NCBI RefSeq assembly: GCF_019008365.1 | Contig: NZ_JAHHUL010000021.1 | Location: forward strand, 1 to 64,000 | Direction of reading: 5' to 3' | Origin: Phosphitispora fastidiosa | GTDB taxonomy: Bacteria > Bacillota > Thermincolia > Thermincolales > UBA2595 | DNA length: 64,000 nt | Position numbers and translations under genes: made by a program | The notes under the pieces: model-generated | The model's input: only the letters and a program-made list of their open reading frames with translations | Told to the model about the DNA's origin: nothing | Databases searched by the model: none | In this document: piece by piece, positions 1-64,000 of the stretch | Layout of the letters: each line of letters opens with the position of its first letter | Numbering within the stretch: the first letter of the stretch is position 1

Positions 1-333
1 ACCGGTATGAAATCTGACATCACAGGTCTGAAATCCGAAGTCTCCGAAATGAAGTCTGATATCACCGGTATGAAATCAACTCTCAATGAGCATACCGGGC
101 TTCTCACAGCATTGGAACACCGGACAGAGGAAAACACCGCCCAACTGGCCTCAATTTCTGAAATAACTAATTATAATAAGGGCTGTGTTACCCGCATTCA
201 AAATGACGTTAGTTACATGAAGGATGAACTGGGCAAGCATAATGCCCTTTTGGAAGTCCTGTCAGCCCGTTCTCTGAAACACGAAGCAGATGTCATCCAC
301 ATTGAGAAACTCTTCAAATTATCCAACATGTAA
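1..333 (+). CDS. C-terminal part of a coiled-coil repeat protein (partial)
   Basis: The frame is open from the first base of the window, so this is the 3' end of a longer gene. The visible part begins with near-identical 14-residue repeats of the form MKSDITGLKSEVSE, i.e. two heptads each, and continues as a charged helical segment. This is typical of long parallel coiled coils in Firmicute hypothetical proteins. No catalytic domain, signal peptide or membrane segment is visible. A strong hairpin follows the stop codon. The function is unknown; a structural or scaffold role is only a guess from the coiled coil. Confidence 0.7.
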   Translation, partial: TGMKSDITGLKSEVSEMKSDITGMKSTLNEHTGLLTALEHRTEENTAQLASISEITNYNKGCVTRIQNDVSYMKDELGKHNALLEVLSARSLKHEADVIHIEKLFKLSNM

Positions 334-362
334 TTCCGAAAGCAAAAACTTTAGCATAAATG

Positions 363-419
363 AGGAGTGGCATATCATGTCCCTTTTTGAGGAATATATC
401 TGCCACTCCTTTGCTTTTG
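363..419 (+). terminator. Rho-independent terminator after the coiled-coil gene
   Basis: An inverted repeat pairs AGGAGTGGCATAT with ATATCTGCCACTCCT (one bulged base) and is followed by TTGCTTTT. It lies 30 bases after the stop of the upstream plus-strand gene. Confidence 0.7.
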
Positions 420-446
420 TGAAATTAATTTACCACAAGTGTTATC

Positions 447-1905
447 TTATTTATAAACAATTTCTACACGGTATCCACCCGGAATTACCGGTGATGATTC
501 ATGTCCTGCACCGCCGTAAAACCACAGACGCGCCTTATGTGTTCCTTTGGTGAAGGTTACTTTGTAGAAATCCAAGCCTAAAGCCGGTGGCTGATTATAT
601 GACCATCCCCGAATTGACATTTCCCTTTCATAAAAGTCCCACACGGATTCTGCCGAGATATCATTACTTCTACCTGATACTACCACTTTACCCCCATCCA
701 CAAACTCTGTCGGCAGCCATGGTTCTCCTGCCCATATACTGGCATTCATAGGAGTTGACCAAAACACTCCGTCTAACAACGGAATATCGTCAGGTACGGA
801 TGAAACAAGACCAAAACCATGGCCCTGGTCGTGGCACGCTGCACATTGTAAGCTGCCTGTACTAACAGCATTTGTTACAGATGAATTAGAACTATCGTGA
901 CAGGTACTGCAGTTTAACCCCAGGACAGGTCTGTTTGCAATGTGGTCAGCAGTCAGTGTTGTGGAATGACAGTTTCTACATGCCGCATCAAGGCTGTTTG
1001 TATGGACGGTTTCATGGTCGGCATTTCCTTCATGACAGGCATTACAGGTGAGATTATTATCTGTAATAGCCTGTTGAACAAGGGGGTCACTGCTGCTATG
1101 GCAGGTATTACAGGTGAGATTCCTGGGTCAAATGCTCTGCACTTATGTTAGATATATGGCACTCCATGACAGGTCTGACAGCTGTGAGCTGTTCCGCTTC
1201 CTTCCCTGTAGATGTTATGTTCCTTGGTTAATTCAGACATGTGGCAGTCTGAACAGTCACTTCCCAATGCAGTGAAATTGTGCAGGACTTCATTGGAATT
1301 ATGAATATTACCGGAGTTATGACAATTTGCACATGGGGTATTCCCCACAGGAGGCGGCCAATTAGTCGTATGGGCCGAGTGGCATTCGCCGCAATCAGAG
1401 CCATGGCAGCTACTGCAGTCTTGTACTACGACGTGTCTCTGTTCTATGGCCGCAGCGCCTTCATGACATGAAAGGCAGTTACTGTAATCAACAGCCATCT
1501 CAAAATAATTAACACCAAATTGCCATGATTCCTGCTGACTGTTTCCTGAGATATCAAATACATTAACTACTACGGAATGTAATCCATTACTTAAATCACT
1601 ACCGGGAACAGCATATATTGTACCGGAAACGTTCGACCCGACAATGTCAGGTATAAAACTTGTATTCAACAAAACCCTGTCAACACTAACAGTAGCCCTC
1701 TTCAAGTCTATACCCAGGGAGTCTGCAACCCTGACAGAGATAACCGGCCTTGCTGCCGTTGTCCCCATCATCGGCGGCGGCAAAAGGTCACTTATCACCG
1801 GCGGTCCCGAATCCCGGAATATGAAAATCTATCACAGGAAATGCAGCAAACACTTGTTCGCTAAAGTTATCAGTGGTAAAATAGAATTGCAGTAAAATCA
1901 GTAAA
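447..1905 (-). pseudogene. Decayed multihaem c-type cytochrome (frameshifted, 5' truncated)
   Basis: Read on the minus strand, the region encodes about eleven CxxCH haem-binding motifs (CLSCH, CSSCH, CGECH, CANCH, CSDCH, CQTCH, then CNTCH, CNACH, CRNCH, CSTCH, CAACH). They are preceded by an Ig-like segment beginning PPVISDLLPPP and followed by a haem-free tail ending in EIVYK. The frame is broken near 1812, 1165 and 1135. At each place removing one base restores the reading: around 1165 it gives an extra CMECH motif, and around 1135 it gives NLTCNTCH, matching the next repeat NNLTCNACH. No signal peptide or start codon with a ribosome binding site is found upstream; in-frame stops close the frame near 1935. 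An intact relative would be an exported electron-transfer protein. Either this is a real pseudogene or the assembly carries single-base errors. Confidence 0.75.
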
Positions 1906-1928
1906 TTAAAAAACCGGGCGGACCCGGT
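1905..1928 (-). terminator. Possible minus-strand terminator hairpin
   Basis: ACCGGG and CCCGGT pair around a 4-base loop, and on the minus strand the stem is followed by six T. It points into the decayed cytochrome although no minus-strand gene remains upstream, so it could be a relic of a lost gene. It also lies in the leader of the following plus-strand gene. Confidence 0.45.
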
Positions 1929-1949
1929 CTTTCAAAAGGAGGCAGAATT

Positions 1950-2213
1950 ATGTCTTTACCACATATTGATTACGAAAAGTTTATGGCAGGGACTGCTACC
2001 CAGGTTAAAATCAACCGCTTTAAAAATACTGCAAAAGATGAGGGCAAACCCCTTGAGCTTTGGGGCCTGATACTAGGCCGGCCTTTCGGCAACCTTATGG
2101 CTGCAATTGAAGACAGGCGGCATGATGAAATTGAGGCATATGTTTTTCAGGTTTCGGCAGTTCTGGCCGAAATATACGGCCAAGTCCATGAATCAAGGAA
2201 AACAGGAAGATAG
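1950..2213 (+). CDS. Small hypothetical protein, 87 aa
   Basis: A clear ribosome binding site (AAAGGAGG, 8 bases before ATG) supports this start. The product is a soluble, mostly helical, charged protein with no cysteines, signal peptide or membrane segment. I do not recognise the family. It stands alone on the plus strand between the decayed cytochrome and the convergent SLH gene. The function is unknown. Confidence 0.6.
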   Translation: MSLPHIDYEKFMAGTATQVKINRFKNTAKDEGKPLELWGLILGRPFGNLMAAIEDRRHDEIEAYVFQVSAVLAEIYGQVHESRKTGR

Positions 2214-2273
2214 CCTTAAAAAGTCTTTCTTCACATCAACAAATTTCACTTAATCCCCAAAACAACCTGCTGA

Positions 2274-5200
2274 TTAAGGAATATCTTCCTCATCAACAAT
2301 CAGTACAATATCTGCCACGCCATTTCGCTCGCCATCGGTGGCTTCAATGACAAATACATTGTCACCTTCATTGAGGTTTTTTATATCCTCAACATAAACA
2401 GGATCACTATCCGTCATATCGTAGACATAGCTTTCTGCATCCAGTTCAAACCAAGCCGCATCACCCACTTCGAATGCATTATACGATGTATCAACATCTG
2501 TAACTTCACCATATACATCGTAAGTAACAGTTGGATCCGTTGCGACACCCAGCACTATTTTTGCGCCGTCCATGGAATACTCGAAAAGTTGATTAGCAAC
2601 AGGGTTTCCGCTGCTGACTTCGTAAAGTTCAACAGTACCACGGATATCGGCAGTGACCCATATATCTCCGTCATAAAAATAACTATCAATAACCATTAGT
2701 TTTTCTGATTGAGGACTGCAACTTTTCAGAATTACATCAATCATCCTACTGCGCAAGGGATTATCGCTGAAAACGCACTGTACAATGTCACCCTCTGCCA
2801 GACCGTTAATATCTGCATATACCGGGTTATCACCGGTCATATCATAGACATAAGTCTCCTCATCAATTCCACGCAAGATATAGTCATTAAGTATAATAGA
2901 AGAATTAATGAAGTCAATGTCTGTTATTTCAGCCTCAATATAACCTGTTACAGGTTCTAACAAGCTAATTTTACTGTCAATCAAATCATACCTGTAAACT
3001 GTATCTGCCGCCGGATCTGCAACGGGAGATGTTCCATACACCTCATATGAGGAGACTTCGCCCCGAATATCCACAGAGACCCAGGTATCCCCATCATTAT
3101 AATAGGTGTCAATAACCATGACTTTTTCCGGTCCGGCACTGTAACTTCTCACAATTACATCAATTATCCCGGTGCGCCAGGGACTGTCGCTGAGAACATA
3201 TTGTATCCCGTCGCCTACTGCGAGTCTGCCGATATCTTTATAAACCGGATCATAACCGGTCATGTCATAAACATAAGTGTTCTCATCAATTCCATACCAG
3301 GAGCTGTCGTTTAATTCAACAGCAGAATTAAAGTAATCTATATCTGTTATTCTAGCATCTATATAACCTGTTACCGGTTCGATGAAGCTTATTTTGCCCC
3401 CAATCAGATTATATTTGTAGACTGCCTCTTCTGTCGGATTTCCGACAGGCGAATATGCATAAACTTCAAAATTGTAACCTTCACCCCGAATATCCACATC
3501 AACCCAGGTATGACCATCATAGATATAGGTGTCAATTACAATAGCTTTTTCTGTTTCATGCCTTATCTCCGACCTGTACCATTTGCCTTCCTGTTTCACA
3601 AAAATTATATGGATGCCTTCTACCTGCCCTGTAATGGGGAACCACAGGGTACTGCCTCCCTCGTCTTCGTCAGGCAGTATTTCGTAAATTGCGCCATCTG
3701 GACTAAACTGGTACATTGTTTCAAAATCAGACAGGTCAATTTCTCCAAGGATGTATTCAACATAGGTTATGCCATCTGATTCAGCCATATATCCTGTTGC
3801 CATTGCTTCTGCGTCTTTCGTGCCAATTCTTGTCAGACTGGCTTTATACACCTGGCTGTTCTTATCGGTGACAGTATAAACATACTCACCCGGCGCTTCC
3901 TGTATGTCAAGCCATAAACCAGGTTCAGCATCCGGAACCAGTTCTGTCGCTGCTCCTCCATCCTTCACTACCGTTACACCGGTAATATTTCCGGCTTCAA
4001 GGCTTATTTCAGTTCCCTCATAGGTTAGCCGGTATTCTTCATATACTGTTCCTTCATCTACTCTAATTTCCCCACTGGAAGAAAATGCTCCGTTCAAGAA
4101 CTCCGGGTCTGAGGGCGGCGGTGTTGAACCACCACCTCCACCACCTCCACCGCCGCCGCCGGCGGGAGGCGAGGTTCCGACATCTGTCTCCATAACCACA
4201 TCATCTGAATTCACATTCGCTGTTTCAACAACCCCGTCACCGGTAACTGATGCACCTGCATTAATCTCCAGTACTTTGACCACTGCATCTTCAGAAACTT
4301 CCAGTACGGAACCGCTGCCGGCTTCAGTGATGCAGAATTTTGCAACAGAACCACTTAACAGATTAATCCTGGCTCCGGGGGAGTTTATGTCCACATTGTC
4401 AAAATTGCCTATCAACTCCACAGCAGCCCCTTCAGGAATTTCTATGGCCAAATCCCCAAACCCGTCTCCTGCCAGGTCTGCCTCTTCCACTACAGCCCCA
4501 GAAGCAAGCCACAGTGAATTAACTACAGCATTATCTTTGGCTACTATCCTGACCCTGCCGCTTTTTTTATCAACAAATACACTATACAGCTCCGAATCCC
4601 CTATGATATACACACTATTTTCCCCGCCGCCGCAAATCAGGGTTCTCCCATAAACAGTAACATTATCCAAAACAACACTGCCACTGCATATTCCGGCAGT
4701 TAAATAAATATCCCCTTTAACAATCGTGTTATACAGTTCAACATTTGTACTTGTGATGGTAACATTCCCGTCTATGACGTCACAAGTAAATTTTCCTGCT
4801 TCATTGTAAAGACATCCAACAGCCCTGTTTAATAAAGTTATCGTTTCGGCCCGCGTTATACCCCGTCGGGGGTGAAAACTCTTATCCTCATACCCCTTCA
4901 TATACCCGTTTTCGACAGCTGCGGCAACGGCTCCCCTACTCCACGGTGATATATCAGTTTCATCGATAAATTCTTTAATAAGTTCTGACTCCCGGGAGTT
5001 GTCTAAAACCAATAGTTTACTAAGAACCATGGCAGCCTCCTCCCGGTTGATGTAGTTATTGGGCCGCATCGTACCATCCTCGTATCCGGTGATGTATCCT
5101 GCAGCCTTTGCCTTGCCAATTTCCGCAGCAAACCAATCGCTCGGAGAGACATCGGAATAGCTGAATTCTTCCTCAGTTATGAATCCCATTACCTTATTGA

Positions 5201-5414
5201 CAAGAGCAATAAATTCAGCTCGGGTAATATTTCGGTCCGGCCTAAAAGTATCGTCTGGATAGCCGGCAGTCAAATTTCGGTCTGTCCAATGGATAATTTG
5301 TTCTTCAGCCCAGTGTCCCTGAATGTCGGAAGGTGCTGCCAAAATGACATCGACAAACATGCAGGTTATCATAACTGCCAGAACAAGTCCAATAATAAGG
5401 GTTTTCCTTTTCAT
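2274..5414 (-). CDS. SLH-domain surface protein with Gly-rich linker and three C-terminal repeats
   Basis: The 1046-residue product starts with a signal peptide (about residues 1-27), then three SLH domains (about 28-205) carrying motifs such as ITRAEFIALV. SLH domains bind pyruvylated secondary cell wall polymer, so the protein should sit on the cell surface. Residues about 210-410 are a valine/threonine-rich stretch with beta-helix character. A run of eleven glycines flanked by prolines (about 415-430) is a flexible linker. The C-terminal third holds three ~142-residue repeats (near 620, 762 and 905), each containing an IDTY-YDG--WV-DIRG motif and a YVYDMT--DPVY motif. The start is supported by AGGAGG upstream. 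The ligand or partner is unknown. The gene is monocistronic on visible spacing. Confidence 0.85.
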   Translation of the reverse strand: MKRKTLIIGLVLAVMITCMFVDVILAAPSDIQGHWAEEQIIHWTDRNLTAGYPDDTFRPDRNITRAEFIALVNKVMGFITEEEFSYSDVSPSDWFAAEIGKAKAAGYITGYEDGTMRPNNYINREEAAMVLSKLLVLDNSRESELIKEFIDETDISPWSRGAVAAAVENGYMKGYEDKSFHPRRGITRAETITLLNRAVGCLYNEAGKFTCDVIDGNVTITSTNVELYNTIVKGDIYLTAGICSGSVVLDNVTVYGRTLICGGGENSVYIIGDSELYSVFVDKKSGRVRIVAKDNAVVNSLWLASGAVVEEADLAGDGFGDLAIEIPEGAAVELIGNFDNVDINSPGARINLLSGSVAKFCITEAGSGSVLEVSEDAVVKVLEINAGASVTGDGVVETANVNSDDVVMETDVGTSPPAGGGGGGGGGGGSTPPPSDPEFLNGAFSSSGEIRVDEGTVYEEYRLTYEGTEISLEAGNITGVTVVKDGGAATELVPDAEPGLWLDIQEAPGEYVYTVTDKNSQVYKASLTRIGTKDAEAMATGYMAESDGITYVEYILGEIDLSDFETMYQFSPDGAIYEILPDEDEGGSTLWFPITGQVEGIHIIFVKQEGKWYRSEIRHETEKAIVIDTYIYDGHTWVDVDIRGEGYNFEVYAYSPVGNPTEEAVYKYNLIGGKISFIEPVTGYIDARITDIDYFNSAVELNDSSWYGIDENTYVYDMTGYDPVYKDIGRLAVGDGIQYVLSDSPWRTGIIDVIVRSYSAGPEKVMVIDTYYNDGDTWVSVDIRGEVSSYEVYGTSPVADPAADTVYRYDLIDSKISLLEPVTGYIEAEITDIDFINSSIILNDYILRGIDEETYVYDMTGDNPVYADINGLAEGDIVQCVFSDNPLRSRMIDVILKSCSPQSEKLMVIDSYFYDGDIWVTADIRGTVELYEVSSGNPVANQLFEYSMDGAKIVLGVATDPTVTYDVYGEVTDVDTSYNAFEVGDAAWFELDAESYVYDMTDSDPVYVEDIKNLNEGDNVFVIEATDGERNGVADIVLIVDEEDIP

Positions 5415-5576
5415 TTAGTTTCCTCCTTACCAATTTAGTACTAATCCGCAACATCTTTATCATTCCATTCCCTACAAATAATTGTAATTTTACCAATAAT
5501 TATATCTCATTATCATTGCACAATTTGTCTAAATAACAGAATTATCCCCCGAAACATTTCGACATTTTTTGCTCCA

Positions 5577-5616
5577 GAAAAATAAAAAAAGCTCCATAGA
5601 AATTCCCTGAAGCTTT
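5577..5616 (-). terminator. Terminator of the amidohydrolase operon
   Basis: On the minus strand AAGCTTCA pairs with TGGAGCTT (one mismatch), followed by TTTTTATTTTT. It begins 35 bases after the stop of the amidohydrolase gene. Confidence 0.75.
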
Positions 5617-5650
5617 GCTTGAAAAAACGGCTTATTATCTTACCTTTCTG

Positions 5651-7018
5651 CTAGCGGACTTTTATTACCGGGAAGCGTTCCGGAAGACTGATCCCGGCCT
5701 TTAATGCCAGGGCAGCAGCCTTTTCCCCGGCCTGCCGGAGTACCTCTTTCTCATTTACAGTCATTATTCTTCTGTTTCGCATCAGCCACCTGCCGTCACA
5801 CATACTGGACTCTACATTTGCCGACTGCACAGCATACACAAGGTTTGCGACAGGATCATGAACAGGCAGGCTTCCTGCCGCTGCCGGGTTGATTATAATA
5901 AGGTCAGCCTTTTTACCTGGTTCCAGTGACCCTATTTCATCCTCCCACTGCAGGCACTTGGCTCCATTTACAGTCGCCATCTCCAAAATGCGTTCTGCCG
6001 GCAGAGTTTCCGGGTTCAGGGTCCTTCCCTTATGTATTAGTGAAGCAAGGTACATATCACTGATGATATCCATCCGGTTATTACAGGGCGCTCCATCAGT
6101 GCCTATGGAGATACAAATGCCTTTATCCAGCATTTCCGGTATCCGGGCAAAACCCAGTACCTTCATGCCGGCCGCCGGGCAATGTGATACCTTGACACCG
6201 TGGTGTGCAAAGAGTTCAATTTCCTCCTCATCAAGCCATACACAGTGAACCGCCAATAGTCTTCCGCCCAATGCGCCCAGATTTGCGAGGTGCTTAACCG
6301 TAGTGTTACCCCTGTTTTTCCGGGCATAATTGACCTCCTCCCTTACTTCGGCAACATGCATGTGAATTCCCACACCATATTTGACTGCAAGGTCATAGGT
6401 CATTTGTATCAACCTGTCAGAAACATTGAATATTGTCCTCAGGGCAAACCATACCCTGATACGGCCGCCGGCGCTGCCATGCCATTTACTGATCAGGTCT
6501 TCCTGAACTGCCAGGGTTTCCTCAGCTGTCTCCTGCCACTTCTCAGGAAGTCCCTGACCACAGTCCATTGTTGACCTGGCTAAGATACCCCTAATACCGG
6601 TCTCCTCAACAGCTCTGGCCATTCCCTCCACTTCCTGCCCCCCGGCCTCAGCAAAGGTCGTCACTCCGGAGCGTATCATTTCAATACAACAGGCAAGTGA
6701 TGATATATATGAGTCTTCCCATTCCATACTGCTCTCATATGGCCAAATTCGTTGGTGCAGCCATGTCAGCAGGTCTACATCATCTCCCAGCCCCCGCGCC
6801 AGCTGTTGTGATAAGTGCACGTGGGAGTTAATAAAACCGGGCATGACCAGCTTCCCCCGGGCATTTACCCTCTCCGCATCCTCCCGAACCAGCCCGGAAG
6901 GTATGCGGCCCAATGCCGTTATGCAGTCCCCTTCTATAAGGATATCCCCACCCTCAAAGACCTGCCTGTCATGATTCATAGATATTATATACCCGTTTTC
7001 AATAACTATTTGATTCAT
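5651..7018 (-). CDS. Metal-dependent amidohydrolase (MtaD/SsnA/AtzB-like)
   Basis: The 455 aa product belongs to the cytosolic amidohydrolase superfamily that deaminates or dechlorinates nitrogen heterocycles; 5'-methylthioadenosine/S-adenosylhomocysteine deaminase is the closest familiar type. The metal site is visible: HVH near residue 66 (NSHVHLSQ), a second histidine in HMHVAE, a third in AVHCVW, and the aspartate in GTDGAP. The C-terminal GKKADLIII segment closes the small beta domain. The start codon overlaps the stop of the upstream gene as TAATG, so it is translationally coupled to the CNB-AAA-polyferredoxin fusion. The substrate cannot be read from sequence; MtaD, guanine deaminase-like or aminohydrolase activity are all possible. 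Confidence 0.85.
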   Translation of the reverse strand: MNQIVIENGYIISMNHDRQVFEGGDILIEGDCITALGRIPSGLVREDAERVNARGKLVMPGFINSHVHLSQQLARGLGDDVDLLTWLHQRIWPYESSMEWEDSYISSLACCIEMIRSGVTTFAEAGGQEVEGMARAVEETGIRGILARSTMDCGQGLPEKWQETAEETLAVQEDLISKWHGSAGGRIRVWFALRTIFNVSDRLIQMTYDLAVKYGVGIHMHVAEVREEVNYARKNRGNTTVKHLANLGALGGRLLAVHCVWLDEEEIELFAHHGVKVSHCPAAGMKVLGFARIPEMLDKGICISIGTDGAPCNNRMDIISDMYLASLIHKGRTLNPETLPAERILEMATVNGAKCLQWEDEIGSLEPGKKADLIIINPAAAGSLPVHDPVANLVYAVQSANVESSMCDGRWLMRNRRIMTVNEKEVLRQAGEKAAALALKAGISLPERFPVIKVR

Positions 7019-9480
7019 TAATTACCTCCGGATGTTCGCCTGTTCTTCAATTTTCCGGTCCTCAGCAAGACCATTATAATAGTAAACCCTGTTAATAACA
7101 CTCCCATGAAGGCTGCACCAGCCTGGCCGACCCGTAAAAGCGGAACATAAAAAACACTGTCTGCCCCCATGCGGGGAATATATCCCAGGCCAAACAGGAC
7201 AGACTGGCTCCCGGGCAGGAAGTGCAGCTGATATGCTATAAACCCGGCAATTACTACAGGTATAAAGGCAAAAACAAGCTTAATCCTGCGCGGGGCCGCC
7301 TTTTCCCTAAATGGTCTGGCAATAATCCATGTAATCAGACCGCTGAGAACAGCGCTGCCCCAATATGATACACTAAACCAGAAGCGCCACCGATCTTCGG
7401 GCCACACACCGTGAAGCGGCCCGAAATATAAAATCGGAATCAGAATCCCCAGGGCAACACCAATAAATAACGCAAACCCCTGGTTAACCCTTACAAGGTG
7501 CCAGACCTCCCTTGCCGGGACACGCAAATTGACTTTAACGGCATCATTGGGGCAGTTGCGTACACAGCGAAAGCACAGCTTACATGCCTGGTTGCTGTCA
7601 AGGAAGGCTGAGTGCTGAGACATGGGACAGCCTTCAACCTCCTCTGTACCGCGATAGCATTCATGAGTCGTACACTTATTCAGACAGATCTCCGAGTCAG
7701 CCCTGACTTCAACCATTCCGCTGATGGAGGCCATTCCTATCAGCCCACCCAGGGGACAAAGGTGACGGCACCAGGTGTGGCGGGTAAATATTACCCCGGT
7801 AACAGCGGCAGCCGATGTAATGGTAAAAAGCCACAGCCCGCCATACAGCCTGTTATGCCGCATATCAGTCATTTCTTCAATCCAGAATACCAATACAAAC
7901 AAAAAGGTTGTAATCAGGTAATCATACTTTTTCAGAACATTGGGAACCGGCCTGTTTAAATGGTAAACCTTCTGGACCATTTCCATTGTGAAAGAAACCG
8001 GGCAGGCCCCGCACCATACCCTGCCAATCCAGAAGGCGCTAATTACTATGAAAGGCCACCAAAGTCCCCATACAAGCGTAAGGCCGAAGTCACCTGATTT
8101 TTCTCCGGGAATAAATAAGAGAGCAATAGTAGTAAGTATCATGATAGCAAATGTTGCCTTCTGCAGTCTGAGTGGAAAAAGCCCTTCTTTTACCCAGGAG
8201 TGGAAACGCTTCCAAATCAGAAGGTTAAAACTACGCCCTATTCTCTCGCCTGTGGGGCCGAAAAAAAGGTGTTCTACCCCTATCACATCACCGTCTGCAA
8301 TCAAAAAAGCGCGTTCCACGATCTGAATAAGTTCCGCTATATTCGTCTGGCGGAAATTATGATTTAAAAGCATTTTGGTTGCTTCCCGGTCAATCACGGG
8401 AGCAGGTCTGCCATGCTGGTCCGCCAGTTTTTTCAGCAGCCTGGCCGAAATGACCGGAATATCTCTTTTGCGTTCCCTTAGTGATAAAAATCTGTTTTCT
8501 CCGGTAAAGAACTTTTTCAGCTCGGGCAAGAGTTTTACAGAAAGGTCTTCAGGCTCTGCCTGCAGTGTTGCTACTATGCGGCATGAGGCACACCGGGAAC
8601 CCAAAACCTCAGCCAGTTTCAACTGGGCTCTGGATGACAGCATATTTATGTCCTTAATGAAAAGAGTCCCGCCTTCAGCCACCTTGAGAATACAGTATGT
8701 CTTGGCTCCCTCGGGATTTCCGGGGATCTGCCGGGTTTCAAACAGTATATCTCCCCACTGCTGATCCATATGCCGCCCATCCACTATTATAAAAGGGGCA
8801 TTTTCACCATACTGTTTCTTGTGCAGCAGCCAGGCAACCAGAGTTTTACCCGTTCCCCGTTCTCCCAGGAATAGTACATTCTCTTCCGTTTCTGACAGTT
8901 TAGCGAGTTTTTCCTCTATTTCCCGAAGCGAATAGGGACTCCCCCAATATTCATAGGACTTGTACTTTAGCTGAAACTGCAGCCCGGACCGCAGGAAGTT
9001 TCTGTACCCTTCTTCCCACAATTCTCTGTTAAGCAGGTTGAGGCGCTGCGAAAGACTGGTAACGAACCCGGCATAAAGCTTGGGCCAGCGTACCAGCATG
9101 TAGGCAAAGCGTTCTGCGCTAAGGGCTAGAACCCTGCAGTCTTCAGTACATTGTACACTTGCCGAAGCCAGTTTTCCCGTGAAAAGGTCCACTTCTCCAA
9201 AGGCATCACCCGGCCCAAAAGAAGACAATCTAATCATCTCCCGGCCTTCCCGGTTAATAAACGCATCTGCTCTCCCCTCTACCAGAACGTAAAACCCGTG
9301 TGCCTCCAAATCCTGTTGGAATATATAAGTCCCCTTCATGTGTTCTTCCCACCGGAAATCTCCCGCAAGTTCATACAATTCCTGCCTGTTCAGGCCTGAA
9401 AGTAGTTCAACTTTTGCCAGTATCTTCACTTTCCGTTCGGTCCTTCTGTCCGATTTTCCCTCTTCACGTTTATCCTGCAA
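7018..9480 (-). CDS. Fusion: cyclic-nucleotide-binding domain, sigma54-type AAA domain, NapH/NosR-like membrane polyferredoxin
   Basis: The protein has about 820 residues. From the N-terminus: a Crp-type cyclic-nucleotide-binding fold (about 15-150, with FGPGDAFGEVDLFTG); a AAA domain resembling sigma54 activators (about 180-405), with Walker A GERGTGKT near 206, a GGTLFIKDI strand in place of the usual GGTLFLDEI, and LRERKRDIP; then several membrane helices with WCGACPVSF and WCRHLCPLGG, and a ferredoxin segment with two cysteine clusters, the second CKLCFRCVRNCP; then more helices. The GAFTGA loop for sigma54 contact and any helix-turn-helix are absent, so it is unlikely to be an ordinary activator. 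I place the start at TTG 9480, because GGAGGTG lies 6 bases before it; an ATG at 9495 would put that site inside the gene. A membrane redox sensor or regulated electron carrier is inference. Confidence 0.85.
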   Translation of the reverse strand: MQDKREEGKSDRRTERKVKILAKVELLSGLNRQELYELAGDFRWEEHMKGTYIFQQDLEAHGFYVLVEGRADAFINREGREMIRLSSFGPGDAFGEVDLFTGKLASASVQCTEDCRVLALSAERFAYMLVRWPKLYAGFVTSLSQRLNLLNRELWEEGYRNFLRSGLQFQLKYKSYEYWGSPYSLREIEEKLAKLSETEENVLFLGERGTGKTLVAWLLHKKQYGENAPFIIVDGRHMDQQWGDILFETRQIPGNPEGAKTYCILKVAEGGTLFIKDINMLSSRAQLKLAEVLGSRCASCRIVATLQAEPEDLSVKLLPELKKFFTGENRFLSLRERKRDIPVISARLLKKLADQHGRPAPVIDREATKMLLNHNFRQTNIAELIQIVERAFLIADGDVIGVEHLFFGPTGERIGRSFNLLIWKRFHSWVKEGLFPLRLQKATFAIMILTTIALLFIPGEKSGDFGLTLVWGLWWPFIVISAFWIGRVWCGACPVSFTMEMVQKVYHLNRPVPNVLKKYDYLITTFLFVLVFWIEEMTDMRHNRLYGGLWLFTITSAAAVTGVIFTRHTWCRHLCPLGGLIGMASISGMVEVRADSEICLNKCTTHECYRGTEEVEGCPMSQHSAFLDSNQACKLCFRCVRNCPNDAVKVNLRVPAREVWHLVRVNQGFALFIGVALGILIPILYFGPLHGVWPEDRWRFWFSVSYWGSAVLSGLITWIIARPFREKAAPRRIKLVFAFIPVVIAGFIAYQLHFLPGSQSVLFGLGYIPRMGADSVFYVPLLRVGQAGAAFMGVLLTGFTIIMVLLRTGKLKNRRTSGGN

Positions 9481-9547
9481 TGCACTCACCTCCATATAGC
9501 AGTTCGCTGTCTGTCAACACGCATCAGTCCCACCTTAAAACAGGAAC

Positions 9548-9582
9548 ATAAAAAGCCTCTCTGAACGTTCAGGAAGGCTCTT
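9548..9582 (-). terminator. Terminator after larC
   Basis: On the minus strand AGCCTTCCTGAA and TTCAGAGAGGCT form a stem followed by TTTTT. It lies 80 bases after the larC stop and upstream of the CNB-AAA fusion gene, so it separates the two operons. Confidence 0.75.
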
Positions 9583-9662
9583 AACAAGGATTTCCAAATA
9601 GGGGGAAACTTCAATACCGGCCTTAATATTCTTTTGTCAACTTCTCCTGGATATTACTCGTG

Positions 9663-10874
9663 TCAACTATCCTTTTCAAATGCTCTCAGTGCGGCCAGGT
9701 AAACTTTTTTCAGCGGCACCCCGCATTCCAGCGCCCTCTTCCGGCAATCTTCGTACTCGGGAGCCTCATTCACTGTATTCCCATGCAGCACAGCCATCTT
9801 TATCCCTATTTCACCATATTCGGTATCGACTACACGGCTTTCCCGCTTAAGGCAGTACCTGCTCCACCTGCTGAACCTGATTCCTATTGTTGAGGTCTCC
9901 AGAAACAGAGTTTCCGCAATTCCTTCTTTATCTTCCTCATTACAAAGCACTTTCATCAGAACCGCAGGCCGGTTCTTTTTCATATGTATCGGGACGAGAA
10001 ATGCATCCAGAGCGCCCTTCTCAAACAATCGTTCAAACACATGATCAAAAAACTCGGGATTCATATCATCAATGTTTGCTTCAAGGACTGCAACCGTACC
10101 CGCAGTACTGTCAGACAAGCTGTCCTGCAGCAAATCAATACTGCCGCCGGCTTCCTTCCCGATGATGGCCCGGACTACATTAGGAACCCCATAATCCCTT
10201 GTTCCGGCGCCATATCCCACCCCTTCCACCTCAAGAGCCGGCATCGGGCCGCATTGACCCGCTAAGGCAGACAGAAGTGCTGCCCCGGTTGGGGTGACCG
10301 TCTCTCCCTCGTGTTCAGAACCATATGTGACCATTCCTTTAAGGAGTTCCACCGTTGCCGGAGCCGGAACAGGAATCAGCCCATGGCTGCACCTGACAAA
10401 ACCCTTGCCCATAGGCAGCGGGGATGCTACAATCCGGTCAACCCGAAGCAGGTTTAATGCAATCACCGCCCCAACTATATCAACAATAGAGTCCACTGCC
10501 CCCACTTCGTGAAAATGGACCTTGTCCGGTGTCGTCCCATGAACTTTCGCCTCGGCGGCAGCAAGCAGGCGAAAAACCGCTTTGCTCCTGTCCTTGACTT
10601 CGGCTGTCAGCCGGCTGGTGTCAATTATCTGCTCAATATCATGCAGGTGTCGTTCAGAGGTCTCTTCGGTTTCTCGGAGGACGTCGAATTTGATCGCACT
10701 TATCCCGGATTTGATTATTCTCCTGATTTTTATATCATAACCTTCCAGAGGCATTTTGTCCACTTCGTTTTTAAACACTTCCGCATCCAGTCCCAGGTCC
10801 AGCAAAGCTCCGACTATCATATCACCACTGGCCCCGGCAAAACAGTCAAAATATAATGTTTTACAGTCCGTCAT
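9663..10874 (-). CDS. larC: LarC, nickel-pincer cofactor biosynthesis protein (nickel insertion)
   Basis: LarC is the CTP-dependent enzyme that inserts nickel into the pyridinium dithiocarboxylate precursor of the nickel-pincer nucleotide used by lactate racemase and related LarA-family enzymes. The DUF111 hallmark YFDCFAGASGDM is at the N-terminus, and a histidine-containing HFHEVGAVDS motif follows. The ORF is continuous, whereas in Lactobacillus plantarum LarC is made by a programmed frameshift. I place the start at ATG 10874, where GGGAGGAG precedes by 7 bases, rather than at 10895. It overlaps the end of cca by 14 bases, implying coupling. larA, larB and larE are not in the window. Confidence 0.9.
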   Translation of the reverse strand: MTDCKTLYFDCFAGASGDMIVGALLDLGLDAEVFKNEVDKMPLEGYDIKIRRIIKSGISAIKFDVLRETEETSERHLHDIEQIIDTSRLTAEVKDRSKAVFRLLAAAEAKVHGTTPDKVHFHEVGAVDSIVDIVGAVIALNLLRVDRIVASPLPMGKGFVRCSHGLIPVPAPATVELLKGMVTYGSEHEGETVTPTGAALLSALAGQCGPMPALEVEGVGYGAGTRDYGVPNVVRAIIGKEAGGSIDLLQDSLSDSTAGTVAVLEANIDDMNPEFFDHVFERLFEKGALDAFLVPIHMKKNRPAVLMKVLCNEEDKEGIAETLFLETSTIGIRFSRWSRYCLKRESRVVDTEYGEIGIKMAVLHGNTVNEAPEYEDCRKRALECGVPLKKVYLAALRAFEKDS

Positions 10875-12159
10875 ATTTCTTCTCCTCCCCGGCAATAGTG
10901 ACTAACGTCTCCCGGCTGTTGACTTCGGGGTCTTCCCAAACCTTTGCCAGGAGTTTTTTTAATATCCGGCCCACTTCAGGTCCTTCCTCTATCCCCAGCG
11001 AAACCAGGTCCCTTCCGCTGACTGCCAGGTCTTTAACCCCAAGGGGCTCATTCCGGTTTAAAACCTTGTTTATTTCTTTAACCAGGTCCAGCAGCAGCCT
11101 GAAATCATACGGTCCTGCCGAACCAAGGATATCAGCCTCCTGGAGTCTGACCAACCTGTCCAGGTTTTCGGTTCCAACCCTGTTTATGAGCTTTTTGACT
11201 CCTCCCTTACGCAAAAATGCGAACCGGCTCATATGATCAGTCACCAGGGCAGTTACAGAGGCAGCAGTCCTCCTGTCAAACCGGATTCTGGACATAATCT
11301 CAGCCGTCATATCACCACCCACAATATGGTGAGAGTAAAAGTGGCCTTTACCATTACCGTCAAGGGTAAATGTCCTGGGCTTCCCTATATCGTGCAGCAG
11401 GGCTGCCAGCCGTAGAACCGGATCATCAGTGGTATTGTCAAGCACAGCCAGGGAATGTTCAAAAACATCTTTATCATGATGGGAATTATGCTGTGCAAAT
11501 CCAAAACAATCCTGCAGTTCCGGAAGAAAGTAACAGAGCAGACCCGTTATCTGCAGGCTCCTCATTCCCCTGGAGGGGTTGCGGCAGGTCAGGAGTTTCA
11601 CCAGTTCATCCCTGATGCGTTCAACTGCGGTGTTCTCCAGCAGACCCGCGTTTTCCGGGATAGCTGCAAAGGTTTTCTGTTCGATGTCAAACCCCAGCTG
11701 GCAGCTTAGCCTGACCGCACGCAGCATCCTTATGGCATCTTCTCTGAACCTTGCCTGCGGGCTGCCAACCGCCCTGATCAGCCGCCTGTTTAAATCCTCC
11801 AAACCATTCACATAATCCATGACTCTTTCCCCGTCAAAGAGGAGTCCGTTAATGGTAAAATCCCGTGAATTTACATCTTCCCAGGGGCCAAAGCCCTTTC
11901 TGAAGGTAGTGACCTCAAAGGCCTTTTCACCAAGCAAAACGGTTACTGTCCCATATTTGATTCCACTGTCATACACCTTCGAAAACAGTTCCTTCACCTG
12001 ACCAGGGCGGGCAGAAGTGCAGATATCGAAGTCCGCCGGTTCTCTTCCCAGGACCATATCCCGGACACACCCGCCCACCAGGTAGCCCTGATAACCACTG
12101 CTGTGCAGTGTTTTTAATATTGTCATTGCCTCTGAAGGTATAAATTTGGGGACTGCCAA
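10861..12159 (-). CDS. cca: CCA tRNA nucleotidyltransferase / poly(A) polymerase family with HD domain
   Basis: The 432 aa class II nucleotidyltransferase adds or repairs the CCA end of tRNAs. The N-terminal head shows GYLVGGCVRD and the metal-binding pair in DFDICT (about residues 25-50), then RDFTINGL and a RAVR motif in the neck region. A C-terminal HD-type phosphohydrolase-like segment (LLHDIGKP, about 255) is present, as in many Clostridia. The start is TTG 12159 with AGGAG nine bases before it. It follows the efflux adaptor gene by 55 bases on the same strand and overlaps larC at its 3' end. Whether it is a full CCA enzyme or an A-adding enzyme cannot be told by eye. Confidence 0.9.
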   Translation of the reverse strand: MAVPKFIPSEAMTILKTLHSSGYQGYLVGGCVRDMVLGREPADFDICTSARPGQVKELFSKVYDSGIKYGTVTVLLGEKAFEVTTFRKGFGPWEDVNSRDFTINGLLFDGERVMDYVNGLEDLNRRLIRAVGSPQARFREDAIRMLRAVRLSCQLGFDIEQKTFAAIPENAGLLENTAVERIRDELVKLLTCRNPSRGMRSLQITGLLCYFLPELQDCFGFAQHNSHHDKDVFEHSLAVLDNTTDDPVLRLAALLHDIGKPRTFTLDGNGKGHFYSHHIVGGDMTAEIMSRIRFDRRTAASVTALVTDHMSRFAFLRKGGVKKLINRVGTENLDRLVRLQEADILGSAGPYDFRLLLDLVKEINKVLNRNEPLGVKDLAVSGRDLVSLGIEEGPEVGRILKKLLAKVWEDPEVNSRETLVTIAGEEKKYDGL

Positions 12160-12214
12160 TAAAACCTGCTCCTTTGCTGCTGCTTTAGGCTGCTTTGCGC
12201 TGCTTTAGTGTTCT

Positions 12215-13444
12215 TTATTTCACTTTGACCCCTTCTGCAAGTCCTTCCTGATGGGGATTTAAAATTACCTGCTGTCCTTCCTGCAGACCCTTTTTGATCT
12301 CAATTAAATCGTCGCCCTCGACACCTGTGGTAATTTCCCCCAGGACAGCCTTCCCGTCCTTAATAACCCAGACATAATCTTTGCCGTTATCAGTAAATAC
12401 AGCCTCCCGGGGAACAGCAAGGACATCCCGCTCTTCCTGGGTAGTAAAAGTCACATCAACCGACATCCCGGGAGTGATGCGAAGCTCTCCGGGCTTTTCT
12501 CCAAGTTCAGCAATCACCTTTATTTTGTCCTCGGTAATGCCAAGGGATGATACCCGCTCTTCGGCAGCCGGATTAACCCTGATAATTTTTCCGGCAATTT
12601 CCGTATCCTTTCCCGGCATCTTAAACAGCACCCTGACATTATTACCGCTTTTAATGTTTCGAATATCCTTGGTGCTGACATAGGTTTCAATCCGTATTTT
12701 CCCTGCCTTCCCGACCGTAAACATCAGCGTACCTGGTGAAACAAAATCTCCCTGTTCAATACCTGCGGCAAACACCGTCCCGTCTGCCGGGGCAGTTACC
12801 ACTGCCTTTTCCTTCTGCTCCCTGAGCCGGTTTAACTGGGCCTGCAGGCTTTCCTTCTGTCCCTGGTACTGCAGCCTGTTACCCTCACCCAACTTTCTGG
12901 CTGCATTGAGGGCGGCACGGGCTTGTACAACCGCCTCTGAAGCGCTTTCCATCTCATTTTGAGAACGTTCCAGTTCAGCCCTGGTAACAGCGCCCTCGGC
13001 ATACAACTGCTGTGTTCTTTGATATGAGGTCTCAGCAAGTTCCAAAGACAGCTCAGCCTGCTGCAGCGCCGATTCCTGCTGTCTGACCTGGCTGGCATCT
13101 CCCAAAGCGGCTTTCTCCATGCCTTCAATAGACTTCAGTTCCCCTGCCAGTCTGGCAATTTGAGCCTCAAGGTCACCTGCATCTATTTCTGCCAGGCGGT
13201 CTCCCCTGGCTACAGTATTACCTTCCTCCACATAAACGGTATTTACTTTGCCCTGGATTTCACTGTAAATGTCAGCGCTCTCTTCACTGGTCACCTTGCC
13301 CTTTTCCACGACGGCTGCAGCCACATCTCCCCTGATTACTTTTACTTCTTCCACATCAACCGCCTTGGACATTGACAGGGCCGCAATTACAATCACAACA
13401 GCTATGCCCGCCCCGATAAGCCCCCGCTTTTTCCACTTTTTCAT
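12215..13444 (-). CDS. HlyD/MacA-type efflux adaptor (membrane fusion protein)
   Basis: The 409 aa protein has one N-terminal membrane anchor (about 8-27), then a biotinyl-lipoyl-like half (VYVEEGNTVARGDRLAEIDAGD), a long alpha-helical hairpin with heptad character (about 90-215), the second lipoyl half (VVTAPADGTVFAAGIEQGDFV), a beta-barrel and a membrane-proximal domain. This is the order expected for RND/ABC adaptor subunits. It lies 43 bases downstream of the FtsX-type permease gene and belongs to the TetR-headed operon. In a Gram-positive cell it would work on the outer face of the membrane with the ABC transporter, as YknX does with YknYZ. The substrate is unknown. Confidence 0.88.
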   Translation of the reverse strand: MKKWKKRGLIGAGIAVVIVIAALSMSKAVDVEEVKVIRGDVAAAVVEKGKVTSEESADIYSEIQGKVNTVYVEEGNTVARGDRLAEIDAGDLEAQIARLAGELKSIEGMEKAALGDASQVRQQESALQQAELSLELAETSYQRTQQLYAEGAVTRAELERSQNEMESASEAVVQARAALNAARKLGEGNRLQYQGQKESLQAQLNRLREQKEKAVVTAPADGTVFAAGIEQGDFVSPGTLMFTVGKAGKIRIETYVSTKDIRNIKSGNNVRVLFKMPGKDTEIAGKIIRVNPAAEERVSSLGITEDKIKVIAELGEKPGELRITPGMSVDVTFTTQEERDVLAVPREAVFTDNGKDYVWVIKDGKAVLGEITTGVEGDDLIEIKKGLQEGQQVILNPHQEGLAEGVKVK

Positions 13445-13487
13445 GTTGTTTCCCTCCTTGTATACATGCCGCCCTGAATAATAAGGA

Positions 13488-15845
13488 CTAATCCTGCTGT
13501 TTCAGAACATCAAGCATCGACAGCTTGCCGACTCTCCCCTTCATTTTCCACTGGGCAGCCAGCAAGAACAGCAGGGTACCCAGTAATGCCTTGATAAAGC
13601 TGCCGGGATTGATAATCAGAGGCATATTGTAAATCTCGCTTCCCGATGCATTGATAATGGCATAAAGCATCCCATAACCTAACGGTACTCCCGCAATGAT
13701 AGCAGCCACACCCAGAAACCCCTGTTCAAACAGCAGAATCCGGGAAACCTCCCCTTCAGTCATGCCCAGCACCATGAGGCTGGCCATTTCGCGTTCCCGC
13801 TCCGAGAGTGAGATGATATTGACATTGTAGACGATGGCAAACCCCATAATAAAGGAAAAGAATAACAGAATATACTGTGAGGCCTGGGAAGTCTCCATCA
13901 ACTCCTCAAATTGAGCCTTGACCTTGTTTTTATCATGGATTGCGGCAACATTTTTCCCGGTGCGGAGTTCCTCACGAACCGCAGACATCTTTTCCTCTTC
14001 AACCCTGAGCAGTACCGATGAAGCCACCGGAGGCGCCCTTAACAGACTGCTTAGAGAGTCAATGTCCATATAAGCCCCCAAACCCACATACTGGGGTACA
14101 ACCTGCCTGACGACCGCCTGCCGTTCCTCCCGGTCACCCAGGAAGGGTTTGACTGTTACCGTATCACCCTGCTTAATATCCAGAATCTTGGCCATCTGTG
14201 TTGAGATAACCATACCCCGGTCCGGCAGGCTGACCTGTTTTCCCTCATCTGTAAGGAGGTGGTAAAGGGAAGCCTCCTGCGGCAGTCCGGTGATAAGGGT
14301 GTCTTTTTCCCGCCACCGGTTGGCAATGGTCACTGGGACTTCCAGCATTGGCTCGGCACTGATAACGCCATCGAGATAACTGGTTCCGGTAATCGCCTCT
14401 GTTCTGTCCACATAGCTCTTGAGGCCTACCTTAATGTCGTATTTTTCCACCCTCTCATACTGAAAATTTATTAAATAGTAGACAGCATCAAAGGATGCCC
14501 CTGAAGCTACCATAAGGCTAAAAGAGGCAGCTATGCCAAACACTGCCAAAAAGCTCCGCTGTTTGCTGCGAAAAACGTTTCTGACAGCCATTTTACTCAG
14601 AGTTGTTAACATATTCCAAAGAAATCCGATTCGTTCGATGAGAGTCTTTTTTCCTACTTTGGGGGCCGGGGGCCGCATCGCCTCCGCCGGACTCAGCCGG
14701 AGAACCCCTTTGCATCCCTGGTAACCGGCCACTACGCTGAAGGCAGTTGCCAGTAAGGTAGCTGTAATAATGTACTTAGCTGAAACTCTTCCCGACAGGC
14801 CGGGAATATTATAAAACTGCTGGTACATTATTGCGAAATAATATGAAAGCCACGTCCCCAGCAGACCTCCCCCCAGCCCGCCAAGTCCCCCAGTAAACAC
14901 AGCATACCCGAGGTAATGGGTGATTATTTCCCTGTCAGTAAAGCCAAATGCCTTCAGGATACCGATTAGCCCCCTCTGTTGTTCCACCATCCGTCTCAGC
15001 ATGATATAAAGGATGCTGGCGGCCACCAGAAGGAAGATCACAGGTGAGGTGTTTACCGTTGCCTCCAGGCCTATGATTTCCTGATTCAGCATAGAATGGC
15101 TCAGTTGGTCTTTGCGAGGGTACAACTGGGTCAGACCGTAATTCCCTAATATATTCTCCACCGGCCTTTTGATACCGGTAAAACTGATATTTCTGTCAAG
15201 GGTAAAAACAAGGTCATTTATCTGACCATCCATACCCAATACCTGGGCAGCGATGTTGTAAGGCACAAAAGCCACCCCAAAAACGGTGGGGTCAGGTGTA
15301 AGCGTCTGCCCGCTGGGAATCTCATATACATATTCCGGGCTGATAGCGGTCCCGGTAATAGTAAACTGGACTTCCGTTCCGGAAACAATCAGTGGCAGCG
15401 CATCCCCGATTTTAAGTTCATTCGCCGCAAGAAAGGCAGGTGATACCAGAAGTTCTCTGCTGTCTCCAGACGGTATCTTGCCATCCTCCAGTTTAAACCT
15501 GTTCAAATCACTTTTGTCCCCGCCAAAAGAAACCAGGCGCAGTGTCGTATTGTCTTCCCCAGCCGCTTTATTGACGAGCACATCACTGACTATTCTGCCG
15601 CTGACCCGGTCAATTCCTGCAATACCCCGAATATCCTCAACAAGGCCTTGCGGCCCCCTGACTACCCGGGCAAAACCCTCGGCAAAATCATGTTCACTGT
15701 AATAACTGTCCACACTGGTCTTGAGGCTGTCCAATATCAGAGCCATAGATACATACAGCATCAGCCCGATGATGGAGACACTGATAACTGCAAGATATGC
15801 TCCATAGTTGCCCCTGATGTCTCTCCATAGTTTGCGTCTCAGCAT
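13488..15845 (-). CDS. ABC transporter permease, FtsX/MacB-type, duplicated form
   Basis: The 785 aa membrane protein contains two FtsX-like units. There is an N-terminal membrane helix (about 15-40), a large extracytoplasmic domain, three helices (about 275-390), then a second helix near 430, a second extracytoplasmic domain, and three helices near the C-terminus (about 655-770). This is the topology of the long FtsX permeases used for lipids, lipoproteins or peptides. Its ATG overlaps the ATPase stop as TAATG, so the two are coupled. Together with the ATPase and HlyD-type adaptor it forms a tripartite exporter under TetR control. The substrate is unknown; a toxic amphiphile or peptide is a reasonable guess. 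Confidence 0.88.
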   Translation of the reverse strand: MLRRKLWRDIRGNYGAYLAVISVSIIGLMLYVSMALILDSLKTSVDSYYSEHDFAEGFARVVRGPQGLVEDIRGIAGIDRVSGRIVSDVLVNKAAGEDNTTLRLVSFGGDKSDLNRFKLEDGKIPSGDSRELLVSPAFLAANELKIGDALPLIVSGTEVQFTITGTAISPEYVYEIPSGQTLTPDPTVFGVAFVPYNIAAQVLGMDGQINDLVFTLDRNISFTGIKRPVENILGNYGLTQLYPRKDQLSHSMLNQEIIGLEATVNTSPVIFLLVAASILYIMLRRMVEQQRGLIGILKAFGFTDREIITHYLGYAVFTGGLGGLGGGLLGTWLSYYFAIMYQQFYNIPGLSGRVSAKYIITATLLATAFSVVAGYQGCKGVLRLSPAEAMRPPAPKVGKKTLIERIGFLWNMLTTLSKMAVRNVFRSKQRSFLAVFGIAASFSLMVASGASFDAVYYLINFQYERVEKYDIKVGLKSYVDRTEAITGTSYLDGVISAEPMLEVPVTIANRWREKDTLITGLPQEASLYHLLTDEGKQVSLPDRGMVISTQMAKILDIKQGDTVTVKPFLGDREERQAVVRQVVPQYVGLGAYMDIDSLSSLLRAPPVASSVLLRVEEEKMSAVREELRTGKNVAAIHDKNKVKAQFEELMETSQASQYILLFFSFIMGFAIVYNVNIISLSEREREMASLMVLGMTEGEVSRILLFEQGFLGVAAIIAGVPLGYGMLYAIINASGSEIYNMPLIINPGSFIKALLGTLLFLLAAQWKMKGRVGKLSMLDVLKQQD

Positions 15846-16549
15846 TACCAGCTCACCTCATCTGCTGTAACCGGACTGCTGTTTTCCTCAATCCGGTCTA
15901 TCCTGCCGTCTCTTATATTAACCACCCGGTCAGCCATTTTACCGATGGCGGCATTGTGGGTAATTACCAAAAGTGTTTTACCCCGCTCCCGGTTGATTTT
16001 CTGCAGGTAATTGAGCACCTGTTTCCCGGTCTCGTAATCAAGGGCTCCGGTTGGCTCATCACAAAGCAAAATATCTGGGTTCTTGGCAATAGCCCGGGCA
16101 ATGGCAACCCTCTGCTGCTGGCCTCCTGAAAGCTGTGAAGGGAAATGGTCCTCCCGGTCAGCCAGCCCGATTTCCGCAAGCACTTCACCGGGGTCCAGAG
16201 GCGTATCGGTAAGCTCTGTAGCCAGAGCTACATTTTCCAGGGCAGTCAGGTTTGGCATCAGGTTATAGAATTGAAAGATAAAACCCACTGCCTTCCTCCT
16301 GAACATCGTCAGCTCATGTTTATTCATCTTCTGCAGCGGAGTTCCCCTGTATTTAAATTCCCCCTCAGTAGGGGTATCCATGCCCCCAAGGATATTGAGC
16401 AGGGTACTTTTCCCGGAACCGCTGGGCCCCAGGATAACCACGAACTGCCCTTCAGGCACTTCAAGGTCTAGCCCCTTTAAGGCATGGACAGATACTTCCC
16501 CGGTCTTAAATATCTTATGAAGATTTCTGGTCTGAATTACAGTTTCCAT
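15845..16549 (-). CDS. ABC transporter ATP-binding protein (MacB/LolD family)
   Basis: All nucleotide-binding motifs are visible: Walker [10 protein letters not shown] near residue 41, the Q-loop in FQFYNLMPN, the signature LSGGQQQR near 140, Walker [13 protein letters not shown] and the H-loop VITHN. About 234 aa, normal for the family. I use ATG 16549, because AGGAG is nine bases before it and only three bases before the alternative GTG at 16555. It lies 15 bases after the tetR stop and overlaps the permease start. It powers the neighbouring FtsX-type permease. Confidence 0.9.
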
Positions 16550-16564
16550 TAGCACCGGCTCCTT

Positions 16565-17227
16565 TTATTTCTGGGCTTCAAGGCCGCCCCGCAAAATTTT
16601 CATCACTTCTGCAACAGCCTTTTGTATCCGCTGAGGTGTCATTTTCTGCCAAAGCTCCGGCTCGGCCATGTATTCATCCATAGAAACCCCCAGATTTTCC
16701 AGCAGATAATCTGTCAACCCCTGTCCCAGCAGGGAATGCATGAGAGTTGCCATCAGCCTGGGGTCTATGTCCTGCCGGAGTTCTCCCCTGTCTATGCCGT
16801 CTTTGAGCATCTGTTCAAAAAAGTCAATAGCCATTTCCCTGCCTTTGGAATACATTTCATGCAGGAGCGCCTCTCCTTGCGCCTCAATGGCATTGGCAAC
16901 AACCTGCCCCAGCTGCGGGTGTTCCAGACCAAAACGGGTACCTGCCGCCACCAGCCGTTCCATGGTGGTAAAAAACCCGGCCTTCCGGTCCAATTCCCGC
17001 TTCATATATGACATCTTCTCTTGGGCAGCCATATCCAGTATATATGTGTACAGGTCCTTTTTGTCATTAAAATATTGGTACATACTGCCCTTGGCAATCC
17101 CTGCCCGGGCCACAATATTGGACAGGGATGCCTTGTTATAGGGGTGTGTGGCAAATTCATCCGTAGCCATATCGAGAATGCGCTTTCGCTTCTCTTCGGG
17201 TAGATTAAAAAAGGTTGGTTTTGGCAC
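16565..17227 (-). CDS. TetR/AcrR-family transcriptional repressor
   Basis: The N-terminal 60 residues show a TetR helix-turn-helix: KRKRILDMATDEFA, then SLSNIVARAGIAKGSMYQYF. The remaining ~150 residues form a helical ligand-binding and dimerisation domain. GTG 17227 is the likely start (GAGGTG five bases before) rather than the TTG at 17251. It is the first gene of the efflux operon, and a large palindrome overlaps the transcription start region upstream, so autoregulation with induction by an exported compound is a strong inference. The family is clear; the ligand is unknown. Confidence 0.9.
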   Translation of the reverse strand: MPKPTFFNLPEEKRKRILDMATDEFATHPYNKASLSNIVARAGIAKGSMYQYFNDKKDLYTYILDMAAQEKMSYMKRELDRKAGFFTTMERLVAAGTRFGLEHPQLGQVVANAIEAQGEALLHEMYSKGREMAIDFFEQMLKDGIDRGELRQDIDPRLMATLMHSLLGQGLTDYLLENLGVSMDEYMAEPELWQKMTPQRIQKAVAEVMKILRGGLEAQK

Positions 17228-17279
17228 AATTTCACCTCTTAGGATTAACAAATTTCGCAGTTTAATCCGGATAATTTTA

Positions 17280-17325
17280 TGACCAGACGGCCATGTGACT
17301 TAAAAGTCATATGACTGTCTGGTCA
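17280..17325. promoter_or_regulatory. 46-bp palindromic operator upstream of tetR
   Basis: TGACCAGAC at the left pairs with GTCTGGTCA at the right, and inside these CATGTGACTT pairs with AAGTCATATG (one mismatch). Both inverted repeats share the same centre, between 17302 and 17303. Only four of the 23 base pairs do not match. It lies immediately downstream of the -10 box, the standard place for a TetR operator. Confidence 0.8.
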
Positions 17326-17326
17326 T

Positions 17327-17356
17327 ATTATATATCCGGTTAAATTCGAATGTCAA
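17327..17356 (-). promoter_or_regulatory. SigmaA-type promoter of the tetR-efflux operon
   Basis: On the minus strand a perfect TTGACA and a perfect TATAAT are separated by 18 bases. The palindromic operator starts two bases after the -10 box, so repressor binding would block initiation. Confidence 0.8.
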
Positions 17357-17391
17357 TGAAAATCGCTGCTGAGTGAGAGCAAAACATCCAT

Positions 17392-19821
17392 TCATTCAAC
17401 GCTTAGCTGTCTGGCTCCCCAAATGTCCTTCGCATACTCCAGAATAGTCCGGTCACTGGAGAATGTACCTGCATAGGCAATATTGTTTATACTCATCTCC
17501 AACCATTTCGCTTTATCCCGGAAGGCCCTGTCCAGGTTTAGCTGGGCTGCGGTATAGGCCGCGAAATCCCCAAGTACAAAAAACTCGTCATTGTGCACCA
17601 TCAATGAGTTATAGATGTTTCTAAACTCGTCAGCCGGGACAGGAAAGAAACCATTGACAAGGCTGTCAAGAGTTAGTCTTAATCGACTGTCATTTTCATA
17701 CAAGTCACGTGAACTGTAACCGCCGCTGCGATAATAGTCCATAACCTCTTCAGCAGTAAGCCCAAAGGTAAAAATGTTTTCAGGACCGACTTTTTCATAA
17801 ATCTCTATGTTGGCGCCATCCATGGTGCCTATAGTAATTGCCCCGTTGAGCATAAATTTCATGTTTCCGGTACCGCTGGCTTCTTTTCCGGCAGTTGAAA
17901 TCTGTTCACTGACATCTGCCGCCGGAAATATCATTTCTGCCAGGGAAACCCGGTAGTTCTCCAGGAAAACAACCTTGATTCTGTCCCCGACACGCCTGTC
18001 ATTGTTGATGATATGTGCCAGGGTGTTGATCAGCTTGATGGTAGTCTTAGCCTGATAGTAACTTGGCGCGGCTTTTGCTCCGAAAATAAAGGTCCTTGGC
18101 GCCATATCCAGATTCGGGTTTTCCAAAAGCCTGTTATAAAGGTCCATTATATGAAGCACATTCAGTATCTGCCTCTTATATGCATGCAGTCTTTTAACCT
18201 GGACATCAAATATCGAATCCAGGTCAACATCAAATGAATATTTATCTCTTATCATTCCTGCCAGAACTGCTTTGTTCCGCTTCTTAACACCTGCAGCTTG
18301 CTCCCTAAAGGACGGGTCTGCAGAATATTTTAAAAGCCCGGTAAGTTCAGCGGGTTCACGAATCCAACCAGGTCCAATAGCCTCAGTTATCAAACCGGCC
18401 AGTTCCGGGTTAGCTTTCATCAGCCACCTCCGGTGGGTAACCCCGTTTGTCTTGTTATTGAACTTATGGGGGTAAACAATATAAAAATTCTTCATTTCCT
18501 GACGCTTGAGAATGTCGGTATGTATCCGGGCCACACCGTTAATACTACAGCTTCCGGCAACTGCCAGGTGAGCCATTTTGATGTGATTATCGGCAATTAT
18601 TGCCATGGATGATATCATGTCCCAATCTCCCGGATATCTGTCCCACAGCTCACGGCAGAATCTTTCATTGATTTCATGAATAATCATATATATCCTTGGC
18701 AGCAGGTTCCTGAAAAGGTCTTTTGGCCATTTCTCCATGGCTTCAGCAAGAATGGTGTGGTTGGTATATGATATGGTGCCAGTGGTAATCTCCCAGGCCT
18801 CGTCCCAGCCGATGCCCTCCTCATCAATCAATATCCTCATCAGTTCGGGAATTGCCAGCACCGGGTGCGTATCATTTACATGAATGGCAACCTTTTCCGG
18901 CAGCTGCTTTAATGAACCGTTCTTTTTTCGAAACGTGCGGACAATACTCTGGATTCCTGCAGAAACAAAGAAATACTGCTGCTTCAGCCGAAGCTCCCTG
19001 CCCTTATAATGATTGTCATCAGGATAAAGAATCTGTGAAATAGCTTCAACGGAGTACTTGTACTCCACAGCCTGGAGATAATCCCCATGGCTGAAAGAGG
19101 AAAAATCAAAATCTGTTTGCACAGCCTCTGCGCTCCACAGCCGCAATGTGTTCACAGTATTGTTGCCATAACCTATCACCGGAGTGTCATAAGGCACAGC
19201 CAAAACCGCCTGATAGTTTTCATGGACAAACACAGTCCTTTCACTGCTGCTTTCTTCCCTGACAGCGCCATAAAACCTCACTTCAACAGCCTTATCAGGC
19301 TTGCGCAGTTCCCAGACATTACCGTCCCTCAGCCAGTTGTCAGGAAGCTCCACCTGGTATCCATCGACAATCCTTTGCTCAAAAAATCCGTACCTGTATC
19401 TGATACCACAACCATGACCAGGTATACCCAGTGAAGCCATGGAATCAAGGAAACAGGCAGCCAGCCTGCCCAAACCGCCATTCCCCAGCCCGGCATCTGC
19501 TTCGGCATCTTCCAGTTCATTCAGGTCTATCCCCAGGTCATCCAGGGCTTCCCTGCAGACAGGAGTCAAACCGAGATTGAGGAGATTACTCCCCAGCAGG
19601 CGGCCCAACAGGAATTCCAGGGAAAAATAGTATACCTGCTTGGCATCCTCTTCCAGGTAACGGGCATTAGTTTTGACCCATTTTCTGCTTGTATAGTCCC
19701 TGATCATACCGCCCAGAGCCATGTATTTATCAAAGGCAGTTGCCTCATCCAGACATTTGCCGCACACAGCCTGCATTTTTTCCAGGAAAGCGTTTTTAAA
19801 CGTTTCTTTATCTCGAAACAT
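17392..19821 (-). CDS. glgP: Glycogen/starch alpha-glucan phosphorylase
   Basis: The 809 aa GT35 enzyme releases glucose-1-phosphate from glycogen or maltodextrins using pyridoxal phosphate. The PLP lysine motif EASGTGNMKF is present near residue 640, and the N-terminal signatures YFSLEFLLGR and LGNGGLGRLAACFLDS are intact. Length is normal. The start is ATG 19821, preceded by AGGAGG; an upstream ATG at 19902 would add 27 basic residues without a ribosome binding site. It is single on visible spacing and is transcribed away from the pduL-GNAT gene. It fits functionally with the debranching and trehalose genes ten kilobases away, but there is no synthase here. Confidence 0.95.
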   Translation of the reverse strand: MFRDKETFKNAFLEKMQAVCGKCLDEATAFDKYMALGGMIRDYTSRKWVKTNARYLEEDAKQVYYFSLEFLLGRLLGSNLLNLGLTPVCREALDDLGIDLNELEDAEADAGLGNGGLGRLAACFLDSMASLGIPGHGCGIRYRYGFFEQRIVDGYQVELPDNWLRDGNVWELRKPDKAVEVRFYGAVREESSSERTVFVHENYQAVLAVPYDTPVIGYGNNTVNTLRLWSAEAVQTDFDFSSFSHGDYLQAVEYKYSVEAISQILYPDDNHYKGRELRLKQQYFFVSAGIQSIVRTFRKKNGSLKQLPEKVAIHVNDTHPVLAIPELMRILIDEEGIGWDEAWEITTGTISYTNHTILAEAMEKWPKDLFRNLLPRIYMIIHEINERFCRELWDRYPGDWDMISSMAIIADNHIKMAHLAVAGSCSINGVARIHTDILKRQEMKNFYIVYPHKFNNKTNGVTHRRWLMKANPELAGLITEAIGPGWIREPAELTGLLKYSADPSFREQAAGVKKRNKAVLAGMIRDKYSFDVDLDSIFDVQVKRLHAYKRQILNVLHIMDLYNRLLENPNLDMAPRTFIFGAKAAPSYYQAKTTIKLINTLAHIINNDRRVGDRIKVVFLENYRVSLAEMIFPAADVSEQISTAGKEASGTGNMKFMLNGAITIGTMDGANIEIYEKVGPENIFTFGLTAEEVMDYYRSGGYSSRDLYENDSRLRLTLDSLVNGFFPVPADEFRNIYNSLMVHNDEFFVLGDFAAYTAAQLNLDRAFRDKAKWLEMSINNIAYAGTFSSDRTILEYAKDIWGARQLSVE

Positions 19822-19955
19822 AGTATTCCTCCTATTTCGGTACTTGTTCGATACTGCTCCTGGTTTATCCTGCTTTATTTTTTTGATTTTGCAAGCTATC
19901 ACAAGATAACAGCAGTTTTCCGCTGATATGCCTGCAGCCAGTATACCTAATCGGT

Positions 19956-19984
19956 TTGTATGCAGTAATGATTCTTGTTATAAT
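19956..19984 (+). promoter_or_regulatory. Candidate promoter of the pduL-GNAT gene
   Basis: TTGTAT and TATAAT are separated by 17 bases, 74 bases before the start codon. The -35 box matches the consensus in four of six positions. Confidence 0.5.
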
Positions 19985-20057
19985 TAATAGTGCATATCCG
20001 GGTGTAAATAAGATACAGTCATCTTGGCAGTTATATTAATAGAAGGAGAGACAGCAA

Positions 20058-21290
20058 ATGATAAACTTCAAAATCGATCCGGATAAAGTGGATTTTGTAA
20101 AATCCAACAAATGGCTGGTGCCTGTAGGTGTATCAAACAGGCATATTCACCTTTCCCAGGAAGATATAGAAATCTTATTTGGCAGAGGATATCAGCTCAC
20201 TGTTGCCAAAGAACTGGCTCAGAAGGGAAACTATGCAGCCAAAGAAACGGTAAATATTGTGGGGTCCAAAGGGGTTCTGGAACGCGTACGGATTGTCGGT
20301 CCTCCGCGAGAAGTCTCACAGGTTGAAATCAGTCGAACTGATGCGGTAAAATTAGGTATCGAAGCTCCTATCAGGGATTCGGGCGACCTGGATAACACAC
20401 CGGGCGCGATCCTTATTGGACCTGCCGGCCCTCTTGTCCTGGGTAAAGGTGTTATTATTCCCAGGGCTCATATCCATATGGCAAAACAAAAAGCCGAGTC
20501 TCTGGATCTGCACGACCGGGACAAAGTAAGTATACTGATTAAAGGCCCAAAAGTCGTGTGCTATCATAATGTCCTGGTCAGGGTTACAGATGCAGGTGAG
20601 ACAGAATTTCATATCGATACAGATGAGGCTAATGCCGCCTTTGTGGATACGGGCGACCTGGCAATGATCAAGCACAGAGAAATGGTTGTGAAAGACAACT
20701 ATGGCAACATCGTTGAAGTTGGGGTAGATAATATTAAATTTGTGGTTGGCAAAACCCCTCACGATTATGCCAGTATTGAAGGAATTCGCCTGCTTAGAAA
20801 TGTCTTTCATTATCCGGTAAGCACTCAGCAGTCAATTGTAAATAAAATGCTGAACCCTCACCTGATAGAGCCTGCCCGCTTTTATCTCCTCTCGGCTATG
20901 GAAGGTGACAAGGTAGTCGGCATCTCGTGTTTTTATTACCTTACGGATTCCAGGCTGGGATACCTGGAACACATAGGAATTACTCCAGAATACAGGAATC
21001 GTGGTATCGGCAGCTTCCTTTACCATAAAGTCACTTCATTCCTGGAAAAAGAACATCCTGAAATTGAAGGGCTCCTCCTGGAAGTTCGCCGGTCAAAGGA
21101 CGAAACTGACAACAGGAAGCAGTTTTTCTTGAACCTTGGGGCTATTCCTGTTGACACCTCCTTTTACCCATCCGGCAAATTTAAATTTGCCGAGGAGCTG
21201 CTGTTGATGTTTAAACCACTTGTGGTTGAAGCAAATTTAAATACAATTACCCTGGAACAGGCATTTCGCAACCTTGCCAAGGTACTTTAA
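20058..21290 (+). CDS. PduL-type phosphate acyltransferase fused to a GNAT acetyltransferase domain
   Basis: Residues about 15-225 are a PduL phosphotransacylase, which interconverts acyl-CoA and acyl-phosphate. Both zinc-binding histidine motifs are visible: NRHIHLS near 28 and RAHIHMA near 138, each followed by family-typical sequence. Residues about 230-400 read as a GNAT fold with the acetyl-CoA loop ITPEYRNRGIGSFLY. Stand-alone PduL is ~200-230 aa, so this is a two-domain protein. In acetogens and related Firmicutes PduL replaces Pta in making acetyl-phosphate. A GAAGGAGAG ribosome binding site precedes ATG. It stands alone on the plus strand. The GNAT substrate is unknown; coupling acetyl-CoA use to acetylation is inference. 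Confidence 0.88.
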   Translation: MINFKIDPDKVDFVKSNKWLVPVGVSNRHIHLSQEDIEILFGRGYQLTVAKELAQKGNYAAKETVNIVGSKGVLERVRIVGPPREVSQVEISRTDAVKLGIEAPIRDSGDLDNTPGAILIGPAGPLVLGKGVIIPRAHIHMAKQKAESLDLHDRDKVSILIKGPKVVCYHNVLVRVTDAGETEFHIDTDEANAAFVDTGDLAMIKHREMVVKDNYGNIVEVGVDNIKFVVGKTPHDYASIEGIRLLRNVFHYPVSTQQSIVNKMLNPHLIEPARFYLLSAMEGDKVVGISCFYYLTDSRLGYLEHIGITPEYRNRGIGSFLYHKVTSFLEKEHPEIEGLLLEVRRSKDETDNRKQFFLNLGAIPVDTSFYPSGKFKFAEELLLMFKPLVVEANLNTITLEQAFRNLAKVL

Positions 21291-21302
21291 TTTACAATCG
21301 GA

Positions 21303-21372
21303 ACAGGTATAGGGGTAGATGTCTTCCGCGGCGGATAACTTATCCGCTTCCCGGGAATACATCTACCCCTGT
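21303..21372. repeat. Structured hairpin element, copy A
   Basis: AGGGGTAGATGT pairs with ACATCTACCCCT over a ~40-base inner arm that itself folds (GCGGATAA with TTATCCGC, one base between). A second copy with the same outer arms and a similar inner TTCC / GGCGGA / TCCGCC / GGAAT plan occurs at 41278-41345. It follows the stop of the pduL-GNAT gene by 12 bases. It lacks an immediate T-run, so it may be more than a plain terminator. Confidence 0.75.
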
Positions 21373-21401
21373 TTTCCAGCAGTCTTTTTTCCAGCAGTCT
21401 T
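21372..21401 (+). repeat. Two tandem 15-bp repeats
   Basis: TTTTCCAGCAGTCTT occurs twice in a row directly after hairpin copy A. Confidence 0.7.
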
Positions 21402-21406
21402 ATTGT

Positions 21407-21586
21407 CTAACGCAAGCGCATTTCGACTTTGGATTGAACGTAAGCAGTTTTTCTATCTTTATAAAATACAATATCTCCTTCTTTAACACATTCAGGCAAT
21501 TCAGTACATGACACAACTTTAGCAATTCCGTCAAATTCCAAAATGGCAAATCCCCCAATTATTTCAGAAACCCTTGCCCGAATCAT
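21407..21586 (-). CDS. Small hypothetical protein, 59 aa (DUF3006-like)
   Basis: A short minus-strand frame starts at ATG 21586 after a strong AAAGGAGGAG site and ends with TAG. It begins MIRARVSEIIGGFAILEF and contains PECVKEGDIVFY, a pattern like the small DUF3006 proteins of Firmicutes (a short beta-barrel with one 'gdvv' turn). It has two cysteines. The function is unknown. It is upstream of no obvious partner; the next minus-strand gene is 200 bases away behind a terminator. Confidence 0.7.
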   Translation of the reverse strand: MIRARVSEIIGGFAILEFDGIAKVVSCTELPECVKEGDIVFYKDRKTAYVQSKVEMRLR

Positions 21587-21756
21587 GCCCAGTTCTCCTC
21601 CTTTAGTTTTTATGGATTCAAAAAATCCTGTAATTTAAACATGAAGTTTTGTATTTTTCGCACTGAAAACAGTATAGCATATGTAGTAACCAAAATGGTA
21701 AAAAAACGTACGTCAAATTCTTACACAATACGCCTGTTAATTGTCGATAAAAATAC

Positions 21757-21792
21757 AAAAAAAGGAATTCCAGTTAACTGAAATTCCTTTAA
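21757..21792. terminator. Bidirectional terminator
   Basis: AAAGGAATTCCAGTT and AACTGAAATTCCTTT are nearly complementary, with A-rich sequence on the left, so it serves the 92 aa gene on the minus strand. Confidence 0.65.
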
Positions 21793-21794
21793 TA

Positions 21795-22070
21795 TTAACT
21801 AACTTCCTGTTTTTCCTGATTCTCCGGCTCCATTTCCAATTCTCTCATCCTTCTGTTCATCAACCTGTCAAATTCCTTATGAACATTTCTTCTGGTAATT
21901 TCAGTTTCCACAAGCTTGCGCACCCTTTCGGCCCTATCCTTGACAGAAGCAGCACCGCACTGGTATTGCTGACCCTGCCAAATGTACTCGTCAACCAGAC
22001 GTTCGAGTATCATTTTGGGAATTTGCCTTCTGGCATCACTGGTTATTGTAAAATGAAAAAATCTCTGCAT
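21795..22070 (-). CDS. Small charged hypothetical protein, 91 aa
   Basis: The start is ATG 22070 with GGGAGGG eleven bases before it (a TTG at 22073 is adjacent). The product has a hydrophobic N-terminal segment MQRFFHFTITSDARRQIP and a highly charged helical C-terminal half rich in Arg and Glu. There is a single cysteine and no membrane segment. I do not recognise the family. A terminator follows directly. Confidence 0.6.
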   Translation of the reverse strand: MQRFFHFTITSDARRQIPKMILERLVDEYIWQGQQYQCGAASVKDRAERVRKLVETEITRRNVHKEFDRLMNRRMRELEMEPENQEKQEVS

Positions 22071-22242
22071 CAAAAGCCTATCCCTCCCGGTGTTAATTGT
22101 AGATTTGTTTAATAAATATTACTATTCTTAAATATTGTATCTCAATTTGTAATATATTTCAATAGATTGGAGAAAAAATTACTAACATTTGTAGTTGGTC
22201 TCTTTCCGTAAATGTTGAGGGAGACAAGTTGTCTTCAAAACC

Positions 22243-22644
22243 TTAAACTTTGGGAGCTCGAATGGTAAGTTTTCCTCCCGTAAAATCAATCTCTGTTCTT
22301 TCAGAGTTGACTCTAACCGGAAGGGAACAGGCTCTGGTAAATTTGCTCCACTGATATCCCTTCTGTTGGCCATCTTCTTTTTGGAGCAGGTTTTCACCGC
22401 TTATCACCACACTGTCCTGTCTTACTACAACATCAATATTGTCTTTTACTGAATTGGGAATATCCCCGGTAATAATCAGATTGCTGCCCTCTTCCTTTAC
22501 CTGAAGGTTCATCCTGTTTCCTGCCAACTGAGACGAGTACAGCTCTTCAGAAAACGACTTCATAAAATGAGTGAACAATTTGTCTAATTCATCAAAAAAA
22601 CCGGTTATATCCTGGAATGGATCCCATTTTATCAGGTCAGCCAT
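22243..22644 (-). CDS. Small heat shock protein, Hsp20/alpha-crystallin family
   Basis: The 133 aa product has the expected plan: a variable N-terminal arm (LIKWDPFQDITGFFDELD), a beta-rich alpha-crystallin domain (about 45-130; LIITGDIPNSVKDNIDVVV, and FTGGKLTIRAPK at the end). The C-terminal I-x-I/V tail motif is absent after APKV, so the protein is short at that end. ATG 22644 follows AAAGGGGTG; the GTG at 22653 lies within that site. It binds unfolded proteins without ATP. An inverted repeat lies in its upstream region. Confidence 0.9.
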   Translation of the reverse strand: MADLIKWDPFQDITGFFDELDKLFTHFMKSFSEELYSSQLAGNRMNLQVKEEGSNLIITGDIPNSVKDNIDVVVRQDSVVISGENLLQKEDGQQKGYQWSKFTRACSLPVRVNSERTEIDFTGGKLTIRAPKV

Positions 22645-22665
22645 AGTGGTCACCCCTTTCCGTTA

Positions 22666-22692
22666 ACATATTATGCAATTAACATAATATGT
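22666..22692. promoter_or_regulatory. Inverted repeat upstream of hsp20
   Basis: ACATATTATG and CATAATATGT are perfect inverted copies separated by seven bases, 22 bases before the hsp20 start. This could be an operator. It is not a CIRCE element. Confidence 0.5.
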
Positions 22693-22756
22693 GTGCCACC
22701 TCAACTGAACCGGTAAGCACGAAAAGATGACCTTTACAAACCAAAAGCAGGCATTT

Positions 22757-23407
22757 CTATACATAATCAAGTAATTCCCGGAAGTCTTCCAGCCAGAAAT
22801 CCGGACCGAGGTCCAGCAGTTCTCCCCTGTTATGAAGGCTCCACTTAACTGCAGCGCTTAATACACCCGCTTTCTGAGCACATCTGATGTCATAGGGGCT
22901 GTCCCCAACCATGACCACACCGTCTCCCGAAGGTATGCCCAGTTTATGAAGAGCTTTCAATATCGGATCAGGTTCAGGCTTGTGTTTTTGGGTATCCTCA
23001 AAAGCTACCAGTGTATCAATGAAGCTGTCAAGCTTGAACAACTTCAGGCCCCTTAAAGCCAGGCTGTTCAACTTGGAGGTGACAACAGCCATCGGGATAT
23101 CATATCGTCTCAGCTTTTCAAGAGTATCGGAAACATGAGGAAATACTTTGACCATCTTATCATGTCTTTCAGCGCTGTACTCCCTATAAGTTATACACAT
23201 TGCCTCGGCCTGGCCCGGGTCAATGTCTGCCATAATGTTTACAAGGGGCACCCCGAAATACCTGTAAAGTCCAGACCGCTCCATTTCATGGCCCAGGTGC
23301 ACCCTTATAGTGTGCTGAAGTGATTCCAGCACGAGGTCATTAGTGTTTAGCAGAGTCCCGTCAAGGTCAAACAATATGCAGGCTGCCTTCAGTTTTTTGC
23401 TTTTCAT
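22757..23407 (-). CDS. HAD-family phosphatase, PpaX/Gph-like
   Basis: The 216 aa HAD subfamily IA hydrolase has motif I FDLDGTLLNTND (nucleophile Asp near residue 14), motif II VVTSK, motif III KHKPEPDP and motif IV VGDSPYDI. The LDGTLLNTND and FEDTQKHKPEP stretches resemble Bacillus PpaX, the pyrophosphatase that hydrolyses PPi released by HPr-Ser-P phosphorylase. Phosphoglycolate phosphatase is the main alternative. No hprK or lgt is next to it, so the PpaX call rests on sequence only. It precedes hsp20 on the same strand with a gap of 112 bases. Confidence 0.85.
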   Translation of the reverse strand: MKSKKLKAACILFDLDGTLLNTNDLVLESLQHTIRVHLGHEMERSGLYRYFGVPLVNIMADIDPGQAEAMCITYREYSAERHDKMVKVFPHVSDTLEKLRRYDIPMAVVTSKLNSLALRGLKLFKLDSFIDTLVAFEDTQKHKPEPDPILKALHKLGIPSGDGVVMVGDSPYDIRCAQKAGVLSAAVKWSLHNRGELLDLGPDFWLEDFRELLDYV

Positions 23408-23547
23408 CGGTCCCGACTCCTCCGTAAAAACCTCTTTTCTCTTATCCCGTACTGATTCCGTTATAATAATTATTAGTATAGCACCTTTACGATCCAGTGT
23501 ACAACACTAAATCTCCGGGATAACCGTCTTAAGCATGCCTATATGGA

Positions 23548-23576
23548 ATAGGCCGCCGAATTTGTCAGCGGCCTTG
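23548..23576 (-). terminator. Hairpin after the subtilase gene
   Basis: AGGCCGCTGA and TCGGCGGCCT pair on the minus strand 14 bases after the stop. No clear T-run follows, so termination is probable rather than certain. Confidence 0.5.
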
Positions 23577-23589
23577 AAGGCAGGTATCT

Positions 23590-26500
23590 CTAAATCTTAA
23601 TGGCAACAAAAACCGGTTTAGATGCATTTCCTGAATTATCGATAACGACAATCTTTACCTTGTAGCTGCCGGCGGGAGCATCCCCACCCTGGGCATCCTT
23701 CCCGTTCCATATGGCCGATACTTTTCCTTTTTGGACTTTAACATCGTCTTTCACCATAGCTATAAACCGGTCACTGCTGTCAATTACTTTAATGAATACC
23801 CGCACATCTTCCGAAACCCTGAAGGAGATCTCCCTGCCGCCGGTCTTCACTTCACTGACTACCGGCGCGACCCTTTCCAGGTATCGTGCAGTCAGGGCAT
23901 AGGGCTGAACTGATGAATTGCCCAGATAGTCATAAGCCTTTATGAAGTAATATCCCTTTTGGAAAATATTAAAGGTGGCCACTTCCTCAATCCCGGTCAT
24001 GGATTGGTCAACCCTGCCCAACAGTCTGCCGTCAGGGCCATAGGCCTCAAATACGCCATCGATATCCCCGGGAACATCAAGTGTCACTCCCAATACACCC
24101 GCATCAGGAATATAGACCTTATACCAGTCAATATCTTCTGTCCCCATAAAGGTTGGTTTTACTGCAACCCCACCGGTAAGCGCTGCGGCCTTGTCCCGGG
24201 TATCGTTGTTTTCCCAGGCATCAGGGGAAGCAGTAAATGGTTTAATAACAAATGAATACCTTTCCTCCGATCTGCCCTCAACAGACAAAATAGCAATATA
24301 GTACCTACCCGGCTTGGCAGGAGTAAACACCCCTGAATCAGGCTGACCCGCTGTCCCGCTATCTATTTCTGTCACCGGCATCAGTTCGGGTTCCGGCATC
24401 TCTCCGGTATCTGCTTCGTCTTCTTCAGCCGCAGCGGAATCACCGGGTTCAATTTCCTTCATTACAACCACAGCCGTATCCAACTCGTCCGGGGGTGTAA
24501 CATAGACAAGAAATGGCTGGGGTTTGACCACATCAAAAACATAAAAATCCAGGTCGTCATCAGGGAAAATTGTCCCCTCCCGGACGACCCCCTGAACAAC
24601 GGGGACTGCCATCAACGGCTCGTCATTCATTTCCTGATCCACAAAATTATACCGGCTGGATTCAACTTTAAATTGATAATTGTCCGCAGTCTGGTATCCC
24701 CAATTACTTACACTAATATAGTATTTGCCGGGCTTAACTTTGATGGCAAGAGAACCGCCCGCTTCAGAATCCCCTAAATATCCATAATCAGCGCTGCCAT
24801 TGGAATACCCCAGCGCTTCTTCTTCCGGATCGCTGAACACATAAAGGCTGCACCATCCACCCTTTGGCTCCTGAAAATCAACTGAAAGCAATCCTGTTTC
24901 CGGGACATCAAATTCATACCAGTCTTCATCCTGTTCGCTGTGAAAGTTACCTGTGATTTCTTCCCCAAGAGCCACCTGGGCTGCCTGTTTCCAGGTGTCA
25001 TTTCTTTCATAGCGATCCCTGGCAAAGCTGAACCCGGACACGGTTAGGCTGTAATTTGCATTCAGAGAAGCACCTCCGGTGTCATAGACCCTTAAGTAGT
25101 AAGTGCCGCTGCCTGATTCGGGAAGGATGATTACTCCTTCTTCACCCTCACCCTGACCGGCATTATTTATCAACTCATAATACCAGCTGCTGTAATAGTT
25201 CATATAGTCATCTTCATCATATTCACTGAAGTTATTCGAATTCTCCACTGCAACTGCCAGGTCAAGCCCATCAGGGACATCCACACTGATTTTATAAGCT
25301 TTACCGGTCAGTCTGACCTGGAACCAATCCTCATCCGCCTGGCCCCCAATGACCCCATTCACAGTTTTCCCCAATTCCAGCTTTTTTGCTTCCTCATACG
25401 TATTATTGGGTTCATTTGCATCTCTGATAAGGCCGGCATCAGCTAGAATTCTCGCTGTAACGGTATAATTCTCTTCAGACCAGCGGAAATGGTTGCCAAA
25501 CACCTTAATATAGTAGTCGCCTTCCTCAAGGTCTGTAACCAGGCCGTAAACTGTCTCAGCTACCTTCAACGATGTTCCGTAAACCGCAAAAATATCAGTT
25601 TCCCATTCGGCGGAAGCTCCCTCAGCAATCGTATTGAAGGCAGATATTGCCTCTCCCGAAGAGTCGCAGACCTCAACACCGGGACTTACCTTGCCTGCCG
25701 GCAGAACCTCTACCTGCAAGTGGTTTCCTGCCGGAATAGTTATCTTAAACCAGTCCACATCGCCTCCGGTACCAATCTTTTCCAATACCGGCCGATCATT
25801 TTCCAGAATTACTGCATTTTCCATACTGTTGTTCGAATCCCCGCCAGTCTTAAATGTAGCTGCCAAAGCCCTGCCAATATCAATTCTCCCATGACCGAAC
25901 TCAGGATCCCATCCGGGCTCCCCAAGATCAGCAGCGGTAACCTCAATAATCTGCCTGACATCTTCCGCTGTCAATCCCGGGTCCTTTGCCAGCAGCAGAG
26001 CCGCCAAGCCAGCAACCATCGGGGATGCCATCGATGTACCGCTCATTTCCGTATATGTGGAACCCTTATACGGGTCCCACACACTGCTGTATATGTCCTC
26101 ACCCGGTGCGCACACATCAATCAGGGGTCCATAACTGGAAAATTCAGCAAGACTGCCTTCCCTGTCTGTGGCGGAGACAGAAATTACCTTGGATATTGCC
26201 GCCGGGTAGCTGATATCCTCTGAAGCCCAATTTCCGGCTGCGGCAACCATGACAACCCCTTTTCCGTAAGCATATTCAATAGCCTCATTCAAAACCTCAG
26301 AATGAAACCAGCTTCCAAAACTCATATTGATAACCCGGGCTCCATGATCGGCGGCCCATATGATCCCATCACTGATTGAAGTATCTGTGCCATCCCACCC
26401 GTCAAAAACCTTAACCGGCATAATCTTGACACCGGGTACTCCGGCCACGCCGGCCACACCTACACCATTATTAACAGCGGCCCCGGCAATCCCAGCCACA

Positions 26501-27150
26501 TGAGTCCCGTGGCCTTCACTGTCCCTGGCGCTTTTAAGGGGGTTCACGGTATTGACTCCCCGGACCAGCCTGCCTTTCAGGTCGGGGTGGTTCACATCTA
26601 CCCCTGAATCCAGTACAGCTATGATGACAGGAGCGCCGGTACCCCGGACCCCCCAACCATTTTCAGCATTAATCTGTTTCATGGCCCACTGCCTCCCATA
26701 CTGGGAGTCATTAGGAGTACCAAAAAGCCTGTAGGTATAATTAGGCTGGGCATACTGCACTGTATTTTCCCTGCTCAGCTGCCGGGAAAGGGCAGCCACA
26801 TTGGTATCTGCCGGCGTCTCTGCAACAACATAGCCTAACCTGGTATCCCGCCGGACCATTTTCAGTCCATATTTTTTTATTAGTGTAAACGCATCATCCA
26901 GGCGGCCGGTCTTAAATATAACCTCACCTTGGCGGTATACCGGTTCCGGCCCATACTGCCCCACGCCTGGTGAAACTGCAGTCATCCGCTGCGGCGTCCC
27001 GGAAGAGGCAGCAGTCATCTGCTGCGGCGCCCCGGCAGTGTGCTGTGATTCTCCGGCAGTATACTCCGATGCCCCGGCAGTTTGTGGGAGCATCATGGCG
27101 AAAATCAGCGTCAATACCGCCAGAAACCTTATTTTTTTGTGCTTTATCAT
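23590..27150 (-). CDS. Secreted subtilisin-like serine protease (S8) with PPC repeats
   Basis: The 1186 aa protein begins with a signal peptide cut near ASEYTAG (about 27), a low-complexity stretch, and an I9-like propeptide (about 70-140). The S8 catalytic domain (about 155-435) carries Asp181 (AVLDSGVD), His214 (GHGTHVAG), Asn306 (AAAGN) and Ser373 (GTSMASPMVAG), so it should be active. Five pre-peptidase C-terminal (PPC) domains follow, recognisable by NEPNNT / NDTW starts and DEDWF / DIDWYKV ends. A FlgD-like Ig module (DAPAGSYKVKI, about 1165) ends the protein. PPC domains usually aid secretion or substrate binding. The neighbours give no substrate clue. Confidence 0.93.
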   Translation of the reverse strand: MIKHKKIRFLAVLTLIFAMMLPQTAGASEYTAGESQHTAGAPQQMTAASSGTPQRMTAVSPGVGQYGPEPVYRQGEVIFKTGRLDDAFTLIKKYGLKMVRRDTRLGYVVAETPADTNVAALSRQLSRENTVQYAQPNYTYRLFGTPNDSQYGRQWAMKQINAENGWGVRGTGAPVIIAVLDSGVDVNHPDLKGRLVRGVNTVNPLKSARDSEGHGTHVAGIAGAAVNNGVGVAGVAGVPGVKIMPVKVFDGWDGTDTSISDGIIWAADHGARVINMSFGSWFHSEVLNEAIEYAYGKGVVMVAAAGNWASEDISYPAAISKVISVSATDREGSLAEFSSYGPLIDVCAPGEDIYSSVWDPYKGSTYTEMSGTSMASPMVAGLAALLLAKDPGLTAEDVRQIIEVTAADLGEPGWDPEFGHGRIDIGRALAATFKTGGDSNNSMENAVILENDRPVLEKIGTGGDVDWFKITIPAGNHLQVEVLPAGKVSPGVEVCDSSGEAISAFNTIAEGASAEWETDIFAVYGTSLKVAETVYGLVTDLEEGDYYIKVFGNHFRWSEENYTVTARILADAGLIRDANEPNNTYEEAKKLELGKTVNGVIGGQADEDWFQVRLTGKAYKISVDVPDGLDLAVAVENSNNFSEYDEDDYMNYYSSWYYELINNAGQGEGEEGVIILPESGSGTYYLRVYDTGGASLNANYSLTVSGFSFARDRYERNDTWKQAAQVALGEEITGNFHSEQDEDWYEFDVPETGLLSVDFQEPKGGWCSLYVFSDPEEEALGYSNGSADYGYLGDSEAGGSLAIKVKPGKYYISVSNWGYQTADNYQFKVESSRYNFVDQEMNDEPLMAVPVVQGVVREGTIFPDDDLDFYVFDVVKPQPFLVYVTPPDELDTAVVVMKEIEPGDSAAAEEDEADTGEMPEPELMPVTEIDSGTAGQPDSGVFTPAKPGRYYIAILSVEGRSEERYSFVIKPFTASPDAWENNDTRDKAAALTGGVAVKPTFMGTEDIDWYKVYIPDAGVLGVTLDVPGDIDGVFEAYGPDGRLLGRVDQSMTGIEEVATFNIFQKGYYFIKAYDYLGNSSVQPYALTARYLERVAPVVSEVKTGGREISFRVSEDVRVFIKVIDSSDRFIAMVKDDVKVQKGKVSAIWNGKDAQGGDAPAGSYKVKIVVIDNSGNASKPVFVAIKI

Positions 27151-27319
27151 GTATTGTTCCCTCCGTTTCGGTCATCCCATCCCCAGAGCCAACTGCCCGG
27201 ATCAATGTCCAGCGCTGCCGGTTGAATAATAATTCCACATATTACCTGAAAAAACCTTCAGGGAATAAAAAATTACATATCGCAAACCCAGGTGCAAATT
27301 GATGACAGAGCATCACACA

Positions 27320-27352
27320 ATAGCAGCCACCGGCTCAGCCGGTGGCTGCTAT
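27320..27352 (-). terminator. Perfect 33-bp palindrome after the trehalose operon
   Basis: Sixteen bases on each side of C27336 pair without mismatch (core AGCAGCCACCGGCT). It lies 40 bases after the last gene of the trehalose operon. There is no T-run, so it may be a terminator or an mRNA-stabilising hairpin. Confidence 0.6.
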
Positions 27353-27391
27353 ATCTCAGCTTGTTGCTTACACTTTACCCTCATCTTATTC

Positions 27392-28627
27392 TTATGCCCT
27401 CATCTCATCCATCAGTGAAAGCCAGTTATACAGATAAACCGGGGTAATAAAATTTTTCCGGGCATGTTCTTTCCCTCTTAGGCCCAAATCCCTGGCCAGA
27501 CCGGGGTCCTTTAGAAGCCGCCGCAGACAGCCTGCCAATTCCTCTCCGTCTTTTGCCAGGAGCCCTGTCTGCTCATGAATGACCTGCTTTAGGATTCCAC
27601 CTGCCGGAGCGGCCACAACCGATTTACCCTTCCACAGCGCTTCGGTAACCGTAAGACCAAACCCCTCCCTGATAGAGTTCTGCACAATAATGTCACTGGA
27701 CCTTTGGAGGACATTTATCTCCAGGTGGCTGGTGGGAGATAAATTCAAAATCCTGATATCGGGGTCGTTATCGACCTTTGCCAAAAGCTCGGCAAGTACC
27801 TCCAGGCCTTCGGGGTCATCATCGGCAGCGCCCCCGGCAAGAATCAGGTAACTGGGGATATCAGCCCTTACCTGCCGAAAGGCATCGACAACACCGAAAG
27901 GATTTTTCAACCTGTCAAAACGGGAAACCTGCAGGATTACCGGCTTATCATGGGGAAAATCAAGCTCCTGAAGCACCCTGTCTCGTTCGGCAGCAGTAAC
28001 TTCCCTGTTCTTGTCACTTAAGGGGTCAATGGCAGGAGGCAGGAAAAACTGCCGGCTGCCCAGATTTTTAGCATATTCGGCCATATGGTAGATGGCGGCA
28101 TCACACCTGGCGGCATAATGGCTCAAAAATCCCCAGAGCCTGGCATCTACATTGACAGGGTCAATATGGCAGTACCAGACCCACCTGCCTCTGTGGTCAG
28201 CCTTGCGGTCAGTCAGACCCAAGGGCTGCTGGTCATGAATTACTACATAATCGGCATTCCGGTCAACTACATCAAGATTGGCCGCAGCAGTAAGGCGGTA
28301 AATTTCCTTCATTTTCTCACTGAAATCAATCTTTTCACCATGAAAGGCATTGTGAAAAGCTTTGGTAACCCCAAAAAATTCTTCACCCGCACTTATGATG
28401 TCCCACTTTGCCCGAAGACCAATAGAACGCATGATAGGAGTCAGGCTTTGTAAAATCTCAGCCACGCCGCCGCCAATAAATGTGGAATTAATATGCTGAA
28501 TGGCGGCTCCCCTTAACCCGGTTGACAGTTTATCTATCCGGTCCAGCAGTTCTTCATCAGCAAAAGAGGCATAGTCATTAAGTGAAATATTCCGTTCAAC
28601 ACCTGCTTTTATAACCAAGTAGTTCAA
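27392..28627 (-). CDS. treT: Trehalose synthase, TreT-like GT4 glycosyltransferase
   Basis: The 411 aa protein matches TreT, which makes trehalose from NDP-glucose and glucose. The N-terminal half has the TreT hallmark INSTFIGGGVAEIL near residue 47 and FFGVTKAFHNAFHG; the C-terminal half has the GT4 nucleotide-sugar motif EGFGLTVTEALWKGK and a lysine/arginine donor site (VSRFDRLKNP). It is the last gene of the five-gene operon. Its TTG start overlaps the otsB stop by four bases; a TTG three codons later is better spaced from GGGAG. It gives a second trehalose route next to OtsAB. The reverse (phosphorylase-like) direction is possible. Confidence 0.85.
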   Translation of the reverse strand: MNYLVIKAGVERNISLNDYASFADEELLDRIDKLSTGLRGAAIQHINSTFIGGGVAEILQSLTPIMRSIGLRAKWDIISAGEEFFGVTKAFHNAFHGEKIDFSEKMKEIYRLTAAANLDVVDRNADYVVIHDQQPLGLTDRKADHRGRWVWYCHIDPVNVDARLWGFLSHYAARCDAAIYHMAEYAKNLGSRQFFLPPAIDPLSDKNREVTAAERDRVLQELDFPHDKPVILQVSRFDRLKNPFGVVDAFRQVRADIPSYLILAGGAADDDPEGLEVLAELLAKVDNDPDIRILNLSPTSHLEINVLQRSSDIIVQNSIREGFGLTVTEALWKGKSVVAAPAGGILKQVIHEQTGLLAKDGEELAGCLRRLLKDPGLARDLGLRGKEHARKNFITPVYLYNWLSLMDEMRA

Positions 28628-29445
28628 CTCCCTGCTGCTAATTTTTCTAAAAGTCTGATTACATCTTCCGGTTGAGGCAATCTTAACGATGCTGCCGAGA
28701 ACCTTCCGGATGCTGCCAAAGTCCTTCGCGACACCAACACACCGGTTCCCCGCTCTGCCACTGCCGCAAAAGCATCCTCATCAGTTGTATCATCACCAAA
28801 ATATACGGGATAGTGTTCCGGGTAAAGGTCCATTAAGTATTTTACCGCCATTCCCTTGTTAATATAACAGGGACGTATCTCCAGAACCTTCTTCCCGGCT
28901 ATTGTTTCAAGGCCTGAACCCGCCATTAAAGGACAGGCTGTCTTAATAAAGCTCCCCAGAATTTCCGGGACCGCCCCGGCTGCAGCCTGCCCCGAAATTG
29001 CGGCCTCCCGGTAATGCAAGGCCAGGGCAATACCCTTATGTTCAATTAAAAACCCTTCTTTACCGCCAATGCACCCTGAGGCAAGTTCCGCTAACCGGTC
29101 AATAACCGGCTGCAGCCTGTCCGGGTTAACCCTTTCAAACCGTTCTCCATTGGGATTCCGGAATTGGGCCCCATGACAGCCGATCAGGTGAATCCCGGAT
29201 ACTGGAATTATTTTCTCCAGGTCTTCCAGGCTGCGCCCGCTTATCACAGCGAAAGCGATAGTTTCCAGCTCCCTGAGCCTGTCAACAGCGGCCACAACTT
29301 CAGAACCCGGTATTGCCAGTTCCGGTCTTTCCCTGATGGATACCAGAGTCCCGTCATAATCTGTCATTACCAGGACTTGCGGCTTGGCAGTTATTATTTC
29401 CGCCAAGACATCTCCGCTGCCGATGGTCAAAGGTAAACTGCTCAT
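28624..29445 (-). CDS. otsB: Trehalose-6-phosphate phosphatase
   Basis: The 273 aa HAD-family IIB phosphatase shows VMTDYDGTLVSI (motif I, nucleophile Asp), AVISGRSLEDL (motif II region), a cap with HKGIALALHYR, and YFGDDTTDEDAF (motif IV). It removes phosphate from trehalose-6-phosphate made by OtsA. The start codon overlaps the otsA stop as ATGA, so the two enzymes are translationally coupled. The length is normal. Confidence 0.93.
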   Translation of the reverse strand: MSSLPLTIGSGDVLAEIITAKPQVLVMTDYDGTLVSIRERPELAIPGSEVVAAVDRLRELETIAFAVISGRSLEDLEKIIPVSGIHLIGCHGAQFRNPNGERFERVNPDRLQPVIDRLAELASGCIGGKEGFLIEHKGIALALHYREAAISGQAAAGAVPEILGSFIKTACPLMAGSGLETIAGKKVLEIRPCYINKGMAVKYLMDLYPEHYPVYFGDDTTDEDAFAAVAERGTGVLVSRRTLAASGRFSAASLRLPQPEDVIRLLEKLAAGS

Positions 29446-30944
29446 AACACAGCTCCCCGGGTCAGCATCCCGCCAATTGAGCTGTCTGGGGGTGGTTCCC
29501 CAACTGTTTCCGAATCAATAAGCCAATTTTGTTGAATCTTCTGCCACCACCAGTTAATATCCTCTTCCCTGACTGACCTGGCCAATGCCAGCATACGGCG
29601 TTTCTTTTCCGTCACATCCAGTTCGATACCCGCAACAATCTGGTTTGCCATTTCCCGCAGGTTATAAGGATTCGCCGTTAGAGCTTCGGTTAACTGCACC
29701 GCTGCTCCGGCAAAGGGGCTTAAAATCAGAACCCCGCCGCCGCCGGATTTTACGGCCACATATTCCTTGGCAACCAGATTCAGACCGTCTTTTAGCGGAG
29801 TAACCACAGCCATATCTGCGGCCAGGTAATGGGCTGCCAGGTCTTCCCTGCTCAATGGTTTAAACAGATACCTGATAGGCACATGAAAGTTCTTGGTATA
29901 TTTGCCGTTGATTCGGCCTACAATTTCCTCTATCTGTCTCCTGAGCCTGCGATATGCGGCAACATCTGTCCTGCTGGGGACCGCGATCTGAACAAAGGTA
30001 AGTTTACCTTTATACTCAGGCCGGCTCTCCAGAAGATACTCTAAAGCCTGCAGCCGTTCCGGAATACCCTTGGTATAATCCAGGCGATCAACACTGATGA
30101 TCACATAATCACCGCCAATACTGCTTCTGATTCCGGCAGCCTTCCTGATGACTCCGGGTTGGGCAGCAAGATTCTCAAACTCCCGGCAGTCAATGCCGAT
30201 GGGAACCGCCCCCACTCTGACAATCCGCTCCGGGCCAAAGATAAGGCCTCTGGCGAAATCTATAGCGACGCCATAGATTTCCCGGACGCTCAGCAAAAAA
30301 TTACGCACATAGCCTTCCGTATGAAATCCGATAAATTCACAATTCAACAAACCCTTAATAATTTCTTTGGCCCATGGCAGTACCGTAAATATCTCCGGCG
30401 GAGGAAAAGGAATATGCCAGAAGACGGAAACCCTGGCCCCGGGCCTTTGACGGCAGATATACCCTGGAAGCAGCGCCAGGTGAAAATCCTGGACCCAAAT
30501 CATGTCCCCTGGGCCTGTCGTCTGTAAAACAACTTCAGCAAACTTGCGGTTAACCCGGCGGTAAGACCCCCACATTTCTTCATCAAAGACAGACTTTTCA
30601 ATAAAATTATGGCATAAAGGCCAGAGGCAGCCATTGCACATACCTTCGTAATACCCTGCAGTTTCAGGTTCGGTGAGCATTACCTCATGAAAAAGCCACT
30701 TATCCGTCTTCTGCAAGGTAAGTGACCTGCCCAGAGTTTCTTCTTCAGTGCCGTATCTCCCGCCCCAGGCAACCCATCTGCCATGAATCTGTTCGATAAC
30801 CGGCTGGATAGCTGACACCAATCCACTTACCGATGGTGTTGCCTGAATACCCCTGGCCGTTTTCCTGAAGGTGTACGGCCCTCTGTTGGATACTACTGTC
30901 AGACCGCCTCTGGGATTAAGTTTAAGAGGTTTCAATAAATCCAA
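29442..30944 (-). CDS. otsA: Alpha,alpha-trehalose-phosphate synthase
   Basis: The 500 aa GT20 enzyme joins UDP-glucose (or another NDP-glucose) and glucose-6-phosphate. Visible family features are VVSNRGPY at the N-terminus, WVQDFHLALLPGYI and VFWHIPFPPPEIF for the acceptor site, DRLDYTKGIPERL for nucleotide-sugar binding, and LKDGLNLVAKEYVA near the C-terminus. The start is TTG 30944 with GGAGGTG eight bases before. It lies five bases after the debranching-type gene stop and overlaps otsB. This is the entry step of the OtsAB route to trehalose, a compatible solute. Confidence 0.94.
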   Translation of the reverse strand: MDLLKPLKLNPRGGLTVVSNRGPYTFRKTARGIQATPSVSGLVSAIQPVIEQIHGRWVAWGGRYGTEEETLGRSLTLQKTDKWLFHEVMLTEPETAGYYEGMCNGCLWPLCHNFIEKSVFDEEMWGSYRRVNRKFAEVVLQTTGPGDMIWVQDFHLALLPGYICRQRPGARVSVFWHIPFPPPEIFTVLPWAKEIIKGLLNCEFIGFHTEGYVRNFLLSVREIYGVAIDFARGLIFGPERIVRVGAVPIGIDCREFENLAAQPGVIRKAAGIRSSIGGDYVIISVDRLDYTKGIPERLQALEYLLESRPEYKGKLTFVQIAVPSRTDVAAYRRLRRQIEEIVGRINGKYTKNFHVPIRYLFKPLSREDLAAHYLAADMAVVTPLKDGLNLVAKEYVAVKSGGGGVLILSPFAGAAVQLTEALTANPYNLREMANQIVAGIELDVTEKKRRMLALARSVREEDINWWWQKIQQNWLIDSETVGEPPPDSSIGGMLTRGAVL

Positions 30945-30949
30945 CGATT

Positions 30950-33190
30950 TTACACCTCCTTTTCAAAAATTACCTTAGCCATCCCTTCTGTGCCAATAAC
31001 ACTGGTGTATGTCTGGTCCTCCCTCCTGGCAAACTCCAGGCTGACCGCGCCGTTCCCGACCCTGATGTTTTCCAGGCGCAGTATTTTCAGTGACCGCGGC
31101 AGATACGGGCTGCGCACGTAAAACTCGTTCCCGCGGCACTGGAGACCCAGAATTGACCTTAGCAGCAGGAACACACTGCCCACAGACCATGCCTGGGGGT
31201 CGCATGCTATAGGATACCTCACAGGACCGACCTTCCCCGCTCTGGTAAAGCCGCAGAAAAGTTCCGGGAGCCGCATATGGTCAAAGAATTGAGCTGCCTC
31301 AAAAAGAGTGTCAGTAAGCAGCCTGAGCTCTTTAAGCGCTCCGGACTGTCTCATCCCATAGCCGATAATGGAGTTATCATGCGGCCAGACAGAACCGTTG
31401 TGGTAACTCATAGGGTTATAGGGGGCTTCATCTGCACTCATTGTCCGGATGCCCCACCCTGAAAACATATCCGGTTCCATCAGGCGTTCTATTACCTTAA
31501 CCGCCAAACCATCAGGAAGAATGCCTGTAAACAGGCAGTGGCCCGGGTTCGAAACAATAGTGGTCAAAGGCTTCTTATACCCATCCAGGGCGTAAACGGC
31601 GAATCCGGTCTCATCCGTCCAGAAATCATATACAAAACGTGACCGCAGCCGGTCTGCCCTTTCCCTGAGGTCAGCTGCCTTCAGGATGCTGCCGCTCATC
31701 TGGTATAGCTCGGCTGCATCCAGTAAAGCCCGGTAATAATAAGCCTGAACCTCAATAAGAGCAATCGGACCTTCCGGGAGAGCGCCATCCCGGTGAATGA
31801 CCCCGTCCCAGGAGTCTTTCCAGCCCTGATTTACCAGGCCTTTTTCTGACCGGCAGAGGTATTCAATATATCCATCCCCATCCATATCACCGAATTCCCG
31901 GCACCAGCTCAGGGCATTTTCCAGGATTTCTGACATTTCCCCAAGAAAATCTGTATCTCCTGTCCACCTGACATACTCTGCCAGCAGGATAATAAACCAT
32001 AGTGTCGAGTCCACCGAACCGTAGTAGGGTGTATGAGGCAGTTCACCTGACAGCGCCATTTCCCCATATCTCATCTCATGAAGAATCTTTCCCGGCTGTT
32101 CATCACGCCACGGGTTGACCTCCCGGCCCTGATACCTGGCCATGTACCTTAGTGTTTCCCTGGCCAGGAGCGGGTTTATCAACAGGGCCTGCCAAGCCGC
32201 AATCAGGGAATCACGCCCAAAGGGGGCAGCATACCATGGGATTCCCGCCTCCATAACAGCTCCCGTACCCGGATACACCGTACTAAGAGCCCTAAGGTCG
32301 GTGATGGCTACATTAACCATCTGATTAAAATGCTCATTATCGGATGTTATCCGGACACACTCATCCTTCCACGATTGGTAAGCATCAATAAGATACCGGG
32401 CGACACCGGTAAACCCCAAATCATGCTTACCGGCTGTCTCCGGATCATCTTTGTCGCCAGATTCCAGGCTATCCTCACAGGCTGTACTGGGCATCCCGGC
32501 AGCCGGTTCCACCACAGGCGTAACTTTAATGTAAATATAATTTTTCACTTTGGGTTCCAGCCTCAAGACATATTGAGCTATTATAAAACAATCCTCTTCC
32601 CTGAGGCGGGCAGGTGCCGGTGAAAAATTTATCAGGGTAGATCTCCTGATATTATCTGTACCCATGTAGTTTATGGATGCACTGTGCCGCTGCAGGGTGT
32701 TTCCCTGCCATGTGCCCTTTTTTTCCCGGGGTGTCCCGCGCACCTCGAAGATATCTGCAAAATCCGTACCCAGCTTCACACTCAGGGTGACCTCAAAGGA
32801 ACAGGACCCGAAATTAGCCACCCTGATACGCTGGTAATAGGCATCCTTTACCATCCTGAGCAGGCGGAGATGCACTGTCTGCAGTAAAACCTGCTGTCCG
32901 TCATTGCTGATAAACTCATTGTTTGTCATCTCTACCTGGGAAAAGTGACTGTCTCTTAATGTTCGAGACAGAAAAACAGGAGATGTGTTATTCACACTTA
33001 GTTCCAGGCAGCTGAGAAACCTGGTGTCAGAAAAGTAAAAACCCAATCCGCCTTGATCATCACACGGTATTTCCCCTCCCGGCAGGGTGTTGATAAACAT
33101 CCGGCCTTCTTTTAGTACATCAATACTGGAGCGTATATCAGCCGGGGATACTCTTAATTCGTCATGAATATTTTGATTGCAGACTTCCAT
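30950..33190 (-). CDS. Amylo-alpha-1,6-glucosidase / glycogen-debranching-like protein
   Basis: The 746 aa protein has an N-terminal beta-sandwich domain of the bacterial debranching type (about 20-230; GGLGFYFSDTRFLS) and a C-terminal (alpha/alpha)6 barrel (about 290-720) with WYAAPFGRDSLIAAW, NQGWKDSWDG and HNGSVWPHDNSI, where the conserved acidic residues lie. Such proteins trim alpha-1,6 branches or act on related glucosides. It lies between the GT4 gene and otsA in the same operon with short gaps and GGAGGT before ATG. Feeding glucose units to trehalose synthesis is inference. The exact substrate is not readable. Confidence 0.85.
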   Translation of the reverse strand: MEVCNQNIHDELRVSPADIRSSIDVLKEGRMFINTLPGGEIPCDDQGGLGFYFSDTRFLSCLELSVNNTSPVFLSRTLRDSHFSQVEMTNNEFISNDGQQVLLQTVHLRLLRMVKDAYYQRIRVANFGSCSFEVTLSVKLGTDFADIFEVRGTPREKKGTWQGNTLQRHSASINYMGTDNIRRSTLINFSPAPARLREEDCFIIAQYVLRLEPKVKNYIYIKVTPVVEPAAGMPSTACEDSLESGDKDDPETAGKHDLGFTGVARYLIDAYQSWKDECVRITSDNEHFNQMVNVAITDLRALSTVYPGTGAVMEAGIPWYAAPFGRDSLIAAWQALLINPLLARETLRYMARYQGREVNPWRDEQPGKILHEMRYGEMALSGELPHTPYYGSVDSTLWFIILLAEYVRWTGDTDFLGEMSEILENALSWCREFGDMDGDGYIEYLCRSEKGLVNQGWKDSWDGVIHRDGALPEGPIALIEVQAYYYRALLDAAELYQMSGSILKAADLRERADRLRSRFVYDFWTDETGFAVYALDGYKKPLTTIVSNPGHCLFTGILPDGLAVKVIERLMEPDMFSGWGIRTMSADEAPYNPMSYHNGSVWPHDNSIIGYGMRQSGALKELRLLTDTLFEAAQFFDHMRLPELFCGFTRAGKVGPVRYPIACDPQAWSVGSVFLLLRSILGLQCRGNEFYVRSPYLPRSLKILRLENIRVGNGAVSLEFARREDQTYTSVIGTEGMAKVIFEKEV

Positions 33191-33216
33191 ATATTACCTC
33201 CGAGGTCAAGGCCTCA

Positions 33217-34419
33217 TTAATTACCACTGCTGTCTTTTCTCTCCAGGAAATTCCGGTATACTTTAAGTGTCGCTACTGTCATTTTCTCTTTGGTCCAGTT
33301 GTCCTTGACCATCCCCATGCCTCTTTTCCCCATCTCACAACACACCCCGGGGTTTCTCAGCAGGAAAAGGCATTTTTCGGCAAGGTCATTGGCATCAGCC
33401 ATTTTTACAATAGAGCCGTTTCTGCCGTCACTGATGACTTCCGGCATTCCTCCGGCCCTGCTGACAATAACCGGTCTTCCACTGGCCATGCTCTCAAGCA
33501 TTACAATGCCAAAGGGTTCCTCAAAGCAGGACGGGGACAGGCAGAACTCTGCGGCCTTATACACCAGGGGCATTTCGTGCCAGGGGAAGAATTTAACGAA
33601 AATATTTTCCTGCAGCCCCAGTTCTTCTATCATTCCCATGACTGTGTCAACATGCTTCCGGTGCCGGGACCCCCAGTCAACTGCCTTTTCTGTCCCTGCC
33701 ATAACCAGGAGTGTATCCGGAAACTCCCGTCTTATGATATCCAGAGCCCTGACACTTATATGGCTTCCCTTCTCCAGATTCATCCTGGCCGGGTGAAAGA
33801 TAACCCGGCGTCCTTCAAACTCAGGATAAAGGAATCTGATCCTTTCCCTGTCATCCCCGGTACACGGGCCAAACTTAGCCAGGTCTATACCGTGGTGTAC
33901 TGTGGTAATTCGTTCTCCCCTATATCCTGCCCTGACCAGTTCACCTTTTATGTAATGGCTGACCGCTATTACGACATCCCATATATCAGCCCTTTGGTTT
34001 ATTTCTGTCCAGGTGCGGTCATTATCAGGCCATACATTGTGGGCAGTAAGCATCAGGGGGATTTTTCTTTCACGCTTGATTGTATTCATAATGTCTGTGT
34101 GCAGCGGGCTGAAATAATGCATGTTGTGTGCGTGAATGATATCAGGATCTGTATCATCTATAAATTGGGCAATTACTCTCCCGATATCTCCAAGCTGTTC
34201 TTCAATTAGTTCCGGGGTAAGACTGTTAAGGTCCATGACAGGGGTTCTTCTTACATACATCCCCTCATAATATTCTTCTGCAGGACGCCCCCCGACAGAC
34301 CCTGTCAGCAGTGAAACCCTACAGTCTTTTTTTACCAATTCAGGGCCCAGCATGGCCAAATGGCTTTCAACTCCACCGATCACCGGTGGGAACCCCCAGT
34401 GCAAATGAGCAATTTTCAT
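33217..34419 (-). CDS. Glycosyltransferase family 4, first gene of the trehalose operon
   Basis: The 400 aa GT-B protein starts MKIAHLHWGFPPVIGGVE with the usual GT4 glycine-rich acceptor loop. It has HAHNMHYFSP, VHHGIDLAKF, and the donor-site pattern SCFEEPFGIVMLESMASG near residue 310. No signal peptide or membrane helix. It is the first gene of the operon, 26 bases before the debranching-type gene. Its sugar donor and acceptor are unknown; from the context it may make or extend a glucosyl compound. It is distinct from the TreT-like gene at the other end of the operon. Confidence 0.85.
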   Translation of the reverse strand: MKIAHLHWGFPPVIGGVESHLAMLGPELVKKDCRVSLLTGSVGGRPAEEYYEGMYVRRTPVMDLNSLTPELIEEQLGDIGRVIAQFIDDTDPDIIHAHNMHYFSPLHTDIMNTIKRERKIPLMLTAHNVWPDNDRTWTEINQRADIWDVVIAVSHYIKGELVRAGYRGERITTVHHGIDLAKFGPCTGDDRERIRFLYPEFEGRRVIFHPARMNLEKGSHISVRALDIIRREFPDTLLVMAGTEKAVDWGSRHRKHVDTVMGMIEELGLQENIFVKFFPWHEMPLVYKAAEFCLSPSCFEEPFGIVMLESMASGRPVIVSRAGGMPEVISDGRNGSIVKMADANDLAEKCLFLLRNPGVCCEMGKRGMGMVKDNWTKEKMTVATLKVYRNFLERKDSSGN

Positions 34420-34529
34420 TTCTTGGCATCACCTCCATCTCTTTTTTACCTTATTCACCGGAGCGGTATTGTATTCGCTTCCGGCGACAATTTCTGCCAA
34501 ATTTATCCTCCACTGGTGCAATAAAAATA

Positions 34530-34567
34530 GCACAAAAAAGCACCTACAGCAATCGCCATAGGTGCAT
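34530..34567 (-). terminator. Terminator of the large SLH gene
   Basis: GCACCTA and TAGGTGC pair across a 12-base loop, followed on the minus strand by TTTTTTG and a second T-rich run. It starts about 13 bases after the stop codon. Confidence 0.85.
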
Positions 34568-34579
34568 CCTTTGTAACCC

Positions 34580-37500
34580 TTAAATAAGTTCAGCCTTTTT
34601 CAGTACATTCCTTACTATTACGGCTGTTTCAGCCCTGGTTATTTTATCTTTAGGTGTGAGTTTCCCATCATACCCTCCTATTATGCCTATGCGCACACAG
34701 GCTGCAGATGACTCTTTGGCCCATTCGGCTATCTGGCCGGCATCAGTAAACTTCACTAAAGCCTCACTTACTTCTTCTGCATTTAAATCCGTATCAAGTT
34801 TGGCTATTGGCATAGCCTTAGCTACCATAGCCATTGCTTCTTCCCTGGTTATGTTTTTATCCGGTTTAAAACTGCCGTCAGTATAGCCGCTTACAATACC
34901 GTATTCATAAGCTAAACTTACTTTTCCATAATACCAGCTATCTTCTTTAATATCACTAAAGGTTATTTCTTTCGCCGGTTCCCTCAATCCAAGGGCATTT
35001 ACCACAATAGCGGCAAATTCTGCCCGGGTAATATCTTTGCCCGGTTTAAAAGTGCCATCCTCATAACCACTGATTACCAGTCTGGAACCCATATCATTAA
35101 CGGCCTCTTTAGACCAATGGTTATCTACATCAGCAAATCTTCTGGGGTTCCAAATGGTTGTATAAATACTGTTTGTTAAGCTGTTAATCCTGGCATAATA
35201 CTTCCCATTGATTTTTATTACTGTCGTAGGCACATGGGAGAAAGTCCCGTCAGGGTTCACTACTACACCGGTGGTTATTTTATCAGGATCTACACCTTCA
35301 GGTATCGCAAACATCCGTTCCACATAATTATTAAACTTAGATACCTGAATTGTTTTATCCCCACCGGTACACTCTATTTCTAATTCAACAGGCTTGACTA
35401 CCAACTGGTAATTACCTTTCACTGCGATATCTTCAACAACCCTGACGATTTCTTCTTCAGGTTCAGCAATTTTTACTTTTACCTTTATGTCTTTAAGCTC
35501 TACCTGCTCTCCTATTTGGGCAGAAATTTCGTTAATGTTTATCTGGGCGGCAGGTATTGTATAGATAACTCTCTCTGTTTTTATCTCCAGGACAGCCTCT
35601 TTATCCTCCATTTTCCTGACGATCTTTCCTGTAAGCTCACCTACCACAACATCAGAACCGTCATTTACCGGGATAATTATTTTTACCTTAGCCCCGGCCT
35701 GGTTAAGTTTTTCTTCTATCTTATCTTCATCAACGGTAACGGTGGTTACTGTTCGGTCTCCTTCATTAGTTGTTTCAGCATCCCCTACATCATCTATACT
35801 GTCCTCTTCTGCGGGATCACTATCGTTGTTATCATTACTGCTGCTTCTGCTGGGGGGACTGGCCCTGGTAATTGTTATTTCATATATTTTAGTGGTTACT
35901 CCATCCTGAGCGTATACGACTACTGCTACTGAATTAGAACCTGCATCTAAACCGATAACTTCAGAAGGAGCGCCGCTATTTGTGGCTGCACCGTTGACTT
36001 TTATTGTGGCTGTTTCATCATAGACTGCAGCTGTTACGGTAGTCTGGTATACACTGTTGGCCACACTGGCTGTGTAGCTTGTTGTATCACCGGAAAATGC
36101 CGGAGTAAGGATGCCGCTGCTTATGGAAAGGCTCGACAGGTCTGCGTTACTTGAGGGTGCTGTTATAAAGTTCCATGTTACTGCATCTGATATGCCTGCA
36201 AAGTTGTTGCCTGCCATATCCTCAAAGGCTGTTGCATCTACCTGTAAATAATAAGCAGTATCACTTATCAGTGTTGAATCAGGATTTACAGTTATTGCAT
36301 CTGTTCCTCCGCCTGATACTTTTGCACCTGTTACATCTATTGCTTCTATTACACTGTCATCTGACGATTTTTTTATAGTTATATTCCCTGCTCCCACAAC
36401 TACATTTTCATCAAAAGTAATCACTAAGTTATTATTCACTCCTACACCTACGGCATTATCTGCAGGGGTTAGAGTATTTACTGTTGGCGGTGTCTGATCA
36501 TTCAATGCCTTGACACCTGTTGTTTCCCCTGCTCCTGTTGCATTTCCTGCTTCATCATATACTGAGGCACCGTCTGCCGGGGTTATCTCTATTGTTTCAT
36601 TTCCGTCAGGTGTTCCTGTTATGTTTAGAAATAATCTTACTGTTGTCTCCCCTCCTGTAAGGGCTGATGCTGTGCCTTCATCTGCATTGTCATTTTGCTT
36701 CACGGAACTTATTGCTGCACCTGTTGCCGTTCCTCCGTTTTGCGTAAATGTAAGACTTAATTTATCTGCTGTTAAGGCTGCAGTGCCATCACCTGTTCCA
36801 TATATTCCTTCACTGAATACCACATCCATGTATGAGTTGTCCGCTGCCAGTGTCCCTGATGATATCATTGCCGGGGCAGAATCCCATGCAGCAGCTAATA
36901 GACCTGCTGCATCCGTGGCCAGGGCATTACCCGCTAAGTCCTGCACCGTCCCATTGCCTCCTGCGGTATACTTTACCGTGACTCCTTCTTTTGCTGATAT
37001 ACCCATGTCGGCAACGGTCAGCACCACATGAGCCGCATCAACCCCCTGGGCTATACCACTTACTGCATATGTTGTTAACGGGTCTCCTGTCTCTTCTACC
37101 GTAAAGCCCCCGTCATTGGCCTTGGCAATGTCAGTGCTGTCTTTGCTCAATGTCACTGTTATCTGTGTATCACTGTCTCTTACTACACTTACCAGCGTTG
37201 GCGGTGTCTTATCATTCAATGCCTTGACACCTGTTGTTTCCCCTGCTCCTGTTGCATTACCTGCTTCATCATATACTGAGGCACCATCTGCCGGGGTTAT
37301 CTCTATTGTTTCATTTCCGTCAGGTGTTCCTGTTATGCTTAGAAATATTCTTACTGTTGTCTCCCCTCCTGTAAGGGCTGATGCTGTGCCTTCATCTGCA
37401 TTGTCATTTTGCTTCACGGAACTTATTGCTGCACCAGTTGCCGTTCCTCCGTTTTGAGTAAATGTAAGGCTTAATTTATCTGCTGTTAAGGCTGCAGTGC

Positions 37501-40500
37501 CATCACCTGCTCCATATATTCCTTCGCTGAATACTACATCTATGTAAGAGTTATCCGCTGCCAGTGTCCCTGATGATATCATTGCCGGGGCAGAATCCCA
37601 TCCTGCCGCTGAGACACCTGCTGCATCAGTGGCCAGGGCATTACCCGCTAAGTCCTGTACTGTTCCATTGCCTCCTGCGGTGTATTTTACTGTTATACCT
37701 TCCTTTGCTGATATACCCATGTCGGCAACAGTCAGCACCACATGAGCCGCATCAACCCCCTGGGCTATGGAAGCTACAGCATAGGTCGTACCCGCATCCC
37801 CGGTTTCTTCTACCGTAAAGCCTCCGTCATTGGCCTTGGCAATGTCAGTGCTGTTTTCACTCAGGGTTACTGTTATCTGTGTATCACTGTCCCTTACTGC
37901 ACTTACCAGCGTTGGCGGTGTCTTATCATTCAATGCCTTTACACCTGTTGTTTCCCCTGCTCCTGTTGCATTTCCTGCTTCATCATATACTGAGGCACCG
38001 TCTGTCGGGGTTATCTCTATTGTTTCATTTCCGTCAGGTGTTCCTGTTATGTTTAGAAATAATCTTACTGTTGTCTCCCCTCCTGTAAGGGCTGATGCTG
38101 TGCCTTCATCTGCATTGTCATTTTGCTTCACGGAACTTATTGCTGCACCTGTTGCCGTTCCTCCGTTTTGCGTAAATGTAAGACTTAATTTATCTGCTGT
38201 TAAGGCTGCAGTGCCATCACCTGTTCCATATATTCCTTCACTGAATACCACATCCATGTATGAGTTGTCCGCTGCCAGTGTCCCTGATGATATCATTGCC
38301 GGGGCAGAATCCCATGCAGCAGCTAATAGACCTGCTGCATCCGTGGCCAGGGCATTACCCGCTAAGTCCTGCACCGTCCCATTGCCTCCTGCGGTATACT
38401 TTACCGTGACTCCTTCTTTTGCTGATATACCCATGTCGGCAACGGTCAGCACCACATGACCTGCATCCGTACCCTGGGCTATACCACTTACTGCATATGT
38501 CGTTAACGGGTCTCCTGTCTCTTCTACCGTAAAGCCCCCGTCATTGGCCTTGGCAATGTCAGTGCTGTCTTCACTCAGGGCCACTGTTACCTGTGTATCA
38601 CTGTCTCTTACTACACTCACTAAAACAGGTGCTGTATTATCTATTGAAAATGTCAAAGTATCACTTCCGGCATATGCATTGCCGGCCAAATCCGTACCTG
38701 CTGCTGTTACTGTTGCAGCTGCATTTCCTGCAGGAACTGTCCAGTCATATGTCCAGACAGTGCTGTCCCCGCTGTCTGTCATAGCCGCTCCTGCTACTCC
38801 GCCATTGGTAATAGTTATTGTGGGAGTATTTGTTATGGCTTCACTGAAGGTCGCGGTTATGGTTACTGTTTCATTTTGTTTAACTATATCGTCAGCATCA
38901 TTGTCCGACAATGTTACCGTTGGAGCTGTATTATCTATTGTGAATGTCAAAGTGTCGCTTCCGGCATATCCATTGCCGGCCAAATCCGCTCCTGCTACTG
39001 TTACAATTGCAGTTGCATTCCCCGCAGGTACTGTCCAGTCATATGTCCAGGCAGTGCTGTCCCCGCTGTCTGTCATAGCTGCTCCTGCCACCCCGCCATT
39101 GGTAACAGTTATTGTAGGAGTATTTGTCATGGCTTCACTGAAGGTCGCGGTTATGGTTACTGTGTCGTTTTGTTTGACTATGTTGTCAGCTTCGTCATCA
39201 GTCAAGACAACTGTTGGTACTGTTCTGTCCACAGCAAAACTGTAAGTTGTTGAAGGGTTACTCTGATTTCCGGCGCTATCTCTTGCAACAGCTAATATAT
39301 TATATGTACCGGTTGTAAACGGGTCTGAGGAGAGGTCAACACTCCAATTGCCAAATTCATCTGTTTGGCCTAATCCCCACGGGTCAAAGGTATCGGCATT
39401 AAATATTTCTATATAGCTGTTGGCCTCTGCGGTCCCGGAGAATACCAAAGTATTATCATTCGTTATTTTATCACTTGCAGATGCACCGGTATCATCAGCC
39501 AAGGAAGTTATTACCGGAGGCTCAGGCGCTGTTAGGTCAATTATAACTGTGAATCCCGGTGATAATGCTCCTGTATTACCCGCAGCATCAGTTGCCGCTG
39601 CGGTGAACACATAGGTCCCTTCTGGTAATGCAGTCCCTGTATAATCAAAGCTCCAGCTTCCACTTCCGTCCGCTGTTGTTGTACCTATAGATACCTCATC
39701 TTTAAAGACCTCTACTATACTGCCTGCCTCTGCCGTACCTTCTATTTTAAGGGTTTGGTCTTTAGTAATCCCATCGAACCCGCTTGCTCCCAGATCCTGG
39801 ATTATAGATGGTACTGCAAGGCCATTTGGAGCTGTATTGTCTATTGTGAATGTTAAAGTGTCGCTTCCAACATATGCATTGCCGGCCAAATCCGTCCCTG
39901 CTACAGTTACTGTTGCAGCTGCATTTCCTGCAGGAACTGTCCAGTCATATGTCCAGGCAGCGCTGTCTCCGCTGTCTGTCATGGCGGCCCCTGTAACTCC
40001 GCCATTGGTAATGGTTATTGTGGGAGCATTTGTCATGGCTTCGCTAAAGGTCGCTGTTATGGTTACTGTATCGTTTTGTTTGACTATGTTATCAGCTTCG
40101 TTATCAGTCAGAACAACTGTTGGTGGTGTTACGTCGGCTGTTGTAAAGTTCCATGTCGTCATATCTGCTATTCCGGCGAAGCTGTTACCTGTTTCATCAT
40201 CAAATGCTGTTGCATCTATCTGTACATAATACCCCGTTTCTCCTGCCAGAGCAGTATTCGGATTTATGGTTATCGTATCTGTTCCTCCACCTGTTACATT
40301 TCCACCCGTTACATCTATTGCTTCTATTGTACTGTCATCTGATGACCTTTTTATTGTTATATTCCCTGTTCCCACCACAACATTTTCATCAAATGTTATT
40401 ACCATGTTGTCATTTACCCCTATATCTACTGCATTATCTGCCGGGCTTAAGCTGCTTATGGAAGGTGGTGTGGTATCTGTAGCATAAGTAACTACAAGCT

Positions 40501-41056
40501 GTGGTGGATAGTTAAAATCTTCCCTGCTGTCAAAAGCAAAATCGTTATCTGTTGCATCTTCATAGCCGGTTAAAACAAATGTAGCAACACCATCTCCTGC
40601 TGCCTGTGTAAGCACAAAGTCTGTTACATCAAATTCTTTCCACTGACCTTGAGTTATGTTACTATCATTAGTTATTATAGAATAGTCTTGAGAAGGGATT
40701 GAAGTATCGGGTTCACTCCAGGCATCACTGTTTGAGCCATACAAATTAACAACAGGGCTTCCGTTTTTTTGTGAAATATATATTTTTAATGCCGCACCTG
40801 TAATCGTCCCGCTAACTGAATTTAAGTCAAATTGTAATGCAGCTCTTTCATAGTTAACCCCATCAGAAATATAACACCCAACCATAAGAACAGAATGATC
40901 TGGCACAATAAAATTATCATTATTATTATAGTTACCCCAGTTATCCAAGTAATAATCTTTAGTTGATGGAATTTCGGCTGCTTTTACTTTCTCAATATAT
41001 ATGAAACTCATACAAATTAAAAAAACCAGAATTACTCCTAAAAGTTTTTTAATCAT
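34580..41056 (-). CDS. Giant SLH surface protein with Ig-like and tandem repeat domains
   Basis: The 2158 aa protein has a signal peptide (cleaved near VKAAEI), a DNRLRE-like beta-sandwich (about 28-190), a Big_5-type Ig domain (about 195-305), several TVTLTDNEADNIVKQNDTV-type Ig-like repeats (about 308-810), three near-identical 238-residue units (about 813-1526), another Big_5-type domain (about 1530-1630), a cadherin-like beta-sandwich (about 1636-1735, LSSLSISSGILTPAFSG), a mixed linker, and three SLH domains at the C-terminus (about 1974-2150) that should anchor it to the cell wall. It is built as a long stalk, as in adhesins and S-layer-associated proteins. The ligand is unknown. The promoter and terminator are both visible, so it is a single-gene unit. 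Confidence 0.9.
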   Translation of the reverse strand: MIKKLLGVILVFLICMSFIYIEKVKAAEIPSTKDYYLDNWGNYNNNDNFIVPDHSVLMVGCYISDGVNYERAALQFDLNSVSGTITGAALKIYISQKNGSPVVNLYGSNSDAWSEPDTSIPSQDYSIITNDSNITQGQWKEFDVTDFVLTQAAGDGVATFVLTGYEDATDNDFAFDSREDFNYPPQLVVTYATDTTPPSISSLSPADNAVDIGVNDNMVITFDENVVVGTGNITIKRSSDDSTIEAIDVTGGNVTGGGTDTITINPNTALAGETGYYVQIDATAFDDETGNSFAGIADMTTWNFTTADVTPPTVVLTDNEADNIVKQNDTVTITATFSEAMTNAPTITITNGGVTGAAMTDSGDSAAWTYDWTVPAGNAAATVTVAGTDLAGNAYVGSDTLTFTIDNTAPNGLAVPSIIQDLGASGFDGITKDQTLKIEGTAEAGSIVEVFKDEVSIGTTTADGSGSWSFDYTGTALPEGTYVFTAAATDAAGNTGALSPGFTVIIDLTAPEPPVITSLADDTGASASDKITNDNTLVFSGTAEANSYIEIFNADTFDPWGLGQTDEFGNWSVDLSSDPFTTGTYNILAVARDSAGNQSNPSTTYSFAVDRTVPTVVLTDDEADNIVKQNDTVTITATFSEAMTNTPTITVTNGGVAGAAMTDSGDSTAWTYDWTVPAGNATAIVTVAGADLAGNGYAGSDTLTFTIDNTAPTVTLSDNDADDIVKQNETVTITATFSEAITNTPTITITNGGVAGAAMTDSGDSTVWTYDWTVPAGNAAATVTAAGTDLAGNAYAGSDTLTFSIDNTAPVLVSVVRDSDTQVTVALSEDSTDIAKANDGGFTVEETGDPLTTYAVSGIAQGTDAGHVVLTVADMGISAKEGVTVKYTAGGNGTVQDLAGNALATDAAGLLAAAWDSAPAMISSGTLAADNSYMDVVFSEGIYGTGDGTAALTADKLSLTFTQNGGTATGAAISSVKQNDNADEGTASALTGGETTVRLFLNITGTPDGNETIEITPTDGASVYDEAGNATGAGETTGVKALNDKTPPTLVSAVRDSDTQITVTLSENSTDIAKANDGGFTVEETGDAGTTYAVASIAQGVDAAHVVLTVADMGISAKEGITVKYTAGGNGTVQDLAGNALATDAAGVSAAGWDSAPAMISSGTLAADNSYIDVVFSEGIYGAGDGTAALTADKLSLTFTQNGGTATGAAISSVKQNDNADEGTASALTGGETTVRIFLSITGTPDGNETIEITPADGASVYDEAGNATGAGETTGVKALNDKTPPTLVSVVRDSDTQITVTLSKDSTDIAKANDGGFTVEETGDPLTTYAVSGIAQGVDAAHVVLTVADMGISAKEGVTVKYTAGGNGTVQDLAGNALATDAAGLLAAAWDSAPAMISSGTLAADNSYMDVVFSEGIYGTGDGTAALTADKLSLTFTQNGGTATGAAISSVKQNDNADEGTASALTGGETTVRLFLNITGTPDGNETIEITPADGASVYDEAGNATGAGETTGVKALNDQTPPTVNTLTPADNAVGVGVNNNLVITFDENVVVGAGNITIKKSSDDSVIEAIDVTGAKVSGGGTDAITVNPDSTLISDTAYYLQVDATAFEDMAGNNFAGISDAVTWNFITAPSSNADLSSLSISSGILTPAFSGDTTSYTASVANSVYQTTVTAAVYDETATIKVNGAATNSGAPSEVIGLDAGSNSVAVVVYAQDGVTTKIYEITITRASPPSRSSSNDNNDSDPAEEDSIDDVGDAETTNEGDRTVTTVTVDEDKIEEKLNQAGAKVKIIIPVNDGSDVVVGELTGKIVRKMEDKEAVLEIKTERVIYTIPAAQININEISAQIGEQVELKDIKVKVKIAEPEEEIVRVVEDIAVKGNYQLVVKPVELEIECTGGDKTIQVSKFNNYVERMFAIPEGVDPDKITTGVVVNPDGTFSHVPTTVIKINGKYYARINSLTNSIYTTIWNPRRFADVDNHWSKEAVNDMGSRLVISGYEDGTFKPGKDITRAEFAAIVVNALGLREPAKEITFSDIKEDSWYYGKVSLAYEYGIVSGYTDGSFKPDKNITREEAMAMVAKAMPIAKLDTDLNAEEVSEALVKFTDAGQIAEWAKESSAACVRIGIIGGYDGKLTPKDKITRAETAVIVRNVLKKAELI
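36477..38618 (-). repeat. Three 714-bp tandem repeats inside the large SLH gene
   Basis: The anchor GTTGGCGGTGTCT recurs at 36483, 37197 and 37911, exactly 714 bases apart. Stretches of 100 bases and more are identical between copies, with a few scattered substitutions. Each unit encodes 238 residues, so copy-number change would keep the frame. Confidence 0.9.
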
Positions 41057-41084
41057 GTGCCTCTCTCCTTAATATAAAATTATG

Positions 41085-41113
41085 ATTGTACCCGAAAATG
41101 ATCTCGTCCACAA
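41085..41113 (-). promoter_or_regulatory. Promoter of the large SLH gene
   Basis: TTGTGG and TACAAT are separated by 17 bases on the minus strand, about 30 bases before the start codon and its GGAGAG site. Confidence 0.6.
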
Positions 41114-41203
41114 TTTTTCATTAATAGTTCTTTTTCTCTTTACTCCTACAATTTCCCTGCAACTTCGACGAATTTGTATTATTTATTTCCTTTTTCACTA
41201 CCT

Positions 41204-41246
41204 AAAAAGCCCTCCACTTAGCCAGGTCAGCTAATGTAGAGGGCTG
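41204..41246 (-). terminator. Terminator of the pyk operon
   Basis: AGCCCTC--C-TTAGC and GCTAA-TG-AGGGCT form a long stem on the minus strand, followed by TTTTTAGG. Together with the hairpin copy B and the SLH promoter it fills the 330-base gap between pyk and the large SLH gene. Confidence 0.8.
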
Positions 41247-41277
41247 CGTGATATTTTTAGTCATAAAAATATGATAA

Positions 41278-41345
41278 GACAAGGGGTAGATGTGTTCCGG
41301 AAGGCGGAGTCTGTCGTCCGCCGGAGGAATTCATCTACCCCTGTC
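41278..41345. repeat. Structured hairpin element, copy B
   Basis: GACAAGGGGTAGATG pairs with CATCTACCCCTGTC (one bulged base); inside, GTTCC pairs with GGAAT and GGCGGA with TCCGCC around an 8-base loop. Copy A is at 21303-21372. It lies 40 bases after the pyk stop and before the pyk-operon terminator. Confidence 0.75.
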
Positions 41346-41385
41346 CTTATTACAATTTAATACTCAACAAATATAGGATTTACCT

Positions 41386-43137
41386 CTACAACACCTTGGC
41401 CTGCCCACGGTAAATCAGTCCCCTGGTCCCGTCCACCGTAACGGTAATCCCCGTCTCCAAAATAGAGGCAGCGCCGTCTACTCCGACGATAACCGGAATC
41501 CCCAGGTTGATGCCAACAATAGCTGCATGTGAAGTAAGCCCGCCGGCTTCTGTTATCACCGCACCGGCCTTTTCCATAGCAGGGACAAAATCCCTGTCAG
41601 TGGCAGCAGTCACCAAAATATCCCCCGAAGCAATAACGCGTTCAGCTTCCTGCGCATTTTTGACAACCCGGACGGTCCCGGTTACTGCCCGGACCCCTAT
41701 ACCGGTCCCCCTGGCAATTACATCACCGACAATATGAACCTTAATCATATTAGTGGTTCCGGGAACCCCGACCGGAATTCCCGCTGTAATTACCACCAGG
41801 TCACCACTATGGATAAGACCGGCTTCAAGGGCTCCCCTGGTTGCCGCCTCTATCATTTCATCAGTACTGTCTGTCTCTGTAACCAGTAATGGTGATACTC
41901 CCCAGACAATGGTCAGCTTACGCACCACTTCCTTTTTCGGAGTAACCGCGATAACCCTCGCCTGGGGCCGGTATTTGGAAACCATCCGTGCGGTATGGCC
42001 AGACTTTGTTGAAGTAATGATTGCCGTGGCTCCCAGATTGAAGGCGGTGGAAGATGTGGCATAACTGATAGCATCTGTCACAGTCCGTCCTGGGGCAATT
42101 TCTTTCCGGCCCAGGATTTCCTTAAAACCGAGCGCCCTTTCAGTCCTTACGGCAATCCTGTCCATCATGGCTACTGCCTCCACCGGATACTTGCCGGCTG
42201 CAGTCTCACCTGACAGCATCAGGGCATCTGTCCCATCAAATATAGCATTAGCCACATCTGTAGCTTCTGCTCTGGTAGGACGCGGGTTACTTATCATGGA
42301 ATCTAGCATCTGGGTGGCTGTGATTACCGGTTTTCCCAGCCTGTTGCACCTTTCAATAATCATCTTCTGAATCAGGGGCACCTCTTCAGTAGGGGTTTCC
42401 ACCCCCAGATCGCCCCTGGCCACCATAATCCCATCGGCAACCTTCAGTATTTCGTCTATATTTTCCACACCCTGGTGGTTTTCAATCTTGGCTATGATCT
42501 GGATACAGGACTCATTTTCCTCCAGTACCTTTCTGATTTGAAGGACATCTGAAGCGGTCCTGACAAAGGAAGCGGCAATGAAATCGAAATCATTTACCAC
42601 GGCAAACCTGATGTCTGCCACATCCTTTTCCGTAACGGCAGGGAGGTTTACTACCTGCCCGGGCAGGTTAATGTTCTTCCGGCTCCCAATCTCGCCGCCG
42701 CTGACAATGCGGCAGTGTATTTCCTTCCCCTCTACAGACTCGACCTCAAGCTCTACCAGCCCGTCGGCAATGAGTATTTTCGAGCCCTGGCAGACATCGC
42801 CCGGCAGCCCCTGGTAGCTGACAGAAAGCCTCTCCGCAGTACCTTTGATCTCCTCTGTGGTCAGTGTTATTCGCTTACCTTCCTCCAGAGTAATCCTGTC
42901 AGCCTCCAAAATACCGGTCCTAACTTCCGGTCCCTTGGTGTCCAGCATTATCCCTACTACCGCATTCAGTTCTCCGGCAGCCTGGCGGATTAAGGCAACA
43001 TTGGCGGCGTGTTGTTGATGGTTGCCGTGGGAAAAATTCAGCCTGGCAACATTCATTCCTTTGGAAATCATTTCTTTGAGAATCTCCACAGAATCACTTG
43101 CCGGGCCAACAGTACATACAATTTTTGTGCGTCTCAT
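41386..43137 (-). CDS. pyk: Pyruvate kinase with extra C-terminal PEP-utiliser domain
   Basis: The 583 aa enzyme converts PEP and ADP to pyruvate and ATP. The N-terminal TIM barrel begins RRTKIVCTVGPAS and contains MVARGDLGVE and the signature IIAKIENHQGV. The usual alpha/beta domain (about 340-470) is followed by a ~90-residue PEP-utiliser mobile-domain-like segment (AVITEAGGLTSHAAIVG, about 535), the extension typical of Bacillus and many Clostridia. ATG 43137 follows GGGGTGG; the GTG at 43146 lies in that site. It is the last gene of the accD-accA-pfkA-pyk run, 14 bases after pfkA. Confidence 0.96.
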   Translation of the reverse strand: MRRTKIVCTVGPASDSVEILKEMISKGMNVARLNFSHGNHQQHAANVALIRQAAGELNAVVGIMLDTKGPEVRTGILEADRITLEEGKRITLTTEEIKGTAERLSVSYQGLPGDVCQGSKILIADGLVELEVESVEGKEIHCRIVSGGEIGSRKNINLPGQVVNLPAVTEKDVADIRFAVVNDFDFIAASFVRTASDVLQIRKVLEENESCIQIIAKIENHQGVENIDEILKVADGIMVARGDLGVETPTEEVPLIQKMIIERCNRLGKPVITATQMLDSMISNPRPTRAEATDVANAIFDGTDALMLSGETAAGKYPVEAVAMMDRIAVRTERALGFKEILGRKEIAPGRTVTDAISYATSSTAFNLGATAIITSTKSGHTARMVSKYRPQARVIAVTPKKEVVRKLTIVWGVSPLLVTETDSTDEMIEAATRGALEAGLIHSGDLVVITAGIPVGVPGTTNMIKVHIVGDVIARGTGIGVRAVTGTVRVVKNAQEAERVIASGDILVTAATDRDFVPAMEKAGAVITEAGGLTSHAAIVGINLGIPVIVGVDGAASILETGITVTVDGTRGLIYRGQAKVL

Positions 43138-43151
43138 GGTAACCACCCCGT

Positions 43152-44162
<1,011 letters not shown>

Positions 44163-45122
44163 CTATCCGGAAATAAATTGTCCTATGCCACGGAATTTCT
44201 CGTATCTTTTCTGCAGCATTTCTGCAACAGGCATTTCCTTTAGACTGTCAAGGTTCTTTTTAAGGTTATCCCCCAGCCGGGCAGCTATTTCCTTAGGATT
44301 CCGGTGAGCCCCGCCGAGAGGTTCCGGGACAATCTCATCAATTATTCCCAACTCCGCCAGATCATAGGCAGTCATCTTCATAGCCCCAACAGCTTCCTGG
44401 GCTCTGGTTGGGTCCTTCCATAATATTGAAGCAAAGGATTCGGGAGAAATCACGGAAAACACCGAGTTTTCCAGCATCATCAGGCGATCACCCACCGCAA
44501 TGGCCAGGGCGCCCCCACTCCCTCCTTCACCGATTATCGTATTAATTACAGGAACCCTTAGCTGCATCAGGCGGGTCAGGTTAACCGCAATGGCCCTTGC
44601 CTGGCCCCGCTCCTCGGCGCCCATACCGCAGTGAGCGCCCGGGGTATCAACAAAGGTGAATACAGGCCGCCCGAATTTCTCAGCCTGCTCCATCAGCCTA
44701 AGCGCCTTGCGGTTCCCTTCAGGATTTGGCATACCGAAGTTTCGGGCCAGGTTCTCCTTGGTATCTTTTCCCTTGGCATGGCCGATAACCGTAACCGGCA
44801 CTCCCCGAAACCTGGCAATTCCGCCAATAACGGCCCTGTCATCACCAAAATAGCGGTCACCGTGCAATTCGATGAACTCCTCAAAAATATGTTTAATATA
44901 TTCCAGAGTCCCCGGCCTTTCAGGATGCCGGGCAATGGTAACCCGCTGAACTGGGGTAAGCTTGCCAAATATCTCTTTTTTAAGCGCCTCTGCCTTGGCC
45001 TGCATTATCTTTATTTCTTCCGCAAGGTCAATTCCCTGTTCACTGCTGAAGTTTTTTAATTCCTCAATTTTGGCCTCCAGCTCGGAAATAGGCTTTTCAA
45101 ACTCAAGCATAATGCTGGGCAT
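44163..45122 (-). CDS. accA: Acetyl-CoA carboxylase carboxyltransferase, alpha subunit
   Basis: The 319 aa subunit forms the carboxyltransferase with AccD and transfers CO2 from biotin to acetyl-CoA, giving malonyl-CoA for fatty acid synthesis. It has the N-terminal helical segment (FEKPISELEAKIEELK), ARHPERPGTLEYI, and GEGGSGGALAI for the oxyanion site. I choose ATG 45122 (GGAGG eight bases before) over 45128. The start lies 20 bases inside the accD gene, implying coupling. Confidence 0.95.
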   Translation of the reverse strand: MPSIMLEFEKPISELEAKIEELKNFSSEQGIDLAEEIKIMQAKAEALKKEIFGKLTPVQRVTIARHPERPGTLEYIKHIFEEFIELHGDRYFGDDRAVIGGIARFRGVPVTVIGHAKGKDTKENLARNFGMPNPEGNRKALRLMEQAEKFGRPVFTFVDTPGAHCGMGAEERGQARAIAVNLTRLMQLRVPVINTIIGEGGSGGALAIAVGDRLMMLENSVFSVISPESFASILWKDPTRAQEAVGAMKMTAYDLAELGIIDEIVPEPLGGAHRNPKEIAARLGDNLKKNLDSLKEMPVAEMLQKRYEKFRGIGQFISG

Positions 45123-45975
45123 CTGCATTTCCTCCGGTCATATGTAAGTCTAGAATTTTAATCAGAGTATTCCTTAATTCGGCTCTGGGTACTACCATAT
45201 CTACAAGTCCATGATCCAACATAAATTCTGCCGTCTGGAAGCCCTCAGGCAGTTTTATTTTCATTGTCTGTTCGATTACCCGCGGCCCTGTAAATGCTAT
45301 TAGCGAGCCGGGTTCGGCAATGATAATATCACCCATGGAGGCAAAGCTGGCCAAAACCCCTCCCGTTGTAGGATCGGTAAGAACAGTTATATACAAAAGC
45401 CCGGCTTCATGTAACCTGGCCAGAGCTCCACACGTTTTGGCCATCTGCATCAGGGAAATAACCCCTTCCTGCATTCTGGCCCCACCTGATGCAGTAAACA
45501 TAATCAGGGGGATATTTTTCTCCATGGCCCGCTCGACTGCCCGGGTGACTTTCTCTCCAACAACAGAACCCATGCTGCCCATGATGAAATTATTGTCCAT
45601 GACCCCTATCACAACAGGTTTTCCTCCGACAACTGCTTCACCTGTCACAACTGCTTCATTTAATCTGGTAACCTCCACCGCAGCGGCAACTTTAGCCGGG
45701 TAATCCTCAAATCCAAGCGGATTGGTGGACAGAAGGCCGGCATCTGTTTCCACAAAGCTGCCCTCATCAACAGTTATCTTAATCCGTTCCCGGGCTCCGA
45801 CACGGAAGTAGCCCCCGCACTTCCGGCAGGTTTTCAGGCCCTTCTCAAGCTCCTTGGCATAAAGAATTTCATTGCAGTTAGGACATTTCTGCCATAAACC
45901 GTCAGGCATATCTTTTTTAACTGTATCAGCATGTACGGTAACATATTTCGGTTTGCGAAAAAGATCCTTAAACAT
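45103..45975 (-). CDS. accD: Acetyl-CoA carboxylase carboxyltransferase, beta subunit
   Basis: The 290 aa subunit has a zinc ribbon with CPNC and CRKC pairs (about residues 33-55) and the crotonase-fold core with GSMGSVVGEKVTRA and ASGGARMQEG. It pairs with AccA encoded directly downstream with an overlap. The site before ATG 45975 is weak (GAGGTG eleven bases away). A stem-loop lies 125-155 bases upstream, beyond the start. Confidence 0.95.
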   Translation of the reverse strand: MFKDLFRKPKYVTVHADTVKKDMPDGLWQKCPNCNEILYAKELEKGLKTCRKCGGYFRVGARERIKITVDEGSFVETDAGLLSTNPLGFEDYPAKVAAAVEVTRLNEAVVTGEAVVGGKPVVIGVMDNNFIMGSMGSVVGEKVTRAVERAMEKNIPLIMFTASGGARMQEGVISLMQMAKTCGALARLHEAGLLYITVLTDPTTGGVLASFASMGDIIIAEPGSLIAFTGPRVIEQTMKIKLPEGFQTAEFMLDHGLVDMVVPRAELRNTLIKILDLHMTGGNADAQHYA

Positions 45976-46100
45976 CAGAGACTATGCACCTCATTTCCCT
46001 CTGTTAAACTAAGCGCCGGCTGAACAGCCCCCATTACACCCACTAGTACTTTTGGGGTCAGTAATCTTTACCGGCGTTTAATTAACAACAGCCAACCTGC

Positions 46101-46132
46101 GCCAATGCCAGCATCGTGTACCGGTCATTGGC
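46101..46132 (-). terminator. Hairpin between the DUF2007 gene and accD
   Basis: GCCAATG and CATTGGC with further internal pairing form a stable stem 44 bases after the DUF2007-like gene. No T-run follows. It may terminate, or act in the accD leader. Confidence 0.45.
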
Positions 46133-46175
46133 AGGGTTGACTCACAATGTTTTTTAATCAGTATATGCCGTTTGG

Positions 46176-46373
46176 TCATCCTACAGCACTGTTAAGAATC
46201 TCCATAGCTTCATCTACTTCTGATTCGGGAACAAGTATCTCAACAGCCCCCGTATCGTTCCCATGCGGCAATCCAATAGCACGTAACGTAACTAACAAGC
46301 CTTCATTGCTCAACACTCTTTGCAGGTTTTCAGCAACTGATTTATTAGGCGCTATATAGACTACTGTCCACAC
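46176..46373 (-). CDS. DUF2007-like small protein, 65 aa
   Basis: The product starts MWTVVYIAPNKSVAENLQ and has a small alpha/beta ferredoxin-like look, with VEILVPESEVDEAMEIL at the end. This matches the short DUF2007-type 'putative signal transducing' proteins often found beside accD in Peptococcaceae. GTG 46373 is preferred, as AGGGGG lies seven bases before it; the TTG at 46379 is too close. The function is unknown. Confidence 0.7.
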   Translation of the reverse strand: MWTVVYIAPNKSVAENLQRVLSNEGLLVTLRAIGLPHGNDTGAVEILVPESEVDEAMEILNSAVG

Positions 46374-46467
46374 GTCCAAGCCCCCTATCCGCTACATTCA
46401 ATGGGATGGAACAATTCTTTCATAGTCCTTCGACTAGTATTATCTATATTCCTTTATTTTTAAACAA

Positions 46468-46501
46468 ATAAAATAGAAAATCCAGAGCAGAACCCTGGAC
46501 A
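46468..46501 (-). terminator. Terminator after mtrB
   Basis: TCCAG and CTGGA pair around GGTTCTGCT on the minus strand, followed by TTTTCTATTTTATTTG, 10 bases after the mtrB stop. Confidence 0.7.
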
Positions 46502-46510
46502 AATTTATTG

Positions 46511-46747
46511 CTAAAGACCTGACTCGCACAGGCCGTGTTTAGTCAGTATCTGGGCCTTGCCCCGAATCTTCATGGCCGACGTGTGTTCAGTAAATTGGGC
46601 TATCATAACTTCTCCCTTGTCAAGTTTTTCCGTATGATGAAACTTGGTATCCTGCCCTCGCGTCAGACCTATAATATTAACACCGTTTTCCATGGCCTTA
46701 ATGACAATATATTCACCGACAATCTGTGTTTCCTTCAAATTCCTCAC
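46511..46747 (-). CDS. mtrB: TRAP, trp RNA-binding attenuation protein
   Basis: The 78 aa protein is easily recognised as [23 protein letters not shown], then [14 protein letters not shown] and [19 protein letters not shown] forms an 11-subunit ring which, when loaded with tryptophan, binds a series of GAG/UAG triplets in leader RNA and causes termination or translation block of trp genes. The three RNA-contacting residues of the Bacillus protein (Lys37, Lys56, Arg58) correspond to Lys41, Lys60 and Arg62 here. It lies 76 bases after dnaE on the same strand. The start codon is uncertain; GTG 46747 is the longest. No trp gene is in the window. Confidence 0.93.
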
Positions 46748-46823
46748 CTCACATCAATTCTCAGGCAAAGTAATGATACCACAATTTGTGGTTCTTTGCA
46801 AGAAATCCCTGGCAGCAAACGCC

Positions 46824-49800
46824 TTAATCCTTAAGACATACAGACTCCTCACCCAGGAGCCGGACCAATTCTGCGAGAGCTCCGGGCCGACCGTCTACCC
46901 ACCACTCCCTGGTCGTCTTGACGACCTTTTTGTTTGATTCAAAGTATAGTACTACTGGGTTATCTCCCCGATTACGGCGCAAAATTTCCTTTATTCCTGA
47001 TAACGGGTCCTCTCCATCTCCTTCGGGCACCTTTAGGTAAACGGTTGCCGGATGCCTCTCATCAAGACCGGAAATCTTTTCTGCAATCACCTTGGCCTGC
47101 TCATCCCTGGTGTTGAAGTTGATCCTTCCCCTGACAAGTAGAGCCGCATCAGGTTTCAGGAGAAACCGGTTTTCCCTGTATACTCTTGGGAAAATCACCA
47201 CTTCCACACTGCCAAGCAGGTCTTCCAGGACTAAAAAGACCATGGGTTCCCCCTTCCGGGTGGTAATCTGACGCATCCCTGCCACCATCCCGCCGATAAT
47301 AACCGGGGTTTCGTCGGCCAACTCTGCAAGCTGTGCCGTATTATGGGAAACCTTTTCCCTGAGAATACCCTCATATTCTTTCAGGGGATGCCCGCTAATA
47401 TACAGCCCCAGAAGTTCCTTCTCCATTGCCAGCATCTCCCTGGCAGGGAACTCAGGAACATCAGGCAGGGGCTCCGCAGTCTTGTCCAGAACAGGACTGT
47501 CCTCTCCCAGATCAAAGAGGGATATCTGACCATTAGCCCTGTCCCTCTGACTTTGCTGGGCGGCATCCATACATCTGTCAGTAGCAGCCATTAGCTGGGC
47601 GCGTTTTGCCCCCAGCGAATCCATAGCCCCACATTTAATCAGACTCTCCAAGGTCCGTTTGGTAACGTGACGGTGGTCCACCCGTTCACAGAAATCCTGC
47701 AGTGACCCGAACGGCCCGTCCTCTTTGCGGGCGGCAATGATATTCTCAATTGCTGACCGGCCGACATTTTTCACAGCCGCCAGGCCAAACCGGATCTTGT
47801 CACCCACAACCGTAAAACTGACCAGGCTTTCATTAACATCGGGTGGAAGGACATCAATCCCTTCCTTACGGCATTCCTCAATATACAGGGCCACCTTGTC
47901 ACCGGAATCGATAGCTCCGGTGAGCAGCGCTGCCATAAAGGCTACCGGATAATTGGCCTTCAAATAAGCAGTCTGGTATGACACCAGGGCATAAGCGGTA
48001 CTGTGGCTCTTATTAAAGCCGTAACCGGCAAAGTACTCCATCAGGTCAAAAATCTGTCCGGCAATCTCCGGGGCAATTCCTTTTCCCCTGGCGCCCTCAA
48101 TAAACTGGCTTCTGAGCCCGGAAATTACTTCGGGTTTCTTTTTACCCATGGCACGCCTCAGCAAATCGGCTTCTCCCATGGTAAAGCCGGCCAGGTCTCC
48201 CGCAATCCGCATAACCTGTTCCTGGTACAGAATAACACCATAGGTCTCCCGCAGAATCGGTTCCAATGACGGGTGCAGGTACGTACTCGCGCTCTCGCCG
48301 TGTTTGCGCCTGATAAAGTCTTCGACCATCCCGCTCCCCAGAGGACCGGGACGATACAGGGCCACCAGGGCAATGATGTCTTCAAAGACCTCTGGCTTTA
48401 ACTCCTTAAGAATCGCTCTCATCCCGGAGCTTTCCAGCTGGAAAACCCCGATACTCTCCCCCCTCCCCAGCATCTCAAAGGCAGCCGGGTCATCCATGGG
48501 GATGCTGTCAATATCTATCTCCTCACCTAAGGTGTGTTTGATAACTGTCAGGGCATCATCAATTATGGTCAGGGTCTTCAGACCCAACAGATCCATTTTC
48601 AGGAGCCCGATTTCTTCCACAGTATCCTTGGGAAACTGTGTTGCCACCAGACCGTCAGTGGCCCTGTACAGGGGCAGATAGGCAGTCAGCGGCTCTTTCC
48701 CGATCACCACCCCGGCGGCATGGGTGGAGGCATGCCTGGGCATACCCTCTATAGCCCTGGCCATATCAAGCAGCTTCTTCACACCGGGGTCAATGTCATA
48801 AAGCTGACGCAGTTCAGTCCCGTTCTCCAGCGCCCGGTCAAGGGTGATGCCCAGTTCCGCAGGCACCAGCTTGGCCACCCGGTCCACATCGGCATATGGC
48901 ATATTCAGCGCCCTGCCCACATCCCTGATGGCAGCACGGGCTGCCATGGTACCAAAGGTGATAATCTGGGCCACCCGGTCTTCCCCATAGTGCTCAACCA
49001 CATAACGGATGACCTGTTCCCGTTTTTCATAACAAAAGTCGATATCGATATCAGGCATGGACACCCGTTCGGGGTTCAGAAACCGCTCGAACAGTAGGTC
49101 ATATTTAAGTGGGTCAACATTAGTAATCCCCAGAACATAGGCGACCAGGCTCCCGGCAGCGCTGCCGCGCCCCGGACCTACCGGAATTCCGTTCTCCCTG
49201 GCAAACCTGACAAAATCCCATACTATCAGGAAATAACCGGGGAACCCCATGTCAGCAATTACCTTAAGCTCATAATCCAGCCTCTCCCTGACTTCCGGCC
49301 CGGCCCCGGGATAACGGTCAGCCAGCCCCTTGAGGCACAATTCCTCCAGATAACTTTCCACAGTATGGCCTTGGGGAATCCGGTAATCAGGCAGGTAAGT
49401 ATGTTCAAAGTCAAGCGCAACATTGCACCTTGCGGCTATTTTCACCGTATTGGCCAGGGCCTCCGGGTATTCTCCGAAAAGCAGGCGCATCTCGGCAGCA
49501 TCCTTGAAATAGAACTCCTGAGTCCCAAAGTCCATGCGGTCTGTGTCCCCCAAGGTCTTTCCGGTTCCAATACAGAGGAGTACATCCTGGACCTCGGCAT
49601 CTTCTTTTTTGACATAATGAATATCATTAGTGACCACCAGAGGAATCCCCAGTTCGCGGCTTATCTTAACCAGCTCAGCATTTACCGCCCGCTGACCCTC
49701 CAAGCCGTGTTCCTGCATTTCAAGGAAAAAGTTCCCCCTGCCAAATATGTCTTCATACTCCCTGGCTGCTTCCCTGGCCAGGTTAAACTGCGAATTCTTG

Positions 49801-50240
49801 ATTGCGGTGGCAACTTCCCCGCCCAGGCAGGCGCTCAGGGCAATCAGCCCCTGGCCGTGTTTCCTTAGGGCTTCCTTATCGGTCCTGGGCTTATAATAGA
49901 AGCCATGGGTATAGGCACAGGAAACTATATTCAGCAGATTGCGGTAGCCTGTCTCGTTTTCAGCCAAAAGGACCAGGTGGTAATTGGCATCATCCTTACC
50001 CGCTTCCCGATTCTCCATTGACCTTGGTGCCACATAGACCTCACAGCCAAGGATAGGTTTTATGCCGGCTTTGTGAGCCGCCTTATAGAAATCGATAACC
50101 CCAAACATAGCCCCATGGTCGGTAATGGCCAGCGCCGGCATACCCCTTTCAGCGGCAAGGGCAACCAGTTCCCTGATGCGGGCCGCCCCGTCAAGGAGGC
50201 TGTATTCGGTGTGTACATGAAGATGAACGAAATCCTGCAT
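46824..50240 (-). CDS. dnaE: DNA polymerase III alpha subunit (DnaE)
   Basis: The 1138 aa replicative or lagging-strand polymerase starts FVHLHVHTEYSLLDGA, the PHP domain. The polymerase core shows GPGRGSAAGSLVAY and the catalytic aspartates in PDIDIDF near residue 400. FNKSHSTAYA (about 745) and an OB-fold near 970-1060 follow. The length and domain order fit the DnaE type of Firmicutes, which also carry PolC. ATG 50240 has GGAGG nine bases before. It opens the dnaE-mtrB run. Confidence 0.96.
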   Translation of the reverse strand: MQDFVHLHVHTEYSLLDGAARIRELVALAAERGMPALAITDHGAMFGVIDFYKAAHKAGIKPILGCEVYVAPRSMENREAGKDDANYHLVLLAENETGYRNLLNIVSCAYTHGFYYKPRTDKEALRKHGQGLIALSACLGGEVATAIKNSQFNLAREAAREYEDIFGRGNFFLEMQEHGLEGQRAVNAELVKISRELGIPLVVTNDIHYVKKEDAEVQDVLLCIGTGKTLGDTDRMDFGTQEFYFKDAAEMRLLFGEYPEALANTVKIAARCNVALDFEHTYLPDYRIPQGHTVESYLEELCLKGLADRYPGAGPEVRERLDYELKVIADMGFPGYFLIVWDFVRFARENGIPVGPGRGSAAGSLVAYVLGITNVDPLKYDLLFERFLNPERVSMPDIDIDFCYEKREQVIRYVVEHYGEDRVAQIITFGTMAARAAIRDVGRALNMPYADVDRVAKLVPAELGITLDRALENGTELRQLYDIDPGVKKLLDMARAIEGMPRHASTHAAGVVIGKEPLTAYLPLYRATDGLVATQFPKDTVEEIGLLKMDLLGLKTLTIIDDALTVIKHTLGEEIDIDSIPMDDPAAFEMLGRGESIGVFQLESSGMRAILKELKPEVFEDIIALVALYRPGPLGSGMVEDFIRRKHGESASTYLHPSLEPILRETYGVILYQEQVMRIAGDLAGFTMGEADLLRRAMGKKKPEVISGLRSQFIEGARGKGIAPEIAGQIFDLMEYFAGYGFNKSHSTAYALVSYQTAYLKANYPVAFMAALLTGAIDSGDKVALYIEECRKEGIDVLPPDVNESLVSFTVVGDKIRFGLAAVKNVGRSAIENIIAARKEDGPFGSLQDFCERVDHRHVTKRTLESLIKCGAMDSLGAKRAQLMAATDRCMDAAQQSQRDRANGQISLFDLGEDSPVLDKTAEPLPDVPEFPAREMLAMEKELLGLYISGHPLKEYEGILREKVSHNTAQLAELADETPVIIGGMVAGMRQITTRKGEPMVFLVLEDLLGSVEVVIFPRVYRENRFLLKPDAALLVRGRINFNTRDEQAKVIAEKISGLDERHPATVYLKVPEGDGEDPLSGIKEILRRNRGDNPVVLYFESNKKVVKTTREWWVDGRPGALAELVRLLGEESVCLKD

Positions 50241-50361
50241 AATTATTGGCCTCCATTAAAATCGCCATATCTTGAGAGTAAAATTCCCTGACTTATAATT
50301 CGCTCTAAAAAGTATTATTTCCTCTACAGGTTTATGTTTTTGTCTGTTTCCACATACAAAT

Positions 50362-50408
50362 GCCCTCCTATAGTAGTTTTTTATTTTACCATAGGAGGGC
50401 TCTTTTGG
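50362..50408. terminator. Terminator-like hairpin before the stalk genes
   Basis: GCCCTCCTAT and ATAGGAGGGC are perfect inverted copies with a 19-base T-rich loop, in the 226-base gap between dnaE and the stalk-protein gene. The T-run after the stem is weak on both strands. Confidence 0.55.
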
Positions 50409-50466
50409 GTTTATCCGGGATCAGATCTTACTTTTAGTTTAGTGAAGCCCGATTGCCGTACTAATT

Positions 50467-51651
50467 TTAGAACGGCCAGGGAAGGTCAGGTGTAAGCAGG
50501 TCAACGCCGTCTGAAACTGCTTCACCGACCCCGCCGACAAACTCTACCAGGCGGTTCTTGCCGGCATGATCATGTACTATAAGAAGCTTAACCCCTACTT
50601 TCAGTTTATCCTGAGGGACAGTTGCACTCCAGTTTTCCGTGCGGTCATTTGTGCCTATCCACGAACCATCTACTCCATAGCTCTGCTGTGATGAAACCCA
50701 GATAATAACATTATTGGCATCAAGAAGACCTACTGCAACTCCTCCGGTAAATCCGGACGTCCTGGCATCTGTCCAGGTCCGGGTGGTCACCTGTAAAAAT
50801 CCTGCACTATTTAGAGTAGCATTGGACTCCATGTGCTGGTCAGAATCATCGTCTATTTTATCATTCCGGTTATGAGCCGTAAGTGGGAAAATATTCTGCC
50901 AGGAGGTATCTTCCACCTGTGCAGCCGGCGGGTTTGCAGGCTGTGTTGCTGCCGGAGGGGCAGCAGGCTGGGTTCCGTTGTTGGGCTGGTCCGGTGCAGT
51001 TATATCAACTGTATCGGTTTCGGCATTCCAGCCAACTGTCAATCCCAATGCCTCTGCGATGGCCCTGGCAGGAAGAAATGTCCTGCCGCCTTCAATAAAC
51101 GCAGTGGTATCCATGGTAAATACCTGACCATTAACCTCAAAGGTCTTATCACCGATTTTAAGCCTTACAGACCGGTCGCCAAGGGTAAGTAAAACTGTCT
51201 GCGCAGCAGGGTCCCACTGGAGCTCTGCTCCGAAGGCCTCAGCAATCGCCCGTAAGGGCAGCACTGTCCTGTTGTCCTGGTTGATAAACGGCTTGACATC
51301 CGCTTCCAGGGGTACGCCGTTAACATTTACGGTAACATATTTCTTTACTGTTACCGTATTTGTATTTGTCACCGTATTCTGCTGGTTAACCTGGTTATTG
51401 CTGCCGATATTGCTGTTATTTATGGTGGTATTCCCTGATATGTTAATATTTATGTTCGAGGTATTATCGGTTGTGGTGTTATTGTTGATCGTTGTATTAG
51501 TAGTTCCTGCTCCTATATCTCCGGTAACTCCCGGAACAGGACCAATTGTTTCTTCAGCATAGGCCATAACTGCAAAGGAAATAACCAAAGCCAGCGCCAA
51601 AACCAGGCTTAGAACCCTCTTCTTTAAAACCTTTTTGTTCAATACCTTCAT
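50467..51651 (-). CDS. Stalk-domain (copper amine oxidase N-terminal-like) surface protein
   Basis: The 394 aa protein has a signal peptide (about 10-32), an asparagine/threonine-rich stretch (about 45-95; contains IGSNNQVNQQNTV), and a stalk domain of the copper amine oxidase N-terminal type with two units (about 105-210; INQDNRTVLPLRAIAEAFG and GRTFLPARAIAEALG). A Pro/Ala linker and a C-terminal beta domain of ~140 residues follow. No oxidase domain is present. The ATG is directly next to GGGAG, so the TTG three codons later may be used. It is 14 bases downstream of a paralogue. Probably exported or wall-associated; the function is unknown. Confidence 0.82.
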   Translation of the reverse strand: MKVLNKKVLKKRVLSLVLALALVISFAVMAYAEETIGPVPGVTGDIGAGTTNTTINNNTTTDNTSNININISGNTTINNSNIGSNNQVNQQNTVTNTNTVTVKKYVTVNVNGVPLEADVKPFINQDNRTVLPLRAIAEAFGAELQWDPAAQTVLLTLGDRSVRLKIGDKTFEVNGQVFTMDTTAFIEGGRTFLPARAIAEALGLTVGWNAETDTVDITAPDQPNNGTQPAAPPAATQPANPPAAQVEDTSWQNIFPLTAHNRNDKIDDDSDQHMESNATLNSAGFLQVTTRTWTDARTSGFTGGVAVGLLDANNVIIWVSSQQSYGVDGSWIGTNDRTENWSATVPQDKLKVGVKLLIVHDHAGKNRLVEFVGGVGEAVSDGVDLLTPDLPWPF

Positions 51652-51665
51652 CTCCCTTTTTCTTC

Positions 51666-52721
51666 TTACAGCCCGGCACCCGTTTTAACAATCACAGTTT
51701 TGTTGGCCTGATCCCATTCCACAGTGGCTCCCAGCGCCTGACTTACAGCCCGGACCGGTATATATGTACGTGAAGATTTAATAACAGCCAGGGTATCCAT
51801 TGCCTGCACGTTTCCGTCCACTTCGATAACCTGTTGTCCGATAGGAACCCGGACAACTCTCTGCCCCTGGCTGAGAGCGGCAATTCTTTCCCTAGGGTCC
51901 CACTGGACCGCTGCACCCAACTTTTCGGCTATGGCCCGGAACGGGACCATTACCCGGTTGTTCTTATTGATAAATGGCGGGGCATCACCGGGATTCATCT
52001 GCTCACCATTGACAACAATCTTCACATACTCGACAGCCGTGCTGGCCGAATTATAGTTGGCCACTGTAGTTGTCTGGTTAACCTGGTTGTTGCTGGCAAT
52101 ATTGCTGTTGGTAATTGTGCTGTCACTTATATTTACCGTTGTATTAGCCTCATTTGTTATATCTGTTTCATTTATGATTGTTTCAGAGTTATCCTCATAG
52201 ATATTTGTTACCGGAGCCGGCTGGTCGGTAGTGCCGTATACTTGGTTGGAATAACCTGAAGTGCCGGCACTGTTGTATGCTGCAACCCGGAAGTAGTAAG
52301 TCCGCTCAGGAGAAAGTTCGTCACTGGTAAAATAGGTTTCATCTGGTCCAACCTCCCCCACCTGGCTCCAGTTACTGCTGCCGGTCCTCCGTTCGACCGT
52401 GAAACCTGTTTCATTAGATGAGTTGTCACTCCATTCTATGGTTATTTCAGTGGAAGTAGTTGCCCCGATTATTAAATCAGATGGTGCGGCAGGTACAACA
52501 ATTAGAGGCCCACGGATAAGTGAATCGTCAATTATTATAGGGTTATCAATTATAGGGTTATCAATTATAGGATTATCAATTATTAATGAGGGATCCTCGA
52601 TGATTGGATCATACTTTATAGGAAAGGTAAGAGCCGCTGATACAGGTGTGAAAAAGAACATATTACATAACATTATGCCTGAAACCAGTAATGTACAAAG
52701 AGACATCTGTCTCTGTTTCAT
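51666..52721 (-). CDS. Stalk-domain surface protein with fibronectin type III domain
   Basis: The ~351 aa product has a signal peptide, an IIDNP repeat run, a fibronectin III domain (about 85-168; PSDLIIGATTSTEITIEW, NSAGTSGYSNQ), an Asn/Thr-rich segment with IASNNQVNQTTTV, and a two-unit stalk domain at the C-terminus (NKNNRVMVPFRAIAEKLG, SRTYIPVRAVSQALG). The Asn-rich and stalk segments are clearly related to those of the gene downstream. The start may be ATG 52721 or 52724, or GTG 52727; GGGGGTG lies before them. Probably co-transcribed with the downstream paralogue. Confidence 0.82.
   Translation of the reverse strand: MKQRQMSLCTLLVSGIMLCNMFFFTPVSAALTFPIKYDPIIEDPSLIIDNPIIDNPIIDNPIIIDDSLIRGPLIVVPAAPSDLIIGATTSTEITIEWSDNSSNETGFTVERRTGSSNWSQVGEVGPDETYFTSDELSPERTYYFRVAAYNSAGTSGYSNQVYGTTDQPAPVTNIYEDNSETIINETDITNEANTTVNISDSTITNSNIASNNQVNQTTTVANYNSASTAVEYVKIVVNGEQMNPGDAPPFINKNNRVMVPFRAIAEKLGAAVQWDPRERIAALSQGQRVVRVPIGQQVIEVDGNVQAMDTLAVIKSSRTYIPVRAVSQALGATVEWDQANKTVIVKTGAGL
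52540..52584 (-). repeat. Three 15-bp tandem repeats in the stalk-protein gene
   Basis: Units of the form GGGTTATCAATTATA occur three times in a row and encode repeating IIDNP, in frame. Confidence 0.85.
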
Positions 52722-52996
52722 CATCACACCCCCTTTCCGAACAGTTTTCTACAGAAAAAACAAATCTGCACTTAAAGTCATTGTACTATTTTGATAAGTA
52801 TAAATGCTATCAAGATATTGCGATTGTTTTTGTGGATATTGCTGTGTTTTTATGAATATTGGGTATTGTTTTTGTAATAATTACTGTGTTCTCCCCGCCA
52901 GGCGCGTATGCTGACAGGAATGCATATTTACCGCCCACATTTTACATTATATGTTTAAGGTTATATTTCTAAAGAAAACTTAGAGGAGGATTGAAG

Positions 52997-53212
52997 ATGC
53001 CAGAATACATTGTGCAAGTGAACCAGGATAACAGTATTGACATTCCGCCGGCAGTAAGGGACAGGCTCGCCCTGGAACCAGGGGACAAGATTGTGATGAG
53101 ATTCGATAATGCGGCAGAACACGTGGTAATGGGAAAACTTCCTATGGAAGCGGCTGAAAAGGCTCGGGAACTGGAGGGAAGGCAGGGAAAAACAATAAAA
53201 ATAAGCCCGTAA
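52997..53212 (+). CDS. AbrB/SpoVT-type swapped-hairpin DNA-binding protein
   Basis: The 71 aa product has one AbrB-type domain (EYIVQVNQDNSIDIPPAVRDRLALEPGDKIVMR), the double-psi beta-barrel-like dimer found in AbrB, SpoVT and MazE-type antitoxins. The C-terminal 25 residues are helical and charged. ATG 52997 is preferred: GAGGAGG lies seven bases before. No toxin gene follows, so a transition-state-type regulator is as likely as an antitoxin. A strong terminator follows. Confidence 0.8.
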   Translation: MPEYIVQVNQDNSIDIPPAVRDRLALEPGDKIVMRFDNAAEHVVMGKLPMEAAEKARELEGRQGKTIKISP

Positions 53213-53243
53213 TCCGGGTTATCGGGGGTGTGCCCCCTTTGAA

Positions 53244-53296
53244 CAAGAAAATTGACACCGAAGATAACTTTTTCGGAGTCAGTTTTCTTGTTTTTC
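53244..53296 (+). terminator. Terminator after the AbrB-like gene
   Basis: CAAGAAAA-TGAC-CCGAA and TTCGG-GTCA-TTTTCTTG form a 19-pair stem with two mismatches, followed by five T. A smaller GGGGG/CCCCC hairpin at 53224-53237 precedes it. Confidence 0.9.
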
Positions 53297-53365
53297 AGTC
53301 AATGTAAAGGAAATATTGCCAGCCTGACGAACAGATAGATTATAGAAACCTTGGGGGGCTATCAC

Positions 53366-53683
53366 ATGTCATCTGTTCAGAAAAAAAACTGTTTGAAATG
53401 GGAGAACTCAAAATTGTATCCGGTTATTTCACCTGAAGGAGAACTTCTTGGTCACGGCCGCCTTGTTGATGACCGTTATATCAGGCTATTCAATCACCTG
53501 ATGTCAACAGGCCGGCCCCCCAGACCAGTTAAAAAGCCCATTGAACTCTCAATATACCCGGTGCTTGCTGAAGATGGCCGGGTTGTGGGGGAAGTACCTC
53601 TGATCAACAGGAGTTATATCCTGGCAAACAGGTTTACGGTGAGCCATTATATTAATTATGAGGTGGAAGGCGAGATAACCTGA
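53366..53683 (+). CDS. Hypothetical protein with an internal duplication, 105 aa
   Basis: ATG 53366 is the likely start, with GGGGGG 9 bases before it. The sequence repeats itself: LYPVISPEGELLG...VDDRYI in the first half and IYPVLAEDGRVVGE...INRSYI in the second, about 47 residues apart. No signal peptide, cysteine pairs or membrane segments. I do not recognise the family. Its 3' end overlaps the convergent gene by 28 bases. Confidence 0.6.
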   Translation: MSSVQKKNCLKWENSKLYPVISPEGELLGHGRLVDDRYIRLFNHLMSTGRPPRPVKKPIELSIYPVLAEDGRVVGEVPLINRSYILANRFTVSHYINYEVEGEIT

Positions 53684-54069
53684 TTTTCTACCTCGGCTGA
53701 TTCCCCATAGATCTTATTGTATGCTATATCCCAGCGTTTTCTGGTTAGCACTTCAGTTTTGGGTTCATCCTGTTCATAATAATATATTGCATAAATATCC
53801 CCCGTATCCTGATTCATAAACATCCTGGCTGTTGCTTCATCAATGTTTTCACCGACAACCCAGTACAGGACCCGGTATCCCTTAACAACATCAAGCATAT
53901 GAACACGGAGGACCTGTTTATAGAGACTGAGTATACTTTCCTGGTTTTTCATCAACTCAAACCACTTTTTTGTCACCGACCGCCTTACCGTATTCCCACA
54001 ACTGTCGGGAATCTCAAGCTGAATCCTTTCCCCAAACAGGGTATCCCAGATTCCTACCGAAAAATGCAT
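53656..54069 (-). CDS. Hypothetical protein under c-di-GMP riboswitch control, 137 aa
   Basis: GGGAGGG six bases before ATG 54069 supports the start. The protein begins MHFSVGIWDTLFGERIQLEI, is predicted soluble and mixed alpha/beta, and has one cysteine near residue 24. No membrane segment or known catalytic motif is seen. A cyclic-di-GMP-I riboswitch with a downstream hairpin lies in its leader, so its expression should respond to c-di-GMP. That suggests a link to motility, attachment or surface change, but the function is unknown. Confidence 0.65.
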   Translation of the reverse strand: MHFSVGIWDTLFGERIQLEIPDSCGNTVRRSVTKKWFELMKNQESILSLYKQVLRVHMLDVVKGYRVLYWVVGENIDEATARMFMNQDTGDIYAIYYYEQDEPKTEVLTRKRWDIAYNKIYGESAEVENQVISPSTS

Positions 54070-54174
54070 ACATATCCCTCCCTATGTTAACTTTAAGTCA
54101 GCATAGCACTTCACCATATCTTTATTACGCTAATGCGTACTATTTTAAGTCGGTGAGCCGCTATAAGAAAATAA

Positions 54175-54206
54175 CAACCCCTTTTTTCGCCATGAATAAA
54201 GGGGTA
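54175..54206 (-). terminator. Terminator hairpin in the riboswitch expression platform
   Basis: ACCCCTTT and AAAGGGGT pair on the minus strand and are followed by TGTTATTTTCTT. It lies between the aptamer and the start codon. Confidence 0.75.
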
Positions 54207-54209
54207 ATT

Positions 54210-54296
54210 CGCTTGAGCGGCAACCTGGCAGTCCTAGTGAAAAATCACCTTAGACCCATGGCTTTGCGTCCCCGGCTTTCGCTGGGTTTGCCAAAA
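54210..54296 (-). promoter_or_regulatory. Cyclic-di-GMP-I (GEMM) riboswitch aptamer
   Basis: On the minus strand the conserved class I elements occur in order: GGCAAACC, a GCGAAAGC tetraloop arm, GGGACGCAAAGCC, GGTCTAAGG, then CTAGGACTGCCAGG (the tetraloop receptor side) and GGTTGCCGC. These match the GEMM-I consensus closely. A terminator hairpin lies 3' and the 137 aa gene begins about 140 bases downstream. The rest of the 416-base gap (54297-54485) contains only AT-rich sequence with two tandem 21-bp repeats at 54368-54409. Confidence 0.93.
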
Positions 54297-54367
54297 TATT
54301 AACTTGTTTCTTATTTCTCCTTAATTCTCATTTCAACATTAATTCTCATTTTCCTGCCAAACGGCTC

Positions 54368-54409
54368 AAAATACGGTTTTCAGGGGTTAAAATGCGGTTT
54401 TTAGGGGTT
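54368..54409 (+). repeat. Two tandem 21-bp repeats
   Basis: AAAATACGGTTTTCAGGGGTT is followed directly by AAAATGCGGTTTTTAGGGGTT (two differences), then by a third AAAATGC start. Confidence 0.75.
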
Positions 54410-54485
54410 AAAATGCAGCAAGTAACAAGTGAATACTGCCGCGAATATAATGTGTTGAGTGAAGGGCTGAAAGGGGGCTAATAAT

Positions 54486-54701
54486 ATGAATAAAATCGAT
54501 GGCTATAAGAAATTCATTGTTGCCCTGCTTACCTTGATAGTACTAACATTGCATACATTCTTCGGTAAAAACCTTAATCTGGACGTAAATGCAGCAGCTG
54601 ATGCAATAATTGGCGCAGTAAGTGTAGGGTATATGATCGCCCAGGCAGTTCATGACATATTTAAGGAGAAATCAAAGATTCATATGCTTACAGGAAAATA
54701 A
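54486..54701 (+). CDS. Small membrane protein, holin-like, 71 aa
   Basis: GAAAGGGGG precedes ATG by seven bases. The product has a hydrophobic helix (KFIVALLTLIVLTLHTFFG) and a second moderately hydrophobic segment (AIIGAVSVGYMIAQAV), with a short basic C-terminus. This layout resembles small phage holins and uncharacterised membrane proteins, but no other phage gene is near. The function is unknown. Confidence 0.55.
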   Translation: MNKIDGYKKFIVALLTLIVLTLHTFFGKNLNLDVNAAADAIIGAVSVGYMIAQAVHDIFKEKSKIHMLTGK

Positions 54702-54702
54702 A

Positions 54703-54730
54703 GAAGAGGGGGTTCAACCCCCCTCTTTTC
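54703..54730. terminator. Bidirectional terminator between convergent genes
   Basis: AAGAGGGGGTT and a CCCCCCTCTT arm pair around a short loop; TTTTCCC follows on the plus strand. It overlaps the end of the DUF2726 gene. Confidence 0.8.
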
Positions 54731-55232
54731 CCTTAGAATTTAGCAGCGGTTCTAATTTAGCAGCTAATTCGTCTTCCCCTAATCCGGAAACGTCAATACT
54801 GAGGACGATCAGTCCGACCTGCTTCAGCACCTTTTCAACAAAATCATCTTTTTCAATTTTGGCATCCTTTTGAGCGGAATCATCCAGCTGAATTACTGCC
54901 AGCGGCTCCAAGCTGTCTGCCTTACAGACTGCGAAGTCGACATACCTGTAATTAATCCGGTTCCAGAAGCTCAACCAGTTATCGGTACCCCTTGGTATCT
55001 CCACCAGACTGGGAAGCCCGACCCGGGGAAATACAGTGCATTGATACCTGGCTGATATGTTCTTTAGTTTAATGTAAGCATCCCTTTCCACATCACTTAA
55101 CAGGCTGTCACGTATTTCATAAACATCTTCATCTGTATTCCCTTCCTGGGCTATAGTATTCGCCCGGTTATTAATTTTGACCAGATAAACTGTTGCTGCC
55201 AGTACCACCAGCAGTAAAACATACCCTGCCAT
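54714..55232 (-). CDS. Membrane-anchored DUF2726 protein, 172 aa
   Basis: An N-terminal helix (MAGYVLLLVVLAATVYLV) is followed by a DUF2726-type domain (about 45-165): AYIKLKNISARYQCTVFPRV, NRINYRYVDFAVCKADSLEPLAVIQLDD and KQVGLIVLSIDVS. This fold is related to restriction-like nuclease domains, with the VDFAVCKADSLEPLAVIQLDD strands in the position of the D-ExK core; a true D-ExK set is not evident. The start has AGGAGGGACTGT upstream. It precedes no partner; its role is unknown. Confidence 0.7.
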   Translation of the reverse strand: MAGYVLLLVVLAATVYLVKINNRANTIAQEGNTDEDVYEIRDSLLSDVERDAYIKLKNISARYQCTVFPRVGLPSLVEIPRGTDNWLSFWNRINYRYVDFAVCKADSLEPLAVIQLDDSAQKDAKIEKDDFVEKVLKQVGLIVLSIDVSGLGEDELAAKLEPLLNSKGKEGG

Positions 55233-55258
55233 ACAGTCCCTCCTAATAATAATAAAAT

Positions 55259-56476
55259 TTAAATTCCTATTTGATTAAAACCATTAGCCCATTCCAGAGA
55301 CATCATATAAAATCGGGGGATCTCTTTTTCATCCAGGTCTATCCGGGATGCAAAATAAGAAAACCTCTCCCAGTCACCCTTTTCATATGATACAGTCAGT
55401 TCAAAAATCTCCCTGTAGCGATGCTGTTCACCCAACAAGGCTTTTTTAATATCGTCAGAGACCGGAAGTTCAGCTAAAATTTTTGCCATCGGCCTGCCAA
55501 TAAGGGCATCAATCATGGAGAACATGCCAACCAGAAACATATCCGAACTCCGGTCCGCTAAACCGCATTTCTGTCCGATCAATTCGCCAAACCGAGCCCT
55601 GATAATTGAACTGGTCAGTATTTCATTAGGTTTATCTTCGACCATGCCTTTTAATGCAATTAATGACAGCCATTTTTTAATTTCCCGTATCCCAAGCATC
55701 ACCAGAGCATGCTTAATCGAAGTTATTTTACTTCTGAAACCAAAGGCGGCTGAATTAATGTACCTGAGCAGCTTATAGGACAAGGAAACGTCACGTCTCA
55801 TAATATTGTCTATTCTGTCAAAATCCAGGTCCGGCCTGTTAATCTCCTGCAGCAGTTGAAGATAGTTCATCTTGTTGGCTGGGATATCCTTCCCGGATAT
55901 GATTACCGGTTTGCTGAAAAAGTACCCCTGAAAATATGTAAATCCAATTTCCAAAGCCTGTTCAAAATCCCTGATGGTTTCAACTTTTTCCGCCAGAAAT
56001 TCCACCTTTCTGTCCCCGCACTTACGTATCAGGTTCTTCCGTTCCTGAGGCGGGGTCCCCAGAAAATCAATCTTAATAATATCCACAATATCCATAAGTG
56101 GTTCATAAATGGAATCACACACAAAATCGTCCAGAACCAGCATGTATCCCAGTTCTTTAAGCCTTTTGCATGCCGCCACAATCTCTTTGTTTCTCCTGAC
56201 GTGTTCCAAAATCTCAACAGCTATCAGGTTGTTGGGCAGATTCGCGGCGACCTCATTTTTCAGCAGGTTCTCGGTAAAATTGATAAATGCCCTCTTACCA
56301 CCTGTAAGTGACTCCAACCCAAAAAGCAGGAAACTGTTGGCGATAACCTCTGAGGTCGCATGGTCTCCATCGGGATCGTTATAAAAGTTGTCTGTTCCCA
56401 TGCGATATAGAAGTTCATAGGCAAATACCTGCTGCTGCCTATTAAATATCGGCTGCCGGGCTACGAATACATCCAT
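55259..56476 (-). CDS. EAL and HDOD domain signalling protein (YuxH-like)
   Basis: The 405 aa protein has an N-terminal EAL-type domain (about 1-200) and a C-terminal HDOD domain (about 205-395). EAL residues visible are the glutamate in YELLYR, the asparagine in INFTEN, the glutamate in VEILEH, both aspartates in LDDF, the lysine in IKIDF, the glutamate in AEKVET and the glutamine in YFQGYF. Many active-site positions are therefore kept, although this family is often catalytically inactive. It may degrade or sense c-di-GMP. AGGAGGGG precedes ATG. The c-di-GMP riboswitch is 1 kb away. Confidence 0.9.
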   Translation of the reverse strand: MDVFVARQPIFNRQQQVFAYELLYRMGTDNFYNDPDGDHATSEVIANSFLLFGLESLTGGKRAFINFTENLLKNEVAANLPNNLIAVEILEHVRRNKEIVAACKRLKELGYMLVLDDFVCDSIYEPLMDIVDIIKIDFLGTPPQERKNLIRKCGDRKVEFLAEKVETIRDFEQALEIGFTYFQGYFFSKPVIISGKDIPANKMNYLQLLQEINRPDLDFDRIDNIMRRDVSLSYKLLRYINSAAFGFRSKITSIKHALVMLGIREIKKWLSLIALKGMVEDKPNEILTSSIIRARFGELIGQKCGLADRSSDMFLVGMFSMIDALIGRPMAKILAELPVSDDIKKALLGEQHRYREIFELTVSYEKGDWERFSYFASRIDLDEKEIPRFYMMSLEWANGFNQIGI

Positions 56477-56701
56477 AGTTTTCCCCTCCTGGATGCTTTT
56501 CTTGCCATATTCTTATTTAATTCTACATCAGACTACAATTTTCCTTCTCTGTTAAGTTACTACAACTGTTAACAATTTATTTCCCGGCAGTACCACATTC
56601 TTGTTAAAATCAGTTTTTCCTGATATGATAACTTTAGGTATAGTTATCCACAAATCTAAACTATGATTCCACATAATAATTTTTTTTGGAGGATTGCTAA
56701 A

Positions 56702-57019
56702 ATGAAAACAAATGAGCTGGACTCTCCACAAAATCAAACTGTTGAAATCCGCGCCTTTAATTTCCTGAAAAAATTTTTTGATGAACGCGGTTGGTCCTTC
56801 CCCCATTACCTTAAACTTGACAAAGAATGCTCTGCAAAGGAACTGGCCCAAACCCTGGAGCTTCCGGCTGAAATGATTGAAGCTGTCTTTATCAACGGAA
56901 AAGCCTATCAGCCTGAGGAAGGAGTGGTAAAACCAGGGGACCGGGTAGCCTTTATCCCGCCCGGGACTCCCGGACCTTACAGGGTGCTCCTGGGCATAAA
57001 AAAGCTGCCCAATAATTAA
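56702..57019 (+). CDS. MoaD/ThiS-like ubiquitin-fold protein, 105 aa
   Basis: GGAGG precedes ATG 56702 by nine bases. The product has a beta-grasp pattern: VEIRAFNFLKKFFDERGW at the start and FINGKAYQPEEGVVKPGDRVAFIPPGTPG near the end. The usual C-terminal Gly-Gly is missing; instead a 12-residue tail ends in LPNN. It therefore should not work as a normal sulfur carrier by thiocarboxylation. No moa or thi genes are near. The true partner is unknown. Confidence 0.75.
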   Translation: MKTNELDSPQNQTVEIRAFNFLKKFFDERGWSFPHYLKLDKECSAKELAQTLELPAEMIEAVFINGKAYQPEEGVVKPGDRVAFIPPGTPGPYRVLLGIKKLPNN

Positions 57020-57038
57020 AGTGCTCCAGACAGCGCCG

Positions 57039-58049
57039 TTACTCTTTAACCTCGGCCAGCCAAATTTCATTCATTAAATGGGCAAGTACGCGAAGTGTGC
57101 CGTCATAATGCCCAAGAATCTGCTGGTATTTCGGGTGAAATGTCAGATTGCGCAGATGACGGAAATCATGCAGTATTTCTCTCTGCTGCCCGGATACCAA
57201 TCCCTTCGAATAGAGATAATTAATTTTATCTCTTAACACCGGATAACTGCCTTTTCTTTTTACCCGCGCCCCCCCGAAAACCTCATACTTTTCCGATATT
57301 AACGCCTCCAGGCTCTTTAAGGCTTGTTCCACAGCAACAGTGCAGAATGGGTAATATAGGTATCCATAAGCAAACAGAGCCTTGGCAATTTCAAATATAT
57401 TCTTAATGTGTAAAGGAATATTGGAATGAAGTTCAATATCACTTACTGCCCTGATAAAATCTTTTTCAGTGGTCCTGGTCACGACTCCTGTGACAAAATC
57501 GATATTCTCCATTAATTTGCATATCTCATCAGGCTCAAAATAGTTGTTCACACTGACCCTGGAAAAACAGGAACCCACACTGTCAGCAAGCAACTGCCAC
57601 CATTTCTCATCCCAGTACTTATGGGCATTGGCAGAAGTAGAAGGGGCGACAAAAATCCTTGTGGTCCCAACAGTTATGGTTTGAAAGCCGTAATCAATAT
57701 CACGTTTTCCGCAAAAACTCTTAGCAGCCTTTTTTCCGTTAAAACATAGTATTTGCGGGTTATATTTTTTTATTTTATTTATGAGTTCATCACGGTTAAA
57801 ATTGTAATCTGTAAGCCCTATCCCGTACAAACTTACATCCCTGTAACACCCCGGATCTATCCTGAATGGGGTCAGGCAGGTCCGGTGCAGAATGTCCCAG
57901 AACTTATTCCCCGGACCACTGAAATAGTTGTCGTCTGTTGAGATTGTTTCACCCATAACATTGGCACAAAATAATATCTTCATGTTGTCTTTAAGGACAT
58001 CAGGCAACACTGGTATCCGCTCCCGTATCCGCGCAAAATATAATTTCAT
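57039..58049 (-). CDS. Mug-like uracil/thymine DNA glycosylase fused to a HEPN/DUF4145-like domain
   Basis: The 336 aa protein opens with a Mug-type uracil-DNA glycosylase fold (about 23-160): MKILFCANVMGETIS in place of GINPG, the GPGNKFWDIL stretch, DVSLYGIGLTDYN and the second active-site loop VAPSTSANAHKYW. The C-terminal ~130 residues are helical and end with LRHLRNLTFHPK... (R-N-x3-H, Arg300 to His305), as in HEPN or DUF4145 domains. Glycosylases of this family remove uracil or thymine opposite guanine. The HEPN-like part could be a ribonuclease or only a dimer module. The ribosome site before ATG is weak (GGCAGGAT). Position in the neighbourhood does not fix its role. Confidence 0.75.
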   Translation of the reverse strand: MKLYFARIRERIPVLPDVLKDNMKILFCANVMGETISTDDNYFSGPGNKFWDILHRTCLTPFRIDPGCYRDVSLYGIGLTDYNFNRDELINKIKKYNPQILCFNGKKAAKSFCGKRDIDYGFQTITVGTTRIFVAPSTSANAHKYWDEKWWQLLADSVGSCFSRVSVNNYFEPDEICKLMENIDFVTGVVTRTTEKDFIRAVSDIELHSNIPLHIKNIFEIAKALFAYGYLYYPFCTVAVEQALKSLEALISEKYEVFGGARVKRKGSYPVLRDKINYLYSKGLVSGQQREILHDFRHLRNLTFHPKYQQILGHYDGTLRVLAHLMNEIWLAEVKE

Positions 58050-58146
58050 GTTCTATCCTGCCCCACAGTCGGCAACAATAAACTTGCTAACCCATGCAAT
58101 TACTGATACTCTTAAGGAAAATCTATGCAAATGGAGGCTGAGAAAA

Positions 58147-58830
58147 ATGATTATAGAATTCCTGGGGCATGCCTGTTTTATGCTGAAGACAGAAAAAACA
58201 GCTATGATTATTGACCCCTACCTGAGAGACAATCCCCAGGCTTCCGCAAAGCCTGATGATATCAGGACAGACTGGGTCCTGGTAACCCACGGGCACAGCG
58301 ACCATCTGGGCGATGCTGTAGAAATCGCCCGGAATAATGATGCCACTGTTGTTACGATCACCGAGGTGGCCCGTTATTGTGAACAAAGGGGGGCCAAAAC
58401 TCATGCTATGTATATCGGAGGCAAATACAACTTTGGAGAGTTCACCATAAAAATGACCCTCGCCCTTCATGGCAGCTCAATAGGCGTCAATCCTATTGAA
58501 TACCTTGGTCAGCCCTGTGGTTTCCTAATTTTCATTGAAGGCAGGACGATTTATTATTCAGGAGACACCGGCCTTTTTGGGGATATGGAACTAATCGGAA
58601 GGCTGCATCCCATCGACCTCGCAATACTGCCGATTGGAGACAATTACACGATGGGTCCTGAAGATGCCCTGGAAGCGGTTAAACTTTTGCAGCCAAAACA
58701 GGTCATCCCGGCCCATTATAATACCTGGGATATAATCTCTCAGGACCCTGAAAAATTTAAAGCTGCGGTTGATCTGGAAACCAAAGTACCTGTTACAATT
58801 CTGCATCCAGGGGATTCGTTACGGTATTAA
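58147..58830 (+). CDS. Metallo-beta-lactamase-fold hydrolase, UPF0173 family
   Basis: The 227 aa protein begins MIIEFLGHACFMLKTEK and has the metal motif THGHSDHLGDAVEIAR near residue 49, then HGSS, SGDTGLFGD and PIGDNYTMGPEDA, PAHYNTW near the end: a complete metal site. UPF0173 members are uncharacterised metal-dependent hydrolases. ATG 58147 with GGAGG nine bases before is the start; an upstream ATG-opened frame from 57928 overlaps the glycosylase gene and is not needed. It is transcribed alone and ends before a terminator shared with perR. Confidence 0.88.
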   Translation: MIIEFLGHACFMLKTEKTAMIIDPYLRDNPQASAKPDDIRTDWVLVTHGHSDHLGDAVEIARNNDATVVTITEVARYCEQRGAKTHAMYIGGKYNFGEFTIKMTLALHGSSIGVNPIEYLGQPCGFLIFIEGRTIYYSGDTGLFGDMELIGRLHPIDLAILPIGDNYTMGPEDALEAVKLLQPKQVIPAHYNTWDIISQDPEKFKAAVDLETKVPVTILHPGDSLRY

Positions 58831-58851
58831 TCAAATATTCAAGAAAAAAAG

Positions 58852-58892
58852 ATAAGCCAAGAGTAATGGTACTATACTCCTGGCTTTATTAT
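58852..58892. terminator. Bidirectional terminator between the MBL gene and perR
   Basis: AAGCCA-GAGTA and TACTC-TGGCTT form the stem; TTATTATTTATTT follows on the plus strand and a T-run on the minus strand. Confidence 0.85.
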
Positions 58893-58912
58893 TTATTTGC
58901 TCTGATACATAT

Positions 58913-59323
58913 TTACATCGAAGAAGATGAAGATAACAAAGCCTTGCAATCATTACACAGACCATAAAATTCCATCCGATGGTTTTTCACATCAAAACCG
59001 GTTGTTTCTCTAACTAGCTTATCAAGTCCCTCATAAACAGGAATTTTAACATTAAAAAGCTGATGGCACTTTTCACAGTAAAAGTGGTAGTGATTTTCCG
59101 CATGACCGTCGTAACGACTGTATGTACTGCCATAGTTTAATTCCAGAATATGTCCCGAGTCCCTGAGCACATTCAAATTACGGTATACCGTTCCCAGACT
59201 GATATCAGGAACTAATTTTCTGGCCTGTTCATAAACCCAGTCGGCTGACGGATGGCAGTCGGCGTTTCGCAGAATGTCCAAAATTACCTTTTTCTGCTTA
59301 GTCATCCTCGTTGCTTTGCTCAC
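58913..59323 (-). CDS. perR: Fur-family regulator, PerR-like
   Basis: The 136 aa protein has a winged helix (about 1-75; TKQKKVILDILRN, VPDISLGTVYRNLNVL) and a metal domain with two CxxC pairs, CEKC near 94 and CNDC near 127, forming the structural zinc site. HYHFYCEKC and HRMEF/YG supply other ligands. Such proteins sense peroxide (PerR) or iron (Fur); PerR is more likely from the DISLGTVYRNL pattern and the Firmicute background. The start is GTG 59323 with AGGAGGGAG ten bases before. It sits next to the bacillithiol genes. Confidence 0.85.
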   Translation of the reverse strand: MSKATRMTKQKKVILDILRNADCHPSADWVYEQARKLVPDISLGTVYRNLNVLRDSGHILELNYGSTYSRYDGHAENHYHFYCEKCHQLFNVKIPVYEGLDKLVRETTGFDVKNHRMEFYGLCNDCKALLSSSSSM

Positions 59324-59523
59324 TTTCTTCTCTCCCTCCTAATGTTACCATATTCATTGTTTTCGGAATTTTCTAAAAATTTAAATAGCAATAACTGTAG
59401 CAATAACTCTGCTTATATAACTCGATATTAGTATAACTTTTTTTGGTAAATCAGTCAACCTGTTCTCCCCTGTTTTTTTGGCTAATTTATATGTTTATGG
59501 CGATTGTTTTATTAAATGTATAT

Positions 59524-60654
59524 TTATGGCGAAAATTTAGCCGAAACCCTTTCATAGACTTTTTCGTACTGCTGAATAATTGTTTCCATCCGGAAAGCCT
59601 CCCGGGCATGTTTTTGGGCGTTTTCAGACATTTCACCCCACCTGGTCGCACTGCCAAGGAGTTCAACTGCTTTCACAGCCATAAGTTCGGCCTCACCCAC
59701 CGGAAGCATAAATCCGGTAACACCCTCTTTAATTACTTCCGGCAGTCCCCCCGCCATAGAAGCAATAACCGGCACCCCGCAGGCCATGGCTTCAAGAGCT
59801 GCCAGGCCAAAGCTCTCTTTTTCCGAAGGCAGCAGGCAGATATCGGATATCGACAACAGTTCTACGACCCGCTGTTGTTTTCCCAGGAAATGAACCCTGT
59901 CGTTGAGTCTAAGGGCCGCCACCTGCTGATGGACAGCCTGCGCTTCTGGACCGTCTCCGACCATCAGCAGCCTGCTGGGTATTTTTCTGTTAATATGGTC
60001 AAATACATTAATGACATCTTTAAGTCTCTTAACCGGTCTAAAATTGGATATATGAATAAGAACTTTTTCTCCTGCACCGGAATACTTCTGTTTCAGTCTT
60101 GGTACAGCAGCCCTTTTGTATTCTTCCGGATCGATAAAGTTGTAGATAACCTCAATTTCTTTTGAAATCTTAAATAGGTCTATTGTCTCAGTTCTTAGGG
60201 AAGAGGACACCGCAGTAACGGCATCACTTTCCTCAATACTCATCCTGGTGATATCAAAAAACTGGGGTTCATGCCCCACGACTGTAATATCGGTGCCATG
60301 CAGTGTTGTTACAACTGGCAGATACTTATCTGTAACCAGCTTTCTCGCCAACAGGGCGCTGACCGCATGGGGGATGGCATAATGGACATGGACCACATCA
60401 AGGTTAGCCCACCTGGCGGCCTCACCGATTTTGCTGGCTAAGGCAATCATATATGGCGGAAATTTAAAAAGAGGATAGTCGAGGACCTCTACCTCATGAT
60501 AGAAAATATTCTGATGGAACATGTCCAGCCTGAAAGGACGGTCATAGGATATGAAGTGAATTTCATGGCCCTTCTGGGCAAGCGCCTTCCCCAACTCGGT
60601 GGCCACTACCCCGCTGCCCCCATATGTAGGATAACATACGATTCCTATCCGCAT
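59524..60654 (-). CDS. bshA: N-acetyl-alpha-D-glucosaminyl L-malate synthase (BshA)
   Basis: The 376 aa GT4 enzyme makes GlcNAc-malate from UDP-GlcNAc and L-malate, the first step of bacillithiol synthesis. It starts MRIGIVCYPTYGGSGVVATELG, a recognisable BshA signature, and has VHVHYAIPHA, HGTDITVVG and SEKESFGLAALEAMACG for the donor. GGGGGAG precedes ATG by seven bases. It starts one base after the bshB1 stop. bshC is not in the window. Confidence 0.92.
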   Translation of the reverse strand: MRIGIVCYPTYGGSGVVATELGKALAQKGHEIHFISYDRPFRLDMFHQNIFYHEVEVLDYPLFKFPPYMIALASKIGEAARWANLDVVHVHYAIPHAVSALLARKLVTDKYLPVVTTLHGTDITVVGHEPQFFDITRMSIEESDAVTAVSSSLRTETIDLFKISKEIEVIYNFIDPEEYKRAAVPRLKQKYSGAGEKVLIHISNFRPVKRLKDVINVFDHINRKIPSRLLMVGDGPEAQAVHQQVAALRLNDRVHFLGKQQRVVELLSISDICLLPSEKESFGLAALEAMACGVPVIASMAGGLPEVIKEGVTGFMLPVGEAELMAVKAVELLGSATRWGEMSENAQKHAREAFRMETIIQQYEKVYERVSAKFSP

Positions 60655-60655
60655 T

Positions 60656-61375
60656 TTATCTCCCCCAAACTTCTAACGGGTCTGCCACCGGAACCGGGGT
60701 CCGGACAAGAAAGGCCTCTCCGTATGCGGCCCCTATCTGTGAACCCTGAAATCTGTCCCTGCTTTCGATAAACTGAAGAGGCGCCTTAACTCCCAGCACT
60801 GCCAGCGGCTTCAATCCGGCATCACCGAACTGTGAATAATGTGCATTGACAGCTTCCTGTTTTCTGGGATAATGTTCGGAGATATCAACAATAAAGGAGA
60901 AGCCCTCCATTCTGTTCAGAAAATAATAAAGTATTATGTTTGGCCTGAAAGCCTCCAGTTCCGGTTCCAGTTTCCTCAGTCCGGCCTTGAAGTGTGCTTC
61001 TGTAACCAGGCGGCTTGTATTTACATGGTCGGGATGACGGTCATCCCAATAAGGCGCAATAATAACCTTTGGTCTGTAAGTCCTGATAACCCTGGCAACC
61101 TTCATGACATTTTCATGATCTGCGGTAACACTCCCATCAGGCATTCCCAGGTTTATCCTCCATACCGCACCCAGTATTTCCGCTGCCTTCCGGGCCTCCT
61201 CCAGCCTCACATCAGGAGTCCCTCTTGTGCCCATTTCCCCTCTGGTCAGGTCTGCTATGCCTACCCGGTAACCCAGCGCTGCTTCTTTTGCCAGGAGGCC
61301 TCCGGCCCCAATCTCAACATCATCGGGATGAGCCCCAAAAGCAATTATATCAACATTTTCCCGTGTTGTTTCCAT
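60656..61375 (-). CDS. bshB1: Bacillithiol biosynthesis deacetylase BshB1
   Basis: The 239 aa LmbE/PIG-L zinc hydrolase removes the acetyl group from GlcNAc-malate. The zinc motif AFGAHPDDVEIGAGG is at the N-terminus, HPDHVNTSRLV later. DLTRGEMGTRGTPDVRLEEA matches the BshB1 group. I take ATG 61375 (AGGAGG seven bases before) rather than ATG 61381. It is directly upstream of bshA with a one-base gap, so they form one unit. Confidence 0.92.
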   Translation of the reverse strand: METTRENVDIIAFGAHPDDVEIGAGGLLAKEAALGYRVGIADLTRGEMGTRGTPDVRLEEARKAAEILGAVWRINLGMPDGSVTADHENVMKVARVIRTYRPKVIIAPYWDDRHPDHVNTSRLVTEAHFKAGLRKLEPELEAFRPNIILYYFLNRMEGFSFIVDISEHYPRKQEAVNAHYSQFGDAGLKPLAVLGVKAPLQFIESRDRFQGSQIGAAYGEAFLVRTPVPVADPLEVWGR

Positions 61376-61431
61376 AATCATGCCTCCTGCTGTAAAAATC
61401 CGAGCTCACTTGAGCAACTATACACTTATTC

Positions 61432-62811
61432 TCATTTAAGCATTTGTGTTCTCATTATTTTGTCCAGATGTGCCAGGGTATTGCATTCAAACATACGACA
61501 GTACCGCCCGAAAACAGAAACACTCGGGGTATCCGGCCACATTCTGCGGGGGAGGGTGTTCAGCCAGACAATATCCTTTACCTTTTTCTTCAGGACACTC
61601 AGCCGGTATGCCGCTTTTTCAGCATTTAAAGTCTTGGTATCACTTACCACTATCACAAAGGTCTGCTTATGCAGTATCTCACCATGTTTTTCGGATATTA
61701 CCGTAAGCGCTTTTTCGAAATCTGTCCCTTTTCCCCAACTTTCACTAAGGTTAATTATTTCTGACATCATTTCTGCAAAAGGCCTCTTCTGTTCAAATTT
61801 CCCGGTGATATTTTCAACATCCTCAGAAAAAATAAAACTTTCAATTTCCTCCACAGCAGTGGAGAGGCCAAACATAAACTGCAGCACAAACCCTGCATAT
61901 TTGGCCATAGATCCGGAAACATCACATATTAACAGTATTTTGGGTTTTTGAACTCTCCTGCTCCTGTACTTAAGCCGGAACATTGTCCCGCCATAGCGGA
62001 TATTATGCCTGATTGTCCTCCTCAGGTCAAGTTGCTGCCTTTTATTGCTTCTGTGGTAACGCCTGGCAATCCTTGTCGCCAGTCGGCGGGAAAGCTTATT
62101 TATCAGTACTGTGGCAGCAGGCATATCTGTTTCGGTTAATTTCTGAATATCCTGGTACATCAAATGTTCTTCATCCCGAATATTCTCTACTACCTCCCGG
62201 AGCACTTCATCAATTTCTGCTTCTCCCGTATACTCTACTTCAGGCGGTCCATCACCCTGAAGCTTGAGGTAGTGCCGCCAATAATTGAGCGAACTCCTAA
62301 CCATGTTTGCAATTAGCTGTTCCGGGTTATTCACCGGATTGCTCTGAAACTGCTTCTGCAGGTAATCCCGCAGCTTGTTTCTGTTCTGTTCCGGCAGTTT
62401 TGCATATATTCCCTTTTCCTCTTCAGTCAGCGGAACCATTACTTCCCTGCTGTCATTCCCCTCGGGGTCCTCCACCTCGTATTTCAATTCATCTTCGACA
62501 GCTCTGATTTCCTGAGCTTCCTGTTCCTGGATCTCCTGGTTCCTGGCAGTCCTGTCAGACCGCTCTTCAGGAGTGATGAAAAATGACCGGAACGCCTGGT
62601 CCAGGATTACCCTGTCCTCGGAAGACTTGGCCAGGGTGGCCATAAGGGCAGTCCTTACCTGGCTGCGGTCAAGGATATCCACCTCTGTCAGGGCATTAAT
62701 GGCATCAACAGCCTCAGCCGAACTTATTCTGAGCCCAAGGTGGCGGAGTATATGAATAAACCTGGTAAAATTGATTTCAAATGTATCATATAATGGGGTA
62801 CTACTCTCCAT
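61432..62811 (-). CDS. CoxE-like von Willebrand factor A domain protein
   Basis: The ~459 aa protein has a helical N-terminal half and a C-terminal VWA domain with the MIDAS motif DVSGSM near residue 300 (ILLICDVSGSMAKY) and a second aspartate in ESWGKGTDFEKAL. Such CoxE proteins work with a MoxR AAA ATPase to insert metals or assemble enzymes. ATG 62811 is preferred over 62832 because AGGAAAGGGG lies just before it. It begins four bases after the moxR stop. The client protein is not in the window. Confidence 0.85.
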   Translation of the reverse strand: MESSTPLYDTFEINFTRFIHILRHLGLRISSAEAVDAINALTEVDILDRSQVRTALMATLAKSSEDRVILDQAFRSFFITPEERSDRTARNQEIQEQEAQEIRAVEDELKYEVEDPEGNDSREVMVPLTEEEKGIYAKLPEQNRNKLRDYLQKQFQSNPVNNPEQLIANMVRSSLNYWRHYLKLQGDGPPEVEYTGEAEIDEVLREVVENIRDEEHLMYQDIQKLTETDMPAATVLINKLSRRLATRIARRYHRSNKRQQLDLRRTIRHNIRYGGTMFRLKYRSRRVQKPKILLICDVSGSMAKYAGFVLQFMFGLSTAVEEIESFIFSEDVENITGKFEQKRPFAEMMSEIINLSESWGKGTDFEKALTVISEKHGEILHKQTFVIVVSDTKTLNAEKAAYRLSVLKKKVKDIVWLNTLPRRMWPDTPSVSVFGRYCRMFECNTLAHLDKIMRTQMLK

Positions 62812-62815
62812 CAGG

Positions 62816-63739
62816 CTACCCCTTTCCTCCATTACCTGGTTTGCCGTTTCCGTTTAAATAATTGACTAAACCCTGTGTCCCCAGTTCCTGCCTGAAGGTA
62901 TCGATATCATCCTTGTTTTTCAGGACCACGTTTAGGGTAAAATTAACCATATCAGGTGTCAGCCTGTCAGCATCAAGAGCTACAACCGCTCTGGCCCAAT
63001 CCAGGGTTTCCGCAATAGACGGTTTTTTTCTGAGCAGCAGCTTTTCCCTGATAAGGTTTACCCCTTTGGCAATCTCCATGGAAAGCCTCTGACCAATCCC
63101 GGGAACCTTGGCATTTATTATGCGGAGTTCCTTTTCGGGTGATGGGAAATCCAGATAAAGATAGACACAGCGGCGCTTCAGCCCGTCCGATATTTCCCGT
63201 TCCGCATTACTGGTAAGTACCACAATGGGGATCTGCCGGGCATTTAATGTCCCCCATTCGGGTATTGATACCTGGAAGTCAGAAAGAACCTCAAAAAGGA
63301 AGGCCTCAAATTCCTGGTCGACCTTGTCAACCTCATCTATCAGCAGTACCGGCCTCTTTTCTGCCCTGATTGCTTTCAGAAGCGGCCTTTCCAGAAGATA
63401 CTCCTCGGAAAAAAGGCCGTCTTCTGCATTAGCGCACTGGGCATCACGGTTAACCTGGCTGAGCTGTATCCTGATAAGCTGCTTCTGGTAATTCCATTCA
63501 TATAGGGCCTTATTCTCGTCAAGGCCTTCATAGCACTGGAGCCTAATCAGTTCAGCATCAAAAACAGTTGCGAGAACTTTCGCAATTTCGGTCTTACCTA
63601 CCCCCGGAGGTCCTTCCACCAAAAGGGGTTTTTTCAGTTTTAAAGCCAAGTATACAGTGATTATTGTCTCCTGATCAGCAATATAGCCCTGCTGTTCAAA
63701 AGATTGCCTGAGTTGTTCTATAGATAATTCCACAGCCAT
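62816..63739 (-). CDS. MoxR-family AAA ATPase (CoxD-like)
   Basis: The ~307 aa protein has Walker A EGPPGVGKTE near residue 45, Walker B VLLIDEVDKVD, the SNAEREISDGLKRRC arginine-finger region and a C-terminal helical lid. It is a chaperone-type ATPase expected to act with the CoxE-like protein encoded directly downstream. The start is uncertain: ATG 63739 or GTG 63733, just after GGGAGG; an ATG at 63766 has no ribosome binding site. The target could be a molybdenum enzyme as in CO dehydrogenase clusters, but none is visible. Confidence 0.85.
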   Translation of the reverse strand: MAVELSIEQLRQSFEQQGYIADQETIITVYLALKLKKPLLVEGPPGVGKTEIAKVLATVFDAELIRLQCYEGLDENKALYEWNYQKQLIRIQLSQVNRDAQCANAEDGLFSEEYLLERPLLKAIRAEKRPVLLIDEVDKVDQEFEAFLFEVLSDFQVSIPEWGTLNARQIPIVVLTSNAEREISDGLKRRCVYLYLDFPSPEKELRIINAKVPGIGQRLSMEIAKGVNLIREKLLLRKKPSIAETLDWARAVVALDADRLTPDMVNFTLNVVLKNKDDIDTFRQELGTQGLVNYLNGNGKPGNGGKG

Positions 63740-63842
63740 ACCTCCCGAAGCGGTCAGATTTCTCATGGAAATAATATCATGTTACACTTGCTTATAACAA
63801 TGATGCATATCACAATTTGGCGGCTGCTGCACAATATGTTTG

Positions 63843-64000
63843 TTACAGCCAAGTCTTCAGCTTTGCTTCATCTATAATTGTTATAGCCTGTTTATCCAGT
63901 TCAATGCACTTGTTCTTCTTGAAATCACCCAAGATCCGGGTAACCGTTTCGCGCGTTGTCCCGATAAGATTAGCCAGTTCCTGACGGCCAAGGGGCAGGT
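63843..64000 (-). CDS. Crp/Fnr-family regulator, C-terminal part (partial)
   Basis: The minus-strand frame is open to the window end. The 52 residues begin LPLGRQELANLIGTTRETVTRIL, the helix-turn-helix of Crp/Fnr proteins, and end IIDEAKLKTWL. The cNMP-binding part lies outside the window. It is about 100 bases upstream of the moxR start, in the same direction, so it may control that pair. Confidence 0.85.
   Translation of the reverse strand, partial: LPLGRQELANLIGTTRETVTRILGDFKKNKCIELDKQAITIIDEAKLKTWL

Follow-up and report, generated by a model that had tools for sequence, protein, structure and literature searches.

What is the function of a protein in which a cyclic nucleotide-binding (CNB) domain, a AAA+ module of sigma54-activator type and a membrane polyferredoxin are joined in a single chain? 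The question is raised by a gene in the window (i.e. the whole stretch of 64,000 nucleotides of Phosphitispora fastidiosa DNA that was analysed). The open reading frame runs without interruption from 7018 to 9495 on the minus strand, and encodes 825 amino acids counted from the first ATG (9495). The true start is probably the TTG at 9480 (codon 6 of the frame) because a strong Shine-Dalgarno sequence, GGAGGTG, lies 6 nt upstream of it; the product would then have 820 amino acids. Residue numbers are counted from the ATG at 9495. The features of the locus are:

7018 to 9495, minus strand: the fusion gene (open reading frame and 48 full-length homologues).
9094 to 9342, minus strand: CNB/CRP-type beta-barrel, residues 52-134, phosphate-binding Arg missing (Pfam and alignment).
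8974 to 9081, minus strand: long helix, residues 139-174, where CRP has its dimerisation helix; the AAA domain, and not a helix-turn-helix (HTH), comes after it (AlphaFold model).
8266 to 8943, minus strand: degenerate AAA+ domain and lid of the sigma54 enhancer-binding protein (bEBP) type, residues 185-410 (Pfam, alignment and Foldseek).
8842 to 8865, minus strand: Walker A GERGTGKT, residues 211-218; GERGTGRQ in most homologues (alignment).
8647 to 8673, minus strand: altered Walker B GGTLFIKDI, residues 275-283; no family member has Asp at the Asp position (alignment).
7024 to 8181, minus strand: polytopic membrane domain, residues 439-824, with about eight TM helices (AlphaFold models, hydropathy and positive-inside rule).
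7999 to 8013, minus strand: CX2CP motif, C495/C498 (48/48).
7753 to 7770, minus strand: CX3CP motif, C576/C580 (48/48).
7627 to 7686, minus strand: atypical Cys quartet C604, C608, C613 and C623, CX3CX4CYxG...GCP (48/48).
7549 to 7584, minus strand: ferredoxin-type CX2CX2CX3CP, C638/C641/C644/C648 (48/48).
5651 to 7018, minus strand: TRZ/ATZ-type amidohydrolase, its start overlapping the fusion stop (TAATG); not a conserved partner.

The order of domains is thus CNB, bEBP-type AAA domain with its lid, and eight-TM polyferredoxin. Pfam profiles match above their curated cut-offs for cNMP_binding (residues 52-134, 62 bits, which places this domain in the CNB fold of CRP and FNR), Sigma54_activ_2 (residues 190-311), Sigma54_activat, AAA_lid_14 (residues 340-410) and Fer4_5; the homology of the AAA domain to sigma54 enhancer-binding proteins scores 49-56 bits, again above cut-off. 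The architecture of CNB, Sigma54_activat and Fer4_5 in one protein, first read from the sequence in an earlier note, is confirmed by this search both in the window and in a set of 48 full-length homologues, all from Bacillota and counting the window protein itself. Every member of the set matches the same Pfam domains, the Fer4_5 module included.

That note had also raised the possibility of an assembly join. This is excluded by the 48 full-length homologues together with a paralogue in the same genome that is 49% identical over nearly its full length. The fusion is a real conserved bacterial membrane Fe-S protein, and not a chance reading frame or a mis-join. A small number of homologues are broken or split, or have internal deletions (L024/L052, L093 and L102), as might be found for a decaying sigma54 activator, a chance frame or a join; with 48 intact homologues, the paralogue and the low dN/dS described below, such an origin is extremely improbable. 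The paralogue (G000:C7:315-2693; L002, L040) has GRQ in Walker A, and a gene for a methyl-accepting chemotaxis protein adjoins it on the opposite strand.

The closest named relatives are T. ferriacetica metagenome-assembled genomes (96% and 87% identity), and a contig scan with the window protein as query returned close relatives only. Among 399 evenly sampled genomes of the phylum the fusion is present in 13 (E < 1e-100), in one of them as a broken copy; of the 46 genomes in the G386 family, 28 have a match at E < 1e-80. The same fusion occurs on cyanobacterial plasmids of Pseudanabaena galeata and Aulosira laxa, with 25-27% identity and 86-88% query coverage. No published description of the architecture was found in the openly searchable literature (subscription journals being outside its scope), nor did a characterised member turn up there, in keeping with the earlier impression that none is known. 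Within that literature the architecture appears to be undescribed.

The four groups of cysteines in the membrane half, predicted earlier as a NapH/NosR-like polyferredoxin with at least four clusters, comprise 12 residues that are invariant in all 48 homologues and present in both cyanobacterial members. About eight TM helices can be read from AlphaFold models and hydropathy, and the predicted topology is N-in/C-in; from the positive-inside pattern the Fe-S loop would therefore face the cytoplasm, where the head also lies. The membrane half modelled alone has a pLDDT of 83 and a pTM of 0.84; for the whole chain these are 77 and 0.56, so that the relative placement of the domains is not reliable. 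Neither profile search nor fold search found a solved structure similar to the membrane half (best fold E 0.57).

The nearest described proteins to the membrane half are NapH, NosR and RdhC (PceC). The membrane modules of NapH and NosR transfer electrons, and the same role has been proposed for RdhC, which was once taken for a regulator (PMC5928378). The fusion shares with them a Fer4_5 membrane module, paired Cys-Pro motifs and further Cys clusters after the fourth TM helix. However, they have two CX3CP motifs where the fusion has CX2CP first and CX3CP second, and the fusion differs from them in its atypical third Cys group, four extra TM helices and the CNB and AAA head. It scores 42 bits with the NCBIfam napH model, against a cut-off of 213, and whereas NosR and RdhC have an FMN-binding domain there is no FMN_bind match in the fusion at E up to 1. 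Closer are polyferredoxins of 440-490 amino acids that stand alone in many Bacillota, 30-38% identical to the membrane half; these belong to the same subfamily, with the same 12-Cys pattern, but lack the CNB/AAA head, as does a homologue of this subfamily on a Deinococcus plasmid. The stand-alone genes (L056-L070) are mostly preceded by one for a small Met/His-rich exported protein, and the two might form a copper or iron redox system.

The head retains the AAA+ fold and lid of bEBP sigma54 activators such as NtrC1, FlrC and PspF, and in a Foldseek search the AAA domain resembles bEBP structures including NtrC1, with E values down to 6e-11. Unlike those proteins it is fused to the membrane, and several of their elements are missing from it. 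GAFTGA is deleted in all 48 homologues together with the second sigma54-contact loop (L2), but four of the five control bEBPs aligned from this genome have an intact GAFTGA. In every member the Arg-finger motif FRxDLYYRL has been replaced; the sensor II Arg survives in just one of the 48, and the Walker B Asp in none (Arg in 28, Lys in 10, Asn in 5, Gln in 4 and Gly in 1). Of GAFTGA, L2, the Walker B Asp, the Arg fingers and the sensor II Arg, most are retained by the genuine bEBPs that this genome also encodes. Pfam finds no HTH DNA-binding domain anywhere in the fusion protein, and TM1 directly follows the AAA lid in the Pfam layout and the model. The altered Walker B sequence and the loss of GAFTGA and HTH are thus all seen as the earlier note had claimed.

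These losses bear upon a role in transcription. Sigma54 is absent from one complete Bacillota host genome (G303), though found in 21 of the 22 Bacillota hosts tested; it is absent from cyanobacteria according to a published survey (PMC3162934), from which its absence in P. galeata and A. laxa is taken. With the contact loops deleted, no DNA-binding domain and sigma54-free hosts, activation of sigma54 is excluded in practice. The earlier opinion that this is not transcription control is therefore supported, and the fusion, usually annotated as a transcription regulator, can hardly be one to judge from its motifs. Of the two cyanobacterial members, one bears the annotation 'nitrogen assimilation regulatory protein' and the other 'cyclic nucleotide-binding domain-containing protein', names that point to regulator functions which the proteins probably do not have. 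TyrR, HupR and VpsR are DNA-binding regulators, whereas the fusion has no DNA-binding domain. It shares with these three a GAFTGA-deficient AAA domain of the same clan; they are non-sigma54 homologues of bEBPs in which GAFTGA is defective or missing (PMC3162934).

Could the head still bind a nucleotide? In the alignment the Walker A glycine frame GExG[TS]G is kept in 48/48, while at the Lys position of Walker A 12 members have Lys and 36 have Arg. The window protein keeps GKT, and the Thr following the Lys is retained in three of the 48, i.e. in the window clade only. In the tree the window clade (GKT or GKL) is nested inside a crown group dominated by GRQ, and basal Bacillota and cyanobacterial members have GK; the branch order is weak, and a reversion to Lys in the window clade is possible. 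The CNB domain resembles CRP and FNR in its fold and in the long helix that follows, but differs in having no HTH and no phosphate-binding Arg, which is missing at positions 109-113 in 48/48 aligned sequences. Canonical cyclic-nucleotide binding by this domain is unlikely. The best reading of the AAA+ head is as a pseudo-enzyme that would no longer hydrolyse ATP, possibly still binding it without hydrolysis in the window clade (GERGTGKT).

The earlier note had proposed that a nucleotide or ATP state directly controls the electron path, i.e. that cNMP or ATP at the head opens or closes it. The universal glycine frame, with GKT intact in the window clade and also in cyanobacteria, is what such gating would draw on, but it is set against the loss of the CNB Arg and Walker B Asp throughout, the Lys to Arg change in most members, the missing Arg fingers and the near-absence of the sensor II Arg. 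As stated the proposal is unsupported, and we consider gating by nucleotide decidedly improbable.

The head is nevertheless well preserved. Between the window protein and its Thermincola orthologues dN/dS is 0.04-0.05 for the CNB and AAA domains and 0.08-0.13 for the membrane domain; the paralogue clade gives 0.08-0.13, except that one CNB comparison, with very few changes, gives 0.34. These ratios indicate that all domains of the fusion are under purifying selection. A head without catalytic residues but with low dN/dS would therefore be maintained for something other than hydrolysis.

Taken together, we favour a membrane Fe-S electron carrier that is linked to quinone and faces the cytoplasm, and whose non-catalytic head serves regulation or docking, an interpretation to which we give about an even chance of being correct. 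The membrane half would transfer electrons in the manner of NapH, NosR and RdhC, in contact with quinone and through up to three cytoplasm-facing [4Fe-4S] clusters. The head consists of a CRP-like barrel, the long helix that stands where CRP has its dimerisation helix, and an AAA+ fold derived from bEBPs that would have given up hydrolysis and sigma54 contact. Next to the clusters, it may act as a platform for oligomerisation, for docking or for allosteric control. Electron flow linking the quinone pool with an acceptor in the cytoplasm could then be set by a ligand bound to the head, by the state of its thiols, or by a soluble redox partner that docks. This is consistent with the invariant cysteines, the stand-alone relatives, the cytoplasmic Fe-S loop, the precedent of the known carriers, the loss of hydrolysis and sigma54-contact features under constraint, and the sigma54-free hosts. 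Against it, neither an operon partner nor an acceptor is conserved in Bacillota, the searches found no solved structure like the membrane half, no quinone site was recognized, and the first motif is CX2CP instead of CX3CP.

Alternatively, the CNB head could be the sign of a pure sensor. In this main rival the Fe-S/quinone part would sense redox state and the head would signal to a soluble partner, e.g. by mixed assembly with true bEBPs or through another regulator, with no bulk flow of electrons. The head is indeed made of two regulator-derived domains, conserved enzyme partner genes are usually lacking, and almost all the tested Bacillota hosts possess sigma54. Head thiols C116, C120 and C305 are conserved in most crown-group members as well; they are not kept in most basal members, so that a thiol switch, if any, would be a clade-specific feature. 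But sigma54 is missing in G303 and cyanobacteria, the sigma54-contact loops are deleted, the Arg fingers that mixed AAA rings require are no longer present, and an enzyme gene, cysK, adjoins the cyanobacterial fusion. We regard a redox sensor as a possibility lying somewhat on the unlikely side.

The neighbourhood of the fusion gene was examined for a partner. The earlier note had asked whether the amidohydrolase always follows the fusion. It does not; the gene is found in the window genome, and a 95%-identical relative has only 47 bp of its 3′ end left after the fusion and has therefore probably lost it. No other fetched fusion locus has a match, and the amidohydrolase was rejected as a functional partner. 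No neighbour of the Bacillota fusions is conserved beyond close relatives, the neighbours varying by genome; no consistent sigma54, CRP, FNR or Fur site lies upstream, and no nap genes were identified among the neighbours scanned.

The cyanobacteria offer a hint. In both Pseudanabaena and Aulosira the next gene, 5-17 bases downstream of the fusion, is cysK, with genes for DsrE, rhodanese, thioredoxin, Rieske (petC) and psbA nearby, a context that hints at sulphur and redox stress. The protein might thus supply electrons for sulphur assimilation (the cyanobacterial cysK operon) or for metal handling, a special case that overlaps the electron carrier favoured above. Metal handling would suit the stand-alone relatives, often placed behind the Met/His-rich exported protein and in one case behind what we take, from reading its sequence, to be an FTR1-like permease. 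There are, however, only two cyanobacterial loci, mutually related, and no consistent sulphur or metal genes beside the Bacillota fusions; this assignment is unlikely. The Aulosira plasmid cluster (L110 4374-18295) encodes MerR, ArsP permease, thioredoxin, Rieske, the fusion, cysK, Rrf2, nitronate monooxygenase, DsbA and psbA, and looks like a sulphur or redox stress island.

A broader proposal is of a protein class, so far undescribed, common to cyanobacteria and anaerobic Bacillota: the AAA+ module of a bEBP would have turned into an allosteric switch without hydrolysis, and this switch would directly gate an Fe-S electron path across the membrane. We think this rather unlikely. In this family a AAA+ module from a transcription activator would have been taken up into a membrane redox protein, a route rarely followed by a regulatory ATPase. 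Redox control matters in the host groups of the family, i.e. metal-reducing Thermincola, what are probably Peptococcaceae/Desulfitobacteriaceae-like anaerobes, and photosynthetic cyanobacteria.

Other genes of the window may be noted. A gene for a LarC-type nickel insertion protein (9663-10895, minus strand) lies directly upstream of the fusion, an order retained in relative L041. Two adjacent minus-strand frames in different phase (450-1127 and 1151-1828), with 5 and 6 CxxCH motifs, both align near or within the 3′ part of one 1467-amino-acid open reading frame in a T. ferriacetica relative (L055 4170-8573), so the window copy of this cytochrome looks truncated or frameshifted. Large exported proteins are encoded on the minus strand at 2274-5414 and 34580-41056. 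The former reads as SLH-type, and its gene, without match at that place in two relatives, sits between the fusion locus and the cytochrome; the latter has SLH, Ig-like, CBM96 and cadherin-like domains.
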